The notes under the pieces were generated by a model that had not been told where the DNA came from, ran no database searches, and saw nothing but the letters and a program-made list of their open reading frames with translations. Positions 1-64,000 of a DNA stretch of 64,000 bases are shown in pieces. A program made the translations under genes and the position numbers. Every line of letters begins with the position of its first letter. Position 1 is the first letter of the stretch. Origin of the DNA: a gamma proteobacterium HdN1 (lineage in GTDB: Bacteria; Pseudomonadota; Gammaproteobacteria; Pseudomonadales; Ketobacteraceae); NCBI GenBank assembly GCA_000198515.1, contig FP929140.1:532527-596526 (forward strand). Reading direction: 5' to 3'.

Positions 1-435
1 GCGCGTTCGGAAAAGTTTGCAGTGAACACCCTGCCAGTCAAAGCGATCATCGCGCAGCAGTACCACATCGAAAAAATCGGCGAGCGTGTTCTCGCCTTCG
101 CTTGCGCGTCCCATGGAGCCTTTGAGCGTTTGGTCCCAAAGCTCCTCTTGCAAGGATTCGTGAAGAATGAGTTGAACACGCTTGCCGTAGCGAAAGCGTG
201 ATTCGTAGCCAACTCGCTCTAGGCCGAAAACGTGGTCGCCGTGAACGTGGGTGATAAAAATAGCGTCTATGTCGGGCAGGCCCAAACCGCGATCGCGCAG
301 CGCATATTTAATGGTAAACCCACAGTCGATTAACAAACGCCGGCCCGATGAGACAATCATCGCGTTGGTGTTCCAGTGCTCCATGGCTTCGGAGTGACCG
401 GTGCCAAGGATCTGAAGAAAGGGGTGATCTGCCAT
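1..435 (-). CDS. MBL-fold metallohydrolase, RNase Z-like (5' part only)
   Basis: Partial gene: the ATG is the complement of bases 433-435 and the frame stays open to base 1, giving the first 145 residues. The protein begins MADHPFLQILGTGH and carries the zinc-binding motif THVHGDHVFGLERVG, the HxHxDH signature of metallo-beta-lactamase-fold hydrolases. The early LGTG motif and the DCGF segment before the metal site match the RNase Z/arylsulfatase-like branch, whose members cleave tRNA 3' trailers or small-molecule esters. The rest of the metal site lies outside the window, so the subfamily is open. It is transcribed away from the lipoprotein gene at 699. Confidence 0.8.
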   Translation of the reverse strand, partial: MADHPFLQILGTGHSEAMEHWNTNAMIVSSGRRLLIDCGFTIKYALRDRGLGLPDIDAIFITHVHGDHVFGLERVGYESRFRYGKRVQLILHESLQEELWDQTLKGSMGRASEGENTLADFFDVVLLRDDRFDWQGVHCKLFRTR

Positions 436-698
436 AAAACATTCTCACGGAAATGAAAGGCTCATATGTCGATGCTACTGATCGGGACGAAGCTCGGTCA
501 AGCAATGCACAAAGATTTGGCTGCTGTTCATATAACATTCTGCAATATGTCACAAACTGCGACGGCATTTCGCCGGTAAACTAGCCTCCGCAACAGGGGC
601 CATCGTAGAACAACCAGCCTGCGAGCTTTGAGTCCACGACTAGCGGATCGCTCAGAGCAGGGTTGGCAATAAGACAGTGCGAAATAAAGGAGTAGCGG

Positions 699-1616
699 AT
701 GAAGCAGATGGTTTGGGTGGCTGGAGCAGCGGTACTGCTTACAGGCTGTGGCCTTGGTATGAATAACGGGCGGCAGATTCCAAAAGAAGGTGTGGCGGCG
801 GCTATTCAGGTGAATTTGCCGAAAGCAAGCCAGGAAGCGCAGGTGGTGGCAACCGTTTATAAAGACGGAGTGGCGCAGCCGTTGGTGGGTGGAGATGTGA
901 TACAGGCGCGCACGGCGCAGTCTCTCTCTACCTTGCGCGCGGAGAAAAATCTGGATGGCCATTACCAAGGCGTGCTCGCTGTGGATCATGCGGATACGCC
1001 GATTGATGTTGCCGTCAATTACGACGACAAAGCTTCTAGCGAACAACGTTGGTTTGCGAGCGACACCTTAACGGTAAGCCCAGGGCCTGGCAGCCTTGTC
1101 GGTTATGAGGTAACGGGAATGCGCTTGCCGCCGGAAATCTACCTAAGCGCTCCAATGGCGAATACTGTGTATCGCGATATGAGTGATACCGTTGAGCTGC
1201 ACTGGGATCCTTTGGCGCTAGGGCATCAAGTGCGTCTAACGGCGGCGGTCAGCTGCGTGGCAGCGGGCCTGCCCTTTAGCTACGGTCTGAGTTTTGATCT
1301 TGGCAAGGAAACGGATACCACAACGGGTAGCTATTCTTTGCGAATGAATAAGCTGGTGACGGCGGTTCCGGTCGTGGTTGCGCTGCGCAAGGTTCTGGAT
1401 TACCTATCGTTGTACGCAAGCCAACAGATGCTCGGCCAAGGTAATTTTCTGGCCATACTGGGTAGCCTGCCGAAGTCGGATAACGAGATTAATAAATGTG
1501 ATGTTGATTTAACCCTGATTCGAGAGCAGGAAAATACATTGCCCCCCGCATTCAGCGGCGGATACGCCATTACTAGCCGCAGTGACACAGTGAGAGTGCA
1601 GTATGTTCAACAATAA
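699..1616 (+). CDS. putative lipoprotein of unknown function
   Basis: 305 residues. It starts MKQMVWVAGAAVLLTGCG, a short lipoprotein signal peptide with lipobox LTGC, so Cys17 should be lipidated and the mature protein periplasmic or on the outer membrane. An AAGGAG ribosome site (about 686-691) precedes the ATG. The mature part has no motif I recognise; the middle (STLRAEKNLDGHYQG, then SAPMANTVYRDMSDTVELHW) suggests beta-rich, immunoglobulin-like domains. Its last 14 bases overlap the start of the outer-membrane-barrel gene at 1603, so the two are probably translated together and may form a lipoprotein/OMP pair. Confidence 0.7.
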   Translation: MKQMVWVAGAAVLLTGCGLGMNNGRQIPKEGVAAAIQVNLPKASQEAQVVATVYKDGVAQPLVGGDVIQARTAQSLSTLRAEKNLDGHYQGVLAVDHADTPIDVAVNYDDKASSEQRWFASDTLTVSPGPGSLVGYEVTGMRLPPEIYLSAPMANTVYRDMSDTVELHWDPLALGHQVRLTAAVSCVAAGLPFSYGLSFDLGKETDTTTGSYSLRMNKLVTAVPVVVALRKVLDYLSLYASQQMLGQGNFLAILGSLPKSDNEINKCDVDLTLIREQENTLPPAFSGGYAITSRSDTVRVQYVQQ

Positions 1617-2307
1617 AATGTTTAACAATCAACAGAGCAAAGGCGTTAAGCAGAACAAATGGGGGTGGATGGGCGCGACGTTGGTTGCCTTGTCTTTTGG
1701 CTGCGTTGCCGCGCAGGCAGATGTTGGCACTGCATCAAGCGCTTCGCGTGTTGGTGCAGGGGACGGTTGGGTGGGCTTGCAGCTTGGCACTAGCCGTTTG
1801 AAGTCGGAAGGTAGCGATTTTCGTCTTTCGGGGAATTACGGGCTGAGCGGAGGCTGGTGGCTCAACGAAAATATTGGCCTTGAGCTTGGTGCCAGCGCGT
1901 TGCGTAAGGGCGATGAGCGTGGTGAAGACAATCGCGGCACTTATGTGTTGTCGGTAGACGCGAATGACTATCACATCGGCCCCCGTTTTAGCAGTGGCCG
2001 CCATGCAGTTTGGCAGTATTCGGGCAGCGCAGGCTTTTTGTATAGCCGTGCACATATGAGCCTGAAAGAGGCGTTCTACGGGCTAAAAGAGCCGGGTGAG
2101 GCCACTTCGCGCAGTACCGGTAATGGCTATTACGTTGCGGGTGGCGTGACCTTTGCACCTGCACGCAGCGCGTTGGGGGTGAATGGCGCGGTGAGTTATT
2201 CGTTGTGGCTGCGCTACCGTCAGCGTTTGGATTTGATCAGTACGTATCGCGGGGATCAGGATTTAAGCGATTTGGGCGTGGTTGCATCGGCGGATTTCCG
2301 TTTCTAA
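1603..2307 (+). CDS. outer-membrane beta-barrel protein
   Basis: 234 residues with a signal peptide ending around CVAAQA (residue ~39). The mature part alternates short hydrophobic strands with turns (GWVGLQLGTSRL, GGWWLNENIGLELGAS) and ends in ADFRF, the C-terminal aromatic signature that directs barrels to the BAM machinery. It resembles small OmpA/OmpW-like 8-stranded barrels; ligand and role are unknown. The N-terminus is duplicated: MFNNK then MFNNQ, encoded by two 15-bp copies (1603-1617, 1618-1632), so translation could start at either ATG. The start overlaps the upstream lipoprotein gene. Confidence 0.7.
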   Translation: MFNNKMFNNQQSKGVKQNKWGWMGATLVALSFGCVAAQADVGTASSASRVGAGDGWVGLQLGTSRLKSEGSDFRLSGNYGLSGGWWLNENIGLELGASALRKGDERGEDNRGTYVLSVDANDYHIGPRFSSGRHAVWQYSGSAGFLYSRAHMSLKEAFYGLKEPGEATSRSTGNGYYVAGGVTFAPARSALGVNGAVSYSLWLRYRQRLDLISTYRGDQDLSDLGVVASADFRF

Positions 2308-2344
2308 ACCGGGTATAGCGGCGTCTGCGGATTTTCGCTTCTAA
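2284..2344 (+). repeat. imperfect duplication of the barrel's C-terminal codons
   Basis: Bases 2284-2307 encode ASADFRF-stop at the end of the barrel gene. Bases 2321-2344 again read GCG TCT GCG GAT TTT CGC TTC TAA, the same seven residues and stop with synonymous differences, 37 bases downstream. The second copy is out of frame with the first and untranslated as annotated. It touches the stop codon of the convergent diguanylate cyclase gene. Confidence 0.75.
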
Positions 2345-3645
2345 ATCGAGTGGAGGGTGCCGTGTTGCCAGCGGTTGCGACCATTCTTCTTTGCGCGGTA
2401 GAGGAGTGTATCCGCTAGGCCGATGAGCTTTTCGGTGTGAGCGGCTCGCGTTGGTAATACGGTGGCTGCGCCGATGCTGATGGTAACGGTCTTTGCGACG
2501 CGCGAGCCTTCGTGCGCTAAGGCAAGCGCACGTATGCGCTCTTGGATTCGCTCAAGGATGGCGAGGAACTGTTCGGCTTGAGTGTTTGGGTAGAGCAGGA
2601 TAAATTCCTCGCCGCCGTAGCGACCAACGAGCTCCCCTGGCCTTGAGGCTTCTTTGCGGAGTGCTTGGGCGATTGCGATCAGGCAGCGATCGCCCGCTTG
2701 GTGGCCGTAGATGTCATTGTATTGTTTGAAAAAATCTACGTCGAGCAGGGCGATCGACAGTGGTTTTTGGTCGCGCTGACAGCGGCTCCATTCATGCTGC
2801 AGGCATTCTCCGAAGTGACGGCGGTTGGCGAGTTCGGTGAGTGCATCCTCGCGCGAGAGGCGTTCGAGGTTGTGGTAAAGTGCATTGCGCTCATGTTGGT
2901 CGATTTCCAAGAGCAGCGATTGCAAAAATACGGTACGTTCGCGGTATTCGTTTAGGTAGGCAAGGCCCATTCCAACAAGGCTTGAGGGGATGAACCAAGC
3001 GTTAAACAGCGCGAGTGGTTCGTCTTGCCCAAAGGTTAGCACCAGAATGCGGTGCAGCAAGCCCGCCAAGCAGCCCCAGAAGATCACGTATGTGAAGCGA
3101 AGTTTGGACATCGCATAAACGAGCACAATGCCGTTGGTTGCAATGGCGTAGGCTAAAACCTTTAGCTGTGGATCGGTAATGCTGGGTGGAATCTGCATTA
3201 CGATGGTGAGGCCGACCATCGCAATGATGCCGATGTAGCCATAAAACCAATGATCAAAACGTGATTGCCGCACAAGCCAAAGCAGCGCTACCAGCCCGAT
3301 TCCTGCAGCGCTGTATTTCGGCAGAAAAGCGTGAAGGTCGCTCTGTTGGTAGTGTGTATAAACGAATACTCCAAACAGCGCGTACGCTACGGCGATGAGC
3401 AGGCTGAATGAGCGCATGCTGGTGAGCCCCGCCTGGCGGTAGCTTGCGCTGAACAGGGTTTCGATCGTACTTGGAAACCGCAGCCAGTAATGCCGCCGTT
3501 TTTGAGTGCGTTCAATCTGGGATTTAAGCGCAGGCGTAAATTTAATCGCGTCCGTATTACCGTTGTTTGGGGCGTTTTTGTGCCCGCGGCTTGTGTAGAG
3601 GGCGCTTTTGATGGCTGTGCTTGTGAGAGATGTTGCAGGGGGCAT
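2341..3645 (-). CDS. membrane-bound diguanylate cyclase
   Basis: 434 residues from the ATG at 3645; a TTG at 3729 would add 28 residues but looks less natural. The N-terminal half contains about six membrane segments beginning near SLLIAVAYALFGVFVY. A short coiled region follows, then a C-terminal GGDEF domain (REDALTELANRRHF, then GRYGGEEFILLYP) with an intact GGEEF active site, so it should make cyclic di-GMP from GTP. At the product-inhibition position the usual RxxD reads RPGE, so feedback inhibition may be altered. Monocistronic, convergent with the barrel gene. The sensory signal is not evident. Confidence 0.85.
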   Translation of the reverse strand: MPPATSLTSTAIKSALYTSRGHKNAPNNGNTDAIKFTPALKSQIERTQKRRHYWLRFPSTIETLFSASYRQAGLTSMRSFSLLIAVAYALFGVFVYTHYQQSDLHAFLPKYSAAGIGLVALLWLVRQSRFDHWFYGYIGIIAMVGLTIVMQIPPSITDPQLKVLAYAIATNGIVLVYAMSKLRFTYVIFWGCLAGLLHRILVLTFGQDEPLALFNAWFIPSSLVGMGLAYLNEYRERTVFLQSLLLEIDQHERNALYHNLERLSREDALTELANRRHFGECLQHEWSRCQRDQKPLSIALLDVDFFKQYNDIYGHQAGDRCLIAIAQALRKEASRPGELVGRYGGEEFILLYPNTQAEQFLAILERIQERIRALALAHEGSRVAKTVTISIGAATVLPTRAAHTEKLIGLADTLLYRAKKNGRNRWQHGTLHSI

Positions 3646-4038
3646 GGACTCTAAAACTCGACGGCAGTCCGAAGAAGGCGCTAGTTGTATCAAAGATTTG
3701 GACAAAAAACGAGCACAAAAATTGATCAATTGTGTGAGAAATTACTTGCTACCCAGCAACCTAGCGTGAGGCGTAGCTTTGCGTGAGGTGCTTTGCGTGC
3801 GGATGGTGCGTGAAGAATGGGAGGGAGTATTTGAGATGCCGTGAGTCGAGGGAGGAGGCGGAAGGCGGAAGTGGTCTCCCTCGCTTCCCGCAGGGCGGTT
3901 TTGTAGGTTCATTATCGCCAAGCAAGGCCGTCGAGGGAGTGGCGCTATTCTAGCGAAGTTTTTCTGGAGCGGCTATGGGGAAAGCACCTACAGCAAAGAA
4001 GCTTTACAGTAAAACAATATTGCGTCAAAGAAGCATCG
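3646..4038. other. intergenic region with degenerate repeats
   Basis: 393 bases between the diguanylate cyclase start and the lipB stop. The left part has short GCGTGAGG-type repeats (around 3767-3800). The right part (from about 3992) holds degenerate copies of the unit that also encodes the LipB C-terminus. No ORF with coding character was seen. A promoter for the cyclase gene is expected here but no strong consensus was found. lipA, commonly the next gene after lipB, is not here. Confidence 0.6.
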
Positions 4039-4098
4039 TTACGTCAAAGAGGCTTCGCTACTCAAAGAAGCATCGTTAGTCAAAGAAGCTTCGTCCAG
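3992..4098 (-). repeat. tandem ~18-bp repeats in the lipB 3' end and beyond
   Basis: On the plus strand the unit is close to TCAAAGAAGCATCGTTAG. It recurs about five times: inside the end of lipB (around 4045-4097, encoding SLT/DASL/EASLT-type residues) and beyond the lipB stop at 4039-4041 (copies near 4025 and 3993, increasingly degenerate). The array shows that the protein's C-terminal tail grew by repeat expansion. Confidence 0.75.
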
Positions 4099-4803
4099 AG
4101 TGTGGCGATACCCGAAACGATGGCAGAGATGTTTACAGAGTGTGCTTTCGAGAGCTGAAAGATCGGCAGTGGGCTGGAAATCGCGCACTTGGGCCATTTC
4201 AAGGCCGATAAACCCGCAAGGGTTAATGCGGTGGAAGGGCTCTAAGTCCATGTCTACGTTCAGCGCTAAGCCGTGGAAGGAGCAGCCTTTGCGGATACGC
4301 AGCCCGAGCGAGGCAATTTTATATTCGCGCTGGGTTTGGGTGTGTTGAACGTAAACGCCTGGTGCATCTTCGCGGGGGTATGCAGAAACGCCGATTTCTT
4401 GAAGGGTGTCTACGATGGCGTGCTCAATCCGTGTCACCAGTTCGCGCACACCGATTTGCATACGACGCAAGTCGAGTAGCGGGTATATGACGATCTGGCC
4501 TGGGCCGTGATAGGTGACTTGGCCGCCGCGATCTACGGCAATGACGGGAATGTCACCCGTGGCGAGCAGGTGTTCTGCTTTCCCTGCCTGCCCTTGCGTA
4601 AATACAGGTGGATGCTGCACGCACCAGAGCTCGTCGGTTGCGTGTTCACCGCGTGTGTCGGTGAAGGTTTGCATGGCGTGCCAGATTTCTTCGTAGTCGC
4701 GCAGGCCAAGGTGGCGAATGATGAGCGTCGACGATGCGCTCACGCTAGAATCGGTGTGGGAGCCTGCGTGAGCGGGGATCTTTGTCGGCGTTAGAGAGTC
4801 CAT
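4039..4803 (-). CDS. lipB: octanoyltransferase LipB
   Basis: 254 residues from the ATG at 4803; an upstream start at 4842 would add 13 residues and overlap ybeD further. LipB moves octanoyl groups from acyl carrier protein to lipoyl domains, the first step of lipoate synthesis. Visible motifs are [20 protein letters not shown], the lysine region [13 protein letters not shown] and the catalytic cysteine region [10 protein letters not shown]. The last ~20 residues ([20 protein letters not shown]) are low-complexity repeats absent from typical LipB. It overlaps ybeD by 13 bases, the usual ybeD-lipB arrangement, but lipA does not follow. Confidence 0.95.
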
Positions 4804-5072
4804 GAAATTTCGTCGCGCGCGGCCAATGCGCGGTAGATACATTCCAGCTGTTCGCGCGCTTCGACGTGCACGTTGACCGTGATGGAGTGGTACTTTCCGG
4901 TGCGGCTTGGGCGCGTCTGAATATTGACCGGAGTAAAGTTTGGCACTTGGTCGCGTACGATTTCGGTAAGAATTTCAATCAGCGGATGCTCTGAGAGCCC
5001 CATTACTTTGAGATTGTGGTTACAGGGGAAGGTCCACAGTTCCTGATTGAGGTGGTTGTTTGGGGAGGACAT
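4791..5072 (-). CDS. ybeD: DUF493 family protein YbeD
   Basis: 93 residues, the normal size for this small ferredoxin-like-fold family. Typical segments are [11 protein letters not shown] at the start and the closing DEISWTL. It lies between dacC and lipB as in many gammaproteobacteria. The ACT-like fold suggests small-molecule or protein binding; no enzyme activity is established. Its end overlaps the lipB start, indicating translational coupling. Confidence 0.9.
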
Positions 5073-5169
5073 AGCAAATCTCGCTGGCGTGTTGCGGTTT
5101 CAAAGGTCGTAGTTTACGCCAGAATGGTGCTCTGCGGCTATGTTCGTGTGATGCGGCTTCTTGGTAGAA

Positions 5170-5201
5170 CTGTAAAGGCAGGTGTGTGTCTGCCTTTACA
5201 G
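5170..5201 (-). terminator. hairpin between dacC and ybeD
   Basis: A perfect 12-bp stem: CTGTAAAGGCAG (5170-5181), an 8-base loop, and CTGCCTTTACAG (5190-5201). It sits just past the dacC stop, in the orientation expected to end or attenuate dacC transcription before ybeD-lipB. The following T-tract is weak. Confidence 0.6.
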
Positions 5202-5222
5202 AGTTTTGATTAAGAGCTTTGA

Positions 5223-6425
5223 TCAGGAAAACAGGCCTTTCACAAACAGGAGTAAGTGGTGCCAGAGTTTTTTGATGAAGCCCGCTTCTTCCACCGGTTC
5301 GAGCGCTACGAGAGGCGTTTCCGAGATGACCTTGTCTTTCACTCGCACTCGAATCACGCCTAGCTGCTGACCTTTGGCAATGGGGGCCTTGAGTTCTAGT
5401 GGTTTGTAGTCAAGTTCAGCTTTTACATCCTGCTGTGTGCCTCGTGGGATCGTGAGGACAAGGTCTTTATCAAGGCCGAGTTTGACGGTGGGGGTGCTGC
5501 CGAACCAGATTTCGGGGGCGGCGAGGACTTCACCGGCGCTGTAGCTGCGTACGTTTTCGTAAAACCGGAAGCCGTAGGTGAGCAGCTTCATGGTTTCGCT
5601 GGCGCGGGCTTTCTCGCTGTTGGTGTTCATGACAACGGCGACTAGGCGCATTCCGTCACGTTTGGCAGAGGCGACCAAGCAATAGCCCGCTTCTTTGGTG
5701 TGGCCGGTTTTGATGCCGTCTACGCTGTTGTCGCGCCAGAGCAGTAGGTTGCGGTTGGGTTGCTTGATGTTGTTGTAGAGGAATTCTTTTTCGGAATAGA
5801 GTTCGTAGTCTTCAGGATGGTCAAAAATTACGTGCTGGGCAAGGATCGCAAGGTCGCGTGCGGTGGTGTAGTGCGAGGGGTCGGGCAGGCCGGTGGCGTT
5901 GACGTAGTGGGTGTGGGTCATGCCGATGCGTTTGGCGGTTTGATTCATAAGATCTGCGAATGATTCTTCGCTACCGGCGATGTGTTCGGCGAGTGCAACG
6001 GAGGCGTCGTTGCCGGACTGGATAATGATTCCGCGCATGAGATCACGGATTTTTACTTGGGTGCCCACGCGAATGAACATTTTTGAGCCGCCCATGCGCC
6101 ATGCTTTTTCGCTGACAAGTACTTCGTCGTCCCAACCGGCAAGGCCCTCTTTGATTTTGTCGGCGGCAACGTAGGAGGTCATCATTTTGGTGAGGCTGGC
6201 AGGTGGCAATTGCTCATCTGCATTGTGCTCGACAAGGACTTGCCCGCTGCTGGGTTCGATCAAAATCCAAGAGCTGGCGGCCAGTTGCGGCGGTGTGGGT
6301 AATTCGGTTTCGGCGGCGAAGCTTGCGTTGCTTGCGGTGAGCGCACCTATAAACAGCGTGTTTGCAATGAATCCGATCAAAAATAGAAAAATGCGCTGGG
6401 TGCGCGGTAGACGTTGAGCTTCCAC
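5223..6425 (-). CDS. dacC: D-alanyl-D-alanine carboxypeptidase (PBP5/6 type)
   Basis: 400 residues with a GTG start. It has an N-terminal signal peptide and the three penicillin-binding motifs: S77-x-x-K80 (ASLTKM), S137-G-N139 and K239-T-G241. It trims the terminal D-Ala from pentapeptide stems in the periplasm. A beta-rich C-terminal domain is followed by an amphipathic helix (GFIKKLWHHLLLFVKGLFS) that anchors it to the inner-membrane surface. It lies in the rlpA-dacC-ybeD-lipB order typical of pseudomonads; dacA would be an equally fair name. Confidence 0.95.
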   Translation of the reverse strand: MEAQRLPRTQRIFLFLIGFIANTLFIGALTASNASFAAETELPTPPQLAASSWILIEPSSGQVLVEHNADEQLPPASLTKMMTSYVAADKIKEGLAGWDDEVLVSEKAWRMGGSKMFIRVGTQVKIRDLMRGIIIQSGNDASVALAEHIAGSEESFADLMNQTAKRIGMTHTHYVNATGLPDPSHYTTARDLAILAQHVIFDHPEDYELYSEKEFLYNNIKQPNRNLLLWRDNSVDGIKTGHTKEAGYCLVASAKRDGMRLVAVVMNTNSEKARASETMKLLTYGFRFYENVRSYSAGEVLAAPEIWFGSTPTVKLGLDKDLVLTIPRGTQQDVKAELDYKPLELKAPIAKGQQLGVIRVRVKDKVISETPLVALEPVEEAGFIKKLWHHLLLFVKGLFS

Positions 6426-6511
6426 GATCTAGGGTCTCCCGGGCTTGTTGGAAAGGTGCATGAAGGTCGCGTGAATTTATGGTGAATTAAATTTGCGCCA
6501 TAAAATCAACG

Positions 6512-6533
6512 GGCTGTGCATCATAGCACAGCC
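6512..6533 (-). terminator. hairpin downstream of rlpA
   Basis: Stem GGCTGTGC (6512-6519) and GCACAGCC (6526-6533) with a 6-base loop, between the rlpA stop and dacC. On the minus strand it is followed by a partly T-rich stretch. Probable terminator of the mrdA-rodA-mltB-rlpA transcript or a processing site. Confidence 0.5.
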
Positions 6534-6569
6534 TGTATGGGGGGTGCGGTTTGGTTTTTTCGCGAAGGG

Positions 6570-7556
6570 TTAGCGGCGAATCAGGAGCGGGTTGCCAAGT
6601 TGTTTGCTGCGAATCTGCGCCTCCGCACGGCGGGCGTTATCTTCGTTGTTGAAAGGCCCGACGTGAACACGGAAGTGGCTGCTGTCGTTCTGTGCGACGG
6701 TTACGGGTGCAGAAACGAGTTGAGAGAGGCGGTTTTGCAGTAAGTGCGCAGATTCGGAATTGGAAAATGCGCCGACTTGTAAAAAGATTTGCGCCTGGTT
6801 CCGTTGGTTGGCGTTCGGTTGATTGCTTTCCGTCGTTATGTGAGTGTTTTGGGTAGGCGGTGTGCGGCTCGTAAGTGCAGTTCGGTTTGCGCTTCCGTAT
6901 TTCTGTGGAGTGCGCGTTTCTCCCTGCGTAACCATCGGAAATGGCCCTACACTCAATGTTTCTACGCGAACGCGTGCAGTGCCCTTTTCGGCATAGCCAA
7001 TTTTTACTGCGGCGGCATAGGAGAGGTCGATAATGCGATCGTCAACAAAGGGCCCGCGATCGTTGATTCTTACAATAACGCTGCGGTTGTTTTCAAGATT
7101 GGTGACGCGCGCATAGGTGGGTATGGGCAGCGATTTATGGGCCGCGGTCATTTCGTAAAGGTCATAAGGCTCCATTGTGGAGGTGGGTTGGCCGTGAAAT
7201 TTTTCCCCGTACCACGAGCCTACGCCTACTTCCGAGTAGCCTGCGGCAGTGGGTAGTAGGTAGTAACGCTTGCCGAGCACGTCATAGGGTGTTTTGTTGC
7301 CGTAACGTGAGAGCGTTACGGGTTCAGGCGTTGCATCGCGAAGGGTATCTGCTTGTACGGCACGTAGTGGCGCACGATCCTGTGTTGGGCGTTGCCACGG
7401 TGCACTGCTGGCAGCGCTTGGCATCGAGCTGTTTGTTGTGCTGGGCTTTGTTGTTGAGGAAGGCGTGTAGTGGCCTTTTTGTGTTTGGCTGGCACAACCG
7501 CTGAGCGTGAGCGCTCCGCTAAGAATGCTAAGTAATAAAATACGCGAGTGTGTCAT
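6570..7556 (-). CDS. rlpA: RlpA septal lytic transglycosylase, lipoprotein with SPOR domain
   Basis: 328 residues. The lipobox LSGC (Cys ~21) predicts an outer-membrane lipoprotein. The central double-psi barrel reads GVGSWYGEKFHGQPTS, EMTAAHKSLP and RINDRGPFVDDRI, keeping the acidic, His and Asp residues used by Pseudomonas RlpA to cleave glycan strands lacking stem peptides. The C-terminal ~75 residues (IFLQVGAFSNSESAHLL, FRVHVGPFNNEDNARRA) form a SPOR domain that binds denuded septal peptidoglycan. The ~70-residue Ser/Thr-rich stretch after the lipobox is a linker. It follows mltB by 15 bases, so they are co-transcribed. Confidence 0.95.
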   Translation of the reverse strand: MTHSRILLLSILSGALTLSGCASQTQKGHYTPSSTTKPSTTNSSMPSAASSAPWQRPTQDRAPLRAVQADTLRDATPEPVTLSRYGNKTPYDVLGKRYYLLPTAAGYSEVGVGSWYGEKFHGQPTSTMEPYDLYEMTAAHKSLPIPTYARVTNLENNRSVIVRINDRGPFVDDRIIDLSYAAAVKIGYAEKGTARVRVETLSVGPFPMVTQGETRTPQKYGSANRTALTSRTPPTQNTHITTESNQPNANQRNQAQIFLQVGAFSNSESAHLLQNRLSQLVSAPVTVAQNDSSHFRVHVGPFNNEDNARRAEAQIRSKQLGNPLLIRR

Positions 7557-7571
7557 TGGCTACCTTGTTTT

Positions 7572-8759
7572 CTAATTCTGAAGGCTACGTTTTACGTCTT
7601 GGCTAAGCTGCCATGCGGCCAGTGCATACATGCTGCTGTTATTATAGCGGGTGATTACATAAAAGTTGTTCAGACCGATCCAGTATTCCGTGCCGTCGCT
7701 ACCTTCCATGGACATTGGGTTGGTGAGTGTGCTGGTGGCGAGCGGTGATGAGCTAATAAGTCCCAATGACTTCAGTTGGTTTGCGCTAACGGTGGGTTTG
7801 TTGGATGCGTTCAGGAGTTTCTTGAGCTGTGGGCTAGGGCCGTTCTGCGGGCCAGTAGCTGCGTTTTTGTCGCTATGGTTTTTGTTGCTATGGTTTTTGC
7901 CACTATAAGTGGCGGAGAGGGCCACGCCTTCACCGTTTTTCCAGCCGTGACCTTTTAGGTAGTTACCTACGCTGCCAATGGCATCAACGGGGTTGTTGAT
8001 TAGGTCAATTTTGTGGTCGCCATCAAAATCAACGGCGTAGTTTCGGTAGCTGGAAGGCATAAACTGCGGGAAGCCCATTGCGCCAGCGTAACTGCCTGTG
8101 GCGGTGCTGAGATCAATGTTTGCTTCGCGGCCGAGCAGCAAATATTCGTGAAGTTGGCGAGTGAAAAAGGGCGCACGTGCGGGATAGTCGAAGCTTAAGG
8201 TGGAGAGTGCGTCGATGACTCGATAATTACCCTTGTTGGCCCCGTAGCTGGTTTCGACACCGATGATGGCAACAATCATTTCGGCAGGTACGCCGTACTG
8301 GTGTGCGGCTCGCTCAAGCGCCTTTTGGTAGGTGCGGTAGAACTCAACGCCGCCGTTAATGCGCTTCTCGGTGATAAAGATCCGCCGGTAATCTGCCCAA
8401 GTGAGTGTGCGTTCGGCGGGTTTGGAGATGGAGTCGATGATGCTTTGCTGGCGGCTGGCGCTTTTGAACAGGGTTACCAGTTCCGCGCGGTTGAGTTTGT
8501 CTTTTTTTACCGCGTCGCTAATAAATGCTTGGACATCGCTACGATCGGCATAAGGTGTAGAGATGGGATCGGCGAACGTAATCGCGGAGAGTGAAATAAA
8601 AGGGAGCGCCAGTGTGCCCAGTACGATTGCGCTTGTCGCGGAGCGAGCTTGAAAACGGCGCGTGTTGCGCTTGGCTGCTTTGTGAGAATTGGAAGCTTTG
8701 TGAGAATTGGAAGCTTTGTGAGAAGATGAGTTGCGAAAAAGAGAAGGAATCAGTCGCAA
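7572..8759 (-). CDS. mltB: membrane-bound lytic murein transglycosylase B
   Basis: 395 residues. The only plausible start is TTG at 8759, with a GAGG ribosome site nearby. MltB cuts peptidoglycan glycan strands; the catalytic Glu is in GVETSYGANKGNY, and GAMGFPQFMPSSY and VGNYLKGHGW are family motifs. An export signal (SAIVLGTLALPFISLSAITFA) lies about residues 43-63 without a clear lipobox, so this may be a soluble form. Two low-complexity insertions come from tandem DNA repeats: SNSHKA near the N-terminus and NHSNKNHSDKN before the last third. Confidence 0.93.
   Translation of the reverse strand: MRLIPSLFRNSSSHKASNSHKASNSHKAAKRNTRRFQARSATSAIVLGTLALPFISLSAITFADPISTPYADRSDVQAFISDAVKKDKLNRAELVTLFKSASRQQSIIDSISKPAERTLTWADYRRIFITEKRINGGVEFYRTYQKALERAAHQYGVPAEMIVAIIGVETSYGANKGNYRVIDALSTLSFDYPARAPFFTRQLHEYLLLGREANIDLSTATGSYAGAMGFPQFMPSSYRNYAVDFDGDHKIDLINNPVDAIGSVGNYLKGHGWKNGEGVALSATYSGKNHSNKNHSDKNAATGPQNGPSPQLKKLLNASNKPTVSANQLKSLGLISSSPLATSTLTNPMSMEGSDGTEYWIGLNNFYVITRYNNSSMYALAAWQLSQDVKRSLQN
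7863..7907 (-). repeat. three 15-bp repeats inside mltB
   Basis: Three consecutive 15-bp units (7863-7877, 7878-7892, 7893-7907), each starting GTTTTTG on the plus strand and ending near CTATG. In mltB they encode the Asn/Lys/His-rich insertion (NHSNKNHSDKN). The repeat length is a multiple of three, so the frame is kept. Confidence 0.8.
8678..8724 (-). repeat. 18-bp repeats at the mltB N-terminus
   Basis: Two perfect copies (8678-8695 and 8696-8713) of CTTTGTGAGAATTGGAAG plus a partial third copy. They encode successive SNSHKA blocks before the signal sequence of MltB. The repeats are in frame. Confidence 0.85.
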
Positions 8760-8819
8760 GGCAGGTGTCCTCGGAGAAATGGAGCAAATTTTTAATTTTT
8801 TGGATGGGCGGATCAGGAG

Positions 8820-9962
8820 CTAATTCAGTAGCTGGCGGTGCGTGTGTATCGACATAAGAATGCCAAAGCTCGCCAATAGCGTTACAACGGACGTGCCGCC
8901 ATAGCTGACCATTGGAAGTGGTACGCCCACCACAGGAAGGATACCGCTAACCATTCCGATGTTCACGAAAATATACACAAAAAAAGTGAGTGTTAGCGTA
9001 CCTGCAATTAAACGATCCCCGTTATTTCCTGCCTGTAGTGCGATATAGCCACCGCGAATCAGGATAATCAAGTAAACCAAAAGCAGCAGGCAAACGCCGG
9101 TAAAGCCGAATTCCTCTGCAAGTGCTGCGATAATAAAATCGGTAGAGCTTTCGGGCAAAAAGTCGAGGTGCGATTGAGTGCCGTTCAGCCAACCTTTGCC
9201 GTCGAAGCCGCCGGAGCCAATGGCGGTTTTTGACTGCATGATGTTCCAGCCGGTGCCCCAAGGATCGCTCTCTGGATTTAGAAACGTAAGTATGCGCTGA
9301 CGCTGATAATCGTGCAGTAATTCCCACAATAGCCAGCCCGCTGGAACAGAGCTTCCCGCTAGGGTAACCAGAATGCGCCAGTCAAGGCCGGCAAGGAACA
9401 TCGTGATAAAACCAGAGCTTGCAATTAATAGAGCAGTGCCGAGGTCGGGTTGTTTTGCGATGAGCAAGGTGGGCACGAGGATGATCCCAGTTGACATCAG
9501 CAGAGAACTCCATCGCGGCGGCAGGCTTCGGGTCGCAAATATTGCGGCGACGGAGAGGGGAACGAGCAATTTCATGATTTCGGAGGGCTGGAATCGCCCC
9601 AGCCCAGGGATATCCAGCCAGCGCTGTGCGCCCTTGGCGTGGGAGCCAAAAATGAGGGTCGCAATTAGTAAGAGAACGCCAAAGCCGTAAAGCGGGAGGC
9701 TCCAACGGCGATAGGTAGTGGCGGGAATCTGTGCTGCCACGCACATGACGAGAAGGCCCAACCCCATTCGCAGTGCTTGCCGGATGACGGTATCAATACT
9801 CGCGCTGCTCGCGCTGTAGAGAACGATTAAGCCGCCGCCCATCAGGATGAGCAGCATCATCAGCAGAAAACCGTCGATGTGGATGGTTTGCAAAAAACTG
9901 TTGCGCCGTGCAGCCAATTCGTTAGGGGGGAGCTGGCGAAGATAGTCCGAGCGGTTCATCAA
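8820..9962 (-). CDS. rodA: peptidoglycan glycosyltransferase RodA
   Basis: 380 residues, a SEDS-family multi-pass membrane protein. Ten or so membrane helices are visible. Typical motifs are WLDIPGLGRFQPSEIMKL, QPDLGTAL, and near the end GVPLPMVSYGGTSVVTLLASFGIL. RodA polymerises glycan strands during side-wall growth with PBP2. The start overlaps the mrdA stop by 4 bases (ATGA), so synthesis is coupled to PBP2. Also known as mrdB. Confidence 0.97.
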   Translation of the reverse strand: MMNRSDYLRQLPPNELAARRNSFLQTIHIDGFLLMMLLILMGGGLIVLYSASSASIDTVIRQALRMGLGLLVMCVAAQIPATTYRRWSLPLYGFGVLLLIATLIFGSHAKGAQRWLDIPGLGRFQPSEIMKLLVPLSVAAIFATRSLPPRWSSLLMSTGIILVPTLLIAKQPDLGTALLIASSGFITMFLAGLDWRILVTLAGSSVPAGWLLWELLHDYQRQRILTFLNPESDPWGTGWNIMQSKTAIGSGGFDGKGWLNGTQSHLDFLPESSTDFIIAALAEEFGFTGVCLLLLVYLIILIRGGYIALQAGNNGDRLIAGTLTLTFFVYIFVNIGMVSGILPVVGVPLPMVSYGGTSVVTLLASFGILMSIHTHRQLLN

Positions 9963-11923
9963 TGGATTGCGACCTCGGTGCCGGTGGGCGGGGTGTGCAT
10001 CCGTTGCGAGGTGGAAAGTGCTTCCGTGGCCGGGGATGCATCCTGCTCCTCGGGGGTGACGCTACGACTGCGCGCGTCTGACTCGAACCAAGCGTCAATG
10101 ACCTGTTTGGCGACGGGGCCGGCATCTGTACCGCCGTGACCGCCGTTCTCTACTAATACTGCGACGGCAATACGTGGGTGGTCGGTGGGCGCAAAGCCCA
10201 TAAACCACGCATGGTCACGGTGCCATTCCTTGAGTTTTGAGGCTTGGTAGGTCTCGCCCTGTTTGATATTCACGACTTGCGCGGTTCCGGTTTTCCCTGC
10301 CATATCGTATTCGGTCAGCCGCCGGCCTACGGCACCGTAGGCGGTGCCTTTCTTGGTCATGACGACGTTGCGCATGGACGCGATCATTCTGCGCCATTGT
10401 TCGGGATCTCGTAGCTTAATGTGCTGCAAAGGGGCGTGTTCAAGGGGGCGGATGCCAGTGTCTTTGGTGCTGATTTTCTCAACCATGCGCGGTTCGATAA
10501 TCGTGCCGTGGTTGGCGATGATTGCCGTCGCAACGGCGAGCTGCAAGGGCGTCGATAACATGTAGCCTTGGCCGATGCCAAAGTTCAGTGATTCGCCCGG
10601 ATACCAGCGTTCTTTGCGCGTGCGGCGCTTCCATTCTGTGCTGGGCAATACACCGGACACCTCGCCTGCCATGTCGATTCCGGTGCGATGGCCAAAACCG
10701 AATGGCGAGAGAAAATCGTGGAGGCGATCTACGCCCATGCGGTGGGCGAGTTCATAAAAATAGGTGTCGCATGATTGCACGATTGCCGTGTCAAGCGTTA
10801 CAAAGCCGTGGCCCCATTTTTTCCAGTCGCGAAAAAAGCGGCCATCGCCGTTGATTTTGTACCAGCCCGGATCCCAAATGGAATAATTCCAGTCAATAAA
10901 TCCGCCGTCAAGTCCGGCCAAGCCGACCATCGGTTTTACGGTAGAACCCGGTGGATATTGGCCCTGTAAAGCGCGGTTAAATAGGGGGCGCCAACGGTCA
11001 TTTTGCAGATCGTTATAGGATTTGTGGTCAATCCCGGTTACAAACAGGTTGGAGTTAAAACCGGGGGTGCTCAAAAAAGCTAGCACGCCGCCGGTATCTG
11101 GCTCGATGGCGACTACGGCGCCGCGCCGTCCGTTCATTGCTTTTAGCGCGGCTTGTTGTGTCGGTAAATCGAGAAAGAGGTGAAGGTTTTCGCCGCCGGT
11201 GGGATCTATTTTTTCGAGTACGCGAGTGGTGCGTCCGCGCGCATCGGTTTCTACTTTTTGAAAGCCGACGGTGCCGTGGAGGCGGTCTTCATAGAATTTT
11301 TCAATGCCGGTTTTACCGATATATTCGGTTGCGCCGTAGTTGTTGGCGTCTACCTGTTTTAGTTCGGCCTCGTTGATGCGGCCAACATAGCCGATGGTAT
11401 GGGAGAGCAGTTCTGGCTGCGGGTAATGGCGAACGAGGTTGGCTTCGATGATTACGCCGGGCAAGTCGTAGGCGCGTACGGAGAGGATTGCAATTTCTTC
11501 TTCGGTGAGGTTTAGACGTAACGCGATGGGTGTGAGTGGGCGGCGTCGCTGTTGCAGGCGTTTTTCAAAGCGTTGAACGTCGTTATCGTTCAAGGGAATG
11601 AGTTCCCGAATATCGGCGATGGTTTGGCTTAGGTTCGGCACCAGCTCTTTGATGATGCTAACGGAGAACGTTGGGTTGTTGTCGGCCAGAATCGTGCCGT
11701 TACGATCAAGGATCAAACCGCGTGTAGGGGCAATGGGTTCGATCTGGATGCGGTTGCGATCGGAGATGGTTTCGTAGGTGCTGTACTGGACGATCTGTAA
11801 ATGATACATACGCAACAGCAGCACGCCGACCAATGCCAGCACGCCAAGGAATGCAACCACAAGGCGATGCTTGAAAATCCCTTGTTCGCGGAGTTTATCG
11901 TGAAAAGTTACATTGCGCGCCAT
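9959..11923 (-). CDS. mrdA: penicillin-binding protein 2 (elongasome transpeptidase)
   Basis: 654 residues. One N-terminal membrane anchor (VVAFLGVLALVGVLLLRMY, ~22-40), a pedestal region (PTRGLILDRNGTILA) and the transpeptidase domain with S327-T-V-K330, the SCD motif (QSCDTYFYELAHRMG) and KTG (AGKTGTAQV). It cross-links peptidoglycan in the elongasome with RodA. It is slightly longer than E. coli PBP2 because of an Ala/Ser/Thr-rich C-terminal tail. It lies between rlmH and rodA, the conserved order. Confidence 0.97.
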   Translation of the reverse strand: MARNVTFHDKLREQGIFKHRLVVAFLGVLALVGVLLLRMYHLQIVQYSTYETISDRNRIQIEPIAPTRGLILDRNGTILADNNPTFSVSIIKELVPNLSQTIADIRELIPLNDNDVQRFEKRLQQRRRPLTPIALRLNLTEEEIAILSVRAYDLPGVIIEANLVRHYPQPELLSHTIGYVGRINEAELKQVDANNYGATEYIGKTGIEKFYEDRLHGTVGFQKVETDARGRTTRVLEKIDPTGGENLHLFLDLPTQQAALKAMNGRRGAVVAIEPDTGGVLAFLSTPGFNSNLFVTGIDHKSYNDLQNDRWRPLFNRALQGQYPPGSTVKPMVGLAGLDGGFIDWNYSIWDPGWYKINGDGRFFRDWKKWGHGFVTLDTAIVQSCDTYFYELAHRMGVDRLHDFLSPFGFGHRTGIDMAGEVSGVLPSTEWKRRTRKERWYPGESLNFGIGQGYMLSTPLQLAVATAIIANHGTIIEPRMVEKISTKDTGIRPLEHAPLQHIKLRDPEQWRRMIASMRNVVMTKKGTAYGAVGRRLTEYDMAGKTGTAQVVNIKQGETYQASKLKEWHRDHAWFMGFAPTDHPRIAVAVLVENGGHGGTDAGPVAKQVIDAWFESDARSRSVTPEEQDASPATEALSTSQRMHTPPTGTEVAIH

Positions 11924-11976
11924 GCGTGGGTAGCGAGTTCGTGATAAAGGTTGGAGAGGTTAACGATGATTGAAAG

Positions 11977-12444
11977 CTAACGATGGTACGGATGGCCCTT
12001 GATCAAGGTCCAGCAACGGTAGAGTTGCTCTGCAAATAAAACACGAACCAGTGGATGTGGCAAGGTAAGTGGCGAAAGTGACCACTTTTCTTCCGCTCGC
12101 GCAAGTGCTGCTGGTGCAAGACCTTCGGGACCACCGACAAGCAAGGCAACGGGCTTGCCGGCTTGCATCAATTCAGCGATACGAGCGGCCATGGATTCTG
12201 TGCTGTGCGGTTTTCCTTTGACATCCAAGGCGATGATATGTTCCGAGGGGTGTAGTGCGGCCAGCATTTGCTCGCCTTCGCGCTCTGTTAGGCGAGCGAT
12301 GTCGGCGTTTTTTACGCGTTTGCCGGCAGGGATTTCAACGATTTCTAAGGTGACGCCACCTATTAGGCGCTTGCGGTATTCTTCCACGCCGCTGTTGACC
12401 CAGTCGGGCATCCGTGTTCCTACCGCAATGAGCCGCAGACGCAT
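11977..12444 (-). CDS. rlmH: 23S rRNA pseudouridine-1915 N3-methyltransferase RlmH
   Basis: 155 residues, the standard length for this SPOUT-class methyltransferase. The SAM-binding knot motifs LLVGGPEGL and LSPLTLPHPLVRVLFAEQLYR, and the C-terminal GHPYHR, are diagnostic. It methylates the pseudouridine in helix 69 of mature 70S ribosomes. It starts 4 bases after rsfS ends, as in most proteobacteria. Confidence 0.97.
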   Translation of the reverse strand: MRLRLIAVGTRMPDWVNSGVEEYRKRLIGGVTLEIVEIPAGKRVKNADIARLTEREGEQMLAALHPSEHIIALDVKGKPHSTESMAARIAELMQAGKPVALLVGGPEGLAPAALARAEEKWSLSPLTLPHPLVRVLFAEQLYRCWTLIKGHPYHR

Positions 12445-12448
12445 CGTG

Positions 12449-12889
12449 TCAGCCTTTTTGGTTTTTGGACGATGTGGCTTTTTTTAGTGTTTTATTTGTT
12501 TCGCTGTCGGCGGAGGCGGTTGCGCTTTGCTCTGGCGTAATGCTCCAGAGTTTTTCAAGGTCGTAAAAACGCCGCGTGTCGGGTGTCATTACGTGGACGA
12601 TTACGTCGTTCAAGTCTACCAGCACCCATTCTGCGGCTTGTGCGCCTTCAACTCCCAACGGTCTAACGCCTAGGGTGCGGGCTGCTTCTTCGACTTTGTC
12701 GGCGCTGGCCTTTACGTGGCGGGTGGAGGTTCCGCTTGCTACGATCATGTAGTCAGCCATACTGGTAAGCGGTTTGATGTCTAGACAGACGACGTCTTTT
12801 GCTTTCATGTCGTCGAGCGCTGTAAGGGCGGCGTTTTTGATGTCTTCAGCGCTAATGGTGTTCAGGGGGGCGGAATCTTTTAGAGTCAT
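12449..12889 (-). CDS. rsfS: ribosomal silencing factor RsfS
   Basis: 146 residues from the ATG at 12889, which overlaps the nadD stop as ATGA. RsfS binds ribosomal protein L14 and blocks subunit joining when nutrients are low. The core DVVCLDIKPLTSMADYMIVASGTSTRHVKASAD and the later WVLVDLNDVIVHVM are typical. The last ~30 residues (ATASADSETNKTLKKATSS) are a low-complexity tail. A longer reading frame extends upstream through nadD but has no family support. Confidence 0.95.
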   Translation of the reverse strand: MTLKDSAPLNTISAEDIKNAALTALDDMKAKDVVCLDIKPLTSMADYMIVASGTSTRHVKASADKVEEAARTLGVRPLGVEGAQAAEWVLVDLNDVIVHVMTPDTRRFYDLEKLWSITPEQSATASADSETNKTLKKATSSKNQKG

Positions 12890-13572
12890 AGGGTTGGATG
12901 AGTCTCGGCTGGCGGGTGAGGGGCGTAAAGCCTTTGTTGTTGAATATAACGGTGGACGCTTTCCGGCAGTAAAAAGCGTGGGCTTTGACCGTGCTGCATT
13001 TGCTGGCGCAGGTAGGTGGCGGAAATATCGAGAGCAACCGTTTCTTGCACATGGATTCGTCCGGAAGGCGTCCATGCGAGGCTGCCTTGGGTTGCCCCGC
13101 GTTCCTGCAAGAGCAGCCCGGCAGGGTGCTGGATGTCGGGTAGCTGGCTGCCTGGGCGGTGGCCGACCCAAAGGTGGCAGAGTTCGAGGATTTCTTGCCA
13201 CTGATGCCAGTTGCAGAACCCGCAAAACGCGTCCATGCCCATAAGAAAGACCAGCGGCCGCTCGGGGCCGAACTGTTTGCGTAGCGCTTGTAGGGTTTCC
13301 ACGCTGTAAGAGGGGCTGTTTTTTTCGAGTTCGCGCGCATCTACCACAAAGCCTGTGGTGTCGGCACAGGCGAGTTCGACCATGGCAAGGCGGTGGTGGG
13401 CTGCGCCGGCGGGATCGCCACGATGTGGCGGCACGTGGCAGGGGATTAGGCGCACATGGTCAAGCGCTAAGCCTTGCAGGGCTTCCCATGCCAAGCGTAG
13501 GTGGCCGTAATGGATGGGATCGAAGGTCCCACCCAGTATCCCGATGCCGGGTTCAGCGGCGGATGTGGCCAT
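12886..13572 (-). CDS. nadD: nicotinate-nucleotide adenylyltransferase NadD
   Basis: 228 residues. The N-terminal [18 protein letters not shown] is the nucleotidyltransferase signature (HxGH type), and [14 protein letters not shown] near the C-terminus is the ISxxxR motif. It adenylates nicotinate mononucleotide in NAD synthesis. Its start lies inside the end of proA (20-base overlap) and its stop overlaps rsfS, so proA-nadD-rsfS-rlmH are tightly coupled. Confidence 0.96.
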
Positions 13573-14827
13573 CGCCCAGCACGATGTATTTGCACGAGGT
13601 AAGACCTTCTAGCCCTACAGGGCCGCGCGCGTGGAGCTTATCTGTAGAGATGCCGATTTCTGCGCCTAGCCCGTATTCAAAGCCGTCTGCGAAGCGGGTT
13701 GAAGCGTTGACCATGACGGAGCTGGAATCGACTTCCAGCAAAAAGCGTCGGCTCTTGCTGTAGTTTTCGGTGATGATGGCGTCGGTGTGTTGAGAGCTCC
13801 AGCGGTTGATGTGCTCAATGGCTGCGTCGAGGCCATCGACCACACGAATGGAGAGGATGGGGGCCAGATATTCGCACGCCCAGTCGGCTTCGGTTGCTAG
13901 GATTGCATCGGAAATAACGGCGCGTGTGCGCTCGCAGCCGCGCAGTTCGACGTTATGGTTGCGCAGCTTTTCGCACAGCGGCGGCAGTACTTTTGCGGCG
14001 ATAGACTCTGCGACCAATAGCGTTTCCATGGTGTTGCAGGTGCCATAACGGTGGGTCTTGGCGTTAACAGCGACGTTAATGGCTTTTTCGAGATCGGCAT
14101 CGTCGTCGATATACACATGGCAGATGCCGTCGAGGTGCTTGATTACCGGCACCTTGGCGTCTGCGCTGATACGTTCGATCAGCCCTTTGCCGCCGCGTGG
14201 AACGATCACGTCAATGTACTGCGGCTGGGTAATCATGGCGCCTACGGCGGCGCGATCGGTGGTTTCGATCACCTGCACAGCGCTTTCGGGCAGCCCAGCT
14301 TCTCGCAGCCCGGCGCGAATGCACTGGGCGAGGGCTTGGTTGGAGTGGATTGCCTCAGAGCCGCCGCGTAGCACCGTAGCATTGCCGGATTTCAGGCATA
14401 GGCTGGCGGCTTCGATGGTTACGTTGGGGCGTGATTCGTAGATGATGCCGATGACGCCGAGCGGCACTCGCATCTGCCCTACTTGGATACCGCTGGGCAG
14501 GTAGCGCATATTGCTGATTTCGCCAATCGGATCGGGCAGGGCGGCTACTTGGTGCAAGCCTTCGATCATGGTGGCGATGCGGGCGGGGGTGAGCGCAAGG
14601 CGATCCAGCATCGCATTGTCTAGGCCGTTGGCGCGGCCTTGATCAAGGTCGCGCTGGTTGGCTGCCAGTAGTTCTGCCTGCTGTGCCTGGATGGCGTTCG
14701 CGGTAGCGAGTAGTGCGGCGTTCTTGGCTTGGGTTCCGGCCTTGGCGATCTGCCGCGATGCGTTGCGGGCATTCTGGCCAACGCGCTCCATGTAGGCTGT
14801 GATGTCTGTGATGCTGGGGGTTTGCAT
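13553..14827 (-). CDS. proA: gamma-glutamyl phosphate reductase ProA
   Basis: 424 residues from the ATG at 14827 ([14 protein letters not shown]), matching the family's usual length; the frame continues upstream to 15001 but that part is not conserved. It reduces gamma-glutamyl phosphate to the semialdehyde in proline synthesis. The catalytic cysteine lies in [32 protein letters not shown] and [12 protein letters not shown] are family blocks. First gene of the long minus-strand block; proB is not adjacent. Confidence 0.96.
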
Positions 14828-15147
14828 GATCGGTGGGTTCTGGTTTTTTGCGGGGGCTTTGGAGGGCGAGTATACCTTGGAAGGTTCTGGGGGTGTAGGG
14901 GCGAATGGCGAATCGCGCTGTGTCGGGGAGGGAAGGTGATAATTGTTGCACGATGGTGCCATAAAAAGAACAGTTCTTTGGGGGTAGTAAGGGGTATACA
15001 CGTTGACGATTTTTTGGTCTACGGCGTAAACTTGTGACGTACTTCAAAGTATGAGGCGGTGCAGAGCATCTTCGCAGGGCGCGAAGATCGTTGGAAGTCG
15101 TACCGCTTGGATGTAGTACCAGTGGATGTATCACTAGGAGGTGTCTT
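14828..15147. other. divergent control region, proA / small ORF
   Basis: 320 bases between divergent genes. It holds a good sigma-70-type promoter for the rightward small ORF and an 8-bp hairpin (ATCTTCGC 15068-15075, GCGAAGAT 15081-15088) in its predicted leader. The proA promoter must also lie here, but I did not find a convincing consensus. Confidence 0.55.
15003..15032 (+). promoter_or_regulatory. sigma-70-type promoter of the small ORF
   Basis: TTGACG (15003-15008), 18-base spacer, TAAACT (15027-15032). Predicted start near 15039 would give a leader of about 110 bases containing an 8-bp hairpin before the small ORF at 15148. Confidence 0.5.
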
Positions 15148-15336
15148 ATGGAAGCCATTGCCGTGTTGTCGGTGGTTTATTTGATGAATGTAATGGGCGT
15201 TTATGCAACAACGGACGCAGTGCCGGAAGCTTCGCTTGCGAGCCAACAAGTTGCTCACACCCAAACAGTGGATGCACCTGCGCCGCGCCCGTCGCTGCTC
15301 GGGGCGCTTGTTGCTGTCAAAGGTGATGCTCGCTAA
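15148..15336 (+). CDS. small secreted or membrane peptide, unknown
   Basis: 62 residues, MEAIAVLSVVYLMNVMGVYA at the N-terminus followed by an Ala/Pro/Ser-rich tail ending VAVKGDAR. A near-perfect AGGAGGTG ribosome site (15136-15143) sits 4-5 bases before the ATG, the strongest seen in this window. The hydrophobic start looks like a signal peptide or single membrane helix. No family recognised. It stands alone between proA and the pilin operon behind its own promoter. Confidence 0.5.
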   Translation: MEAIAVLSVVYLMNVMGVYATTDAVPEASLASQQVAHTQTVDAPAPRPSLLGALVAVKGDAR

Positions 15337-15647
15337 AACGATCACCGCACGCAATGAGCGGTAGAATCGGACGGTATACCAATAAGAACACCAAGGTTGA
15401 TAAAAACTACAAGAATCGCATAAGGACATGGCTTTAAGTGCCCGGTCGCTAGCACTCGGGTTTGGATACACTCGCAATTCAGCGGGTGTTCCTAGGAATT
15501 GCTTGAACCTCTTTTGTTGTGATGCAGTTCAAGCCATGCCTTAACAAGCAGCCGTTAGTCGCCTTTTGACTAACGGCTGTCCTCTCCCTCAAGACAGATC
15601 CCCAAGCCTCATCCATACTTCTGATCATCGCCATCAGGAGCAATGTA
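15337..15647. other. leader region before the pilin operon
   Basis: 311 bases without a convincing gene. The notable element is a perfect 12-bp hairpin at 15549-15579. A 38-codon frame at 15428 has no proper ribosome site and was not called. The promoter for fimT-pilE is expected here. Confidence 0.5.
15549..15579 (+). terminator. 12-bp perfect hairpin upstream of fimT
   Basis: CAGCCGTTAGTC (15549-15560), loop GCCTTTT, GACTAACGGCTG (15568-15579). No T-run follows (TCCTCTCCC), so it could be the terminator of the small ORF or a control hairpin in the pilin-operon leader. Confidence 0.5.
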
Positions 15648-16172
15648 ATGGCACATACCTGCCGATCTTCCGCTATAAAGTCCACCACGAGGGGCCAAAG
15701 TTCCGGTTTTACCTTGGTGGAACTCATGGTCACCGTCATGATCGTTGCCATCGTGATTACGATTGCGGCGCCGTCGTTCCGCTCTTTTATCGACCGCACC
15801 AAGCTATCTAGCAGCGCCAATGAGTTGGGTTCGCTGATCCAGTTTGCGCGGGGTATGGCCGCGCAGCGCAATGCGACGGTTGTCGTTTGCGAAAGCAATG
15901 GCGAGTGGACGGCGCACGCTACAGATTGCAATCAGGATGTGATACGCAGCGTCGCTGTGCGCCCTGAAATTGCGGTTAGCGTATCGGCAAATGCTCTGCC
16001 GATCACCTTTTATTCCAATGGTACGGTGGGCAATAACCTGAATATCCGCCTTTGCCGCGACAACAAGATTGAGGATGCCTACAAAATTACCGTGACCCGC
16101 GCAGGTTCTACGCGCGTGTGGCCACGAGGGATGGATGAAAACAATGCTGCAATCACCAGTTGCACGGCGTGA
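15648..16172 (+). CDS. fimT: type IV pilus minor pilin, FimT/GspH family
   Basis: 174 residues. A 20-residue leader is followed by the prepilin peptidase site GFTLVELMVTVMIVAIVITIAAPSF (processing after Gly, methylation of Phe). The GspH-like globular part includes SANELGSLIQFARGMAAQRNA and several cysteines. First gene of fimT-pilV-pilW-pilX-pilY1-pilE, which encodes the pilus-tip initiation complex. A clear AGGAG precedes the ATG. Confidence 0.9.
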   Translation: MAHTCRSSAIKSTTRGQSSGFTLVELMVTVMIVAIVITIAAPSFRSFIDRTKLSSSANELGSLIQFARGMAAQRNATVVVCESNGEWTAHATDCNQDVIRSVAVRPEIAVSVSANALPITFYSNGTVGNNLNIRLCRDNKIEDAYKITVTRAGSTRVWPRGMDENNAAITSCTA

Positions 16173-16181
16173 GGTAAGGTT

Positions 16182-16739
16182 ATGTACCAAGCAAGATTGC
16201 GGGTGAAAGTGAATGCTTTGCGCGGTATTGCGCAGGGCTTCAGCATGATTGAAGTGCTGATTACGGTGCTGCTGATTTCGGTGGGTGTGTTGGGAATGGC
16301 CGGTATGCAGACGCGCACGATTGGCTATACGCAAGATAGTGTGCAGCGCAGTAATGCCGCGGGTGTTGCTGGCGAGTTGATGGAGATGATACGCGCTAAC
16401 CCAGAAGGACTGCCGGGCTCTTCGGGATTTTATAAAGCGGCTGGGACGGCTTTTCCGAGTGTGCCTGCAAGTTGTGTAGCCACCAGTGTCGAAGCTAGCG
16501 AGCAGTTGGCCTGCTGGGCGGCTCGTGCGGCGCGCGTCTTGCCGGGCGTAACGTCGACCTTGCTCTCGAGCAGCTTTTATGTGTGCCGCTCCAGCGCACC
16601 GGGCAGCTGTACGAACGATGCTGGTTCGGCAGTTGAAATTCAGGTGGCATGGTCGGCAAAAGCGGGCGAATGCATGGATGGCAATGCCACTGGAACGACT
16701 TGTACCTACCGTTTGCGTTCAGAGGTGGCACTCCAATGA
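16182..16739 (+). CDS. pilV: type IV pilus minor pilin PilV
   Basis: 185 residues. The prepilin site is GFSMIEVLITVLLISVGVLG, typical of PilV, then MAGMQTRTI and SNAAGVAGELMEMIRANPE. It is a minor pilin of the tip complex that primes pilus assembly. Nine bases after fimT; its stop overlaps the pilW start as ATGA. Confidence 0.9.
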   Translation: MYQARLRVKVNALRGIAQGFSMIEVLITVLLISVGVLGMAGMQTRTIGYTQDSVQRSNAAGVAGELMEMIRANPEGLPGSSGFYKAAGTAFPSVPASCVATSVEASEQLACWAARAARVLPGVTSTLLSSSFYVCRSSAPGSCTNDAGSAVEIQVAWSAKAGECMDGNATGTTCTYRLRSEVALQ

Positions 16740-17575
16740 ATGAGTTCTTTAAGGTGAATCCGCCCGTGGCAAAAGCGTTACTGATTCGGGTGAGCGGCCT
16801 GTCCCTTGTTGAATTGATGATTGCACTGGCGCTCAGTTCGTTTTTAATGATCGGCGTGGTGCAGATTTTTTCGGACAATCAGCGCACTCAGATGTTCACG
16901 CAGGCGCAAACGGATAACCAGGAGGAGTCGCGTTATGTGCTGTCTTTTCTGCGACAAGAATTTGCCAAAGCAGGCTATCGGCGCCGGCCGGATGAGCCTT
17001 TTGATGGTGCGTTTCCGGCGGTAAACGAGGCGGGTTGCAATATGCGTGCGGGCGAGGTGGTCAAGTGGCTCTCTGTGAGCACGGTGTGCTTGCGCTATCA
17101 GCCGCGAGACAATTTGGAGCGGGATTGTCTTGGGAATGTGATTGATTCCAGCCTGACCGAGCCTTATAGCAAAGTGGGTAATTCCAGCATTGCGACGGAG
17201 AAGATCAGCTTTGATAGTTCCAAAGGCACTGTGCAGTGCCAGCGTGGCAGTACATCGACCAGCGTGATACAGGGCGTTCGCGATGTGCGCTTTGAGCTTG
17301 GTGTTGGCGATGCGACCAATCCGCAGACCATTCGTAGCTATATTACGGCGGATGCCAGCGCAACGCAGCCCGTGCTGGCGGTGCGCTATGCGGTTTTACA
17401 TTCCAGCAGCGGTGCGAATCTGCGGGGCTCTGTATCGGCGGATGATGCGCTCGCCAACTGGAAGGAGCTTACCGGCATTAATGCCACGCAGTTAGGCGCG
17501 CTGAAGGCCAATGACAAAGGCCAGCTTTATCAGATTTCGCAAAGTACCACGACACTTAGGAATGCAATGCCATGA
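16736..17575 (+). CDS. pilW: type IV pilus minor pilin PilW
   Basis: 279 residues from the ATG at 16736, overlapping the pilV stop. The prepilin motif is GLSLVELMIALALSSFLMIG and the length agrees with PilW, the largest of the minor pilins. SDNQRTQMFTQAQTDNQEESRYVLSFLRQEFAKAGYR is a typical PilW helix. The gene overlaps pilX at ATGA. Confidence 0.9.
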   Translation: MNEFFKVNPPVAKALLIRVSGLSLVELMIALALSSFLMIGVVQIFSDNQRTQMFTQAQTDNQEESRYVLSFLRQEFAKAGYRRRPDEPFDGAFPAVNEAGCNMRAGEVVKWLSVSTVCLRYQPRDNLERDCLGNVIDSSLTEPYSKVGNSSIATEKISFDSSKGTVQCQRGSTSTSVIQGVRDVRFELGVGDATNPQTIRSYITADASATQPVLAVRYAVLHSSSGANLRGSVSADDALANWKELTGINATQLGALKANDKGQLYQISQSTTTLRNAMP

Positions 17576-18156
17576 GAATTTTATCCAAAAACCCATTGCA
17601 GAGCCCTTACGCAAAACAAGGTGGTGCGGTGATGCTGGTGGGCTTGATGTTGTTGCTCGGAATCAGCTTTTTAGCAGTCTCCAGCGTCCGCCAAGCCGCT
17701 CTGGAATCGCGTTTGGTGGGGAATAGTATCGAACAGCAAAATCTAGCCGCTGCGGCGGAAATGGGGCTGCGCGACGGCGAATCCAAGCTGATGCGTCCGA
17801 TCAAGCCACCCGATCCGAAAGCAGATTGCGCCAATGTGGGCAATAAATTATGCCTGCTCACGCTGAAGGATGACAAATACTCGTATATGCCGCGCTTTGA
17901 TGATGGCGGTGATTATCCCGCCTACAGCCCCACCAATGATACGGAGGGAAATCCGGGAGTGGACGTTGAGTGGTACGCAACCCTTGCTCCCTCAGGCGGC
18001 ACCGAAGCGGAGGCGGAGAATCCAGAGTACGGCAGTATGTTGACTGGGAATGCGACGTTTAGATACGAGGTGAATAGCCGTTCGACTAACGACAGCACCA
18101 GTAACGAGCGTTATGAGCGTTCTACAGTGGCAAAACTCTTTGATCCAGGTAGCTGA
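17572..18156 (+). CDS. pilX: type IV pilus minor pilin PilX
   Basis: 194 residues. The N-terminus QGGAVMLVGLMLLLGISFLA and the following VRQAALESRLVGNSIEQQNLA match PilX, which lacks the Glu5 of other pilins. It bridges the other minor pilins and PilY1. Overlaps pilW by 4 bases; pilY1 follows immediately. Confidence 0.88.
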   Translation: MRILSKNPLQSPYAKQGGAVMLVGLMLLLGISFLAVSSVRQAALESRLVGNSIEQQNLAAAAEMGLRDGESKLMRPIKPPDPKADCANVGNKLCLLTLKDDKYSYMPRFDDGGDYPAYSPTNDTEGNPGVDVEWYATLAPSGGTEAEAENPEYGSMLTGNATFRYEVNSRSTNDSTSNERYERSTVAKLFDPGS

Positions 18157-18179
18157 TATGAAGGTGGCGGATATGAAAT
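18150..18179 (+). repeat. 15-bp duplication at the pilY1 start
   Basis: GTAGCTGATATGAAG (18150-18164) and GTGGCGGATATGAAA (18165-18179) both encode VADMK. Each copy carries an in-frame ATG, giving pilY1 two candidate starts, 18158 and 18173. Confidence 0.8.
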
Positions 18180-21100
18180 CGATATTATTGCATTCCGTTG
18201 GAATTCGGGCAGGGATCGGCGGCTTTGCTGCGCTCGCAATGTCAACCATGGGGTACGCAATTACATTGGACCCCGCTCAATCCCCTTTAATCCTTACAGA
18301 GAGCGTTGCTCCCAATCTGCTGCTAACGCTGGACGATTCGGGAAGTATGCGCTGGGCATTCGTGCCCGATGCCATCAATAACACGTGGGGTACACGGCGA
18401 TCAAAATCGGCGTTTTTTAACCCGATGTATTACAACCCTGCTGTAACCTATCCTGTACCGGTAAAATACAATGCCGACGGCACCCGTGCGTCGACGCAGT
18501 ACAGCACAAGCTTTGAGGCGGCCTATAACAATGGCTATGATACCGCGCGCGGCAGTGTGAACCTTGCTAACAGTTATCGGGTGACGTGGGCCTACGACCT
18601 GCTTTCCGGAACCAGCAATTACGGTTACAACAGTACCAGCAACCGGTATGCAACCAATCCTTCAGCAGATTTTGCGGGGGGTACGCTGAGTTCTACCTCC
18701 ACGCAGGGAAGCCCTCAGGCAGGCACTTACTCTGGAAACATTGCCAGCCTGTCTAAGGGTAGTGGTGGCGAGTACACGATCAGCGGCACCGTAGTCAAAA
18801 TCATCCACAAAAGCGGCACCAGTAGTTGTTCGGCCACTTTTAAGTATGGTTCTGGTATTGTGGATAGCGAAACGACGGAAGAAGATGTGCCCAACCCGGG
18901 CGAAACTACCGTTACTACCGAATCTGTAAAAACCACGTATCCCAGCGACAGGACGGCAAGCTGTACGTACTCAAAGTCTCAGGGGTATACGGTGACTGCC
19001 GCTGTCACACGGGTCACGACCACCACCGTGTCAGTGACTCGGGCCGCTGAGGAAAAGTCACCTGTGCCTGCGTACTACTACGTTTATGACGCAACGTTAA
19101 ACAACTGCAGTAATAGCGATGGGGATGACAACTGCTATCGCCGGGTCTGGGTGACTGCTACATCTGGCCAGTTACGTAGCGACGATACGCCTGCGGGCAC
19201 AGACGAGCGTAAGAACTTTGCTGTTTGGTACTCTTTTTACCGCAATCGCGCACTCTCGACGTTATCAGCAGCCAATATTGCTTTTACTGGTTTGCCTTCC
19301 TCTATTCGCTTTGCATGGCAGAGCCTCGGTAACTGCACAACGATCGGTTCTGATTCCACATACTGCAACAAAAACTGGATTCGGAAATTCAACGGGCAGC
19401 ATGCAGGCAGCTTTTTCAACTGGCTGCCGTTGATACCATTCAATCAATCTACGCCGTTAGCTAGCGCCCTGAAGCGGGCCGGCGCATTTTTCTCTTCTTC
19501 GGATCCGTGGGCCTATAACCCCAACCCTCTGGCCGCTAATGGCGCGGCCTTGGCGACGGTGCAGATCCCTGAATATGCCTGCCGTGCCAGTTACCACATT
19601 ATGATGACTGACGGGATGTGGAACGGTACGACCGTAGAGGACGTGCAACCTTCCAGTTTCCGGCATGATGGCACCGACGCGACCATGCCTGATGGGGTGG
19701 GAAAATACACGCAACAACGCCCATTTGTGGCTAAGTATTCTGATGACACCAAAAATCTTGGGGACTTGGCCTTCCATTACTGGGGTACGGATTTACGCAC
19801 GAATCTGGCTAATGATGTAAAGCCCGTGATTGTGGCGCCAAATGCCGCGAACCCCGCAGCCCAATATTGGGATCCCCGCAATGACCCTGCCACTTGGCAG
19901 CACATGACAACCTACACGGTTGGGCTTGGATTGGGCAAGGCGTTGAACTTTGCTGGATTGCAGTGGGCGGGTGGTACCTACGCGGGCCAAGCCTACCAGA
20001 ATCTTCTTAACGGCACCAAGACATGGCCGAAAGCCTCTGCAGATAGTGATAATAACGTCTACGATCTGTGGCACGCGGCAATTAATTCACGTGGGGAATT
20101 TTTTAGTGCGGAATCGCCCGATGCGATTGTGCAGGCGTTCCGTGAAATTGTTAGCCGCATTAGCAATCGAACCACCTCTGCCGGTGCGCCGGGTGTTGTA
20201 GCATCCATCGTGGAAGATCAGTTGACTCGCGAGGTCTATGAGACCAAGTTCAACAGTGAAGATTGGAGTGGCGATCTCACTAAATTCAAGATCAACGAAG
20301 ACGGCATCCGCGTTGCGATCTGGAATGCACAGGCGCAGCTGGAAGGGCGCACTTATTCCAGCCGCAATATCAAAATGTTCGATGCAGATGCCAGCGGCAA
20401 ACTCAAAGACTTTACTTGGGGCAATTTGAGTGATGACCAAAGGGCATTTCTGAACCAGAATTACGATACCAGCTCAGCACCTGTCGACTCTAGGGGCGAA
20501 AGTCGCGTTAACTATATACGTGGCGATCAGAGCGGAGAGAGCAGTGGGGCGAGCTCATTCCGGCCGCGCAGCGGTAAGTTGGGTGATATTGTGAATTCCT
20601 CGCCCGTCATTGTGGGAACACCAAAATTTGTACCCTACCTCGCGGATTTAATTGACGGCGGAAGGGATGCAGATGGCAATAGTGTTTACGAAGCGTTCCG
20701 CAACGCGCATCGTTCTGAGCTGGAAGGCACAGAAACCGCCCCGCCGCGCAGACAAATGGTGTATGTGGGCGGTAACGATGGCATGTTGCATGGGTTTGAT
20801 GCCAGCACCGGCGAAGAACGCTTCGCCTATGTGCCTTCTGTTGCCTTTGAAAATCTCGCAAGGCTGACGGCGCAGAGCTATAAGGGCACCGGCCATCGCT
20901 TTTTTGTAGATGGGACTCCCGTTGTGTCGGATGTGTATTACGATAACGCGTGGCATACGGTGTTGGTGGGCACTATGCGAGCCGGTGGCCGCGCTTTGTT
21001 TGCGTTGGATGTTACGGATCCGGAAAATATCACTCTACTTTGGGAGAAAACATTCAGCGATGCAGATTTCACTAATCTGGGCTATACCTTTGCGCAACCC

Positions 21101-22279
21101 GTGATTGCTCGCTTGCATACGGGAGAATGGGCTGTGGTAATGGGCAACGGTTATGGTAACCAGTCGAGCACAAACGTTGACAAGGCGTCGTTGATGGTGA
21201 TCGACGTGAAGACGGGCGACATGGTGAAGGAACTGGTTGTGGCTGGGGATGCTGCCAAAGCCAACGGCATGTCTTCGCCCAAGCTTGCGGATAATAACAG
21301 TGATGGAATTGCGGATTATGCCTATGCAGGCGATTTGCAGGGCAACGTTTGGCGCTTTGATCTAGTAACGACCAGCGCAACGCCCGCATCCCCTGACCCG
21401 TTCAAAAAGAGCGTAGTAGGGACAATGCTACCAAGCTCATTTGCGGTTTCTTATGCGGGTACGCCGTTTTACAAAACGCTGGATGGCCGTACCAGCGGGG
21501 CTGCGCCGCAGCCGATCATGGCACCGCCGTCGCTCGTGCGCCATCCTACCGGAAAGGGCTATATCGTGGTGTTTGGTACGGGCCGCTACTTTGAAACAGT
21601 AGATGGCAACGTCAACACTACTGCTGCGCAGACTCTGTATGGAATTTGGGATCGGGAAACCAAGGGCCAATCTACGTCTGCACGCACTTCGCCGAAGCGC
21701 ATCAACCTGCAACAGCAGACGATCGACAAGGTAACGAGCGATAATCCCTTTGCGGATAATTCTGCGGTAGCTGGCTTGCGGCTGATCAGCAATAACCCAG
21801 TGACTTGGCTGGACGCTAGCGGTAACACCGTGAAGCAAGGATGGTTCTTGGATCTGAAAGTAGGAAGCACCAATGCAGGTGAGATGATGATCAGCCCAAT
21901 GGCGACCCGAGGCCAATTGCTGCTGGTCAGCACCATTACACCCAACTCAGACCCTTGCAAGGAGGGTGTAGAGTCTTGGTTGTACGGGATTGACCCTGCA
22001 ACTGGCGGCCGTACCAAGTTCTCGGTATTTGATTTAAGCGACGATAAAAAGGTGAACGTTGGCGATACTTACAAGGAAAATGGTGTGGATACCGTAGTAT
22101 CCGCTTATAAAAAATCCGGTTCCGGCGGCTTTACCACCAATAATGGCGAAATCTACACTGCACCCAGTCAGAGTAGCGGCATGATGTACAACGCCGGCCC
22201 GCTCTCACAAGGCCGCCAAAGCTGGCGCACATTGCCTGAAGAGGCCGTCCACGTGGAAACCGAGGAAGAGGCACCCTAA
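18158..22279 (+). CDS. pilY1: type IV pilus tip adhesin/biogenesis factor PilY1
   Basis: 1373 residues from the ATG at 18158; the ATG at 18173 is equally possible because of the 15-bp duplication. After the signal peptide comes a von Willebrand A-like domain with a MIDAS-type motif (LTLDDSGSMRW, D59-x-S61-x-S63). The C-terminal part is the PilC/PilY1 beta-propeller (SSPVIVG, YVGGNDGMLHGFDASTGEE), with a calcium loop in DNNSDGIADYAYAGDLQGN. PilY1 sits at the pilus tip and affects extension, adhesion and surface sensing. A Ser/Thr-rich, glycine-containing linker lies at roughly residues 190-310. Confidence 0.95.
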   Translation: MKVADMKSILLHSVGIRAGIGGFAALAMSTMGYAITLDPAQSPLILTESVAPNLLLTLDDSGSMRWAFVPDAINNTWGTRRSKSAFFNPMYYNPAVTYPVPVKYNADGTRASTQYSTSFEAAYNNGYDTARGSVNLANSYRVTWAYDLLSGTSNYGYNSTSNRYATNPSADFAGGTLSSTSTQGSPQAGTYSGNIASLSKGSGGEYTISGTVVKIIHKSGTSSCSATFKYGSGIVDSETTEEDVPNPGETTVTTESVKTTYPSDRTASCTYSKSQGYTVTAAVTRVTTTTVSVTRAAEEKSPVPAYYYVYDATLNNCSNSDGDDNCYRRVWVTATSGQLRSDDTPAGTDERKNFAVWYSFYRNRALSTLSAANIAFTGLPSSIRFAWQSLGNCTTIGSDSTYCNKNWIRKFNGQHAGSFFNWLPLIPFNQSTPLASALKRAGAFFSSSDPWAYNPNPLAANGAALATVQIPEYACRASYHIMMTDGMWNGTTVEDVQPSSFRHDGTDATMPDGVGKYTQQRPFVAKYSDDTKNLGDLAFHYWGTDLRTNLANDVKPVIVAPNAANPAAQYWDPRNDPATWQHMTTYTVGLGLGKALNFAGLQWAGGTYAGQAYQNLLNGTKTWPKASADSDNNVYDLWHAAINSRGEFFSAESPDAIVQAFREIVSRISNRTTSAGAPGVVASIVEDQLTREVYETKFNSEDWSGDLTKFKINEDGIRVAIWNAQAQLEGRTYSSRNIKMFDADASGKLKDFTWGNLSDDQRAFLNQNYDTSSAPVDSRGESRVNYIRGDQSGESSGASSFRPRSGKLGDIVNSSPVIVGTPKFVPYLADLIDGGRDADGNSVYEAFRNAHRSELEGTETAPPRRQMVYVGGNDGMLHGFDASTGEERFAYVPSVAFENLARLTAQSYKGTGHRFFVDGTPVVSDVYYDNAWHTVLVGTMRAGGRALFALDVTDPENITLLWEKTFSDADFTNLGYTFAQPVIARLHTGEWAVVMGNGYGNQSSTNVDKASLMVIDVKTGDMVKELVVAGDAAKANGMSSPKLADNNSDGIADYAYAGDLQGNVWRFDLVTTSATPASPDPFKKSVVGTMLPSSFAVSYAGTPFYKTLDGRTSGAAPQPIMAPPSLVRHPTGKGYIVVFGTGRYFETVDGNVNTTAAQTLYGIWDRETKGQSTSARTSPKRINLQQQTIDKVTSDNPFADNSAVAGLRLISNNPVTWLDASGNTVKQGWFLDLKVGSTNAGEMMISPMATRGQLLLVSTITPNSDPCKEGVESWLYGIDPATGGRTKFSVFDLSDDKKVNVGDTYKENGVDTVVSAYKKSGSGGFTTNNGEIYTAPSQSSGMMYNAGPLSQGRQSWRTLPEEAVHVETEEEAP

Positions 22280-22698
22280 TGAAATCGCCCATGATCAAAC
22301 TACAACGCACTGCGATGCAAGGGTTCACGCTGGTAGAGCTGATGGTGGTGGTGGCGGTGATCGCCATCATCGCCAGCATTGCCTACCCGTCTTATCAAGA
22401 CAGCGTGCTTAAAACCAATCGTACAGAAGGCAAAGCATTTCTTAGCGAAGCAGCTGCACGGCAAGAAAAGTTTTTTGTGCAAAATAATACTTATACAGCT
22501 TCCGTCGCTGCGCTAGGGTTTAGTTCTGCTAACTCGCCTACCAGCAAGTACACATTGGCAATCAGTAACGTTTCTGGGACCACTTACACGCTAACTGCGA
22601 CACCTGCGCGCACGGATAGCAAGTGTGGAAATCTAACGCTTGACCAAGCCGGCGTTCGTGGTAAATCCGGGAGCGGTTCGGTGAACGATTGCTGGTAG
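22279..22698 (+). CDS. pilE: type IV pilus minor pilin PilE
   Basis: 139 residues with prepilin site GFTLVELMVVVAVIAIIASI. The small globular domain has the two C-terminal cysteines (SKCGNLTLDQ and VNDCW) that form the pilin D-loop disulfide. Its start overlaps the pilY1 stop (TAATG), closing the operon. By position it is PilE, a minor pilin, not the major pilin. Confidence 0.9.
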   Translation: MKSPMIKLQRTAMQGFTLVELMVVVAVIAIIASIAYPSYQDSVLKTNRTEGKAFLSEAAARQEKFFVQNNTYTASVAALGFSSANSPTSKYTLAISNVSGTTYTLTATPARTDSKCGNLTLDQAGVRGKSGSGSVNDCW

Positions 22699-22781
22699 CG
22701 GGCGCCGGGAAATCCAAGGTTGTGAATGACGTGCGGGTTTTCTATGATGGGCCACTACGCTGGCCCGAATAGGACACCCGC

Positions 22782-24686
22782 ATGCAGCTTTCTGTTTCCG
22801 TCCAATTGATGCTGATTGTTGTGGTGGGCTTTGCCTGCCAATGGGGCGCGTGGCGTATTAAAGTGCCCGCGATTTTGCCCCTGCTGTTGTGCGGTATTGC
22901 ACTGGGGCCGGTGCTGCACTTTTTGTATCCACAAATGATTTTTGGCGAAATGCTGATGCCGAGCGTATCAATCGCGGTCGCGATTGTGCTGTTCGAAGGC
23001 TCCATGACGCTCAAATTTTCCGAAATTCGCGGGTTGGCGAAGCCCGTACAGCGGCTCGTTACGGTAGGCGCGCTCATCACTTGGGTCATCCTGACGCTGA
23101 CAACGTGGTGGATCACCGATCTTTCGATTGAGCTTTCCCTATTGTTTGGCGCATTAGTGACGGTGACAGGCCCGACCGTCATTGTTCCCCTGCTGCGTAG
23201 CGTGCGGCCCGTGGCGAGCGTTGCGCGGATTCTGCGCTGGGAAGGTATTGTGATCGACCCGATTGGCGCCTTGCTTGCCGTTATGGCCTATGAGTTAGTG
23301 TTGGCGACGCGCACTGAGGCGGCGCTGCCAGGCGCAATTGCTTTGTTTATTTACACGACTGGGTTTGGCGCGCTGGCGGGGTTTATTACCGCACACGCCA
23401 TGGGGCAGGCGCTCAAAAGGCACTGGCTGCCCGAGTATCTACGCGCGTTCATGGTGTTGGCCTTGGTAGTGGGCTTGTTTGTGCTGGTGAATGATGTAGT
23501 CAAAGAAGCGGGCTTGGTGGCCGTTACGGTATGCGGAATCACGCTGACTAATCTAAAAGGCGTAGATACCACGGACATTCTCCACTTTAAGGAGAATTTA
23601 ACCGTGCTGCTGATTTCCGGGCTTTTTATTGTGCTTGCATCACAGCTTCAGCTAGAGCACTTGAGCCAGCTTGGTATGACTGCGGTAATCATTCTCGCGG
23701 TGGCCCAGCTAATTGCGCGGCCGCTCTCGGTAATGATCAGCACTGCAGGTAGCGCGTTAGGATGGCGGGAACGGGCGCTGCTTTCTTGGGTGGCGCCGCG
23801 TGGAATTATTGCTGCATCCGTTTCGGCACTGTTTGCGCAGCGTTTAGCGGAGCAGCATATCGAAGGCGCGGAGTTGCTCGTACCGCTCACTTTTATGATG
23901 ATTATTGGCACGGTGTTGTTGCAAAGCATCACCGCGCGCCCAATGGCTCGTTTATTGAAAGTTGCGGAACCTGAGCCGACGGGAGTTTTGGTGATTAGTG
24001 CTAGTCCGGTCGCTTGCGCAATCGCTTCGATTTTGCAAAGTAACGGATTTAGCGTGACGCTGATTGATTCCAACTGGGGCAATATCAAGGCTGCGCGTAT
24101 GCAGGGCCTGAATACCTTTTACGGGCATCCGGTTTCCAGCTATGCCGATCATGCGCTCAATTTGGTGGGTATTGGCCGTATGTTCGGCCTTAGCCAGTAC
24201 CACGAATTGAACACCGTTGCGGCGATGCGCTATCGAATGGAATTTGGCACGCAAAATATTTATACCCTGACCGAAACCGTCGGTACCGATGAGAAAATGA
24301 CGACCAACGATCGCTATAAGGGGCGGTTTTTGTTTCACGATGATATGACCTACGATTTGCTGGCAGGGCCGCTGGCGCGAGGTGCAGTGTTGCGGCAAAC
24401 CAACTTGACCAGCGAGTTTGGTTTTGATCAATACATCAGTCAGCCTTCTCGCATTATCACGCCGCTATTCGCGATTGATCCTAGCCATAGGCTGTGCATT
24501 TTTACGAGTGAAAACAAGTTCCGTCCGGTGGCCGGTTGGTCGGTGATTGGTTTGGTGGAAGATCGCAAAAGCTCGGAAGGTGTTGCCAAAGGTATGTCTG
24601 AGCCAGTGATGATGGGCGATATACCGCTGGCGCCAAGGATTCCCACGGCGCCGCGTGCCCCTATTGAATCTCGCCTTCCGGCGTAG
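22782..24686 (+). CDS. CPA1-type monovalent cation/proton antiporter with RCK-like domain
   Basis: 634 residues. The first ~390 residues hold about twelve membrane helices with CPA features (ILPLLLCGIALGPVL, VTVTGPTVIVPLLRSVRP, WVAPRGIIAASVSALFAQRLAE). It should exchange Na+ or K+ for protons at the inner membrane. From about residue 400 a Rossmann-like cytosolic domain follows (GVLVISASPVACAIASILQSNGF, then VTLIDSNWGNIKAARM), similar to RCK/TrkA-N nucleotide-binding modules, so activity may respond to NAD(H) or ATP. Single gene between the pilin operon and a convergent Sel1 gene. Confidence 0.88.
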   Translation: MQLSVSVQLMLIVVVGFACQWGAWRIKVPAILPLLLCGIALGPVLHFLYPQMIFGEMLMPSVSIAVAIVLFEGSMTLKFSEIRGLAKPVQRLVTVGALITWVILTLTTWWITDLSIELSLLFGALVTVTGPTVIVPLLRSVRPVASVARILRWEGIVIDPIGALLAVMAYELVLATRTEAALPGAIALFIYTTGFGALAGFITAHAMGQALKRHWLPEYLRAFMVLALVVGLFVLVNDVVKEAGLVAVTVCGITLTNLKGVDTTDILHFKENLTVLLISGLFIVLASQLQLEHLSQLGMTAVIILAVAQLIARPLSVMISTAGSALGWRERALLSWVAPRGIIAASVSALFAQRLAEQHIEGAELLVPLTFMMIIGTVLLQSITARPMARLLKVAEPEPTGVLVISASPVACAIASILQSNGFSVTLIDSNWGNIKAARMQGLNTFYGHPVSSYADHALNLVGIGRMFGLSQYHELNTVAAMRYRMEFGTQNIYTLTETVGTDEKMTTNDRYKGRFLFHDDMTYDLLAGPLARGAVLRQTNLTSEFGFDQYISQPSRIITPLFAIDPSHRLCIFTSENKFRPVAGWSVIGLVEDRKSSEGVAKGMSEPVMMGDIPLAPRIPTAPRAPIESRLPA

Positions 24687-24703
24687 GTGCGCCGTATCAC
24701 CCG

Positions 24704-25282
24704 TTATTGTGCGCCGTATATCGACACCATACTGCAGGCGAGTGCGAATCCGCTGTCGCAGGATTTGCGGTACCAGACCAAGGCTTGTTCTAGGTTTACT
24801 TGTACGCCGATGCCTTTTCTGTAGGCATGGCCAAGTGCGTATTGGGCATTTTTGTCACCTTGCAGTGCCGCCTGCTTGTACCAGTAGATGGCCTCAACGG
24901 GGTCTGCGGGGCCGCCTTCTCCATGCTCAAGCAGGGAGCCCAAGTTCGCCTGTGCCGTGCTGTTGCCCTGCTTGGCCGCTAATGCAAACAGTTCTCTTGC
25001 CTTGCGCAGGTTTTCGTCGCCTTCCGCATGCCAGTATTCCATCGCCAATTTGACCTGCTCCTCTGCGCTGGTGGGTAGGGCAGTTGAGTTTTTTGCTGTA
25101 TCGGCCGCGCCAAGAACGGATGCCAACACTTCCGAAGCGCTAGACTCAGATGCGTCGATTGTGGAGGATGCGTTGCCTAGGGCGGCGAGAGGGTTGTAGG
25201 CTTCTGGCTCAGAGGCGACAAGTGGGTTGGCGTAGGTTGAGAAGGCGAGTATGGAAAGTACGGTGGTGAGTGCTTTTTTCAC
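24704..25282 (-). CDS. periplasmic Sel1-repeat protein
   Basis: 192 residues, GTG start, signal peptide ending near SEPEA. At least three Sel1-like (TPR-type) repeats follow: KARELFALAAKQGNSTAQANLGSLLEHG, EAIYWYKQAALQGDKNAQYALGHAYRKG and QALVWYRKSCDSGFALAC. Such proteins scaffold protein interactions in the envelope. No partner is indicated; it is convergent with the antiporter gene. Confidence 0.8.
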   Translation of the reverse strand: MKKALTTVLSILAFSTYANPLVASEPEAYNPLAALGNASSTIDASESSASEVLASVLGAADTAKNSTALPTSAEEQVKLAMEYWHAEGDENLRKARELFALAAKQGNSTAQANLGSLLEHGEGGPADPVEAIYWYKQAALQGDKNAQYALGHAYRKGIGVQVNLEQALVWYRKSCDSGFALACSMVSIYGAQ

Positions 25283-25485
25283 GGGTTCAGATCCTTGTGA
25301 ACGTACTGCTAATTGGTGCTAATTAGTAAGCATAACTCCGTGGCGATTCTAATTGGGTGTGTTGTGACCGGTCTATTGGGGGTTTTCCCGTAGGCTGTTG
25401 GTTGTGGGTTAGCGAAGCCGCTGGGTGGATAAATCCTGCACAATGTGACGAAGCTGGAACTGCTGAACCTTCCGGCGATCATGCG

Positions 25486-25881
25486 TCACAACAGGTGAGT
25501 CGATTGCCCTTGGGCCGTGAGAAGCGCCACTGCCTTCTTATCGAAGGAAACGAAGGTTTCTCCGCCAAGCCAGCTGCCTTCGTAGGCAATAACACCATCG
25601 GCAAAATCGCCGCCTGCATCGAGCACCCGCAAGCCGACCTCCACGGCGGGTCGGTTCACTTCTACGTTGGCGGCGGCCAGTAGTGCTCGGATTGCGTTGG
25701 CCGCGTCGGCTTGCGCGAAGCCATACACGCGGAGCAGCACCCAAACGAATTCACATAGACATTGTAGCGCGACCGCGATCAACTCAGCGTCGGCCAAAAC
25801 TGCGGCGGCGACGGTCGCTTGTGTTGGGTCGTCGCACACAACGGCACGCACAAGCACATTGGTATCCACTGCGACCTTCAT
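25486..25881 (-). CDS. vapC: PIN-domain toxin, VapC family
   Basis: 131 residues from the ATG at 25881; a longer frame upstream runs through the antitoxin gene and is not supported. It opens MKVAVDTNVLVRAVVCDD with the first catalytic Asp; the later Asp/Glu residues are in DAGGDFADGVIA and VSFDKKAVALL. VapC toxins cleave tRNA or rRNA. Its start overlaps the antitoxin stop as ATGA. Confidence 0.88.
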   Translation of the reverse strand: MKVAVDTNVLVRAVVCDDPTQATVAAAVLADAELIAVALQCLCEFVWVLLRVYGFAQADAANAIRALLAAANVEVNRPAVEVGLRVLDAGGDFADGVIAYEGSWLGGETFVSFDKKAVALLTAQGQSTHLL

Positions 25882-26129
25882 TCCTTGCCTGCCCATCCTT
25901 GTGCCGCCGCCTCGTTGATTTCTTCGATGGTGGCAACCTTCTGCGTTTTGCCCGCGAGCAGGCCGACGAAGCTGGCGATTGTCCCAGCAGGCCGCGCCGC
26001 CTTGAGTACACACCGACCGTCTGGCAGCAAGTCCAGCTCGATCTTGTCACCTAGCTTGATGCCGAGGTGCTGCAGTACTTCCTTCCGAAAGGTCACTTGT
26101 CCCCGTGCGGTAACGGTCAGTATGGTCAT
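25878..26129 (-). CDS. vapB: AbrB/MazE-type antitoxin for VapC
   Basis: 83 residues. The N-terminus MTILTVTARGQVTFRKEVLQHLGI is the swapped-hairpin AbrB DNA-binding fold; the C-terminal helix (TIEEINEAAAQGWAGKE) should bind and inhibit the toxin. First gene of the module, directly upstream of vapC. Two 17-bp direct repeats lie just before the start codon and are candidate operators. Confidence 0.85.
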   Translation of the reverse strand: MTILTVTARGQVTFRKEVLQHLGIKLGDKIELDLLPDGRCVLKAARPAGTIASFVGLLAGKTQKVATIEEINEAAAQGWAGKE

Positions 26130-26132
26130 GAT

Positions 26133-26165
26133 GTTTTGCCTTCGTAATTGTTTTGCCTTCGTAAT
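26133..26165 (-). promoter_or_regulatory. direct repeats upstream of vapB
   Basis: GTTTTGCCTTCGTAAT occurs at 26133-26148 and again at 26150-26165, a period of 17 bases, ending 3 bases before the vapB ATG on the minus strand. The arrangement fits a VapBC autoregulatory site; the AAGG within each copy could also act as ribosome site. Confidence 0.5.
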
Positions 26166-26346
26166 ACTGCAGGTTGGCCCCTTAATGGTAATGCAAAAAT
26201 GCCTTACTATCAATCTTCGTAAAACGATACTTTTCTGGCAGCGTTTTTGGCAGTGACGTAGCGCCAATCGTTGCCAGTGGTGTCTTGTTTTAGGCGGTTT
26301 GCGAACTTTTGTAGTGGTGTATGCGTGCCGCTGTGCGGAGTACAGC

Positions 26347-26384
26347 CTCAATGAGGCCGCAGCAAAAGCGCTGCGGAAATTGAG
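26347..26384 (-). terminator. leuA terminator-like hairpin
   Basis: Two nested stems: CTCAAT (26347-26352) with ATTGAG (26379-26384), and CCGCAGC (26357-26363) with GCTGCGG (26370-26376), loop of six bases. Located 45 bases past the leuA stop. Confidence 0.55.
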
Positions 26385-26428
26385 AGGTCGCTCAACTCGA
26401 CAAAATCACCGCTCATCTCTAGTTGTGG

Positions 26429-28078
26429 TCATGCTACACAACCCCGCCCACCCGCCGCAATCACCGCCATGATGGAAGCCGTTACGATGTTGGCGTGAAT
26501 GCCGGCGCCGAATACCGATTTGCCAGACTGCTCGCCCTGCATTTCAACGATGGCAATGGCGTTGGCGTCGGCCCCTTGGCCTACCGAGCGTTCTTCGAAT
26601 GAGATGATTCTCATCGGGATTTGCAGCGCGTTCATGGTGGCCTCAATGGGGCCGTTACCCGTGCCGCTGACTCGGTGAGTGTGGCCATTCTGAGCGACGG
26701 TAATGTCAATGCCCTGCTGGTTTCCCGAAGTGTGTAGCTCGTGCGTCTGGTAGCGTGTTTTGGCCGTTGCGGTTTCTGTGTAGGAGAGGTTAAATAATTC
26801 CCACAAATCCTCGGCGCTGAATTCACCGCCGTTTTGATCCATTTTTTTCTGCACGATGCCGCTAAATTCCACCTGCATACGGCGCGGCATTACGATACCG
26901 TAATGCTGTTCCAGTAAGTAGGCGATGCCGCCTTTTCCGGATTGGCTGTTTACGCGGATGATGGAGTCGTAGCTACGGCCAAGGTCTTCCGGATCAATGG
27001 GCAAATAGGGGATTTCCCAAAAATCGTTCGGCTGGCGCACACTGAAACCTTTTTTAATGGCGTCTTGGTGGGAGCCGGAAAATGCCGTAAATACCAAGTC
27101 GCCGGCGTAGGGGTGGCGTGGGTGAACCGGCAATTGCGTGCAGGCTTCGGCGGTGCGGGCGATTTCGTTGATGTTGGAGAAGTCCAATTTTGGATCAATT
27201 CCTTGGCTGTAGAGGTTCAAGGCGAGGGTGACGATATCGACGTTGCCTGTACGTTCGCCGTTACCGAACAAGCAGCCTTCGATGCGATCTGCGCCTGCCA
27301 TAACGGCGAGTTCTGCGGCGGCCACTGCACAGCCGCGATCGTTGTGGGGATGAACGCTCAATACTACGGCATCGCGTCGCTTAATGTTGCGGTGCATCCA
27401 TTCGATCTGGTCGGCATAAACGTTGGGCGTTGCCATTTCCACCGTGGCTGGTAGGTTGATGATGACTTTTCGCGTGGGAGTTGCGCCCCATTCGGCGGTG
27501 ACGGCATCGACGACTTCTTTGGCGAAAGGTAATTCGCTGCTGCTGAACAATTCTGGGCTGTACTCCAAAATCCATTCGGTTTGCGGCTGTGCGGCGGTGA
27601 GTTCACGGATTTGGCGCACACTGCTTACCGCCATTTCGATTACGTCGGCTTTGGACATGTTGAACACCACATCGCGGAATACTGGCGATATGGCGTTGTA
27701 AACGTGAACAATCGCGCGTTTTGCGCCAGACAAAGATTCAACCGTGCGCTCAATCAAATGCGGGCGCGCTTGAGTGAGCACTTCAATGGTGACGTTATCC
27801 GGAATATGGCCGCCTTCAATTAATTCACGAACAAAATCGAAATCCGTTTGCGAGGCCGAAGGGAAGGCCACTTCGATTTCCTGAAATCCAATCTCGCACA
27901 ACATTTTGAACATGCGCATTTTGCGCGTGCGGTCCATGGGTTCGAACAGCGCCTGATTGCCGTCACGCAGGTCGGTGCTCATCCAGATGGGGGCTTGTTC
28001 AATGGTACGGTTGGGCCATTGGCGATCCGCCAAAGCGATGGGTGGAAAAGCACGGTATTTGCGAGCGGGGGGCGTCAT
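26429..28078 (-). CDS. leuA: 2-isopropylmalate synthase LeuA (type 2)
   Basis: 549 residues from the ATG at 28078, chosen because an AGGAG site lies 9 bases upstream and the sequence from KYRAFPPIALADRQWPNRTI on matches the family. It condenses acetyl-CoA with 2-ketoisovalerate, the first step of leucine synthesis. Motifs: STDLRDGNQALFEPM, metal-binding HPHNDRG, and CLFGNGERTGNVD. The C-terminal ~150 residues form the leucine-sensing regulatory domain. Divergent from an Lrp-type gene, which may control it. Confidence 0.95.
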   Translation of the reverse strand: MTPPARKYRAFPPIALADRQWPNRTIEQAPIWMSTDLRDGNQALFEPMDRTRKMRMFKMLCEIGFQEIEVAFPSASQTDFDFVRELIEGGHIPDNVTIEVLTQARPHLIERTVESLSGAKRAIVHVYNAISPVFRDVVFNMSKADVIEMAVSSVRQIRELTAAQPQTEWILEYSPELFSSSELPFAKEVVDAVTAEWGATPTRKVIINLPATVEMATPNVYADQIEWMHRNIKRRDAVVLSVHPHNDRGCAVAAAELAVMAGADRIEGCLFGNGERTGNVDIVTLALNLYSQGIDPKLDFSNINEIARTAEACTQLPVHPRHPYAGDLVFTAFSGSHQDAIKKGFSVRQPNDFWEIPYLPIDPEDLGRSYDSIIRVNSQSGKGGIAYLLEQHYGIVMPRRMQVEFSGIVQKKMDQNGGEFSAEDLWELFNLSYTETATAKTRYQTHELHTSGNQQGIDITVAQNGHTHRVSGTGNGPIEATMNALQIPMRIISFEERSVGQGADANAIAIVEMQGEQSGKSVFGAGIHANIVTASIMAVIAAGGRGCVA

Positions 28079-28439
28079 CACGGGTGTGGCTCCTGGTTTG
28101 GGCGTTACGCTTTCCGGCAAGCGGTGCCTGCCGGTGTTCAAGGCGTTGCGCGGGCTTGGGTAAAGCGGCTTGCGCGGGGCGATCTTGGGTAAAGAAGCCA
28201 TTGATCGGCAGAGGTGGGTGCGGGTAAGCGCCTTCTGCGATGGGGCTTGTCAGCGGTGACCGACGAAGAAATAATAGTGCAGGCAGCGCAAAATAGGATT
28301 GCGAACTTGCCCTAGAATTCGCGATTTTGCGCAATAATGTGCTATCGTTTGTCTTTTGATTGGAAATATGTTGCTTAGTGAGGGTTTTCTTGGCTAGATA
28401 CGCTCGCAAAGTTCAGTGCGGTGCTTTCTGTGAGGTTTT
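28079..28439. other. divergent control region, leuA / lrp-type gene
   Basis: 361 bases. Toward the right it is AT-rich (28310-28380), as expected of Lrp-type binding sites. For the rightward gene, TTGCTT (28371-28376) and TAGATA (28395-28400) with an 18-base spacer form a plausible promoter. For leuA, the ribosome site is AGGAG at about 28088-28094 (minus strand). No proven leucine leader peptide was found. Confidence 0.5.
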
Positions 28440-28901
28440 ATGGAACTGGATCGCTATGATCGCCACATCCTGAGTTTGTTGCAGGAGGATGGGCGCTTAA
28501 CCAATCAGGAGCTCGCGGAGCGTATTGGGCTTTCCCCTTCGCCCTGTTTGCGGCGTGTGCGGGCTTTGGAGGAATCCGGCTTGATCACCGGCTATCGCGC
28601 CGTGGTGGATGCCAAAAAGCTCGGCTATAGCTTGATGGCCTTGATACATATTTCTATGGATCAGCACACGACGGAGCGTTTCGAGAATTTTGAACGCAAG
28701 ATTGGCGAACTTCCAGAAGTGCTGGAGTGTCTACTGATTACGGGCCAGTCGGCGGATTATCAGCTCAAGGTGATTGTGCGCGATATGGATGCGTATCACG
28801 ATTTGCTTTTGCACCGGATTACCCATATTGAAGGCGTAACCGGCGTGCATTCCAGCTTTGTGCTGCGGCGTGTGATTGAGAAAGCGGCGGTGCCGGTGTA
28901 G
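28440..28901 (+). CDS. Lrp/AsnC-family transcriptional regulator
   Basis: 153 residues, standard length. N-terminal helix-turn-helix (DRHILSLLQEDGRLTNQELAERIGLSPSPCLRRVRALEESGLI) then the RAM ligand-binding domain (VLECLLITGQSADYQLKVIVRDMDAYHDLL, ending VHSSFVLRRVIEK). Such proteins sense amino acids. Its divergent placement next to leuA makes leucine or a branched-chain ketoacid a reasonable ligand, by inference only. Confidence 0.92.
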   Translation: MELDRYDRHILSLLQEDGRLTNQELAERIGLSPSPCLRRVRALEESGLITGYRAVVDAKKLGYSLMALIHISMDQHTTERFENFERKIGELPEVLECLLITGQSADYQLKVIVRDMDAYHDLLLHRITHIEGVTGVHSSFVLRRVIEKAAVPV

Positions 28902-28921
28902 GCAAATGCGATGGTGGTAAG

Positions 28922-30475
28922 CTACCCCACCTGCTCCTCAACCTCAAATCCCACAATATTCCGCGTATCCTTACTAAACTCCACCCCAATCAAATGCACC
29001 GGCCCATCTGCGCGGTATTTGTCGGCATAACGCTTATCTTTTAGCTGCTGTAACGCTTTGCCTTCAGGTACCAGCTCCACCACCTTGAATTCAAATAAAT
29101 ATACATGCCCTTCAAAGCATACCGTCATATCAATACGGCCGTGATTGGTGGCGTCTTCTAGTTTGATATCCAATCCCAACGCGGCAAAGTGGCTGTAGAA
29201 AATGCTAGCCCAGTAGCCTTCGTATTGCGCGATGGGGCTGTTTCGGTACCAATCGTGTGGGATGCTGGCGAAAAAGGCGTGGAATAGATCGCGCATGGCG
29301 GGGATGTTTTGTTGGCGGAGCAGGGTGATCAGCTTGATGCGATTTTCAAAGCCTTTGCTGCTATCCACTCCCAAGCCTTCCAAGAGGCTTGCGTTGAGGC
29401 TGGATTCTACCTCTCGGTTGGGATAGCCTAACGTGTAGACCCAATGGCCCAAAATGGGTTGCTGAACGTCGTGTATTGTTAAATACCCCGTCTGAAACAA
29501 TAAGGCTTCGCTTTTGATGGCATCGACATCGAAACTGGAAATCAGCTGTTCGCCTGTTTGCAGGTTGGCGAGATCGGGCGTGAAGAAACCACGCTGGGTG
29601 AGCAGTTTGACTAAAAAAGTAGGCGTTCCGGTTTCAAACCACCACGGGCGGAAGGTGCGGTGATCAAAAAGTAAAAGTAAATCGAAAGGATTGTAAACGG
29701 ATTCGCCTAACCAGTTGTAGCCGTTATACCAGCGCTTGATTTCGCTGCGATCCAAACCTTCAAGCTCCGCTGCAAAAACGCTATCTACATCTTGATCGGT
29801 GTAGCCACAAATCGTGCTATAACGAGCATCCAGCGTGATGTCCTGAAGGTTGTTCAACCCTGAAAACAGGCTGACTTTGCTGAATTTCGAAACCCCAGTC
29901 AAAAACGCAAAGCGGATATAGGCGTCGGCATCCTTGATGACAGAATAAAAATCCTTGAGGGTTTCACGGGTTTCCAGCGCAATTTCCCTTTGCTCGATAT
30001 TGTCCAGAATGGGTTTGTCGTATTCGTCAATCAGAACGACCACCCGCTGGTTATGGGTTTGAACCAAGTGAAGGATCAGGCTGCGAAAGCGTTCGGCGAG
30101 GGTTTTGTCTACAACGGCCAGCTGGTTTGCCGTTTCAAAGCGTCTCAGGTGCGAGTCGATTTGGTCTTCCAGTTCCTGCGCGCTTCTGGTAACGCCACCC
30201 CCAAAACTAATCCGAACCACCGGATACTTTACCGACCAATCCCAGTGTTTCTCGGCGTACAAACCTTTGAACAAAGCTTCGTTGCCTTCGAACAGCTCTT
30301 TTAGCGTGTCCAGAAACAGGCTTTTGCCAAAGCGGCGGGGGCGGGAGAGGAAAAAGTGCGTGCCTTGGGCGATCAGCCGCAGCGCCAGTGGTGTTTTGTC
30401 TACATAGTAGCAGGCGTCATCCTCGCGGATTTTGGCGAAGGTCTGGATGCCGATGGGTAGGCGTTTGCGTTGCAT
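28922..30475 (-). CDS. AAA-ATPase-like protein with PD-(D/E)XK nuclease domain, copy A
   Basis: 517 residues from the ATG at 30475, where homologues begin (MQRKRLPIGIQTF); an ATG at 30508 would add 11. The ATPase part has Walker A RPRRFGKSLFLDTLKELFEG and Walker B RVVVLIDEYDKPI. The C-terminus carries a PD-(D/E)XK-like nuclease core (GRIDMTVCFEGHVYLFEFKVVE). This family is expanded in gut and marine bacteria; its function is unproven, with defence or mobile-element roles suggested. It is a near copy of the gene upstream at 30543. Confidence 0.85.
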   Translation of the reverse strand: MQRKRLPIGIQTFAKIREDDACYYVDKTPLALRLIAQGTHFFLSRPRRFGKSLFLDTLKELFEGNEALFKGLYAEKHWDWSVKYPVVRISFGGGVTRSAQELEDQIDSHLRRFETANQLAVVDKTLAERFRSLILHLVQTHNQRVVVLIDEYDKPILDNIEQREIALETRETLKDFYSVIKDADAYIRFAFLTGVSKFSKVSLFSGLNNLQDITLDARYSTICGYTDQDVDSVFAAELEGLDRSEIKRWYNGYNWLGESVYNPFDLLLLFDHRTFRPWWFETGTPTFLVKLLTQRGFFTPDLANLQTGEQLISSFDVDAIKSEALLFQTGYLTIHDVQQPILGHWVYTLGYPNREVESSLNASLLEGLGVDSSKGFENRIKLITLLRQQNIPAMRDLFHAFFASIPHDWYRNSPIAQYEGYWASIFYSHFAALGLDIKLEDATNHGRIDMTVCFEGHVYLFEFKVVELVPEGKALQQLKDKRYADKYRADGPVHLIGVEFSKDTRNIVGFEVEEQVG

Positions 30476-30516
30476 GGGCGGGGCGGCCTCGTGGGGGGAT
30501 TTCGGCATGGTAGCAT
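28922..30516 (-). repeat. direct repeat copy A (~1.6 kb)
   Basis: Matches 30543-32134 (copy B), from the stop codon through 8 bases before the upstream ATG (TGGTAGCATAGA). The final ~400 codons are almost identical; a patch of roughly 270 bases in the ATPase domain and a short patch near the C-terminus differ. Arises by tandem gene duplication. Confidence 0.85.
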
Positions 30517-30542
30517 AGAAGCGGGTTGTTAAACTGTTCCCA

Positions 30543-32093
30543 CTACCCCACCTGCTCCTCAACCTCAAACCCCACAATATTCCGCGTATCCTTACTAAAC
30601 TCCACCCCAATTAAATGCACCGGCCCGTCGTTCCGATATTTCTCTGCGTAATTACGATCCCTAAGCTGCTGTAATGCTTTGCCTTCAGGTACAAGCTCCA
30701 CTACCTTGAATTCAAATAAATAAACGTGCCCTTCAAAGCATACCGTCATATCAATACGGCCGTGATTGGTGGCGTCTTCTAGTTTGATATCCAATCCCAA
30801 AGCGGCGAAGTGGCTGTAGAAAATGCTGGCCCAGTAGCCTTCGTATTGTGCGATGGGGCTGTTTCGGTACCAATCATGCGGAATGGTGGCGAAAAAGGCG
30901 TGGAATAGATCGCGCATGGCGGGAATGTTCTGCTCGCGGAGCAGGGTGATCAGCTTGATGCGGTTCTCAAAGCCTTTGCTGCTATCTACTCCCAAGCCTT
31001 CCAAGAGGCTTGCGTTGAGGCTGGATTCTACCTCTCGGTTGGGATAGCCTAACGTGTAGACCCAATGGCCTAAAATGGGTTGCTGGACGTCGTGTATTGT
31101 TAAATACCCCGTCTGAAACAATAAGGCTTCGCTTTTGATGGCGTCGACATCGAAACTGGAAATCAGCTGTTCGCCTGTTTGTAGGTTGGCGAGATCGGGC
31201 GTAAAGAAACCGCGCTGGGTGAGCAGTTTGACTAAAAAAGTGGGCGTTCCAGTTTCAAACCACCACGGGCGGAAGGTGCGATGATCAAAAAGTAAAAGCA
31301 GGTCAAATGGATTGTAAACGGAATCTCCCAACCAGTTGTAGCCGTTATACCAGCGCTTGATTTCGCCGCGATCCAAGCCTTCAAGCTCGGCTGCAAAAAC
31401 GCTGTCCACGTCCTGATCGGTATAACCGCAAATCGTGCTATAACGAGCATCCAGCGTGATGTCTTGAAGGTTATTCAGCCCTGAAAACAAGCTCACTTTG
31501 CTGAATTTCGAAACTCCGGTTAAGAATGCAAAGCGAATGTACGCATCGTTGTCTTTGATCACCGAATAGAGATCTTTGAGCGCTTCGCGCATGGCAAGGG
31601 CGATTTCGCGGTCTTCGATTCGATCCAGAATGGGTTTGTCGTACTCATCCACGAGCACCACGACCCGCTGACCGGTGCGTTCGGCAATGCGTATGATCAG
31701 GCGTCTGAAACGGCTGCGCGCGTCGGGATATTCGGCAGGCAAACCGAAGGCTTCTTCCAGCGTGCCTAGCTGTTCATTCAGACTTCGCCCTAAATCTTCC
31801 GCCGAAGCGAGCGATGCACCCCCAAAACTGATCCGAATCACCGGATACTTTACCGACCAATCCCAGTGTTTCTCGGCGTACAAACCTTTGAACAAAGCTT
31901 CGTTGCCTTCGAACAGCTCTTTTAGCGTGTCCAGAAACAGGCTTTTGCCAAAGCGGCGGGGGCGGGAGAGAAAGAAATACTTTCCCTGTTGAACCAAGCG
32001 CAGCGCCAGTGGCGTTTTGTCTACGTAATAACAATGATCCTCGCGAATCTCGCGGAGGGTCTGGATGCCGATCGGCAGGCGTTTGCGTTGCAT
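30543..32093 (-). CDS. AAA-ATPase-like protein with PD-(D/E)XK nuclease domain, copy B
   Basis: 516 residues from the ATG at 32093 (alternative 32126). Walker A and B are the same as in copy A (RPRRFGKSLFLDTLKELF; RVVVLVDEYDKPI), as is the C-terminal LFEFKVVE nuclease motif. It differs strongly between the first ATPase strand and Walker B (SLASAEDLGRSLNEQLGTLEEAFGLP here, versus RSAQELEDQIDSHLRRFE in A) and in a C-terminal patch (QQLRDRNYAEKYRNDG). The two are probably co-transcribed, B first. Confidence 0.85.
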   Translation of the reverse strand: MQRKRLPIGIQTLREIREDHCYYVDKTPLALRLVQQGKYFFLSRPRRFGKSLFLDTLKELFEGNEALFKGLYAEKHWDWSVKYPVIRISFGGASLASAEDLGRSLNEQLGTLEEAFGLPAEYPDARSRFRRLIIRIAERTGQRVVVLVDEYDKPILDRIEDREIALAMREALKDLYSVIKDNDAYIRFAFLTGVSKFSKVSLFSGLNNLQDITLDARYSTICGYTDQDVDSVFAAELEGLDRGEIKRWYNGYNWLGDSVYNPFDLLLLFDHRTFRPWWFETGTPTFLVKLLTQRGFFTPDLANLQTGEQLISSFDVDAIKSEALLFQTGYLTIHDVQQPILGHWVYTLGYPNREVESSLNASLLEGLGVDSSKGFENRIKLITLLREQNIPAMRDLFHAFFATIPHDWYRNSPIAQYEGYWASIFYSHFAALGLDIKLEDATNHGRIDMTVCFEGHVYLFEFKVVELVPEGKALQQLRDRNYAEKYRNDGPVHLIGVEFSKDTRNIVGFEVEEQVG

Positions 32094-32134
32094 GGGCGGG
32101 GCGGCCTCGTGAAGGGATCCCGGCATGGTAGCAT
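30543..32134 (-). repeat. direct repeat copy B (~1.6 kb)
   Basis: Second unit of the tandem duplication described at 28922-30516; the shared segment ends near TGGTAGCATAGA at about 32123-32134. The gap between units is 26 bases. Confidence 0.85.
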
Positions 32135-32203
32135 AGATGGGGCAAGCGCAAACCAACGCAAGCTGCGGCAAACACTTTGCTGAAGGGAAGTGCCGTGTGT
32201 TGG

Positions 32204-33361
32204 TTAGCCCGATCTTGCCAACAGCCACTCGCTGGCTTTTTCCCAAACGGCTTCGCGGGCGCGGCTGCCCGCCATGATGCCGGTATGGCCGCCGGGGGCG
32301 ACGTGGAATTGCTTGTCTTGGCTGCCGACCACGTTCATCAGGGCTTTGCAGCAGTTGACGTTGGCTAGGGTATCCGTGCTGCCGGCGATGCCTAATACGT
32401 TGGATTTGATGGTGCGCAGGTGGGTGACTTCACGCCCCAAGGTGATTTGCCCGCGTGCGGTTTCGTTTTCCAGCCAGACAGAGGCCATCCAGTCGCGAAT
32501 GACGCCGCCAGGGTAGGCGACAAGATTGTCAATGAACGCGGCTTGGGTGGCGTGTTGGGCGACGTAGTCGCGATCGTGCAGATTTTTCAGAAGGTCGCGG
32601 TAGCCGCGTAAGCTGCCGACGGGGTCGGAGAGTTTGAAGCCTACGATGTTCATCCATGCGGGTGAATAGGCCATGGAGGCGGGAAGCTTACGGGCGTTCA
32701 GGTTGCGCTTTTCCAACCAGTTGGCCAGTTTTTGGTAGTTGCGCCCTAATGGGCCGTTGGCGTGGCCGTCGATTGCTGTGCCCATGATCAGCAGATTACG
32801 GATGTTGTGATCGTGGTGATAAGCGGTGTAGGCAAGCGCGATTCCGCCGCCCATGCTCCAGCCTTGCAGCGATAATTCGTCGCTGCCGCTATGTTCGCGC
32901 ACTTTGCCGATAAATTCTGGCATCAGCTTTTTGACGTAGCGCGACAGGGTGTAGTGCGCTTGGCGTAAGCCGGGTGTGCCCCAGTCGATCAAATAAACGG
33001 GAAAGCCGAGTTGGGTAAAGTATTGTACAAAGCTGCGCTCTGGGAACAGATCATAGACCAGCATATTGATGGCCAGCGGTGGGACGATCACCAGCGGAAT
33101 GGGTGTGGCTGGCTGTGCTGGTTCCAGCGCAGGCGCGGCAGAAGATGCGTCTAGCGCGCGGTTGGACGTCTGTGTGGGAGCATTGGCTTGTGCTGGAGAT
33201 GTTTGCACAGGGGAATAGTAGCGCAGCTTGACCAAGCCGTTATCGTGCAGCACCTCGAAGGGCGTATTGCCGGTTCGAACGAGGCTTTCTGGATTGAAAA
33301 TACGATCGCGTGCGTTGCGTGCAATCTGGCGGGCCTGGCGGCGCGCGGTCTGAATACCCAT
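32204..33361 (-). CDS. PhaC-related alpha/beta hydrolase
   Basis: 385 residues, ribosome site GGAGAG before the ATG. The fold and the block YLIDWGTPG match polyhydroxyalkanoate synthases of the PhaC type, but the nucleophile motif is GWSMGG (Ser169), whereas PHA synthases use Cys. A catalytic Asp (GSTD, D330) and His (PGGHTGIM, H359) complete a hydrolase triad. It may be a PHA-related hydrolase or lipase-like enzyme rather than a polymerase. A Pro/Ala/Gln-rich insertion lies at residues ~50-88. No other pha genes are nearby. Confidence 0.75.
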   Translation of the reverse strand: MGIQTARRQARQIARNARDRIFNPESLVRTGNTPFEVLHDNGLVKLRYYSPVQTSPAQANAPTQTSNRALDASSAAPALEPAQPATPIPLVIVPPLAINMLVYDLFPERSFVQYFTQLGFPVYLIDWGTPGLRQAHYTLSRYVKKLMPEFIGKVREHSGSDELSLQGWSMGGGIALAYTAYHHDHNIRNLLIMGTAIDGHANGPLGRNYQKLANWLEKRNLNARKLPASMAYSPAWMNIVGFKLSDPVGSLRGYRDLLKNLHDRDYVAQHATQAAFIDNLVAYPGGVIRDWMASVWLENETARGQITLGREVTHLRTIKSNVLGIAGSTDTLANVNCCKALMNVVGSQDKQFHVAPGGHTGIMAGSRAREAVWEKASEWLLARSG

Positions 33362-33525
33362 GCTGGCTCTCCAACGACATCTGGGGGGTAAAATGAACGC
33401 GCCTATCCTACTGACCCGAGGTCTTTTGCTGAATGGCCGAATCGTTCGTAATCATAGGCGTTTTAGTCAAATGCGCGTTTTAAGATGAACGAGAGCGGGC
33501 GAACGAAATACAGGTGAATCACCCG

Positions 33526-34362
33526 CTAAGCTTTTGCTTCAACGACATAAACCTGAGCGCGCCGACGGCTACGCGGGATGGGCAGGGTGTCGTAAAATTG
33601 CTCTGGTTTATGAACCGTCACTTCTCGAAATCCGGCTGCGAGGAAGCCTTCTCGCGCCTCTTTTGCGGAACGAAAGTGCAGTGAGGTTTTCGCTCGCGTC
33701 ATTTTTCCGAGGGTTTTGCGGCCTGCGTTTACAAAGGGCGCGATGGCGCCTTGGGCTTCGGGGTAAACGTCGGTGAGGTACCATGCGGCAGGGAAGGTGC
33801 GCGTGAGGTGGGCAATTTTGCTCCAGACGGCGCTGATGACGGGCAGCTCAAAATAGTTCACTAAGCCTTCCGTGACGATCACAAGTGGCTGACTTGCGTC
33901 AAAGTGCTGTTGGAGTACGGTATCGAGTGCAGCGGGGGTGCCGTTCTCAAAAAAATTGCATTCCACGATCTGATGATGCGCAGAAAGCTTGACGTTTTGG
34001 GTGAGCAGCTCGCGCTTGCGTGCGACCATGTTTGGCAGGTCGGCTTCTACATAGCGCAGTTGAGGATAGCGCCGCGTGAAGTGCAGGCCGCGTGGAGAAA
34101 GTCCGCAGGCGATCTCTAGCACTTGGTTTACGCCGTGGTTGCGGATCAAATCGTTGAGGCGGTGATCCATGATGACGTGGCGCTGCAATAAGGTCTGGCG
34201 GATGCTGATTCCAGCAACGCTTTCGGCAAGGGATTCGATCGGCTGGAAACTGCGATACATCAAATGGCTGAGTGGCGAGGTAAAAAAGTGTTCCGACATC
34301 TGGTTGGCGTACCAAACGTGGCCGGTATAAAGCGCGGTAAAGCTGATGCCGGATGAATCCAT
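33526..34362 (-). CDS. SAM-dependent methyltransferase, LCMT/PPM family
   Basis: 278 residues. The SAM site is VLEIACGLSPRGLHFTRRYP followed by an acidic residue in RYVEADLPNMVARKRELL, features of the leucine carboxyl methyltransferase-like family that also includes polyketide O-methyltransferases. VIVTEGLVNYFE is the second conserved block. Substrate unknown. Stand-alone, upstream of the PhaC-like gene on the same strand with a 164-base gap. Confidence 0.8.
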   Translation of the reverse strand: MDSSGISFTALYTGHVWYANQMSEHFFTSPLSHLMYRSFQPIESLAESVAGISIRQTLLQRHVIMDHRLNDLIRNHGVNQVLEIACGLSPRGLHFTRRYPQLRYVEADLPNMVARKRELLTQNVKLSAHHQIVECNFFENGTPAALDTVLQQHFDASQPLVIVTEGLVNYFELPVISAVWSKIAHLTRTFPAAWYLTDVYPEAQGAIAPFVNAGRKTLGKMTRAKTSLHFRSAKEAREGFLAAGFREVTVHKPEQFYDTLPIPRSRRRAQVYVVEAKA

Positions 34363-34476
34363 GGGAGCCTCGCTACAGCAGAAGGTGGGGTCATATATCG
34401 AATAAGGGGCGTTATGCGAAAACGACTTCTCGGATGTGACTCAAAGTACCGTATGCAAAAGTCGATGTAAATCTGC

Positions 34477-34504
34477 TTGACTTGCGAATGAGAATCAGTA
34501 TTAT
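34477..34504 (+). promoter_or_regulatory. promoter with embedded Fur box
   Basis: TTGACT (34477-34482), 16-base spacer, TATTAT (34499-34504). The spacer and -10 contain AATGAGAATCAGTATT (34487-34502), which matches 13 of 16 positions of the Fur consensus AATGATAATCATTATC. Iron-loaded Fur would block RNA polymerase directly, so the genes downstream should be induced by iron shortage. Confidence 0.7.
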
Positions 34505-34511
34505 TTGGGGT

Positions 34512-34631
34512 GTGGGTGGCGGCAGGTATCACGAAGCTTCCAAATACGGCCCTCTCTCCTCGTTGTGGATTCGCGTGATGCAAGCCCCTCTCCAAATCGG
34601 CTGTGTACCCGCACCCGCTGCCGCCACCCAC
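34512..34631 (+). repeat. 14-bp perfect inverted repeat in the leader
   Basis: GTGGGTGGCGGCAG (34512-34525) and CTGCCGCCACCCAC (34618-34631), 92 bases apart. An inner pair ATCACG/CGTGAT is present. It could form a leader RNA stem or be a small 120-bp mobile remnant; no match to a known riboswitch was recognised. Confidence 0.6.
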
Positions 34632-34729
34632 GATTCTACTTCGCACCCTTCCTCAAGTGCGCTCCGATCAGGTTTTTTAGGCGATAAGGCTTTATACTTG
34701 CGGCCTGTTTTACCATTCGATCGTGGCTC

Positions 34730-35782
34730 GTGAAAAGACTCTCCTTTCAATTCGAAATTTTCCTTGTTTTTGCGCTTGCAGTGACCTTTACCCTTGCGTT
34801 GGTTTCGGGGGCGGTGTCGCTGCCCGTAGCGGCACTGCTGCCGGCTCTCTCCGATGCCAGTTCGGCCGATGGGATGATCGTATGGGAACTGCGTCTGCCG
34901 CGTATTCTGCTGGCCATGGCCGTGGGGGCAGCGCTTGCGGGCAGCGGTGCGTTGGCGCAGGGCTTGTTTCGCAACCCACTTGCGGATCCGGGCTTGCTCG
35001 GTGTGTCATCGGGCGCGGCGGTGGGGGCGGCCCTGGTGATTGTTTTGGCTTCTGCTTTTTCTGCGTGGCTTGCAGATTCTGGCTTGGCAGGTTCGGCGGT
35101 GGCGGCTTCTTCCGGTCTGTCTTCGAGCGCGATTGCGGTGGGGGCGTGCTTGGGGGCGGCGTTATGCACTTGGTGTGTTTATCTGAGTGGTCGTAGCCAG
35201 TATGGATTGCATGTCACTCGTATGCTGCTTGTGGGGGTGGCGATTAATGCGCTGGTAAGCGCGGTGATGGCGTTTTTGTCTTACTTTTCAAACGATCAAA
35301 GCCTGCGGAATCTTACTTTTTGGTTGCTTGGTAGTTTTAACGGCGCAGGCTGGGGTGGCGTGGGCCTCGTATCTTTGGGGCTGGTGGTTCTGATTTTTTT
35401 CGGGATGCGTTATGCGAGTGCCTTAAACGTCCTGTCGCTGGGGGAGTCTGAGGCGCGCCATTTGGGAATTCGTGTGCATCGTTTGCAGCAAGGTGTAATT
35501 TTGGCGGTGGCGGTAGCGGTGGGGTTGTCGGTGGCGGTGACGGGAGTGATCGGTTTTGTTGGTTTGGTGGTGCCGCACGTGGTGAGGATGTTGTGCGGCC
35601 CAGATCATCGTCGTCTGATCCCTGCTTCTCTGCTGTTGGGAGCACTGGTTGTGCTGCTGGCCGATCTTGCCGCGCGCACATTGCTAAGTCCTAGCGAGTT
35701 GCCGGTAGGGATTTTTACCGCCTTGGTGGGTGCGCCATTTTTTGTGGCGCTGGTGATCCGCTCAAGGAGGGATGTGTGGTGA
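34730..35782 (+). CDS. hmuU: heme/iron ABC transporter permease, FecCD family
   Basis: 350 residues, GTG start. About nine to ten membrane helices with FecCD motifs: LRLPRILLAMAVGAALAGSGALAQGLFRNPLADPGLLGVSSGAA, later GVIGFVGLVVPHVVRM. It forms the inner-membrane channel for heme, siderophore or vitamin B12. The Fur box upstream and the HmuV-like partner favour heme/iron. No binding protein (HmuT) or TonB receptor lies in this window. Its TGA overlaps the next GTG. Confidence 0.85.
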   Translation: MKRLSFQFEIFLVFALAVTFTLALVSGAVSLPVAALLPALSDASSADGMIVWELRLPRILLAMAVGAALAGSGALAQGLFRNPLADPGLLGVSSGAAVGAALVIVLASAFSAWLADSGLAGSAVAASSGLSSSAIAVGACLGAALCTWCVYLSGRSQYGLHVTRMLLVGVAINALVSAVMAFLSYFSNDQSLRNLTFWLLGSFNGAGWGGVGLVSLGLVVLIFFGMRYASALNVLSLGESEARHLGIRVHRLQQGVILAVAVAVGLSVAVTGVIGFVGLVVPHVVRMLCGPDHRRLIPASLLLGALVVLLADLAARTLLSPSELPVGIFTALVGAPFFVALVIRSRRDVW

Positions 35783-36633
35783 GTGATCTTGGAACGGCTC
35801 ACGGAGTAGCACGGCAAAACGTCGATGTGTTGGAGGTAGAGGGCTTAGGGGTGCGTCAGGGGCGGCGCTGGCTGCTGCGTAGCGCGAGCTTCAAGGTACA
35901 ATCCGGCAAAATCGTGATGCTGGTGGGCCCGAATGGTGCCGGCAAATCTAGCTTGCTCAAAACCTTGGCAGGGGAGTGGTTGCCAAGCGAAGGGAGCATC
36001 CTGCTACGTGGGCGCAGCCTTGCGAACTGGTCACCTACGGAACTTGCGCTTTCTCGTGCGGTACTTCCGCAGCAACCGTCTCTTGGTTTGCCTTTTTCGG
36101 TACGCGAGGTGGCCGCATTTGGGCGCACGCCCCACGCTACGGGGCGGGAAATCGACCGGCAAATCGTGGAACACCTGCTGCAGTTATGCGATGTGCAGGC
36201 GCTGGCGGAGGTTCCTTACACCCAGCTATCGGGCGGTGAGCGCCAGCGGGTGCATTGGGCGCGGGTGCTTGCACAATTAGAAGGTGCACAATTAGAGGGT
36301 GTGCAATTGGAAGGTGTGCAATTGCACGGTACACCGGCGCCACTCTTGTTAATGGATGAACCGACCAGCGCGCTGGATTTATCCCATCAAACGGGCCTGA
36401 TGGAGGCGCTGCGTGTGCGTGCAAACGATGGTTGGGCGGCGGTAGTTGCGGTGCATGACTTAAATCTGGCAGCACGTTTTGGCGATCAGGTGTTGGTGTT
36501 GAATCATGGTCGGATCACCGCGTTTGGCGCGCCTTGGCAAGTTTTTACGTCCGCTCTGTTGGAGGAAGTTTTCCGTGTGAAGGCCCAGATTGTGCCGCAT
36601 CCCCACGGCGACTATCCGCTGATGGTGGTCTGA
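35779..36633 (+). CDS. hmuV: heme/iron ABC transporter ATPase
   Basis: 284 residues from the GTG at 35779, 8 bases after an AAGGAGG site. Walker A GPNGAGKSS, signature LSGGERQRV and Walker B LLLMDEPTSALDLSHQ are intact. It powers uptake with the upstream permease. Between the signature and Walker B (residues ~165-184) lies AQLEG-AQLEG-VQLEG-VQLHG, encoded by four 15-bp repeats; relatives have a short loop here. ATP hydrolysis should still be possible. Confidence 0.88.
   Translation: MSDLGTAHGVARQNVDVLEVEGLGVRQGRRWLLRSASFKVQSGKIVMLVGPNGAGKSSLLKTLAGEWLPSEGSILLRGRSLANWSPTELALSRAVLPQQPSLGLPFSVREVAAFGRTPHATGREIDRQIVEHLLQLCDVQALAEVPYTQLSGGERQRVHWARVLAQLEGAQLEGVQLEGVQLHGTPAPLLLMDEPTSALDLSHQTGLMEALRVRANDGWAAVVAVHDLNLAARFGDQVLVLNHGRITAFGAPWQVFTSALLEEVFRVKAQIVPHPHGDYPLMVV
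36271..36330 (+). repeat. four 15-bp repeats in hmuV
   Basis: Units at 36271, 36286, 36301 and 36316: GCACAATTAGAAGGT, GCACAATTAGAGGGT, GTGCAATTGGAAGGT and GTGCAATTGCACGGT. They encode (A/V)QL(E/H)G four times, in frame, within the ATPase gene. Confidence 0.9.
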
Positions 36634-36672
36634 TCCCGCAATAACTTTAGGAACGTTCGTGCTCCTTTTTGA

Positions 36673-36698
36673 CAGTATTGGTATTATTGCCGATACTG
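36673..36698 (+). terminator. hairpin downstream of hmuV
   Basis: CAGTATTGG (36673-36681) pairs with CCGATACTG (36690-36698) with one G-U pair and an 8-base loop, 40 bases after the hmuV stop. Weak T-tract; tentative terminator. Confidence 0.4.
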
Positions 36699-36762
36699 AT
36701 ACGGTTATGAATTGCAGTTTCCATTCAAACGCTCGCAAAACTAATAAATAAACAAAGCATGA

Positions 36763-38853
36763 GTGTCGGATATTAGAGTGGCTGGCCCCAATACGTCTAA
36801 ATCAAATCACAGCCTATCACTGCGGCTGTTGCGGGTGGTGCTGCTCTCGGCGCTGGTTGTGGGCGGCCTGCTGAGCCTGCTGCAGATTGCCTATAACGCA
36901 GAAAAAACCGTAAGCGCAATCAATGAAGACGGCGAACGTTTGCTGGCAATGTTTCGCGACCCATCGCTACAGGCGATCTACAACCTCGATACCGAAATGG
37001 GCACGCAGGTCGTAGAAGGGATGTTTCAGCACCCTGCAGTTCGCAGTGCGAAAATTGGCGATCTGGGCGAGCTTGTTTTAGCGGAAAAAAACCGCCCTCT
37101 GGTGCAGGCTCCCTATCGCTGGGCGACTGATTTTGTGCTTGGCCAAGAAAAGGGATTTACAACGCAGCTCATCGGCCGCGAGCCGTTTGATGATCATTAC
37201 GGTGAATTATCGCTTGTATTGGATACGGCGGATTATGGCCATGATTTAGTTCTGAATTCTGCGGTGATCTTTGTTTCTGGAGTGTTGCGTGCCCTCGCTT
37301 TGGCGCTGGTTTTGACGCTGGTCTATTACTGGATGTTGACCAAGCCTCTGAGCAAAATTATTGGGGATTTGAGTAATATTGCCGTAAACCATCCTGGCCG
37401 TTATAAATTGCCGAAGCAGCCTGGCCATGAGCACGATGAGCTGGGCCGATGGATTGATACGGCCAATCAAATGCTGGATTCAATTGAACATCATCAACGC
37501 TTGCATCAAGAAGCGCAGCATAATCTCCAGCATCTTACCCAGTTTGATGCGCTAACAGGATTGCCGAACCGACAGCGCCTTCAGTCTTCGCTGGAGCAGA
37601 TGCTTGAGGGGGCTGGGCGGTTGCAGTCGCGGCTGGCAATTTTGTGTGTGGGTGTGGATGATTTCAAGGGAATCAACGAGCGCTATAGCTACCAAGTCGG
37701 AGATCAGTTGCTCGTGGCGTTGTCGGAACGCTTGCGCCGCTACGGTGGGCGTTCGGGAACGATTGCGCGTTTGGGGGGCGATCAGTTCGTATTGGTGCGC
37801 GCTGATTTTGATGAGCCCTACCAGGTTGCGGCGCTTGCGCAGAATATCCTAGATGATCTTGAATCCACCTTTCCGATTGACGGTTTTCGGGTGCAACTGC
37901 GTGCCACGATTGGAATTACGATGTTCCCAGAGGATGGAAAAAGTACCGAAGTGTTGCTGCAAAAAGCGGAGCAGACGATGACGCTGGCCAAGAGCCGATC
38001 GCGCAATCGCTACCAGTTTTTTGTGGCGAGTATTGATAACGAAATTCGCCATCGCCGCGAGCTGGACAATGATTTGCGTGTCGCTTTGCAGCGCGATGAA
38101 TTTTTTTTGGTATATCAGCCGCAAATTGACCTCAAAAAATACCAAGTGGTGGGCATGGAAGCGCTGATTCGCTGGCAGCACCCTGCCTATGGGCTGGTTC
38201 CGCCGGATGTATTTATTCCTCTGGCCGAACAGAATAATTGCATCTTGGCCATCGGCGATTGGGTCTTGGATCAGGCGTGCCGCCAGTTGCGGGCGTGGTG
38301 TGATTTGGGCTATGGCAATCTACGAGTGGCGGTAAACCTTTCTGCCGTGCAGCTACGCCGTGGCGATTTGCCGGAAACTGTGAAAAATATTTTGCGACAA
38401 CACAAGCTCTCGCCAAATCAATTAGAGCTGGAAGTTACGGAAACCGGCCTGATGGAAGATATTGCGACCGCCGCCCGTCACTTGAACGATTTGCGAGACT
38501 TAGGCGTTGGTTTGGCAATTGATGACTTTGGAACGGGCTATTCCTCGCTTACCTATCTTGAAAACCTGCCGCTAGATAAAATCAAGATTGATAAAAGCTT
38601 TGTGCATGATTTGTTGGAGGATGAAGGTGATGCCACGATTGTGCGTGCCATCATTCAACTTGGTGCCAGTTTGAATATGCAGGTGATTGCAGAGGGCGTC
38701 GAAACCGTCGAGCAGGAAGCCTATATTTTGGCGCAAGGCTGCGATGAAGGGCAGGGCTATTTGTACAGTAAGCCGCTGCAACCTGAAGATTTCCTCAAAT
38801 TTTTACGCGAAGAACAGCACATCTCACGGTTTTCGCTTGTGCAGCAAGGGTGA
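36763..38853 (+). CDS. membrane GGDEF-EAL protein, probable c-di-GMP phosphodiesterase
   Basis: 696 residues, GTG start. Two membrane helices (LLRVVLLSALVVGGLLSLLQIAY ~22-44; ~164-190) flank a periplasmic sensor, then HAMP-like, GGDEF and EAL domains. The GGDEF motif reads GGDQF, so cyclase activity is doubtful. The EAL domain keeps its key residues (GMEALIRWQHP, AVNLSAVQ, EVTETGLMED, DDFGTGYSS, KIDKSF, EGVET), so c-di-GMP hydrolysis is expected. It would oppose the cyclase at 2341. Convergent with the P450 gene, with a hairpin between. Confidence 0.88.
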   Translation: MSDIRVAGPNTSKSNHSLSLRLLRVVLLSALVVGGLLSLLQIAYNAEKTVSAINEDGERLLAMFRDPSLQAIYNLDTEMGTQVVEGMFQHPAVRSAKIGDLGELVLAEKNRPLVQAPYRWATDFVLGQEKGFTTQLIGREPFDDHYGELSLVLDTADYGHDLVLNSAVIFVSGVLRALALALVLTLVYYWMLTKPLSKIIGDLSNIAVNHPGRYKLPKQPGHEHDELGRWIDTANQMLDSIEHHQRLHQEAQHNLQHLTQFDALTGLPNRQRLQSSLEQMLEGAGRLQSRLAILCVGVDDFKGINERYSYQVGDQLLVALSERLRRYGGRSGTIARLGGDQFVLVRADFDEPYQVAALAQNILDDLESTFPIDGFRVQLRATIGITMFPEDGKSTEVLLQKAEQTMTLAKSRSRNRYQFFVASIDNEIRHRRELDNDLRVALQRDEFFLVYQPQIDLKKYQVVGMEALIRWQHPAYGLVPPDVFIPLAEQNNCILAIGDWVLDQACRQLRAWCDLGYGNLRVAVNLSAVQLRRGDLPETVKNILRQHKLSPNQLELEVTETGLMEDIATAARHLNDLRDLGVGLAIDDFGTGYSSLTYLENLPLDKIKIDKSFVHDLLEDEGDATIVRAIIQLGASLNMQVIAEGVETVEQEAYILAQGCDEGQGYLYSKPLQPEDFLKFLREEQHISRFSLVQQG

Positions 38854-38879
38854 GCACGCAGTAACCGAAGCGTCTAGCG

Positions 38880-38909
38880 CACTCTGCCAGCCTTGTGATT
38901 GGCAGAGTG
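38880..38909. terminator. bidirectional terminator hairpin
   Basis: CACTCTGCCA (38880-38889), a 10-base loop, TGGCAGAGTG (38900-38909), between the convergent GGDEF-EAL and P450 genes. T-rich sequence follows on the plus strand. Confidence 0.65.
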
Positions 38910-38927
38910 TGGTTTCGCCTTTACTGC

Positions 38928-40442
38928 CTAAGCGTTCGCTACTTCTTTTGGCGCGGCTGCTTCGGTTTGAATTTCCGGATAGCCCGTGTTGGCCGGTAGG
39001 ATGCGCGTTACGCGTACCGGTACGCCGCCCGTTGGTTCGGTTTGCCCGCTCACCTGTTGCTGCCCTGGCCAGACGTCGTTATTGGAATAACGTGAGCTGA
39101 AGCTTACGCGGCGATAGAATTCTGCCCACAAAATTCGTAGCTGCTGTTTGGCGTGATTGGAGCCAACGCAAGCGCGACGGCCGCCACCAAACGGGAAAAA
39201 TTCAAAGGGGCCGGGTTTGAAACGGCCTTCTTCGAGCCAGCGTTCGGGGCGGAATTCTTCGGCGTCGGCGCCCCAGATGTCTTTGCGGCGATGGATGACA
39301 TACGCACCGGCGAGTACGTTGGTGCCCGCAGGCAGGGTGTAGCCGTCTACTTCAAGGTCGCAGGTGAGGTAACGCAGAGTGCCAACGGCGGAAGGCGTGA
39401 GGCGCATGGATTCGTTCAGGACGGCATTGCAGTAGGGTAGTTCGCAGATGGCGAGGGGGTTGAAGCCGCCGTGTTGTTGAATGCAGGCAAGGACTTCTTC
39501 GCGGCATTTTTTGTAGACATCGGGGCGCTTGAGCATCCATAGCATGTGCCATGCGCTGGTGGCGGCGCTGGTTTCGTGGCCGCCCACAAGAATGCCCATG
39601 GCTTCGGAAATAATGCGTTCTTCATCGAGCAGGGTGCCGTCTTCGTAGGTGGCGCGGCACATCACCGAGAACATATCGGTGCGCTTGCTATCGTTTTCGG
39701 CGCGGGTTCTGCGGATATCTTCGCGGAACATATTGCCCAGTTCGACCTTGTAATCCACTGATTTCATCCACGGCAGCAAGCGATGTTTGCCTGTGCCTGT
39801 GCTGCCTTCGGCAATTTCTTCGAGGTATTTTTCGTTGAGATATTCACGCCAGCGGTAGGGGCCGTAGAGGGTTCCGATGGTGAACATGGTGTTGTTGGTA
39901 GCTGCGCCTACCCAGTTCAGCATTACTTCTTTATAGGCGGCTGCGCGCGCTCCACCGCGCAGACCCATGAGCGTATAAATGGCGATGTCCATAGTGATAT
40001 CGCCGATCTTGCGTGGCGTATTGAATTCTTCGCCGACTTGCAGGTGGTTGATGTGCTCGCTAATGATTTCGTGCATGATGCCAGCGCGCGCCTGTAGACG
40101 ACCTGCAATCAACGGTGGAACTACAATCTTGCGAGAGAGCATGTGTTCGGCGCCGTTCAGAAAGCCGGTCATGCGAACACCGATGTCGATCGGGATGGGC
40201 AGTTTGGAGGCATCAATCTGTTCGGGTTTGAGATTAAATATTTTCTGTACGAGGTCGGGGCGGTTCATCCATACAAAAGGCGTCATGCCGGGGAATTGCA
40301 GGGTAAATAAATCCCCGTATTTGCTGAAATTTTCCCATAGATAATCAAAAGCCCCCATGCCCATTTTCATGGCGTTTACGAATTTAAGCCCAGAAGGGCC
40401 GGGCGGTAGCTGGGATGCGTTGGCGTGTAATTTACTGAGCAT
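38928..40442 (-). CDS. cytochrome P450
   Basis: 504 residues; AGGAGCG ribosome site upstream. Heme-ligand motif FPFGGGRRACVGS with Cys425, I-helix GGHETSAATSAWH, and K-helix ExxR in LNESMRLTP are all present, so it should be an active monooxygenase. The substrate cannot be told; bacterial soluble P450s of this size oxidise fatty acids, alkanes, steroids or terpenes. No ferredoxin or reductase gene is adjacent. It lies downstream of a TetR gene on the same strand, near the Mo-oxidoreductase and alcohol dehydrogenase. Confidence 0.92.
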   Translation of the reverse strand: MLSKLHANASQLPPGPSGLKFVNAMKMGMGAFDYLWENFSKYGDLFTLQFPGMTPFVWMNRPDLVQKIFNLKPEQIDASKLPIPIDIGVRMTGFLNGAEHMLSRKIVVPPLIAGRLQARAGIMHEIISEHINHLQVGEEFNTPRKIGDITMDIAIYTLMGLRGGARAAAYKEVMLNWVGAATNNTMFTIGTLYGPYRWREYLNEKYLEEIAEGSTGTGKHRLLPWMKSVDYKVELGNMFREDIRRTRAENDSKRTDMFSVMCRATYEDGTLLDEERIISEAMGILVGGHETSAATSAWHMLWMLKRPDVYKKCREEVLACIQQHGGFNPLAICELPYCNAVLNESMRLTPSAVGTLRYLTCDLEVDGYTLPAGTNVLAGAYVIHRRKDIWGADAEEFRPERWLEEGRFKPGPFEFFPFGGGRRACVGSNHAKQQLRILWAEFYRRVSFSSRYSNNDVWPGQQQVSGQTEPTGGVPVRVTRILPANTGYPEIQTEAAAPKEVANA

Positions 40443-40577
40443 GGCGTCGCTCCTGAGGGGGCTCTTGTTGTCGTTGTTTTATTGTCGCGCGCATTCTGGT
40501 TGTACGCTTACGAGTTGATGCGTGCGGTTTGTGCCAAAAAGCGGCGACCTTTTCTCGACCGCGCATCCATAAGTCTA

Positions 40578-40605
40578 GCTGTAGTCTAACCAAAAAGTCT
40601 ACAGC
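40578..40605. promoter_or_regulatory. inverted repeat upstream of the P450 gene
   Basis: GCTGTAG (40578-40584) and CTACAGC (40599-40605), 14 bases apart, between tetR and the P450 start. Could be an operator or the stem of a short hairpin; no promoter hexamers were convincing. Confidence 0.35.
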
Positions 40606-40640
40606 GTATACTTAGGTGTGGGTAATTAGGGTGGGGGAAT

Positions 40641-41198
40641 CTAGCCAAGAGTTTCCTGAAGCGCCTTTTGGCTAGCAGCGAGCACTGCCGCCAATAAATC
40701 TTCTCGCGCCGCCCCCTCCGGCAGTGCCCGCGCCAGCAGCACTCCGCCCACGGACTGCGCCAATACTGCCCACGCTTTGTCACGCGAGCCTGCACCTGTT
40801 TCAAGCGAAGCGACCACCTCTAGCAGCAGTGCTTGGAAGCGCTCCCGAGTCTCATCATCCGCGCGAGCAATTTCTGCCCCTAGAGCGGGTAGCGCGCAGC
40901 CTTTCTCTGGGTGAGCGATGTGCTGCGGGCTTAGGTACCACGTCAGCGCCATTTGCATTTCCGGTGCACTTTTGCCCGTAAAAAACTTTGCGGTCCGCCC
41001 CAGCTCATGTTCTACAAGCGCTCGCAGCAGCGCACTCTTGGAGCGAAAGTGGCTGTAAAGTGCGCCGGTGGTGACTTCTGCCGCCGCTGCCAGCGCATCC
41101 ATGCCGGTGGCCGCAAAACCGGCTTTTTTGGCCAGCGCCGCGCCTGCGGCAATCATCCGCGCCCTTGCAGCACGCTTGTGCTCGGGTGGATAGCGCAT
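40641..41198 (-). CDS. TetR-family repressor
   Basis: 185 residues. N-terminal helix-turn-helix (ARARMIAAGAALAKKAGFAATGMDALAAAAEVTTGALYSHFRSKSALLRAL) is typical TetR; the C-terminal ligand domain is unassigned. It is divergent from the molybdopterin oxidoreductase gene and upstream of P450. A palindrome in the shared control region (41284-41316) is the likely operator. Confidence 0.9.
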   Translation of the reverse strand: MRYPPEHKRAARARMIAAGAALAKKAGFAATGMDALAAAAEVTTGALYSHFRSKSALLRALVEHELGRTAKFFTGKSAPEMQMALTWYLSPQHIAHPEKGCALPALGAEIARADDETRERFQALLLEVVASLETGAGSRDKAWAVLAQSVGGVLLARALPEGAAREDLLAAVLAASQKALQETLG

Positions 41199-41283
41199 AG
41201 GGGGTGCTCCTCATCAGCGTTTTAGGTGATTCAGGACGATTGCCTACCAGCATTCAGCGTGGTTGACAGCAGCCTGAATTATA

Positions 41284-41316
41284 GAATAACGTTCATTACC
41301 ATAACAATCGTTATTC
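41284..41316. promoter_or_regulatory. probable TetR operator
   Basis: Inverted repeat GAATAACG (41284-41291) and CGTTATTC (41309-41316) with a 17-base spacer, centred at 41300, between the divergent tetR and molybdopterin oxidoreductase genes. Arm length and spacing suit a TetR dimer or pair of dimers. Confidence 0.6.
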
Positions 41317-41367
41317 AATCGCCGCAATCACGCCCCAGCAATAGATGCACACCCACGGAGAGAACCC

Positions 41368-43692
41368 ATGACTACGCACGCCACTGCCTGCATCCTTTGT
41401 TCCCGCAATTGCGGCCTGCTGATTGACGTGGACGAAAACGGTCAGTTCAACAAGATACGTGGGGATGCAAATCATCCCGTATCCCAAGGTTATATTTGCC
41501 AGAAAGCCGCGCGCCTTGGCCACTACCAGCACCATGCTGACCGCCTTGGTTACCCGCTGCGCCGCGAGCCCGATGGTAGCTTCGTACAAATCAGTTGGGA
41601 GCAGGCGCTCACCGAGATTGCCGAGCGGCTGGTGCGTATTCGTGACCAGCACGGTGGTCAGGCTTTTGCGACGGCGGGTGGCGGTGGGCAGGGCAATCAT
41701 TTGGGTGGCGCGTATTCTGAGCAATTGCGTTCGGCAATGCAGAGCCGCAAAAGTTTTGGTGTGACAGGGCTTTCGCCAGCGATTGGCTCCGCCATCGGCC
41801 TGCAAACCCAGAGCCGCAACAACTACAACTCGCTGGGGCAGGAAAAAACCGGCGATTTCTGGGTGAATGGCCGTCTGTTCGGGCGCCAAAGTTGCCACAC
41901 CACCGAAGATATCGAGCATTCCGATTATATCCTGCTGATCGGCTGCAATCCGTTTCAGGCTCACGGCATCCCCAACGCTCGCGATACCCTAAAGGAAATC
42001 CAGAAGGATAAGCAGCGTACTCTGGTGCTGATTGATCCGCGCGCCACCGAGACGGCGCGTTATGCAGACATTCACCTGCAACTGAAACCCGGTACCGATG
42101 CATTTCTCATGGCCGCCATGCTCGCCATCATCCTGCGCGAAAACCTGCACGATCAGGATTTTCTGGCGCGCCATTGTACCGGCTTTGAAATTATCGAACC
42201 CATACTGCGAGCCATCCCGGTAGAAGACTACGTTGCACGCGCCGACGTGCCGCTGGCGCTAGTGGAAAAAGTCGCCCGTGATTTTGCTACCGCCCGTACC
42301 GCCTGTGTGCGCGTCGATCTTGGCACCCAGCATACCCCCAATACCACGCTCAATGCTTGGCTGGAAAAACTGCTCTATCTGATTACTGGAAATTTCGGCA
42401 TCAAGGGCGGCAATAACTTACATAGTACGCTGCTGCCAGTGCTTGGGCATACCGACGAGCGTAAGCCGCATGTTCGCCGCACCGCCCATACCGGCATGTT
42501 TCCGATTGCCGGGGTTCTGCCGCCTGCCATTCTGCCAGCCGAAATCCTTAACGATGGCGAAAACCGTATCCGCGCAGTACTGGTAGACAGCAGTAATCCA
42601 CTGGTGAGCTGGCCCGATACGGCGGCCTTTGAAAAAGCCTTTAAGGCGCTGGAATTGCTGGTAGTGGTGGACGTTACCATGACCGAAACCGCGCGCCTCG
42701 CGCATTACGTTCTGCCGGCGGCGTCGCAATTTGAAAAGTGGGAATGCACCGGATTCAATCTGGATTTTCCACGCAACGGCTTCCATCTGCGCCATCCGAT
42801 TGCGCCCCGCTACGCCGAGTCGTTACCGGAGCCGGAAATCTATACCCGTCTTCTGGAAAAAATGGGTGTGATTCCTACGGGTTTTCCGTGGCTGTCGCGG
42901 ATTGCGCGTTATGAACCCGAGGCAAGCGGCCAGCTCGCCATGCTTGGTGCGGCGTTGGGCTGGTTGGGGCTAAATAAAAAATACCGGCCTTTCTCCGCGT
43001 CCATTTTGTACCGCATTGCCGAAGCTGGGATGCCTGATGGATCTGCGGCAGCGGCCTCTCTGTTGGCGCTCGCCACTCTATTCGCCAACGAGCACCCAGA
43101 AGCGGTCCGGCGGGCAGGCCATAAAGGCAACCGTCTGACCTTGGGCGCGAACCTGTTTCGTGCAATCATGAGAGAGCGTTCTGGCGTGATCTTCAGCGAG
43201 CACCTTCAGGAAGATGTCTGGTCGCTAGTGAAAACCCACGATAAGCGCATCCATCTGCATATTCCGGAAATGGTGGAAGCCCTGAACGAACTCCCCAATC
43301 AACCCGAAGCCACCTGCGACGAATACCCGCTGATTCTTGCGGGCGGAGAGCGGCGCAGCTATAACGCCAACCAAATTTACAGGAATCCGGCATGGCGCAA
43401 GGTGGACCCACACGGTGCTTTGCGCATCCATCCAAACGACGCCAGCGCCCTCGGTTTGAATAACGGCCAGTCTGCGGCGTGCGCATCACGTCACGGTGAA
43501 ATTCCGGTGGTGATCGAGCTGGATGAAGCCATGCGGCCCGGCATGGTATCGCTGCCGCACGGCTATGGAATGCGCTACCAAGATAGCGCCCCAATCGGCC
43601 CAGAGATCAACCGGCTGACCTCGGTGGCAGATTGCGAGCCTTTTACGTGGACGCCGTATCATAAGCATGTAGCGGTGCGAGTAGGGGGCTGA
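41368..43692 (+). CDS. molybdopterin-dependent oxidoreductase
   Basis: 774 residues. N-terminal [4Fe-4S] motif C8-x2-C11-x3-C15-x28-C44 (ACILCSRNCGLL, GYICQKA), then molybdopterin domains (DYILLIGCNPFQAHG, TLVLIDPRATETARYADIHLQLKPGTDAF) and a C-terminal dinucleotide-binding domain. The closest class is the DMSO-reductase superfamily. No twin-arginine signal, so cytoplasmic. Substrate unknown; no partner subunit nearby. The ATG follows GGAGAGAACCC. Confidence 0.85.
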   Translation: MTTHATACILCSRNCGLLIDVDENGQFNKIRGDANHPVSQGYICQKAARLGHYQHHADRLGYPLRREPDGSFVQISWEQALTEIAERLVRIRDQHGGQAFATAGGGGQGNHLGGAYSEQLRSAMQSRKSFGVTGLSPAIGSAIGLQTQSRNNYNSLGQEKTGDFWVNGRLFGRQSCHTTEDIEHSDYILLIGCNPFQAHGIPNARDTLKEIQKDKQRTLVLIDPRATETARYADIHLQLKPGTDAFLMAAMLAIILRENLHDQDFLARHCTGFEIIEPILRAIPVEDYVARADVPLALVEKVARDFATARTACVRVDLGTQHTPNTTLNAWLEKLLYLITGNFGIKGGNNLHSTLLPVLGHTDERKPHVRRTAHTGMFPIAGVLPPAILPAEILNDGENRIRAVLVDSSNPLVSWPDTAAFEKAFKALELLVVVDVTMTETARLAHYVLPAASQFEKWECTGFNLDFPRNGFHLRHPIAPRYAESLPEPEIYTRLLEKMGVIPTGFPWLSRIARYEPEASGQLAMLGAALGWLGLNKKYRPFSASILYRIAEAGMPDGSAAAASLLALATLFANEHPEAVRRAGHKGNRLTLGANLFRAIMRERSGVIFSEHLQEDVWSLVKTHDKRIHLHIPEMVEALNELPNQPEATCDEYPLILAGGERRSYNANQIYRNPAWRKVDPHGALRIHPNDASALGLNNGQSAACASRHGEIPVVIELDEAMRPGMVSLPHGYGMRYQDSAPIGPEINRLTSVADCEPFTWTPYHKHVAVRVGG

Positions 43693-43707
43693 AGCCCCTC
43701 GCCTTCG

Positions 43708-44967
43708 CTAGCGAACCCCCGAGGATGCCCGCACCAGCATCCTCCGAACCAACCCCTCGCAAGTTTTCTGATCCATATAGCGCGGTACTGCATAGGTGAA
43801 ATGTGCTTCCTGCAGTGCTGCGGCGGCAATCTGCGGAATGTCCTCCGCACGTAAATCGGCTAAGCCCGCAGGGATGCCGCATTCCTGTTTGAGGGTATGG
43901 ATTCGCTGAATGAATTTGTCTGCCAGTTCCGCATCACTTTCTGTGCCGCTTGCAAGGCCGCTGGCGCGTGCGAGCTCCGCTAAACGCGGAATGCAGTCGG
44001 ATTTGGAGTATTCCAAGACATACGGAAGCACGATGGCGTTCGCCCAGCCATGTGGGGTGTGATACAAAGCACCAAAATTGTGGGCGATGCCATGCACATA
44101 GCCAAGCCCGCCACGACTGAGGGCAAGCCCAGCGCGGTATGCGGCCCAAGCCATGAGCTGACGTGAATTCAGGTCGCGGCCATCCTTCATTACTCGCGGT
44201 AAATGCCTCATGATCAGGCTGACCGCTTCCAGCGCATAGCGATCACTCTCAGGTGTCGCAATCCGTGAAATATAGGCTTCTACTGCGTGCGTCAGGGCGT
44301 CCATGGCGGTGGCTGCGGTGATGGCGGGCGGCAGGCCCAGCATGAGTTGGCCATCCAGTGCCGCCATGGCGGGCACCAGCTTGTGATCAATTACGGGCAG
44401 CTTGCGCTGCTGTGCGGGGTCGGATACGACTGCGCCCACGGAAACTTCCGATCCGGTGCCTGCGGTTGTCGGCACGCAGTAGATCGGCAGCGGTGCAGTG
44501 GGCACTTTGAAAAAACCCGCCATTTCCAGCACACTCTTGCTAGGGTTGGTCGCGCGGGTGGCGATCAGTTTGGCGCAGTCCATCGCCGAGCCGCCACCGA
44601 TGGCCAGCACCGCCTCGCAACGTTCTTGTTGCAGCACCCGCAACCCTTCTTCAATTTGTTCGACGCCCGGATCTGGCAGCACGCCATCGTATACGGCTAC
44701 GAACACGCCCAGCTCCGTCAGGTGATCCTGTAACGGTTGCACTAAGCCAAGTTTGGCTAATTGGGCATCCGTTACGATTAGCAAGCGCTTCACTCCAGAA
44801 CCGGCAATTGCGTCTCCCAATAACAGCGAGGCTCCGGGGCCTGTGAACATTTCCGGTGGGCGAACGAATAAACCAATCACCTTGCCAACATGTTTAAGGC
44901 TTTGCGTTAATCCGCGGTAGAAAACGGTTTGTAATGGAAAAGGCACAGCTTGCGTAATGGCGTTCAT
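43708..44967 (-). CDS. iron-containing alcohol dehydrogenase
   Basis: 419 residues from the ATG at 44967 with an AAGGAGCG ribosome site; the frame extends to 45090 but the extra part is not conserved. NAD-binding GGGSAMDCAKLIA, substrate region TTAGTGSEVS, and metal ligands in DALTHAVEAY, HGIAHNFGALYHTPHG. Oxidises alcohols or reduces aldehydes with NAD(P)H. Converges on the molybdopterin oxidoreductase; both may act on products of the P450. Confidence 0.93.
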   Translation of the reverse strand: MNAITQAVPFPLQTVFYRGLTQSLKHVGKVIGLFVRPPEMFTGPGASLLLGDAIAGSGVKRLLIVTDAQLAKLGLVQPLQDHLTELGVFVAVYDGVLPDPGVEQIEEGLRVLQQERCEAVLAIGGGSAMDCAKLIATRATNPSKSVLEMAGFFKVPTAPLPIYCVPTTAGTGSEVSVGAVVSDPAQQRKLPVIDHKLVPAMAALDGQLMLGLPPAITAATAMDALTHAVEAYISRIATPESDRYALEAVSLIMRHLPRVMKDGRDLNSRQLMAWAAYRAGLALSRGGLGYVHGIAHNFGALYHTPHGWANAIVLPYVLEYSKSDCIPRLAELARASGLASGTESDAELADKFIQRIHTLKQECGIPAGLADLRAEDIPQIAAAALQEAHFTYAVPRYMDQKTCEGLVRRMLVRASSGVR

Positions 44968-45338
44968 ATGTCGCTCCTTGCACTGCAAAAAAATCCCACG
45001 TTCCGACACTCGTGCGCGCGTGCCGGACGGGTTGGGCCCAACGAAATTCTGAGCGTGGCCGCCATCTTGCGTGTGCTGGCCGCGGGTCATTACATCGTGT
45101 ATAGCATTGTGTTCAGCGCGCCGCCATCTGTTTTCTTGCGCAGCCCGCTTGACACGCCCTGTAAAAAAACTTGAACCAAGCGCATGTTCGGATTCAATTT
45201 ATTGCGCCGCCTGTTTGATACGCCCTGTAAAAAACCGTAACCCAAGCGCATGTTCGGATTCAATTCGAATTGCCGTTCTCTGCTATTCTCCTCGCCACAC
45301 CACACTCTATCGCTCACTGCACACAAATATCCCGATTT
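44968..45338. other. intergenic region with a 66-bp tandem repeat
   Basis: 371 bases upstream of both the alcohol dehydrogenase (minus) and the transporter (plus). Carries two copies of a 66-bp repeat. No coding sequence was convincing. Confidence 0.6.
45137..45268 (+). repeat. two copies of a 66-bp tandem repeat
   Basis: Copies at 45137-45202 and 45203-45268, differing at several positions. Shared blocks include ACGCCCTGTAAAAAA and AAGCGCATGTTCGGATTCAA. Each copy contains a TTGA(C/T)A hexamer, so duplicated -35-like or operator elements are possible. Confidence 0.8.
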
Positions 45339-46316
45339 ATGGCGAAAACTCTTTTCTACGGCATCCTTGCGGCTCTTTTCTTCAGCACTACGTTCCTACT
45401 TAACCGCGTGATCAGCTTGGACGGCGGACATTGGGTGTGGACGGCGGTTCTGCGGTATGGGTTTGTGTTGGCATTTCTTGCTGTGGGGCTTTTGCTGACC
45501 GGGCATGTACGGCTGATTCTGGCGGCGGTGCGGATTTTTCGCGAGCACGTTTGGTTCTGGACGTTTACTGGCAGCATTGGTGTAGGGGTTTTCTACAGTA
45601 CGATTTGCTTCAGCGCGGCCTATGCGCCCAGTTGGGTAATTGCGGCTACCTGGCAATCTACGATTCTGATCACGCCCCTCCTGTTGTTGGCATTTGGGCG
45701 TAAAGTACCGATGACGGGGTTTGCATTTGCTCTCCTGGTGTTTGCCGGTGTATTGCTGATCAATGTGGAGCATGCCAGCGAGACTTCGCTGGAAATGGCG
45801 CTACTGGGGGCGATCCCTGCGCTGGTTTCCGCGATTGCGTACCCGATTGGCAATCAGTTGGTGTGGGAGGCGCGGATGGGGGAGCGCTTCAAGAAATTCA
45901 TTCCGCATATCGACGATCCAGAACTCGACAATAGTTTTTGCAAGATTCTGGTGCTCACCTTTGGCTCGGTTCCGTTCTGGTTGATGCTGTTGCTGGTGAC
46001 TTGGCCGCCAGCGCCCTCCGATTCGCAGTATATGAATACGGCGGTGATCGCGTTGTGTTCCGGAGTAATCGCCTATTCGCTGTTTTTATTGGCGCGGCAG
46101 CGGGCGCGTAATTCCTTTGAGATTACTGCAGTGGATGCGACACAGGCATTTGAAGCAGTGTTTACGTTGGCGGGTGAGTTGTTGCTTGCGGGCGGCGCTC
46201 TCCCCAGTGCGGGCGGCTGGCTGGGGGTTGCTTTGATTGTAGTGGGCGTGATGAGTTATTCGCTGCGCCAGCGTCACACGGCGCCGGCATCGTCAGGGGC
46301 CGCTGCAGCGGAGTAA
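45339..46316 (+). CDS. EmrE-type multidrug efflux family transporter
   Basis: 325 residues from the ATG at 45339. Ten membrane helices are suggested (MAKTLFYGILAALFFSTTFLLN; YAPSWVIAATWQSTILITPLLLL; WLGVALIVVGVMSYSLRQ). It belongs to the DMT superfamily (multidrug resistance efflux transporter branch). The earlier frame start at 45270 lies within the repeats and is unlikely. Substrate unknown. Convergent with the chemoreceptor gene. Confidence 0.8.
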   Translation: MAKTLFYGILAALFFSTTFLLNRVISLDGGHWVWTAVLRYGFVLAFLAVGLLLTGHVRLILAAVRIFREHVWFWTFTGSIGVGVFYSTICFSAAYAPSWVIAATWQSTILITPLLLLAFGRKVPMTGFAFALLVFAGVLLINVEHASETSLEMALLGAIPALVSAIAYPIGNQLVWEARMGERFKKFIPHIDDPELDNSFCKILVLTFGSVPFWLMLLLVTWPPAPSDSQYMNTAVIALCSGVIAYSLFLLARQRARNSFEITAVDATQAFEAVFTLAGELLLAGGALPSAGGWLGVALIVVGVMSYSLRQRHTAPASSGAAAAE

Positions 46317-46350
46317 GTGAGGTTTTAAGATGCCATCATGTCCTGAATTC

Positions 46351-47604
46351 CTAGGTTCTAAATTCCTGCAACTTTTCATCCAAGCCGATAATCGCACTAT
46401 GGTTTTGGCTAGAGAGCAAGTGCACATGGCTAAGGTCTTCGCGGTTTTGCTTTAGATTGCTGAGCAGATATTCTACGGCTTGCACCGTTTGGGTCATCTC
46501 GTCGTTTAGCAGAGTTGCGGTAGCGGCGGTTTGATCCACCATCGGTTGTATTGCCAGAATCTTTTCGCTGACGTGGGTCAGTTTTGGCAAAGTTTCATCT
46601 GCCTGTTTCGACAGACCTTCGATCTGGGAGGTGCGTGCCTCCACGGCACTGCGGACATCTGCCGCGGATTGGGTGACTAATTCGACGATACGGCCTACTT
46701 CGGCGAGGCTGGTTTGGGTGCGTTGGGCGAGCCCGCGCACTTCATCGGCAACGACGGCAAAGCCGCGCCCCGCTTCGCCTGCGCGCGCTGCTTCAATGGC
46801 AGCGTTCAGGGCAAGCAGGTTGGTCTGCTCGGCAATGCTGCCGATCGTTTGCATGATATGTCCAACTTGGTTGGCACCTTCTGCCAACTGATGAATGCTC
46901 TCGCTCAAGGATTGGCTACCGCTTTGGATCTGCCGTGACGCTTGCGTGATGGATGAAAGCCCAACATGCACAGCGTTTAACGAGGAGGTTGATTCACTGA
47001 TGCGCTGGTGAGCGTCGGAGCAGGCGGCGGCCAGCTCGCTGGAACGATCGCGCACCCGCTGCATACGTTGAGAGGCGGAACTGGATTCTCTACTGCTGCC
47101 TTCTACACGCTTTTGGATGCGCTCCAGCGCCGCAAAAAGCTGCTCAGACACCGCGAGGTTTTCCTTTGCGTTGGCTTTTGCGGCCGCAAGCGCACCCCGA
47201 ATGACCTCACGAAACTCGTCGATAACCGTCACCATCTGCTGCATTTCGGTGTTGAAATGCATGTCGATGTTGGAAGCAGTGGAGAGATCTTTCACGCGAA
47301 AATGGGCCAGATAACGCGAAACCTCGCGCAAAGAGCGCACGCCCCAGCGGTATTCATCAATATCATGGACAATCAGTACCACTACAACGGCATACTGCAC
47401 CACCATTCCCAAGAGATGCTCGGTGAACCATGTTGCATTGACTGCTAAAAGCACCATGCCCAGCCAGTGGATCGTTCGCATTCTGAGAAATAGAGACTTC
47501 ATGTACATTCCATCCAATTCTGTGTTTGTTGACGTTGCGACGGCGCAAAAAACCGCCCACGCAAGCACACCCGATACGAGAGCCCAAGATTTCCGAGCGC
47601 ACAT
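46351..47604 (-). CDS. methyl-accepting chemotaxis protein
   Basis: 417 residues from 47604; an ATG at 47508 (GGA 8 bases upstream) would remove the first membrane helix ([18 protein letters not shown]) and is equally possible. Two further hydrophobic stretches ([35 protein letters not shown]) follow, then a helical cytoplasmic signalling region with the conserved tip [32 protein letters not shown]. No periplasmic ligand domain is visible, so it likely senses a membrane or cytoplasmic signal. No che genes nearby. Confidence 0.88.
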
Positions 47605-47750
47605 AGGCTGGCAAAAAGGGTAAGTTTTTAGTATAGGTAGGATGCTTTGGCGCGATGCGGAAACTTACAAAAAAATTCAAACCTCGCTGCGACCGGTGAT
47701 CGTGAGCCGGATTGACAGGTGATGGGGGAGTAGGTGATGGGGGTTAGCAG

Positions 47751-48113
47751 GTGAATCCATGGACTTGGCTGGGCACAGCATTCTTGCTGCTGGGTGGAAT
47801 CGGGCTCCTGCTGCCGCTGCTGCCTACTACGCCATTTGTGTTGCTGGCTGCCGCCTGCTTTGCGCGCTCCTCGCCGCGTGCGCACCGCTGGCTGTTGGAG
47901 AATCGCTGGTTTGGGCCGTTGATACAGGATTGGGAGCAGCGCCGCTGTATTCCTCTTAAAGTACGCAATCTGTCCCTGACAATGATGACCGGTTTTGGTG
48001 CGGTCTCCATCCTGTTTTTAATCCACGCACTTTGGTTAAAGCTCCTGGGAGTTGCGCTGATCGCAATCGGCTGTACGGTGGTAATGCGGCTGCCGGTGTG
48101 CAGGGACTGCTAG
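47751..48113 (+). CDS. DUF454 (YbaN) inner-membrane protein
   Basis: 120 residues, GTG start directly after repeated AGGTGATGGGGG blocks. Hallmark N-terminus WTWLGTAFLLLGGIGLLLPLLPTTPFVLLAAACFARSSPR, then WFGPLIQDWEQRRCIPLKVR. Two or three membrane segments. Function unknown in the family. Divergent from the chemoreceptor gene. Confidence 0.88.
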   Translation: MNPWTWLGTAFLLLGGIGLLLPLLPTTPFVLLAAACFARSSPRAHRWLLENRWFGPLIQDWEQRRCIPLKVRNLSLTMMTGFGAVSILFLIHALWLKLLGVALIAIGCTVVMRLPVCRDC

Positions 48114-48132
48114 GTTCTAATGCCCTGAAATT

Positions 48133-48157
48133 GCGCTGTTTTGCAACAAAACAGCGC
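48133..48157. terminator. 11-bp perfect hairpin after the DUF454 gene
   Basis: GCGCTGTTTTG (48133-48143), loop CAA, CAAAACAGCGC (48147-48157). 20 bases after the stop codon. A strong stem without a T-tract. Confidence 0.65.
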
Positions 48158-48358
48158 TAGCTCTAAGTGACTGAGCGTATTACTCTTGCGCTCCGGCTTC
48201 GCAAAATAGCAAAGCAAAAACTACCCCATTTTGCGCAAGCCATCGGATTCACAAAAAAAACATTCAAACGCCCGCCTGGTAAGGGGAGGGTGATTTCGCC
48301 AAGATGCGTCGCTTCAATATACAGGCGATGCACGAGTGCTTTACGAGGGAGAGTCTCT

Positions 48359-50620
48359 ATGGGAGCTGTGTTTAATTTTTTTCGAGCTGGCGGCTTTAAC
48401 CAAGTTCGCTTTGACAAAGGCAGCGACCTGCTTGCACTGGCCGAGTTGGATCAAAAACTCTGGGTTGCGCTCGCGTGCCCCGTGAATGGCTTGGTCTTTG
48501 ACAAGCGCACGCTGCAGCTGATTGACACTGACCACGACGGCCGGATTCGCGCGGGGGAATTGATTAGCGCCGTTCAGTGGGCGGGCCGCATGCTCAACGA
48601 TGCAGACGATTTGATGCGCGCCCCCATGCCGCTGCCATTGAGTGCAATCAATACGTCCCACGAGGAAGGTAAGCAGGTACTGCGCGCCGCCAAGACATTA
48701 TTGCGCGGCCTTGGCAAACCAGATGCCGCAGAGATCGGCGTAGAAGACACCTCGGATGCGGTGCGTGCCTTCAACGCATTGCCGCATAATGGAGATGGCG
48801 TGATTACCGTGGCATCGGTGGATACGCCAGAACTAAAAGCTCTGCTAGAAGAGATGATTGCAACGGTAGGTGGCGTAAACGACTTAAGCGGTGAGATTGG
48901 TATCAACGAAGAGAAGTCTGCCGCTTTTTTTGAAGCCGCCAACGCATGGCTGCAATGGTATGCCAAAGCGCAGGAAACCCCAGACCTACTCCCCTTGGGT
49001 GAGGAGAGCGCCAAAGCGCATACCGCATTGCTCGGCGTTCGCGGAAAGATTGACGACTATTTCCTGCGTTGCCGGCTCGCGGCGTTTGATACACGCGCAG
49101 TGGCGGCGTTAAATCGTGAGGAAAAAGAGTACTACGCGCTTGCTGCCAAAGACCTTGTGATCACCAACGATGAAATTCTCGGATTTCCGGTGGCTCACGT
49201 GGATGCAGATCGGCCGTTACCCTTGCGTCGTGGCATCAACCCTGCGTGGACGGCAGCGATGAACCGCTTCGTGCAGGATACCGTAACGCCTCTTCTAGGG
49301 GAGATCGAGTCGCTCACTGAGAGTGCATGGGTTGAACTGTGCGGCCGATTTGCGGCGTTTGAGGCATGGCAGCAGGAAAAAGCCGGTGCTGTCGTAGAGG
49401 CGTTAGGTGCAGAGCGCTTACGCGCGGCGATTCAGCCTGCCCTTGTGGAGCAACTAAATCGAGCGTTTGCGTCCGAAAAAGAAGAAGAGTCCACGGCAGA
49501 AGCCATCGCTTCAGTAGAACGCTTGGTTTACTACGTGCGCGATATTTACAAACTGGCGACCAACTTCGTCAGTTTTCAGCAGTTTTACCAGCGCAAAGCC
49601 CCAGCCATTTTCCAGGTAGGAACCCTGTACATCGACCAGCGCGCCTGCGAGCTCTGCGTGCGCGTTGATGATGTTGGCAAACACGCAACCATGGCACCAC
49701 TCTCCAGCGCCTATCTCGCTTATTGCGAATGCACGCGCCCAGCAAGCGGGGAAAAAATGACCATCGTAGCCGCCGTTACCAATGGAAGTGCAGACAACTT
49801 GATGGTGGGCCGCAACGGAATTTTCTACGACCGCGACGGCAAAGACTGGGATGCTACCATTGTGCGCCTGGTTGAGAATCCCACGTCCTTGCACGAAGCT
49901 TTCTGGAGCCCCTACAAAAAACTCGTGCGCTTTGTAGAGGGCATGATCGCGAAACGCGCCGAAGCCAGCGATGCAGCTTCTACCAACCTTTTGAGTGGCG
50001 CGGCAACGGGCGTTGCCGATGCGGCCGCCACCGGCAAATCCGCAGTACCACCCAAAAAATTTGATGTGGGCACGATCGCGGCCATGGGCGTTGCGGTAGG
50101 CGGCATCACTGCCGCTTTGGGAGCTTTGCTGCAAGCATTTTTTGGTTTAGGTCTGTGGATGCCCTTGGGTTTGGTGGGCTTGGTACTGGTGATTTCGGTA
50201 CCCTCTATGGTTCTCGCGTGGTTGAAACTTCGTCAGCGCAACATCGGTCCGTTGTTGGATGCGAGCGGTTGGGCCGTCAACGCGAACGCGCGAATCAATG
50301 TGCCTTTCGGCAGTTCGCTTACGCGCCTCGCAGCACTGCCGAAAGGCTCGCGGCTGGATAGCTTTGACCCCTTCGCCGAGAAAAAGCGCCCTTGGAAATT
50401 CTACGGGGTTCTCGCCGCGATCGTGGTGCTCGCCGTGTGCTGGGGCAGTGGCCGATTGGATTCTTGGCTACCGAAACCGGTGCGCAGCGACGCCGTGTTT
50501 GCCCATATTTCTGCTGCCTCGGATAGTGTCGCGGCTAGCGCCAATAATGCCGTAGACTCTGCAAAGGCGGGGGTTGAGAAAGCCGCGGCTCCAAGTCCAG
50601 CACCCGCCGCAGCTCCATAG
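48359..50620 (+). CDS. large EF-hand membrane protein, function unknown
   Basis: 753 residues from the ATG at 48359, which follows GAGGGAGAG; an open frame reaches 48167 but lacks signals. A canonical EF-hand loop is at residues 56-67 (DTDHDGRIRAGE), and a weaker one near HNGDGVIT around 150. The middle is helical, with WEL-like segments. Two membrane segments lie near the C-terminus (TIAAMGVAVGGITAALGALLQAFF plus LGLVLVISVPSMVLAWL; GVLAAIVVLAVCW), ending in an Ala/Pro-rich tail. Not recognised; possibly calcium-responsive. Monocistronic. Confidence 0.75.
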   Translation: MGAVFNFFRAGGFNQVRFDKGSDLLALAELDQKLWVALACPVNGLVFDKRTLQLIDTDHDGRIRAGELISAVQWAGRMLNDADDLMRAPMPLPLSAINTSHEEGKQVLRAAKTLLRGLGKPDAAEIGVEDTSDAVRAFNALPHNGDGVITVASVDTPELKALLEEMIATVGGVNDLSGEIGINEEKSAAFFEAANAWLQWYAKAQETPDLLPLGEESAKAHTALLGVRGKIDDYFLRCRLAAFDTRAVAALNREEKEYYALAAKDLVITNDEILGFPVAHVDADRPLPLRRGINPAWTAAMNRFVQDTVTPLLGEIESLTESAWVELCGRFAAFEAWQQEKAGAVVEALGAERLRAAIQPALVEQLNRAFASEKEEESTAEAIASVERLVYYVRDIYKLATNFVSFQQFYQRKAPAIFQVGTLYIDQRACELCVRVDDVGKHATMAPLSSAYLAYCECTRPASGEKMTIVAAVTNGSADNLMVGRNGIFYDRDGKDWDATIVRLVENPTSLHEAFWSPYKKLVRFVEGMIAKRAEASDAASTNLLSGAATGVADAAATGKSAVPPKKFDVGTIAAMGVAVGGITAALGALLQAFFGLGLWMPLGLVGLVLVISVPSMVLAWLKLRQRNIGPLLDASGWAVNANARINVPFGSSLTRLAALPKGSRLDSFDPFAEKKRPWKFYGVLAAIVVLAVCWGSGRLDSWLPKPVRSDAVFAHISAASDSVAASANNAVDSAKAGVEKAAAPSPAPAAAP

Positions 50621-50627
50621 AACTTTT

Positions 50628-50651
50628 GCGTCAATTCAGAAAAATTGACGC
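50628..50651. terminator. terminator between the EF-hand gene and the binding-protein gene
   Basis: GCGTCAATT (50628-50636), loop CAGAAA, AATTGACGC (50643-50651), in the 88-base gap between convergent genes; likely works for both directions. Confidence 0.6.
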
Positions 50652-50708
50652 TTCCAAAAACGAGAGAGCAGCGGGTGTCTGGACGAGGCCGCTGCGCTCT
50701 TCTTTTCA

Positions 50709-51236
50709 TCAGTCAATGCGATACACAATATTCAGCTGCTTTTGTTTGATCGCACGCTTAAGCTCGGCTTCGTCAACTTCGGCGGTGCTGATGTAGCCGA
50801 TTGCAGTGGGGCTTTCGATCACCTTGTGCAGGATTGCCGTATTGGATTCAAGCGCGGAGGGCGGATTGCCACGCCCTGTAAAGAGAAGCCGAGTCCAATA
50901 GGCTTTGATCTGCATGGGATCACGATCGAGTACGCTGATTTGAAAGCGCACGCGGGTAGGGTCTTTTTCGCGGAGAATCCACGGCACAACCGGCGTCTCG
51001 TTTGGATAAACGCGGGTTTTCCCGAGAAAGATTCGCGCAATTTGTTCTTTGCTTAACTCCGTTACCCCAGATTTTGAATTTGTGATTATCAAAAGCGAAT
51101 CCGCATGCGTTCGCCCAGAAAATAGCAATAGCCCAAGCACGCAAAGAATGATGAATGCGCGGCTGGAAAACGTAGTGGCCGTATTTTGGGTGCGAGCTGA
51201 GGAGGTTGGCGCGTATGGGTTGGTAGAAAAATTCAT
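50709..51236 (-). CDS. PstS-like periplasmic binding protein (short form)
   Basis: 175 residues with a signal/anchor at ~27-45 (SRAFIILCVLGLLLFSGRTHA). The mature part matches a single-lobed phosphate-binding-like domain (LSKEQIARIFLGKTRVYPNE, then VPWILREKDPTRVRFQISVL, AIGYIS). Such short forms often sit beside a porin and a signalling gene; here a porin-like gene lies 10 bases upstream on the same strand. Ligand uncertain. Confidence 0.75.
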   Translation of the reverse strand: MNFSTNPYAPTSSARTQNTATTFSSRAFIILCVLGLLLFSGRTHADSLLIITNSKSGVTELSKEQIARIFLGKTRVYPNETPVVPWILREKDPTRVRFQISVLDRDPMQIKAYWTRLLFTGRGNPPSALESNTAILHKVIESPTAIGYISTAEVDEAELKRAIKQKQLNIVYRID

Positions 51237-51246
51237 GGCTTCCCCC

Positions 51247-52611
51247 TCAGAACGTCAGGTTGAGGGCGGCGCGCGCCAAGGTGTTATAGCCAACGCCGGA
51301 AAAGTCGCCGTCAAAACTAGGGCGCTCACGAACCCGCGTTAGCTCGAACTTCAACGCGATATTTTCGGAGACATCGTGACGGAGCCCCAACGATAAAGCT
51401 TCAGGGCGCCTCATGGCGATCCCTGCAATGCGAACACGAATCTGGCTGGCCAGCACATCACCCACCGCATCTGGGCTTGTGTCAACAGGAGTGTTGTTCG
51501 CAATATCAGCGCGTACCTCGCGCTCCGAACCGTTACGGCCTTTGACAGCGGTCAGGTGATAGAGGGTATTTCCAAAACGGATTCCGCCGGTGACGTAGCC
51601 CGAGACGTAATTTCCATAAAGAAAAGTGTCAGTTCGGTAGGCAACCAGTTCAGCCATGAATAGCAGGCGCTGGCTCTCAAGCCGCAAGGCAAGATTCCCA
51701 TAGGTGATGGGAACACCCGTTTCGTAGAGCCGATCGTCCTGCAAGCGTGTCATCGCGGAAGACGCGTAAGCGGGGGCCAAGCTGGTGATCAGCTCTTGCG
51801 GAATACCGCGCTCCACGAGTGTGCGGCGCGTAATTTTCTCGACGTAGGGGCCTAAGTGATCTGGGTCTAAAACATCAACTGTAAGATCTTCTTTAGCGCG
51901 TAGGCCCATGGCGCGCAGCGTAAACCATTCCCCATGGCTGAGCGTAAACGAGAGCCCGTAGCCGTTTCGGCTGCTGGCGCGAGCGCCTAGCGTCGGAAAA
52001 TAATCATCGCCTGAGCCGACAGTAAACTCCGATGTCCAATCGAAGCCACGCCAGGTATCTTGATAAATGACGTTAATGCCCGTCATCGTGCTGTCAAAAG
52101 GGTAGGTGGGTTCGGGCGGGGATACCCAATGATAGGCGTAGCCAACGTTGATATAGTCGGAAAAATAGTACAGAGGAGTGCTTAGCTTACCGATACGGAT
52201 GCGGGTGTGGTAGTTCGGTTGCCACGTCAAATAGAGCCATTTCATATCCGCTTTATAGTGGTCTACATCGCCTTCGGCATAGAGTTGTAACGTTATGCTA
52301 AACCGCTCATCCAAGGGTTTTGTCGCTTGCAAACCTGCGGAGGTTTGTGGATTAAACGCAAAATCCTTTTCATAGCCCGCGTAACTAGGCCGTTGGTGTG
52401 GGCTTTCGAAATCAACAATCGGTTCGTGGTTGAACTTCCCACCCACGATATTCAGAAAACCATTCCAGGCAACGTCGCTCTCTTCGGCAAGGCAAGGAGC
52501 GCTTATGAGAGCAGCGCTTGCGAATACAGAGCAAGATAAGAGTGCAGCGACTGCGCGGCTTCTTTTCAGTGCGGCGCTTTTCGCGGTTGGTGTATGAACA
52601 CAAGCTGGCAT
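51247..52611 (-). CDS. outer-membrane porin-like protein
   Basis: 454 residues from the ATG at 52611 (an upstream TTG is less likely). Signal peptide ends near SAPCLAEE. The mature sequence is a long series of beta-strand/turn patterns and ends in ARAALNLTF with a C-terminal Phe, consistent with a 16- or 18-stranded barrel. It is co-oriented with the PstS-like protein, 10 bases apart. Substrate unknown. Confidence 0.75.
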   Translation of the reverse strand: MPACVHTPTAKSAALKRSRAVAALLSCSVFASAALISAPCLAEESDVAWNGFLNIVGGKFNHEPIVDFESPHQRPSYAGYEKDFAFNPQTSAGLQATKPLDERFSITLQLYAEGDVDHYKADMKWLYLTWQPNYHTRIRIGKLSTPLYYFSDYINVGYAYHWVSPPEPTYPFDSTMTGINVIYQDTWRGFDWTSEFTVGSGDDYFPTLGARASSRNGYGLSFTLSHGEWFTLRAMGLRAKEDLTVDVLDPDHLGPYVEKITRRTLVERGIPQELITSLAPAYASSAMTRLQDDRLYETGVPITYGNLALRLESQRLLFMAELVAYRTDTFLYGNYVSGYVTGGIRFGNTLYHLTAVKGRNGSEREVRADIANNTPVDTSPDAVGDVLASQIRVRIAGIAMRRPEALSLGLRHDVSENIALKFELTRVRERPSFDGDFSGVGYNTLARAALNLTF

Positions 52612-52912
52612 AGCGGTTTCAAACTCTCTCAATCAACATGGTATTGATTTGAGCCTAGTTTCGATATTCGCATGCGACAAGCACGTAGCCCTATTTTGCC
52701 CGCTTGCGAAAAAAGCAAAGTTTGGCCAGCTGCATCTAACGTACAATGGGCAGGCATGCGATTGGTAGTCGTGAGATGGAATGCGTACAGGCCTAGGTTG
52801 ACACACAGGGGAATTAGGGTGGCCAAAGCGATGCTGGCCCGTATTATAAGTGTTTACTCGCTTTTTGATGGCGTATATACTCATATATACATGGATCAGC
52901 AAGGTAAAACTC
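52612..52912. other. divergent control region, porin gene / vapBC
   Basis: 301 bases. The right part has the palindromic vapBC operator (52873-52890). I see no ORF and no other strong motif. Confidence 0.55.
52873..52890. promoter_or_regulatory. vapBC operator palindrome
   Basis: GTATATA (52873-52879) CTCA TATATAC (52884-52890), a near-perfect palindrome 22 bases before the vapB ATG, the expected place for VapB binding. Confidence 0.6.
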
Positions 52913-53149
52913 ATGGCAATGACGCGAGTCTTTAAGAGCGGAAATTCACAAGCAGTACGCATCCCTGTTGAATTGCAGTTCGAACGCAACGATATCGAGT
53001 ACGAGATCACAAGAGAAGGTGATGAAATTCGTATCCGTCCAGCAAGGAGGAAGCTAAATCAACTTGCCGATAAATTCGTAGCGTTTACCGATGATTTCAT
53101 GGCAGGCGGCAGACTCGACGAAGAGAATCAAGAGCGAGAGTTGCTGTGA
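52913..53149 (+). CDS. vapB: AbrB-type antitoxin VapB
   Basis: 78 residues from the ATG at 52913. MAMTRVFKSGNSQAVRIPVELQF is the AbrB/MazE DNA-binding motif, and EYEITREGDEIRIRPARR continues the fold. The C-terminal part should bind VapC. Distinct in sequence from the antitoxin at 25878. Its TGA overlaps the next start as GTGA. Confidence 0.9.
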   Translation: MAMTRVFKSGNSQAVRIPVELQFERNDIEYEITREGDEIRIRPARRKLNQLADKFVAFTDDFMAGGRLDEENQERELL

Positions 53150-53541
53150 AATATTTGCTCGATACGAATATGTGCATCTATCTCATGAAAAACCAGCCTG
53201 AAGAGGTAAAAGAAAGGTTCTCCGCATGTTACTACGGTGACGTGGTTATATCGGCAATTACGCTTGCAGAACTTGAGTATGGTGTTGAAGTAAGTGCGCA
53301 CAAAATGGAGAACGAACAAGCGCTAACCCGACTGCTTGAAGATTTGGTTGTAGTGCCGTTCGATCAAGGCGCTGCAAAAGCATATGCACTGATACGTGCA
53401 GGCACTCCCAAAGGAAAGAGTGATGCATTAGACAAGTTAATTGCTTCGCATGCTCGCGCTCTTGGCATTACCGTGGTTACGAACAACATTAAGGATTTTC
53501 AGCGCTATCCGGGTATCACCCTTGAGAACTGGGTGGAATAA
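53146..53541 (+). CDS. vapC: PIN-domain toxin VapC
   Basis: 131 residues, GTG start overlapping vapB. MKYLLDTNMCIYLMKNQPEE starts with the catalytic Asp; the second acidic site is ITLAELEYGVE, and GKSDALDKLIASHARALGITVVTNN completes it. Typical VapC ribonuclease of the FitB-like group. The toxin is controlled by VapB. Confidence 0.9.
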   Translation: MKYLLDTNMCIYLMKNQPEEVKERFSACYYGDVVISAITLAELEYGVEVSAHKMENEQALTRLLEDLVVVPFDQGAAKAYALIRAGTPKGKSDALDKLIASHARALGITVVTNNIKDFQRYPGITLENWVE

Positions 53542-53662
53542 ACAGCAAATTACCGTCGGTATCGGTGAGCAGCCCATCGCACGAAGGATCGCGGTCAGGC
53601 TGCGCGCGGCTGGGTTGCCATAAAAAGAGGAATGTTTCATTCCGCTAGCGCTGCAATTTGCA

Positions 53663-53676
53663 TTGATCTATGTCAA
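53663..53676 (+). promoter_or_regulatory. FNR/Anr-like box
   Basis: TTGATCTATGTCAA differs from the consensus TTGAT-N4-ATCAA at one position. It lies 52 bases before the DUF2249 start, so the operon is probably activated when oxygen is low. Confidence 0.65.
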
Positions 53677-53727
53677 TATAATCATCGTTATTTCAAGCAA
53701 CGCTCAACGGTTGAATGAGGGATAGCG

Positions 53728-54483
53728 ATGACTGCAACCTATGAAATGGACGAGGTGCTGGATGTTCGCGTACTGGTGCCGATCCAGCGCCACGAGAAAC
53801 TCTTAAAGCTTTTCAAAGACTTGCCCGTAGGGGAGAGCTTTACGTTTATCAACGATCATGACCCGATCCCCCTGTATTACGAATTTCGTTCGATTCATGG
53901 CGATGTGGTTGGGTGGGAGTACCTCAATCGTGGCGGGCGCGACTGGAAAGTGAAAGTTACTCGCACCGAAGCTTCGAAAGGCCGCGAGTTCCGTGGTGCA
54001 TCCACCTTGATGGATTTGCGCAAGATCGAGGAGGCCGAGTGGAAGCACGTGGTACTCCACCGCTACGCCATGATGCAGGAAGGTGATGTCATGGAACTGG
54101 TGTCTGCCGAGCTGCCCGCAGAAATCTATCAACAGTTCACCGCTAAATTTGCTGGCCGCCACGATTGGCAGTGGAAAAAACAGGGGCCCGACGAGTTCAT
54201 CGCGCATATCACCAAGAAAAAAGCCAGCGGCCTTGAAGGAGAGGGCTTTGCTCTGGTGGCAGAATACGATCTGCGGCCTTATCCTCCTGCAGAACGCCAC
54301 GAGATGTTCTACAAAGCGTTTGCTGATATCAAAGCGGGTGAGGCGTTTGAATTTTTGAATGACCACGATCCAAAACCGCTGTACTACCAGATGGAAGCGG
54401 AAAGCAAAGATCCCTTCCGCTGGGAATACCTAGAGCAAGGGCCGGAAGATTGGCGCGTTCGAGTGGTCAAAACAGGCGGCTAA
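53728..54483 (+). CDS. DUF2249 protein with three repeats
   Basis: 251 residues. Two clear DUF2249 domains: about residues 11-76 (SFTFINDHDPIPLYYEF, VGWEYLNRGGRDWKVKV) and about 180-248 (FEFLNDHDPKPLYYQMEAE, WEYLEQGPEDWRVRVVK). The region between (HRYAMMQEGDVMELVSAELP, DWQWKKQGPDEFIAHITK) looks like a third, degraded copy lacking NDHDP. DUF2249 proteins are common beside anaerobic or nitric-oxide genes; the NDHDP His may bind metal. An FNR-like box lies upstream, and the TAA overlaps the ferredoxin ATG. Confidence 0.85.
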   Translation: MTATYEMDEVLDVRVLVPIQRHEKLLKLFKDLPVGESFTFINDHDPIPLYYEFRSIHGDVVGWEYLNRGGRDWKVKVTRTEASKGREFRGASTLMDLRKIEEAEWKHVVLHRYAMMQEGDVMELVSAELPAEIYQQFTAKFAGRHDWQWKKQGPDEFIAHITKKKASGLEGEGFALVAEYDLRPYPPAERHEMFYKAFADIKAGEAFEFLNDHDPKPLYYQMEAESKDPFRWEYLEQGPEDWRVRVVKTGG

Positions 54484-54743
54484 TGCAGAGGCTGTCATCC
54501 CCCGCAAACCAGCCTTCCTCCGCGAAGGCTGTGGCGCTCCCCAGAATCAACGCAGATGCCTGTACCGGCTGCGGCCGCTGCGTCGCAGCTTGCCCACCTC
54601 ATGTGTTGTGGTTGGCCTCTGCCCACCCGCTCGGTTGGGGCGGCAAAACCGCAGAGCTATTTAATGAAGAAGGCTGTACCGGCTGCGCCAAGTGCTACAC
54701 CGCTTGCCCCTTTGACGCGATACGCATGGAAAAACAGCGCTAA
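54483..54743 (+). CDS. 2[4Fe-4S] ferredoxin-like protein
   Basis: 86 residues from the ATG at 54483, overlapping the DUF2249 stop (TAATG). Two cluster motifs, DACTGCGRCVAACPPH and EEGCTGCAKCYTACPFDAI, each CxxCxxCxxxCP. It should carry electrons, perhaps to or from the DUF2249 partner. The first ~18 residues are a Ser/Pro/Ala-rich leader. Confidence 0.9.
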   Translation: MQRLSSPANQPSSAKAVALPRINADACTGCGRCVAACPPHVLWLASAHPLGWGGKTAELFNEEGCTGCAKCYTACPFDAIRMEKQR

Positions 54744-54866
54744 AGAGCATAGACAACCACTCGCTAAAGGAATCGCAATAGATCGTAAGAGATAGGTTTA
54801 CTCATTTCGCGATCCTGTTGTATCTTCGAGAGGATCGTAGCGACCCACTGGTCCGAGGATGCCTAA

Positions 54867-55763
54867 ATGAGCAATACCACCACCGCCACAGTCCATCAGC
54901 TCCACGTTGTAAAATCCGATCGCCGTTCTACCCAGAGCTTGTCAAAAAGCCCAGAAGCCCCAAAAGTGCGCCAACCGCACTTCGAATTTACCGAAGGCGG
55001 GGATTTGCCGCGCTATTGGTGGGATAACGACCCCGCCAAAACGCTGTTGTTGGCGGCGCTTTCCGCAACCTTTCCCCCTGGGGAGAAATTTTTTATTGAT
55101 TCCGTGCGCCATTACCAGCACCAGATTAAAGACCTTGAGCTTTTGCGGGCAATAAAAGGATTTATCGGCCAAGAGGCGCATCATTCCCGCGAACATCAAC
55201 TGATGAATGATTTGATGCAATCGCGTGGCATCGACCTTGCCCGCTTTGAACGCGAAATCCAGCACTTTATGGATGTGCTTCGTGAGCGACTAAGCCCCGA
55301 GCGCCAGCTTGCGCACACGGTGGCCGCAGAGCACTTTACCGCGATGATGGCGGATGCGCTGTTGCTGCAAAACGACGCGCTGGACGAGATGGATCCGCGA
55401 ATTGCCGCGCTTTGGGCATGGCATGCAATTGAGGAGACGGAGCACAAGGCGGTGGCGTTTGACGTGTTCAAGGCCATCGGCGGTAGCGAATGGGTGCGTG
55501 TGAGCGAAATGATGGTGGTGAGTGTAATGTTCCCGCTGTTCACTACGCTGCACTTAATCCAGTTGATGAAAGACGATGGCCAGCTTGGCAACCTGAGATC
55601 TTGGTTTGGGGCTGCGAACTATATGTGGGGGAAACCGGGCATTTTTCGCAAATTAATCCCTGAATACTTGCGCTATTACAGCCCGAAATTCCACCCGTGG
55701 AATCAAGATTCTCGCAAGCAGGTAGAGAAGGCGAAAAAGCGCTGGCTGGGAGACTGGGCGTAG
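54867..55763 (+). CDS. predicted metal-dependent hydrolase (PF10118-like)
   Basis: 298 residues. Ferritin-like helices with EAHHSREHQ, AAEHFTAMMADALL and AIEETEHKAVAFDVF, which fit a di-iron/di-metal centre made of Glu and His. The family is annotated as metal-dependent hydrolases, and some members act on lipids or membrane substrates. It has its own ribosome site (GAGGAT) and no clear partner. Confidence 0.8.
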   Translation: MSNTTTATVHQLHVVKSDRRSTQSLSKSPEAPKVRQPHFEFTEGGDLPRYWWDNDPAKTLLLAALSATFPPGEKFFIDSVRHYQHQIKDLELLRAIKGFIGQEAHHSREHQLMNDLMQSRGIDLARFEREIQHFMDVLRERLSPERQLAHTVAAEHFTAMMADALLLQNDALDEMDPRIAALWAWHAIEETEHKAVAFDVFKAIGGSEWVRVSEMMVVSVMFPLFTTLHLIQLMKDDGQLGNLRSWFGAANYMWGKPGIFRKLIPEYLRYYSPKFHPWNQDSRKQVEKAKKRWLGDWA

Positions 55764-55904
55764 TAAGCGCGATTCTTTTGTGTGCATTGTTAACCCGATG
55801 TTACCTTTCATGCCTTTTCTTTGAGCGGCGAAGCTCGGTATGCTCGTTGGGACGATGGTTCGTTTGGATGCGAATCAGCAAAAACCAACAAAAAAGGCGT
55901 CCTC

Positions 55905-57311
55905 ATGCGCATACCTTCTCTGTTTTCGGTCGGATTCGCCGCTTTCCTAAGTTCTACGCCGCTTGTGCTGGCAGATACCGTTTCAGACCTTTCTAATCAG
56001 GCCGCGGATTTTTTTGCGGAGCAGGCGGCAGATTCGCCTGCGGCACCACTGGACGGCGAGGGTGTTGTCGTTGCGGCAAAACCCAACCTTTGGTTGCAGA
56101 ACGCCCTCCAGCTTCAGCGCCATCTGGACGATCGCGAGCCGCTTGCTACTAGCAGTTTCCTGATGACGCACAATTCGGCCAACGCTGCCGCCTATCGAAC
56201 GGTCTTCTCCTACATTGACCCTAACCAGAAGCTCTCACTAGGCCAGCAATTGGGGGCGGGGATTCGTTCGATCGAGCTGGATGTGCATCAGTTCTTCTCG
56301 ATGCGCGGCTGGCCGTGGCAGTGGAAAAAACGCATTCTTTTGTGTCATGGGCAGAATAATCATTTGGGCTGTAGCCCTTACGATCGCGTGCTTTCCGCCG
56401 GGATTGATGAGGTAAAAGATTGGCTGAAGAAGGAAGAAAATCGCCAAGAAGTGATCGTGATTTATTTTGAAGATCATGTAGACGGCAATTATGCCGAGTT
56501 GGTGGATGCGGTAGCGGCTCGCTTGGGTGATTCGATTTATCGCCCCACTTCGGGCGCCAACTGCGAGGGGATTCCCATGCAGGTGAGCAAGCAAGACATT
56601 TTGGCAGCAGGAAAGCAAGTGTTGCTGATGGGTGGAAGTGAAGTGTGCCGTTCCAGCCATGGCTGGAATACGTGGGCATTCGCGGGCGTAGGGGATCGTC
56701 TTAACGGCTACCCTACGGGTGATCTTGCCCAGGTCAGTGATACCAATTGCCAGTTCGATCGAAGCTTTTACGACCGCTACTGGGTGCGTTTCTATGAAGA
56801 TCGCACCGTGATTTCCAGCTTATTTGCGAAACCAGATCGTTTTGGCGCGGAAGATGTTGAACGCTTGCAGAAATGCGGCGTGAATCTTATTGGATTTGAC
56901 CGCTTTTCACCGACAGATGCGCGTACTCGTGCGTATGTGTGGAGTTGGGATGAGGGGCAGCCCGCGGCAATAAGTGACGCAGCCTGCGCGTTATCACAAG
57001 TAAATGGCAGATTTTCCGCCAACGCATGTAGTGAAGTTGCACGTTATGCTTGCAGGGTTTCTGGCACCCATGAATGGCGAATCACCGAATCCGCAGGTAC
57101 CTGGCAGGAAGGTAAATTTTTGTGTGCCCACGAAACCGGCGGCGAAGCTGTTTTTGTGACCCCTACCAATGGCTATGACAATCAATCCCTGCAGAATGCG
57201 AAAGCGCAAGCCGGCGCGGAGAACGTCTGGATTGGATTGAGCCAACAGGATGGCGCACAAGCGTGGCAAACAAATGCTGGATCTGCTGCATCCGAGAGTA
57301 TGACGCAGTGA
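55905..57311 (+). CDS. secreted PI-PLC-like phosphodiesterase with C-terminal lectin-like domain
   Basis: 468 residues from the ATG at 55905. Signal peptide (MRIPSLFSVGFAAFLSSTPLVLA), so exported. Catalytic His pair of the PLC X domain: H89 in FLMTHNSANA and H148 in LLCHGQNN, with IRSIELDVHQF between. The last ~90 residues (CRVSGTHEWRITESAGTW, KFLCAHE, NVWIGLSQQDGAQAWQTN) look like a C-type-lectin fold. Candidate extracellular phosphoinositide- or GPI-cleaving enzyme. Its TGA overlaps the GTG of a lipase-chaperone-like gene. Confidence 0.8.
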   Translation: MRIPSLFSVGFAAFLSSTPLVLADTVSDLSNQAADFFAEQAADSPAAPLDGEGVVVAAKPNLWLQNALQLQRHLDDREPLATSSFLMTHNSANAAAYRTVFSYIDPNQKLSLGQQLGAGIRSIELDVHQFFSMRGWPWQWKKRILLCHGQNNHLGCSPYDRVLSAGIDEVKDWLKKEENRQEVIVIYFEDHVDGNYAELVDAVAARLGDSIYRPTSGANCEGIPMQVSKQDILAAGKQVLLMGGSEVCRSSHGWNTWAFAGVGDRLNGYPTGDLAQVSDTNCQFDRSFYDRYWVRFYEDRTVISSLFAKPDRFGAEDVERLQKCGVNLIGFDRFSPTDARTRAYVWSWDEGQPAAISDAACALSQVNGRFSANACSEVARYACRVSGTHEWRITESAGTWQEGKFLCAHETGGEAVFVTPTNGYDNQSLQNAKAQAGAENVWIGLSQQDGAQAWQTNAGSAASESMTQ

Positions 57312-58066
57312 AGGCACCCAAGCCGCAGCGGGCGTTCGCCGGTTTTGGACGCCCGCTCCTAATTTTTTGTGTGGCGGGGGCATTTGGGTTTGTTGTTTGG
57401 AACGTGGTCTGGGGCGTGATCGCAGCGAGGCTGGAATCACCGAAAAATGTGAAACCGGTTGCGGCGGTATCAAGCCACGGAGGTTCTGACGCTGCGATAG
57501 CGCGTGCAGGTGCGCCAGAACCAGAATTCAAAACCGCATTACAGCCGCCCACCTACAGCGATCAGCCTCTAGTAGAACAGGCGCGGCGTTATGAAATTGA
57601 CTTGATTGCCCTGTTTGACGCAATTCGTGAACGTTGCCTGCCAGAATGGGGCCGGAGTGCTTGTAATCATAAGGCGAGAGCATTTTTAGCAGAAAAAACT
57701 CAAGAAGCAGGGCGCAATCTCCTGCTTGAAATCTACGACCAAAATACCCGCTACGAAGACTATATTGCCACCTATCGGCCTCTTGAAGGGCTCGAAGTTG
57801 ACGCGATGTACGCCACCCTGCAGAAGCTGCGGGAACAGTTTTTTGCCCCCGAAGTACGTGCTTGGATGTTTGGCCCACAGGATGCGCGTATGCGCTATGA
57901 AGCGGCACTGCAGGAATGGAACAAGAACAAAGCGGATCATTTATCTGAAAATGAGTTGGCACAGCAAAAAGAGGCCCTGAAAAAAGCGGCACTCGGGGAA
58001 TTTTATCCGCTGTTTCACTCAATGCCAGAAGCGGTGGATGCCTTCCCTGTTATTGATACGAACTGA
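57308..58066 (+). CDS. lipase-chaperone-like inner-membrane protein (Lif family, remote)
   Basis: 252 residues, GTG start overlapping the PLC stop (GTGA). Layout matches lipase-specific foldases: a membrane anchor (~17-39), an Ala/Pro-rich linker (~44-80), then helical minidomains. YEIDLIALFDAIRERC occupies the place of the RxxFDYxLSA motif (only FD kept), NLLLEIYDQNTRYEDYIATYRPLE resembles the Lif central helix, and LREQFFAPEVRAWMFGPQDARMRYEAALQEW with HLSENELAQQKEALKKAAL matches the Lif C-terminal part. Likely a steric chaperone for the secreted PLC upstream. Inferred from sequence pattern only. Confidence 0.55.
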   Translation: MKAPKPQRAFAGFGRPLLIFCVAGAFGFVVWNVVWGVIAARLESPKNVKPVAAVSSHGGSDAAIARAGAPEPEFKTALQPPTYSDQPLVEQARRYEIDLIALFDAIRERCLPEWGRSACNHKARAFLAEKTQEAGRNLLLEIYDQNTRYEDYIATYRPLEGLEVDAMYATLQKLREQFFAPEVRAWMFGPQDARMRYEAALQEWNKNKADHLSENELAQQKEALKKAALGEFYPLFHSMPEAVDAFPVIDTN

Positions 58067-58081
58067 AGCCGCTTGCAAGAG

Positions 58082-58116
58082 CCGCCTGCAAGAATTGCGG
58101 TGATGCTTGCAGGCGG
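58082..58116 (+). terminator. terminator of the PLC/chaperone operon
   Basis: CCGCCTGCAAG (58082-58092), loop of 13 bases, CTTGCAGGCGG (58106-58116), then ATTTGGTTTATTTA. Convergent genes, so it may serve both. Confidence 0.7.
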
Positions 58117-58127
58117 ATTTGGTTTAT

Positions 58128-58988
58128 TTAGTTGCTGGCCTGAGATTTTGTGTTGCTCTCACCACTCGGCATTCGCACAGCATAGACCGAGAAGCTAGCT
58201 CCATAGGTGCTCTCTTTTACTTGGTCGCTTTGGTTTCCGCCCAGAAGGGTGAGATTGCCAGGTGTACCCTTCACGTAAAAACCGAGGTGAAATTTATCTT
58301 CGCCTTTGTCGTTTTTGTATTTTAACACCACCACCGCGCCCGGCTTCAGCATGCTCGGCTCACCCCATTTTGCCCAGTCTTTTGCGGCGGCGCTGTTCGT
58401 TCCGGAAATTCCATTTTGTTTCAGCGCCCAGTTTACGAAGGATGCGCACCATGCAGTGCGATCTGATTGTGCCTTAAGCGCAGTGGTATTGTGATATTCG
58501 ATAATGCGCGGATTGCTTCGCCCTGTTTTTTCAGCGCTCTCTTGCTGGCCGATTTCCGCTCTGGCGGTTTTCAACCAAGAAGGGTCGGCGCTACTTTGCT
58601 GATGATTTTGAACGGCAGAGGTGTTTTGAAGGTTGCGAATTTGTGAGGCGATTCTAGGGGATGCATAGCTTTGCAATAAATCGCTTTGGGGTACGCCGTA
58701 TTGAGAGCTGTTGGCGGCTGCATCGCTGCTTGCTGTGGATTCCTGAGTAGATTCACCGTTTGCAGCGGCTTTGGGAATATGGATTTGGTCACCCGGATAA
58801 ATCAGGTCAGGGTTGCGGATTTGCGGGTTGGCCTTGATTAAAGCGCTGAGGGAAACGCCGTACAGTTTGGCGATGCCGCTAAGCGTATCGCCGCGCTCGA
58901 CGGTATGGCTTGGAGTATTGCTGGTTTCGCTTTGGAGTGGAGCCGCGTAGCGGCCACTGGCAGTTGCCGAGGTGCTGGAAATGTTCAT
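58128..58988 (-). CDS. LysM-domain protein with TIGR02594/CHAP-like peptidase region
   Basis: 286 residues from the ATG at 58988; a start at 59120 would add 44 residues without a signal peptide and would span an inverted repeat. A LysM peptidoglycan-binding motif (VERGDTLSGIAKLYGVSLSALIKANPQIRNPDLIYPGDQIHIP) is followed by a domain with WCASFVNWALKQNGISG and FHLGFYVKG, where Cys and His are the likely catalytic pair. It may cleave peptide bonds in the wall. No clear secretion signal. Confidence 0.78.
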   Translation of the reverse strand: MNISSTSATASGRYAAPLQSETSNTPSHTVERGDTLSGIAKLYGVSLSALIKANPQIRNPDLIYPGDQIHIPKAAANGESTQESTASSDAAANSSQYGVPQSDLLQSYASPRIASQIRNLQNTSAVQNHQQSSADPSWLKTARAEIGQQESAEKTGRSNPRIIEYHNTTALKAQSDRTAWCASFVNWALKQNGISGTNSAAAKDWAKWGEPSMLKPGAVVVLKYKNDKGEDKFHLGFYVKGTPGNLTLLGGNQSDQVKESTYGASFSVYAVRMPSGESNTKSQASN

Positions 58989-59073
58989 TGGGAGTTGTGC
59001 CTTATAGTGCGGTGTCGTGGGATCGTGTTGTGTTGCAGAGTGTGACGCGATCGTTTTTTTTTGGGGTGACTCA

Positions 59074-59112
59074 CCAAATAAAGGCGGGCTATTTGCGGCG
59101 GCCTTTATTTGG
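59074..59112. repeat. 12-bp perfect inverted repeat
   Basis: CCAAATAAAGGC (59074-59085) and GCCTTTATTTGG (59101-59112) with 15 bases between, in the upstream region of the LysM gene and just before the small ORF at 59130. Could be a terminator-like stem, an operator, or a mobile-element scar. Confidence 0.6.
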
Positions 59113-59129
59113 TTGTGCATAGAAATATC

Positions 59130-59395
59130 ATGCAGTTCTCGCCGCCGATATTGGGGGGAATGCTGGGGCTAGCGATGGTGATGGTGGCAGCTTGCGTGCT
59201 GACACCAAGCGTTTATCTTGCGCTGAACAGCCCCGCAGCGTTGATCGGCACTACGCCGGAGCAGGCGGCGCAGGTGTTGCGCCTACGCTGGCGGTGGACA
59301 TAACCCAGATTTTTAGGGGTAAGCGGATTAAATGGTTGATCTTACCTTTGCATGAGAGTGAGACAGACCGGCATCTCATCGGATTATCTGGTTGA
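59130..59395 (+). pseudogene. small membrane-protein remnant, possibly frameshifted
   Basis: Frame one encodes MQFSPPILGGMLGLAMVMVA and ends at LRLRWRWT (59303). A second frame (open to 59395) continues plausibly with GVAPTLAVDITQIFRGKRIKWLILPLHE, suggesting a single frameshift around 59275. The end is 68 bases before the ISL3 element. No family recognised. Confidence 0.35.
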
Positions 59396-59463
59396 TGCTT
59401 CACCTACTGCTGGTGCATGTTTCCTTCGCTAATTCCAGCAAGAACCCCACACGCCTCAACTTC

Positions 59464-59510
59464 GGCTCTAAGCCGTTTCCAGTGGAAATTGACTTCTCAA
59501 CATACATGAC
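59464..59510 (+). repeat. left inverted repeat of the ISL3 element
   Basis: 47 bases, perfect complement of the right repeat. Confidence 0.95.
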
Positions 59511-59555
59511 CTGCGGTGGTACAACCGCCCGACACTGACGCCGACCTCGCAACTG

Positions 59556-60878
59556 ATGAACAACCAGATCGAAGCCCTCTTCACCACCGCACTTGGCCTG
59601 CAGCCGCCCTGGCACGTCGCCAAGGTCGAGCTCAACACGGCCAAGCGGCGCATCGACTTCGAGGTTGAGCACACCGGCAAGCGTGCAGCCTGCCCTGCGT
59701 GCGGGGTCGAGCATCAGTTGATCCATGACCGGGTGCGCCGCAGTTGGCGACACCTGGATTTCTTCCAGTTCGAAGCGTGGTTGCATGCCGAGGTGCCGCG
59801 CGTGCAGTGCTCGGGCTGCGGCAAGACCACGCAGTTGCCGGTGCCGTGGGCACGAGAGGGCAGTGGCTTCACGTTGCTGTTCGAGGCGCTGGGCCTGTCG
59901 CTGTGCCGGGAATTGCCGGTAGCCCAGGCCGCCAATCAGATGCGGGTTGCGCCAAAGCGGCTGTGGCGGCGGGTGCGCCACTATGTCGAGGTGGCCCGTG
60001 CCAAGGACGACATGTCGGGCGTGCGCCACGTGGGCATTGACGAGACCAGCGTCAAGCGTGGGCACCAGTACATCACCGTGGTGCATGACCTGGCGGCCAA
60101 GCGCTTGCTGTTTGCCTGCCCCGGTCGTGACCATCAAACCTTGGGGGCCTTCGCCGAGGATATGCGCGTGCATGGCGGCGATCCGGCCGCCATCGAACAC
60201 GCCTGCATCGACATGAGCGCGGCGTACGCCAAGGGGATCGAGCAGTCGCTGCCGAACGCCCAGATCAGCTATGACCGCTTTCACGTCGTGGCGCTTGCCA
60301 ACGCGGCGATGGATGAGGTGCGACGCGAAGAGATGCGCAACTCGGCAGAAGCGGTCCGCGAGGCGGTGGGCGTGCACGGCAAGAAGACCCTTCGCCAACT
60401 GCTGTGGGGCATGCGCAAGGACTCGGCGAGCTGGACTCGCGCGCAGTTCGAGGCGATGCACTGGCTGCAGCGCTCGAATCTGAAGAGCGCGCGGGCCTGG
60501 CGACTCAAGCAGGCCCTGCGGCTGGTCTACCGCGAGGCGCGTGACAGCAATAGCGAAGCGATCGCCCTCGGCGCATTGACGAAGTGGATGAGTTGGGCGC
60601 GACGCTCGCGGCTCGAGCCGTTCAAGCGCCTGGCGGTCACCTTGAAAGAACATCTCGGCGGTGTCGTGCGCGGCATGCTCGACGGGCGCAGCAACGCCTA
60701 CGTCGAGGCGATGAACAGCCTGTTGCAGAAGGCGAAAGCCGCCGCCCGAGGTTTCCGTGACCCGGAAAACTTCATCGCGATCGCCTACCTGCGAATGTCC
60801 AAGCTCGAGCATCTACCGCAAAGCCCCTTGGTGCCGGCAATCGCCCGCGACTACGGGCGCTACCGTCATGTATGTTGA
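59556..60878 (+). CDS. ISL3-family transposase
   Basis: 440 residues. N-terminal zinc-binding part (CPACGVEHQLIHD, VQCSGCGKTTQLP), a helix-turn-helix, then the DDE domain with Asp in RHVGIDETSVKRGHQY, Asp in EHACIDMSAAYAKG and Glu in SNAYVEAMNSLLQKAKAAARGFRD. Complete and intact, so the IS may be active. It ends inside the right repeat. Confidence 0.95.
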   Translation: MNNQIEALFTTALGLQPPWHVAKVELNTAKRRIDFEVEHTGKRAACPACGVEHQLIHDRVRRSWRHLDFFQFEAWLHAEVPRVQCSGCGKTTQLPVPWAREGSGFTLLFEALGLSLCRELPVAQAANQMRVAPKRLWRRVRHYVEVARAKDDMSGVRHVGIDETSVKRGHQYITVVHDLAAKRLLFACPGRDHQTLGAFAEDMRVHGGDPAAIEHACIDMSAAYAKGIEQSLPNAQISYDRFHVVALANAAMDEVRREEMRNSAEAVREAVGVHGKKTLRQLLWGMRKDSASWTRAQFEAMHWLQRSNLKSARAWRLKQALRLVYREARDSNSEAIALGALTKWMSWARRSRLEPFKRLAVTLKEHLGGVVRGMLDGRSNAYVEAMNSLLQKAKAAARGFRDPENFIAIAYLRMSKLEHLPQSPLVPAIARDYGRYRHVC

Positions 60879-60911
60879 GAAGTCAATTTCCACTGGAAAC
60901 GGCTTAGAGCC
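60865..60911 (-). repeat. right inverted repeat of the ISL3 element
   Basis: 47 bases; overlaps the last codons of the transposase gene. Confidence 0.95.
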
Positions 60912-60972
60912 TGAAACATCGAAGATGACGCAAGTCCATTTTTTAGCACCGACTCAATCAACACCTCCTTTC

Positions 60973-61079
60973 TTAAGGATGGTCTGAAAAAGTCATTTCT
61001 CGAAAAATGGAGCCCAGTAACCATGCGGGATACAGGGCAGCGGTTTCGCGAAAAACGGGCTTTTTCAGAGCTTCCTTAA
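60973..61079. mobile_element. 107-bp MITE-like element
   Basis: Terminal inverted repeats TTAAGGATGGTCTGAAAAAG (from 60973) and the complement of CTTTTTCAGAGCTTCCTTAA (to 61079) match at about 18 of 20 positions, and both ends carry TTAA. The centre holds no ORF. The right end contains the stop codon of the metal ATPase gene. It resembles the ends of IS5-type elements; no transposase present. Confidence 0.6.
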
Positions 61080-63541
61080 CCTTCAGGTTTATATTCACGC
61101 TCTTTATAGGCGAGCAACCGAAGTGCGTTGAACACTACTACCAAAGTTGAACCTTCATGGGCTGCGACGGCGGGACCAATTCCCAGACCGAGAATCGTTG
61201 CCGGGACCAGAATCGCCACAACGCCAAGACTGATGAAGAGGTTCTGGCGGATGATCTTCCGGGTGCGTCGACTGAGTTCGACCGCAAACGGCAGGTGCGA
61301 AAGATCGTCCGCCATCAAGGCAACGTCGGCAGTCTCCAACGCCACGTCCGAGCCGGCCGCCCCCATGGCGATGCCGACTGTCGCATGGGCCATGGCGGGC
61401 GCATCATTCACACCATCTCCTACCATCGCGACCTCAGTGGTGTCGCGCAGCTTTTTGATGGCCTCTACCTTGTCCTCCGGCATCAGATCACCCCATGCCT
61501 CGTCCAAGCCAACGTGCTTGGCGACGGCATCGGCGACGCGTTGGTTGTCGCCAGAAATCATGATCATGCGATTGATACCGATGGCACGCAGGCGTTCGAG
61601 CGCCGGCCGCGCCGTTGCGCGTGGCGTATCCATCAAACCGATGACCCCGAGATCACGACCTGCGCGGCGTACCGCCATGGTGGTGCGCCCCTCGATGCGG
61701 AGCCGTTCGACCGCCTCGGCGACCGGCTCCGTCAAGGCGGGTATCCTGTCGCTGCCGAACATTTCCGCCTTGCCGATTTCCACGGCATGTCCCTCGATCT
61801 CGGCGATCACCCCTTTGCCGGTGAGGCTACGAAGCCCGGATGCAACGGGAAGCGTCGTGCTGCCAAGGCGCTCCACGCCATCCTGTGCGATGGCCCGCGC
61901 CAAGGGATGATCGCTCAGCGCTTCGACGGCAACTGCCGTGGCCAGTAGCTCGGTCTCGTTGACGCCCGGTGCTGGCAGGACATCGGTGATACGTGGCCGT
62001 CCTTCGGTCAAGGTGCCGGTCTTGTCGAAGGCCAGGGCATCAAGCGAACCGAGCTTCTCAAGCGGGGCTCCACCTTTTATCAGTACACCGCCACGAGCAG
62101 CGCGCGCGACGCCAGACAAGATGGCGCTCGGCGTTGCTATGGCGAGCGCACACGGGCTGGCCGCTACCAGTACGGCCATGGCGCGGTAGAAACTGTCCCG
62201 GAACGGCTCGTCTACTACAACCCAGGCGAACAAGAGCAGGAAGGATGTAGCCAGTACGGCCGGCACGAAGACGCGTTCGAAGCGGTCAGTGAGTCGCTGC
62301 GTGGGAGATTGCCGCGTCTCGGCTTCGCTGACCATTTTGACCACGCGGGCCAGCGCGCTTTCCGAGGCAAGTTTGGTCACGGCGATGTCTATCGCGCCGG
62401 CACCGTTAATGGTGCCGGCAAACACGCGATGCGCCGCGTCCAAAAGATCAGGCCGGATATTGGCCTGCGCCGGGTCGGGAACCGGGCGTTTATCGACGGG
62501 CACGCTTTCTCCAGTGACCGGGGCCTGGTTGATGCTGGTTTCGCCGGACACCACGAAACCGTCGGCTGGCAAACGTTCGTTGGGCCGCACGAGCACCAAG
62601 TCACCCAGAACCAGTTCCTGCACGCCTATTTCCCTGACCTCGCCGTCGCGGCGGACACGGGCGGTCTCCGGCGCGAGTTCGGCCAGGGCTTCAATCGCCC
62701 GCTTGGCCCGGCCCATGGCGTAGTGCTCCAGCGAATGGCCCAGGCTGAACAGGAACAGCAGCAAGGCGCCTTCGGCCCAAGCACCGAGCGCCGCCGCACC
62801 GGCGGCGGCGACCAGCATCAACGTGTCGATCTCGAAGCGTTTGAGCCTCAGGTTCTGAACTGCTTCTTTGACGGTATAGAAACCACCAAAGAGGTAGGCA
62901 CCGAGATAGTTGGCGATGGCGAGCCAATCTGCGACGGGCGCCCACTTATCCAACGCGAATCCGGTGGCAAGAAGTCCTCCGCACAGCAGGGAGAATATCA
63001 ATTCACTGTTTTCGCCAAACACACCGGCGTGACGGTGCGCATCACCGTCGCCATCTTTGAGCTGATCACTATCACGCCCAGCTGGGGGGTCTTCGGGCTT
63101 TCGGTTGACACCAACTTCCGCGAGCGCATCACGAATGTCATCCTCTGAGATTTTCTCCCTATCTAATTCCACCCGTACCACGCCACCAATACTGACCTCT
63201 GCTTCAAGCACGCCAGGCATGGAGAGCAGTCGTTTGGTCAAGGTACGTGCAAGTCGTTGGTGTGTGACGCCCTTGACCTGCCAGATCAGATGACCGTACC
63301 GCTGGGTAATACGCGCACCGGCAGCTTCGACGAGTTCGCGGATGCGCGCGAGCGATGGCGCTTCGGAGGCATAGTGAATGCATACCTCATGCGCCTGATT
63401 GTTGACGCCGCTGCGGATATGAACCTCTTCTATCCCTTGTTGCGCTCTCAGTTCAACGAGAAGACGCTGTACACAGGCGTCGGCATCGTGCGCAATATCC
63501 GGCAGTAGAACCGGAAGGTCGATCTGTAGTTTTTCAGTCAT
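61076..63541 (-). CDS. P1B-4-type heavy-metal exporting ATPase, CzcP-like
   Basis: 821 residues. Phosphorylation site DKTGTLTEG, hinge GDGVNDAPAM and A-domain TGES are present. The transmembrane metal motif is SPC (AASPCALAIATP), and the last part has HEGST, together the signature of P1B-4 pumps (Co2+/Zn2+/Fe2+), not the CPC of CadA/ZntA. Two HMA-like N-terminal domains lack CxxC, and a His/Asp-rich linker (DGDGDAHRHAG) precedes the membrane part. The adjacent CzcA-type pump suggests zinc/cobalt/cadmium resistance. Confidence 0.9.
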   Translation of the reverse strand: MTEKLQIDLPVLLPDIAHDADACVQRLLVELRAQQGIEEVHIRSGVNNQAHEVCIHYASEAPSLARIRELVEAAGARITQRYGHLIWQVKGVTHQRLARTLTKRLLSMPGVLEAEVSIGGVVRVELDREKISEDDIRDALAEVGVNRKPEDPPAGRDSDQLKDGDGDAHRHAGVFGENSELIFSLLCGGLLATGFALDKWAPVADWLAIANYLGAYLFGGFYTVKEAVQNLRLKRFEIDTLMLVAAAGAAALGAWAEGALLLFLFSLGHSLEHYAMGRAKRAIEALAELAPETARVRRDGEVREIGVQELVLGDLVLVRPNERLPADGFVVSGETSINQAPVTGESVPVDKRPVPDPAQANIRPDLLDAAHRVFAGTINGAGAIDIAVTKLASESALARVVKMVSEAETRQSPTQRLTDRFERVFVPAVLATSFLLLFAWVVVDEPFRDSFYRAMAVLVAASPCALAIATPSAILSGVARAARGGVLIKGGAPLEKLGSLDALAFDKTGTLTEGRPRITDVLPAPGVNETELLATAVAVEALSDHPLARAIAQDGVERLGSTTLPVASGLRSLTGKGVIAEIEGHAVEIGKAEMFGSDRIPALTEPVAEAVERLRIEGRTTMAVRRAGRDLGVIGLMDTPRATARPALERLRAIGINRMIMISGDNQRVADAVAKHVGLDEAWGDLMPEDKVEAIKKLRDTTEVAMVGDGVNDAPAMAHATVGIAMGAAGSDVALETADVALMADDLSHLPFAVELSRRTRKIIRQNLFISLGVVAILVPATILGLGIGPAVAAHEGSTLVVVFNALRLLAYKEREYKPEG

Positions 63542-63641
63542 GACTTCTCCCTCGATCGCATTTTTCCACTGCCTCCGGGAATTCTGACAAGGACATATTT
63601 TGATGTTTGAGCGGGATAAGAAACCGGATGTAGTTTGCTTG

Positions 63642-64000
<359 letters not shown>

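Follow-up and report, generated by a model that had tools for sequence, protein, structure and literature searches.

The window analysed here, a 64,000-nucleotide stretch of the gamma proteobacterium HdN1 (contig FP929140.1), carries a gene for a secreted phospholipase C-type enzyme (hereafter, the PLC) that is followed directly by a gene for a membrane protein related to lipase foldases, or Lifs (the partner). The two genes are joined by a 4-base overlap, GTGA, in which the PLC stop and the next GTG coincide. This overlap was pointed out in the initial annotation of the locus and is present in the sequence. Because the genes overlap, coupled translation of the PLC and the partner is suggested. 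Codon usage indicates that the partner frame is coding (+0.255 bits per codon, with the remaining five frames negative), and translation might also begin earlier, from the in-frame GTG at 57263. The flanking ORFs, at 54867-55763 on the PLC strand and at 58128-59120 on the opposite strand (LysM-like by eye), look unrelated. Further downstream are a transposase-like gene (59556-60878) and a P-type metal-ATPase-like gene (61076-63541), both recognized by eye. Features of the two genes are listed in Table 1.

Table 1. Features of the PLC and partner genes, in window coordinates
Feature	Position	Strand	Basis
Gene for secreted enzyme of predicted PI-PLC fold with lectin-like tail (PLC), 468 aa	55905..57311	+	Pfam, alignments, AF2, Foldseek
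Predicted Sec signal peptide, residues 1-23	55905..55973	+	by eye
Insertion of ~29 residues near mature N terminus, about residues 32-62	55998..56090	+	alignments; limits by eye
His89 of THNS, first catalytic-type histidine	56169..56171	+	invariant in alignments
His148 of LLCHG, second catalytic-type histidine	56346..56348	+	invariant in alignments
Lectin-like tail, residues 346-463	56940..57293	+	Pfam, alignment, AF2
GTGA overlap, PLC TGA stop / partner GTG start	57308..57311	+	sequence
Gene for putative MD2-less Lif-family membrane protein (partner), 252 aa	57308..58066	+	Pfam, class HMMs, coding score
Transmembrane helix, residues 14-42	57347..57433	+	sequence; low-confidence AF2 model
Linker with Ala and Pro, residues 43-85	57434..57562	+	sequence; low-confidence model shows no structure
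Mini-domain-1-like helices, residues 86-165	57563..57802	+	alignments; profile match only from about residue 111
Start of extended-helical-domain-like region, residues 166-228, LREQFFAPEVRAWMFG to LSENELAQQKEALKKA	57803..57991	+	Pfam, alignments

The annotation had assigned to the PLC the histidine pair of PI-PLC X-domain enzymes instead of a lipase fold, and both alignment and modelling agree with this assignment. Residues H89, N90, R121, D126, and H148 are invariant across 30 aligned PLC sequences, and we take H89 and H148 to be the catalytic histidine pair of PI-PLC X-domain type. The match to the Pfam PI-PLC-X profile (14.5 bits) is below its cut-off of 23.1. An AF2 model based on 30 sequences had a pLDDT of 84.1. 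Its best Foldseek match was a eukaryotic PLC (E 1.5e-7), Listeria PI-PLC (1aod) was found at 8.2e-7, and VIA superposed the barrel on 1qat with Z 19.2 (rmsd 3.0, 227 aligned) and on 1aod with Z 18.6 (rmsd 3.1, 238 aligned). As modelled, the barrel has the PI-PLC fold.

The lectin-like tail proposed for the PLC was recovered as well, with 21.5 bits to Pfam Lectin_C, just below the cut-off of 22.6. Nine of 14 aligned relatives end at approximately the same place (the remaining ones carry additional domains), so the tail seems untruncated. A truncated tail or a frameshift at the 3' end of the PLC gene was considered and ruled out by these relatives and by the frame beyond the stop, inspected by eye. 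Lectin-like modules of this type also occur in very large frames (>1700 and >2700 aa; L033, L034, and L035), some of which have several copies. At the other end of the protein, the stretch between the signal core and the motif histidine comprises 72 residues, compared with a median of 40 and a maximum of 70 in 57 relatives, a set that includes some duplicates and in which only four reach 58-70. The N-terminal insertion may be a docking element, as a single case.

Lifs serve as a model for steric chaperones that are dedicated to lipases; they act on their clients in the periplasm, ahead of type II secretion. In the partner, the proposed membrane anchor and Ala/Pro linker are seen in the sequence; the AF2 model of the protein, modelled alone, has a pLDDT of 53.6 and is too poor for structure searches. 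The sole Pfam match with E<1 is Lipase_chap (PF03280), at 25.4 bits (E 1.7e-5) and just below the cut-off of 25.7; it joins residues 149-227 to profile positions 8-90. In a genome-wide Pfam scan, the same match had 26.5 bits and was above the cut-off. The NCBIfam model PRK01294 gave 14.6 (cut-off 285). We also built HMMs from which the partner was excluded, and used as controls 1000 composition-matched shuffles of the partner region behind the anchor. The partner scored 25.8 bits with the HMM of 134 lipase-linked Lifs (best shuffle, 7.8), 36.4 bits with that of 23 Lifs from PETase/LNT neighbourhoods (best shuffle, 11.1), and 19.3 bits with that of three Exo_endo_phos-linked Lifs (best shuffle, 6.2). 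The first two of these HMMs, when run against 8151 ORFs, retrieved the partner with E 3.7e-6 and 2.4e-9, respectively. A profile of 21 divergent Lifs, including the partner, matched the solved Lif structures 9g8u (5.1e-26) and 2es4 (2.9e-22), and also 5ovm and 6gsf, with much of the score surely carried by the other 20 rows.

It could be argued that this likeness reflects a mere charged helical pattern, as the Pfam match falls just short of its cut-off, with 83 of 192 profile positions matched, and as the partner alone, compared with solved structures, finds a Lif only at E 0.66. The distance to the best of the shuffles and the low E-value in the 8151-ORF search, both with the lipase-linked HMM to which the partner had not contributed, largely refute this explanation, and we regard it as hardly tenable. 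Homology of the C-terminal helices of the partner to Lifs is well supported by these sequence comparisons.

The initial annotation's proposal of Lif-like helices therefore holds with regard to homology, but the partner is not a complete Lif. The Lif profile match covers about residues 111-227 and ends at position 240 of the 358 positions of the lipase-linked Lif HMM, leaving no counterpart of mini-domain 2 (MD2). By sequence, the partner is a half-Lif, not a protein with the full arrangement of mini-domain 1 (MD1), extended helical domain (EHD), and MD2. The RxxFDYxLSA motif, described at the outset as only partly kept, is reduced to FD alone (residues 103-104, placed by eye and outside the profile-matched stretch), and MAFFT alignments position the helix bearing it off the motif. 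When placed by eye, the FD of the partner is 71 residues ahead of the EHD arginine motif, the same distance as in L001, another Lif of this genome; an ungapped comparison of the two proteins gave 17 identical residues of 115. With MD2 absent, the motif curtailed, and a neighbour other than a lipase, the partner falls outside a strict definition of a Lif, and it is best read as a protein that probably works like one.

A census of Lif relatives provides the background for these features. It drew mostly on 390 sampled genomes of the order, and the recruiting HMM was iterated and absorbed the partner en route (L269 was left out). After removal of 11 ORFs sharing the last 200 residues from 200, there were 189 distinct Lif ORFs among the matches listed. 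Neighbour classes were assigned by iterated local HMMs within 1500 bases, the GWSMG/PETase label being a loose one (L066 has a GHSQG box). A lipase-like gene was present within 1.5 kb of 134 Lif ORFs. The others had PETase-like and/or LNT-like (23), Exo_endo_phos (3), GMC (1), S15-type (1), or PLC (1) neighbours, or no recognized enzyme nearby (26). Since the recruiting HMM had absorbed the partner, the PETase/LNT and Exo_endo_phos sets were recruited with its help. The 26 unassigned loci may hide lipases, because many have only 1.5 kb flanks; one of them, L266, has a long Lif-like gene that follows a gene matching GDSL weakly (22.8 bits against a cut-off of 32.9). The census HMM missed at least one Lif detected by Pfam, L126, which adjoins an Exo_endo_phos gene. 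A Pfam check of nine Lif neighbours bore out their classes: PETase was matched with 383 and 49 bits, three neighbours gave Exo_endo_phos at 45-60 bits, and the others gave GMC_oxred, Peptidase_S15, LNT_N, and the weak GDSL match of L266. The presence of Lif relatives beside other enzyme classes makes a Lif next to a non-lipase no isolated oddity; adjacency to a non-lipase enzyme does not prove that this enzyme is the client.

Several arrangements recurred in the census. A PETase-like hydrolase gene, two tandem Lif-like genes (long and short), and an LNT-like gene form a cluster in L108, L111, L113, L115, L116, L281, and L282, and versions with no PETase-like gene nearby were seen in L104/L112, L109, and L110. 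Pfam assignments for this cluster come from L108 only, where the PETase match is the 383-bit one and the LNT-like protein consists of LNT_N and CN_hydrolase. We found no description of the cluster in the open-licence literature. In L122, L126, L072, and L123, an Exo_endo_phos (sphingomyelinase-like) gene directly precedes a Lif-like gene, with overlaps of 4 bases and 1 base in L122 and L126 and gaps of 4 and <200 bases in L072 and L123, respectively. A Lif-like gene follows a GMC oxidoreductase gene (cholesterol-oxidase-like by eye) in L121, and a short one follows an S15-type hydrolase gene in L114. The best phmmer match of the partner is L122 (E 8e-4, with two aligned Cys); as regards kinship to these sphingomyelinase-linked Lifs, the class HMMs favour the PETase/LNT set, the Exo_endo_phos HMM being built from three sequences.

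Half-Lifs without MD2 account for 14 of the 189 ORFs with the partner included. The other 13 (of 188) occur in PETase/LNT neighbourhoods (nine), an S15-type neighbourhood (one), and places with no recognized enzyme (three). In its loose form, the FDY motif was present in 60 of 134 lipase-linked Lifs, in 16 of the 26 unassigned, and in none of the 29 in other enzyme neighbourhoods, the partner among them. The strict motif, RxxFDY(F/C)L(S/T)A, was found in only 22 of 189 Lif ORFs and is, for this reason, a weak criterion of membership.

The initial annotation also raised the question of whether the pair is always adjacent in a genome survey. The answer was negative: the PLC/partner pair is not conserved and rests on one genome. 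At 71 other PLC-family loci, the flanking sequences yielded no Lif with an iterated Lif HMM or with seven further HMMs. Including that of the window, the 72 loci comprise 30 with 1.5 kb flanks (the window's is one) and 42 with up to 6 kb; in the 29 other short-flank loci the match may cover part of a gene, some contigs end earlier, and several genomes are duplicated, while L033-L035 match the lectin-like tail only and L165-L168 match weakly. Besides the partner, the seven HMMs gave only weak matches, the best of which (E 0.0013) lay at the border of L133, with >5 kb between it and the PLC there. PLC matches were found in 34 of the 390 sampled genomes of the order, counting the window's own and some that match by the lectin tail only, and at 42 loci in named records, e.g., of Hahella, Microbulbifer, Alcanivorax, Shewanella, and Desulfoluna. 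A probe of genome contigs with P0001 alone had 48 pattern matches and no confirmed relative; the 42 loci were obtained with alignment A2. Full Pfam lists, with positions compared by eye, showed no Lif adjoining a PLC gene in 29 of the 33 other PLC-matched genomes of the order; in the named genomes, Lif contigs were not matched to PLC contigs in this comparison. In the nearest case, G007, a gene with lectin-like modules only begins ~1.6 kb beyond a Lif, which is itself paired with a lipase-like gene.

Close relatives of the partner were similarly scarce. A search among 95 relatives gave a single match (E 6.1e-4) in a frame with stops, and searches against plasmids and PHROGs gave none. Matches in five of 368 other genomes of the class, with E between 6e-4 and 7e-3 and with internal stops in three, were taken as chance. 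Profile A5 identified six other genomes in the class, three of them weakly; the match in G733 adjoins a lipase-like gene, and those in G643 and G531 lie, by eye, in clusters of the PETase-like/two-Lif/LNT-like type.

The absence of Lifs from the 71 other loci implies that such PLCs usually manage without one. That relatives of the PLC cope in this way, and that the partner lacks MD2 and most of the lipase-type motif, would fit a Lif descendant that has taken on another job, e.g., as a membrane tether of the PLC, an inhibitor or self-protection factor, or a delivery helper to the secretion machinery, and is not a folding catalyst. We consider this unlikely, given that 10 of the 13 other half-Lifs are in neighbourhoods of secreted enzymes and that, to our knowledge, the characterized Lif members are lipase foldases. 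A second explanation sees in the partner a relic of a lipase-Lif pair: the lipase would have been lost together with the 3' half of the foldase gene, and what remains would lie behind the PLC gene by chance. The restriction of the pair to one genome and the transposase-like gene starting 1.5 kb downstream would be in line with such a history; an open frame with coding signal, the GTGA overlap, and the recurrence of half-Lifs speak against it and make it rather improbable.

Lipase_chap matches occur at three places in this genome: L001 (153.7 bits), L002 (32.6 bits), and the partner. Both L001 and L002 adjoin lipase-like genes, which were identified by eye, the AHSQG and GHSQG boxes serving as markers. 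The partner might then be a chance neighbour of the PLC that assists one of these two lipases, or another client, encoded elsewhere; a Lif serving a distant gene has a precedent in P. aeruginosa, where LipB is listed for the distant LipC (PMC4713064, Table 1). As each lipase-like gene has its own adjacent Lif, and as the gene overlap points to translation coupled with that of the PLC, we give this possibility very low odds. The genome also encodes GspD (576.8 bits, cut-off 351).

Under our preferred reading, to which we assign a probability of roughly 60%, the partner belongs to the Lif superfamily as a divergent member of half the usual size, and its task is to act, from its inner-membrane anchor, as a dedicated periplasmic chaperone of the adjacent PLC before type II secretion. 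Homology, architecture, gene overlap, the PI-PLC fold, GspD, and the two lipase-Lif pairs of the genome are shown by the analysis; binding, folding aid, and the secretion route are inferred. In its favour we count the Lif HMM scores relative to shuffles, the FD-arginine spacing, the lipase-Lif pairs, the non-lipase neighbours of other Lifs, the recurring half-Lifs, GspD, and the long N terminus of the PLC. Against it we count the Lif-less PLC loci, the missing MD2, the lack of a close partner homolog, the E-value of the partner alone against solved Lifs, its low identity to L001, the MAFFT placement of the FD helix off the motif, and the poor AF2 model. In the proposed mechanism, the PLC would enter the periplasm via Sec, where the anchored partner, made by coupled translation, would bind the emerging enzyme through its MD1/EHD-like helices. 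The partner would then aid PLC folding or keep the PLC secretion-competent, and hand it over to the type II secretion system. Client recognition may have shifted to the MD1/EHD of the partner or to the N-terminal insertion of the PLC.

The finding of a PLC beside a Lif relative hints that the clients of this chaperone family may include enzymes other than lipases. More tentatively, and with slightly less than even confidence, Lifs could be viewed as a superfamily of client-matched membrane foldases (for PLC, PET-hydrolase-like, sphingomyelinase-like, GMC, and other enzymes), with MD1 and half of the EHD, without MD2, as the minimal unit and the partner as the PLC branch. If true, a Lif relative serving a TIM-barrel phosphodiesterase, alongside those next to PET-hydrolase-like and sphingomyelinase-like enzymes, would illustrate how steric chaperones switch clients and how much the MD1 half achieves by itself, and could explain the failed folding of some secreted enzymes in foreign hosts.

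Published work offers several points of contact. Membrane-bound chaperones have been proposed for other type II effectors (PMC4713064, 2016), and a table in the same paper lists, next to a Burkholderia non-haemolytic PLC, a hypothetical protein whose fold is not given there. For P. aeruginosa LipH, a leading part in client recognition has been proposed for MD2, and a contribution to folding and release for MD1, with RxxFDY(F/C)L(S/T)A quoted as the MD1 consensus (PMC13381987). A lipase with its chaperone is the subject of PMC13101487. In the open-licence literature, including the accessible portions of PMC4613230, PMC9638971, PMC4713064, and PMC12111023, we found no description of a Lif-PI-PLC pair.

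Compared with known systems, the PLC shares the barrel fold and the histidine pair with PI-PLC X-domain enzymes (1aod, 1ptd, and 5fyr) and differs in scoring below the Pfam cut-off and in having a lectin-like tail. CpaB and other membrane-bound chaperones of type II secretion are, like the partner, membrane-anchored, and are encoded beside a type II-secreted enzyme, as the partner would be, but CpaB is described as SRPBCC-like (PMC4713064). The Exo_endo_phos-linked Lifs (L122, L072, L123, and L126) resemble the partner in having a phosphodiesterase-type neighbour; no half-Lif is found among the three that the census includes, and the class HMMs do not single out this class. The short Lifs in PETase/LNT neighbourhoods (L108, L111, and L113) are similar to the partner in length and in the absence of MD2, but each is the second of two tandem Lif-like genes, whereas the window has one. 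From Lif/LipB/LipH proteins (PF03280; 2es4, 9g8u, and 5ovm), the partner differs in the absence of MD2, the reduction of FDY to FD, and a neighbour that is a PI-PLC-fold enzyme instead of a lipase; with them it appears to share an N-terminal anchor, a variable linker, MD1-like and first EHD-like helices, and a gene located right after that of the secreted protein.
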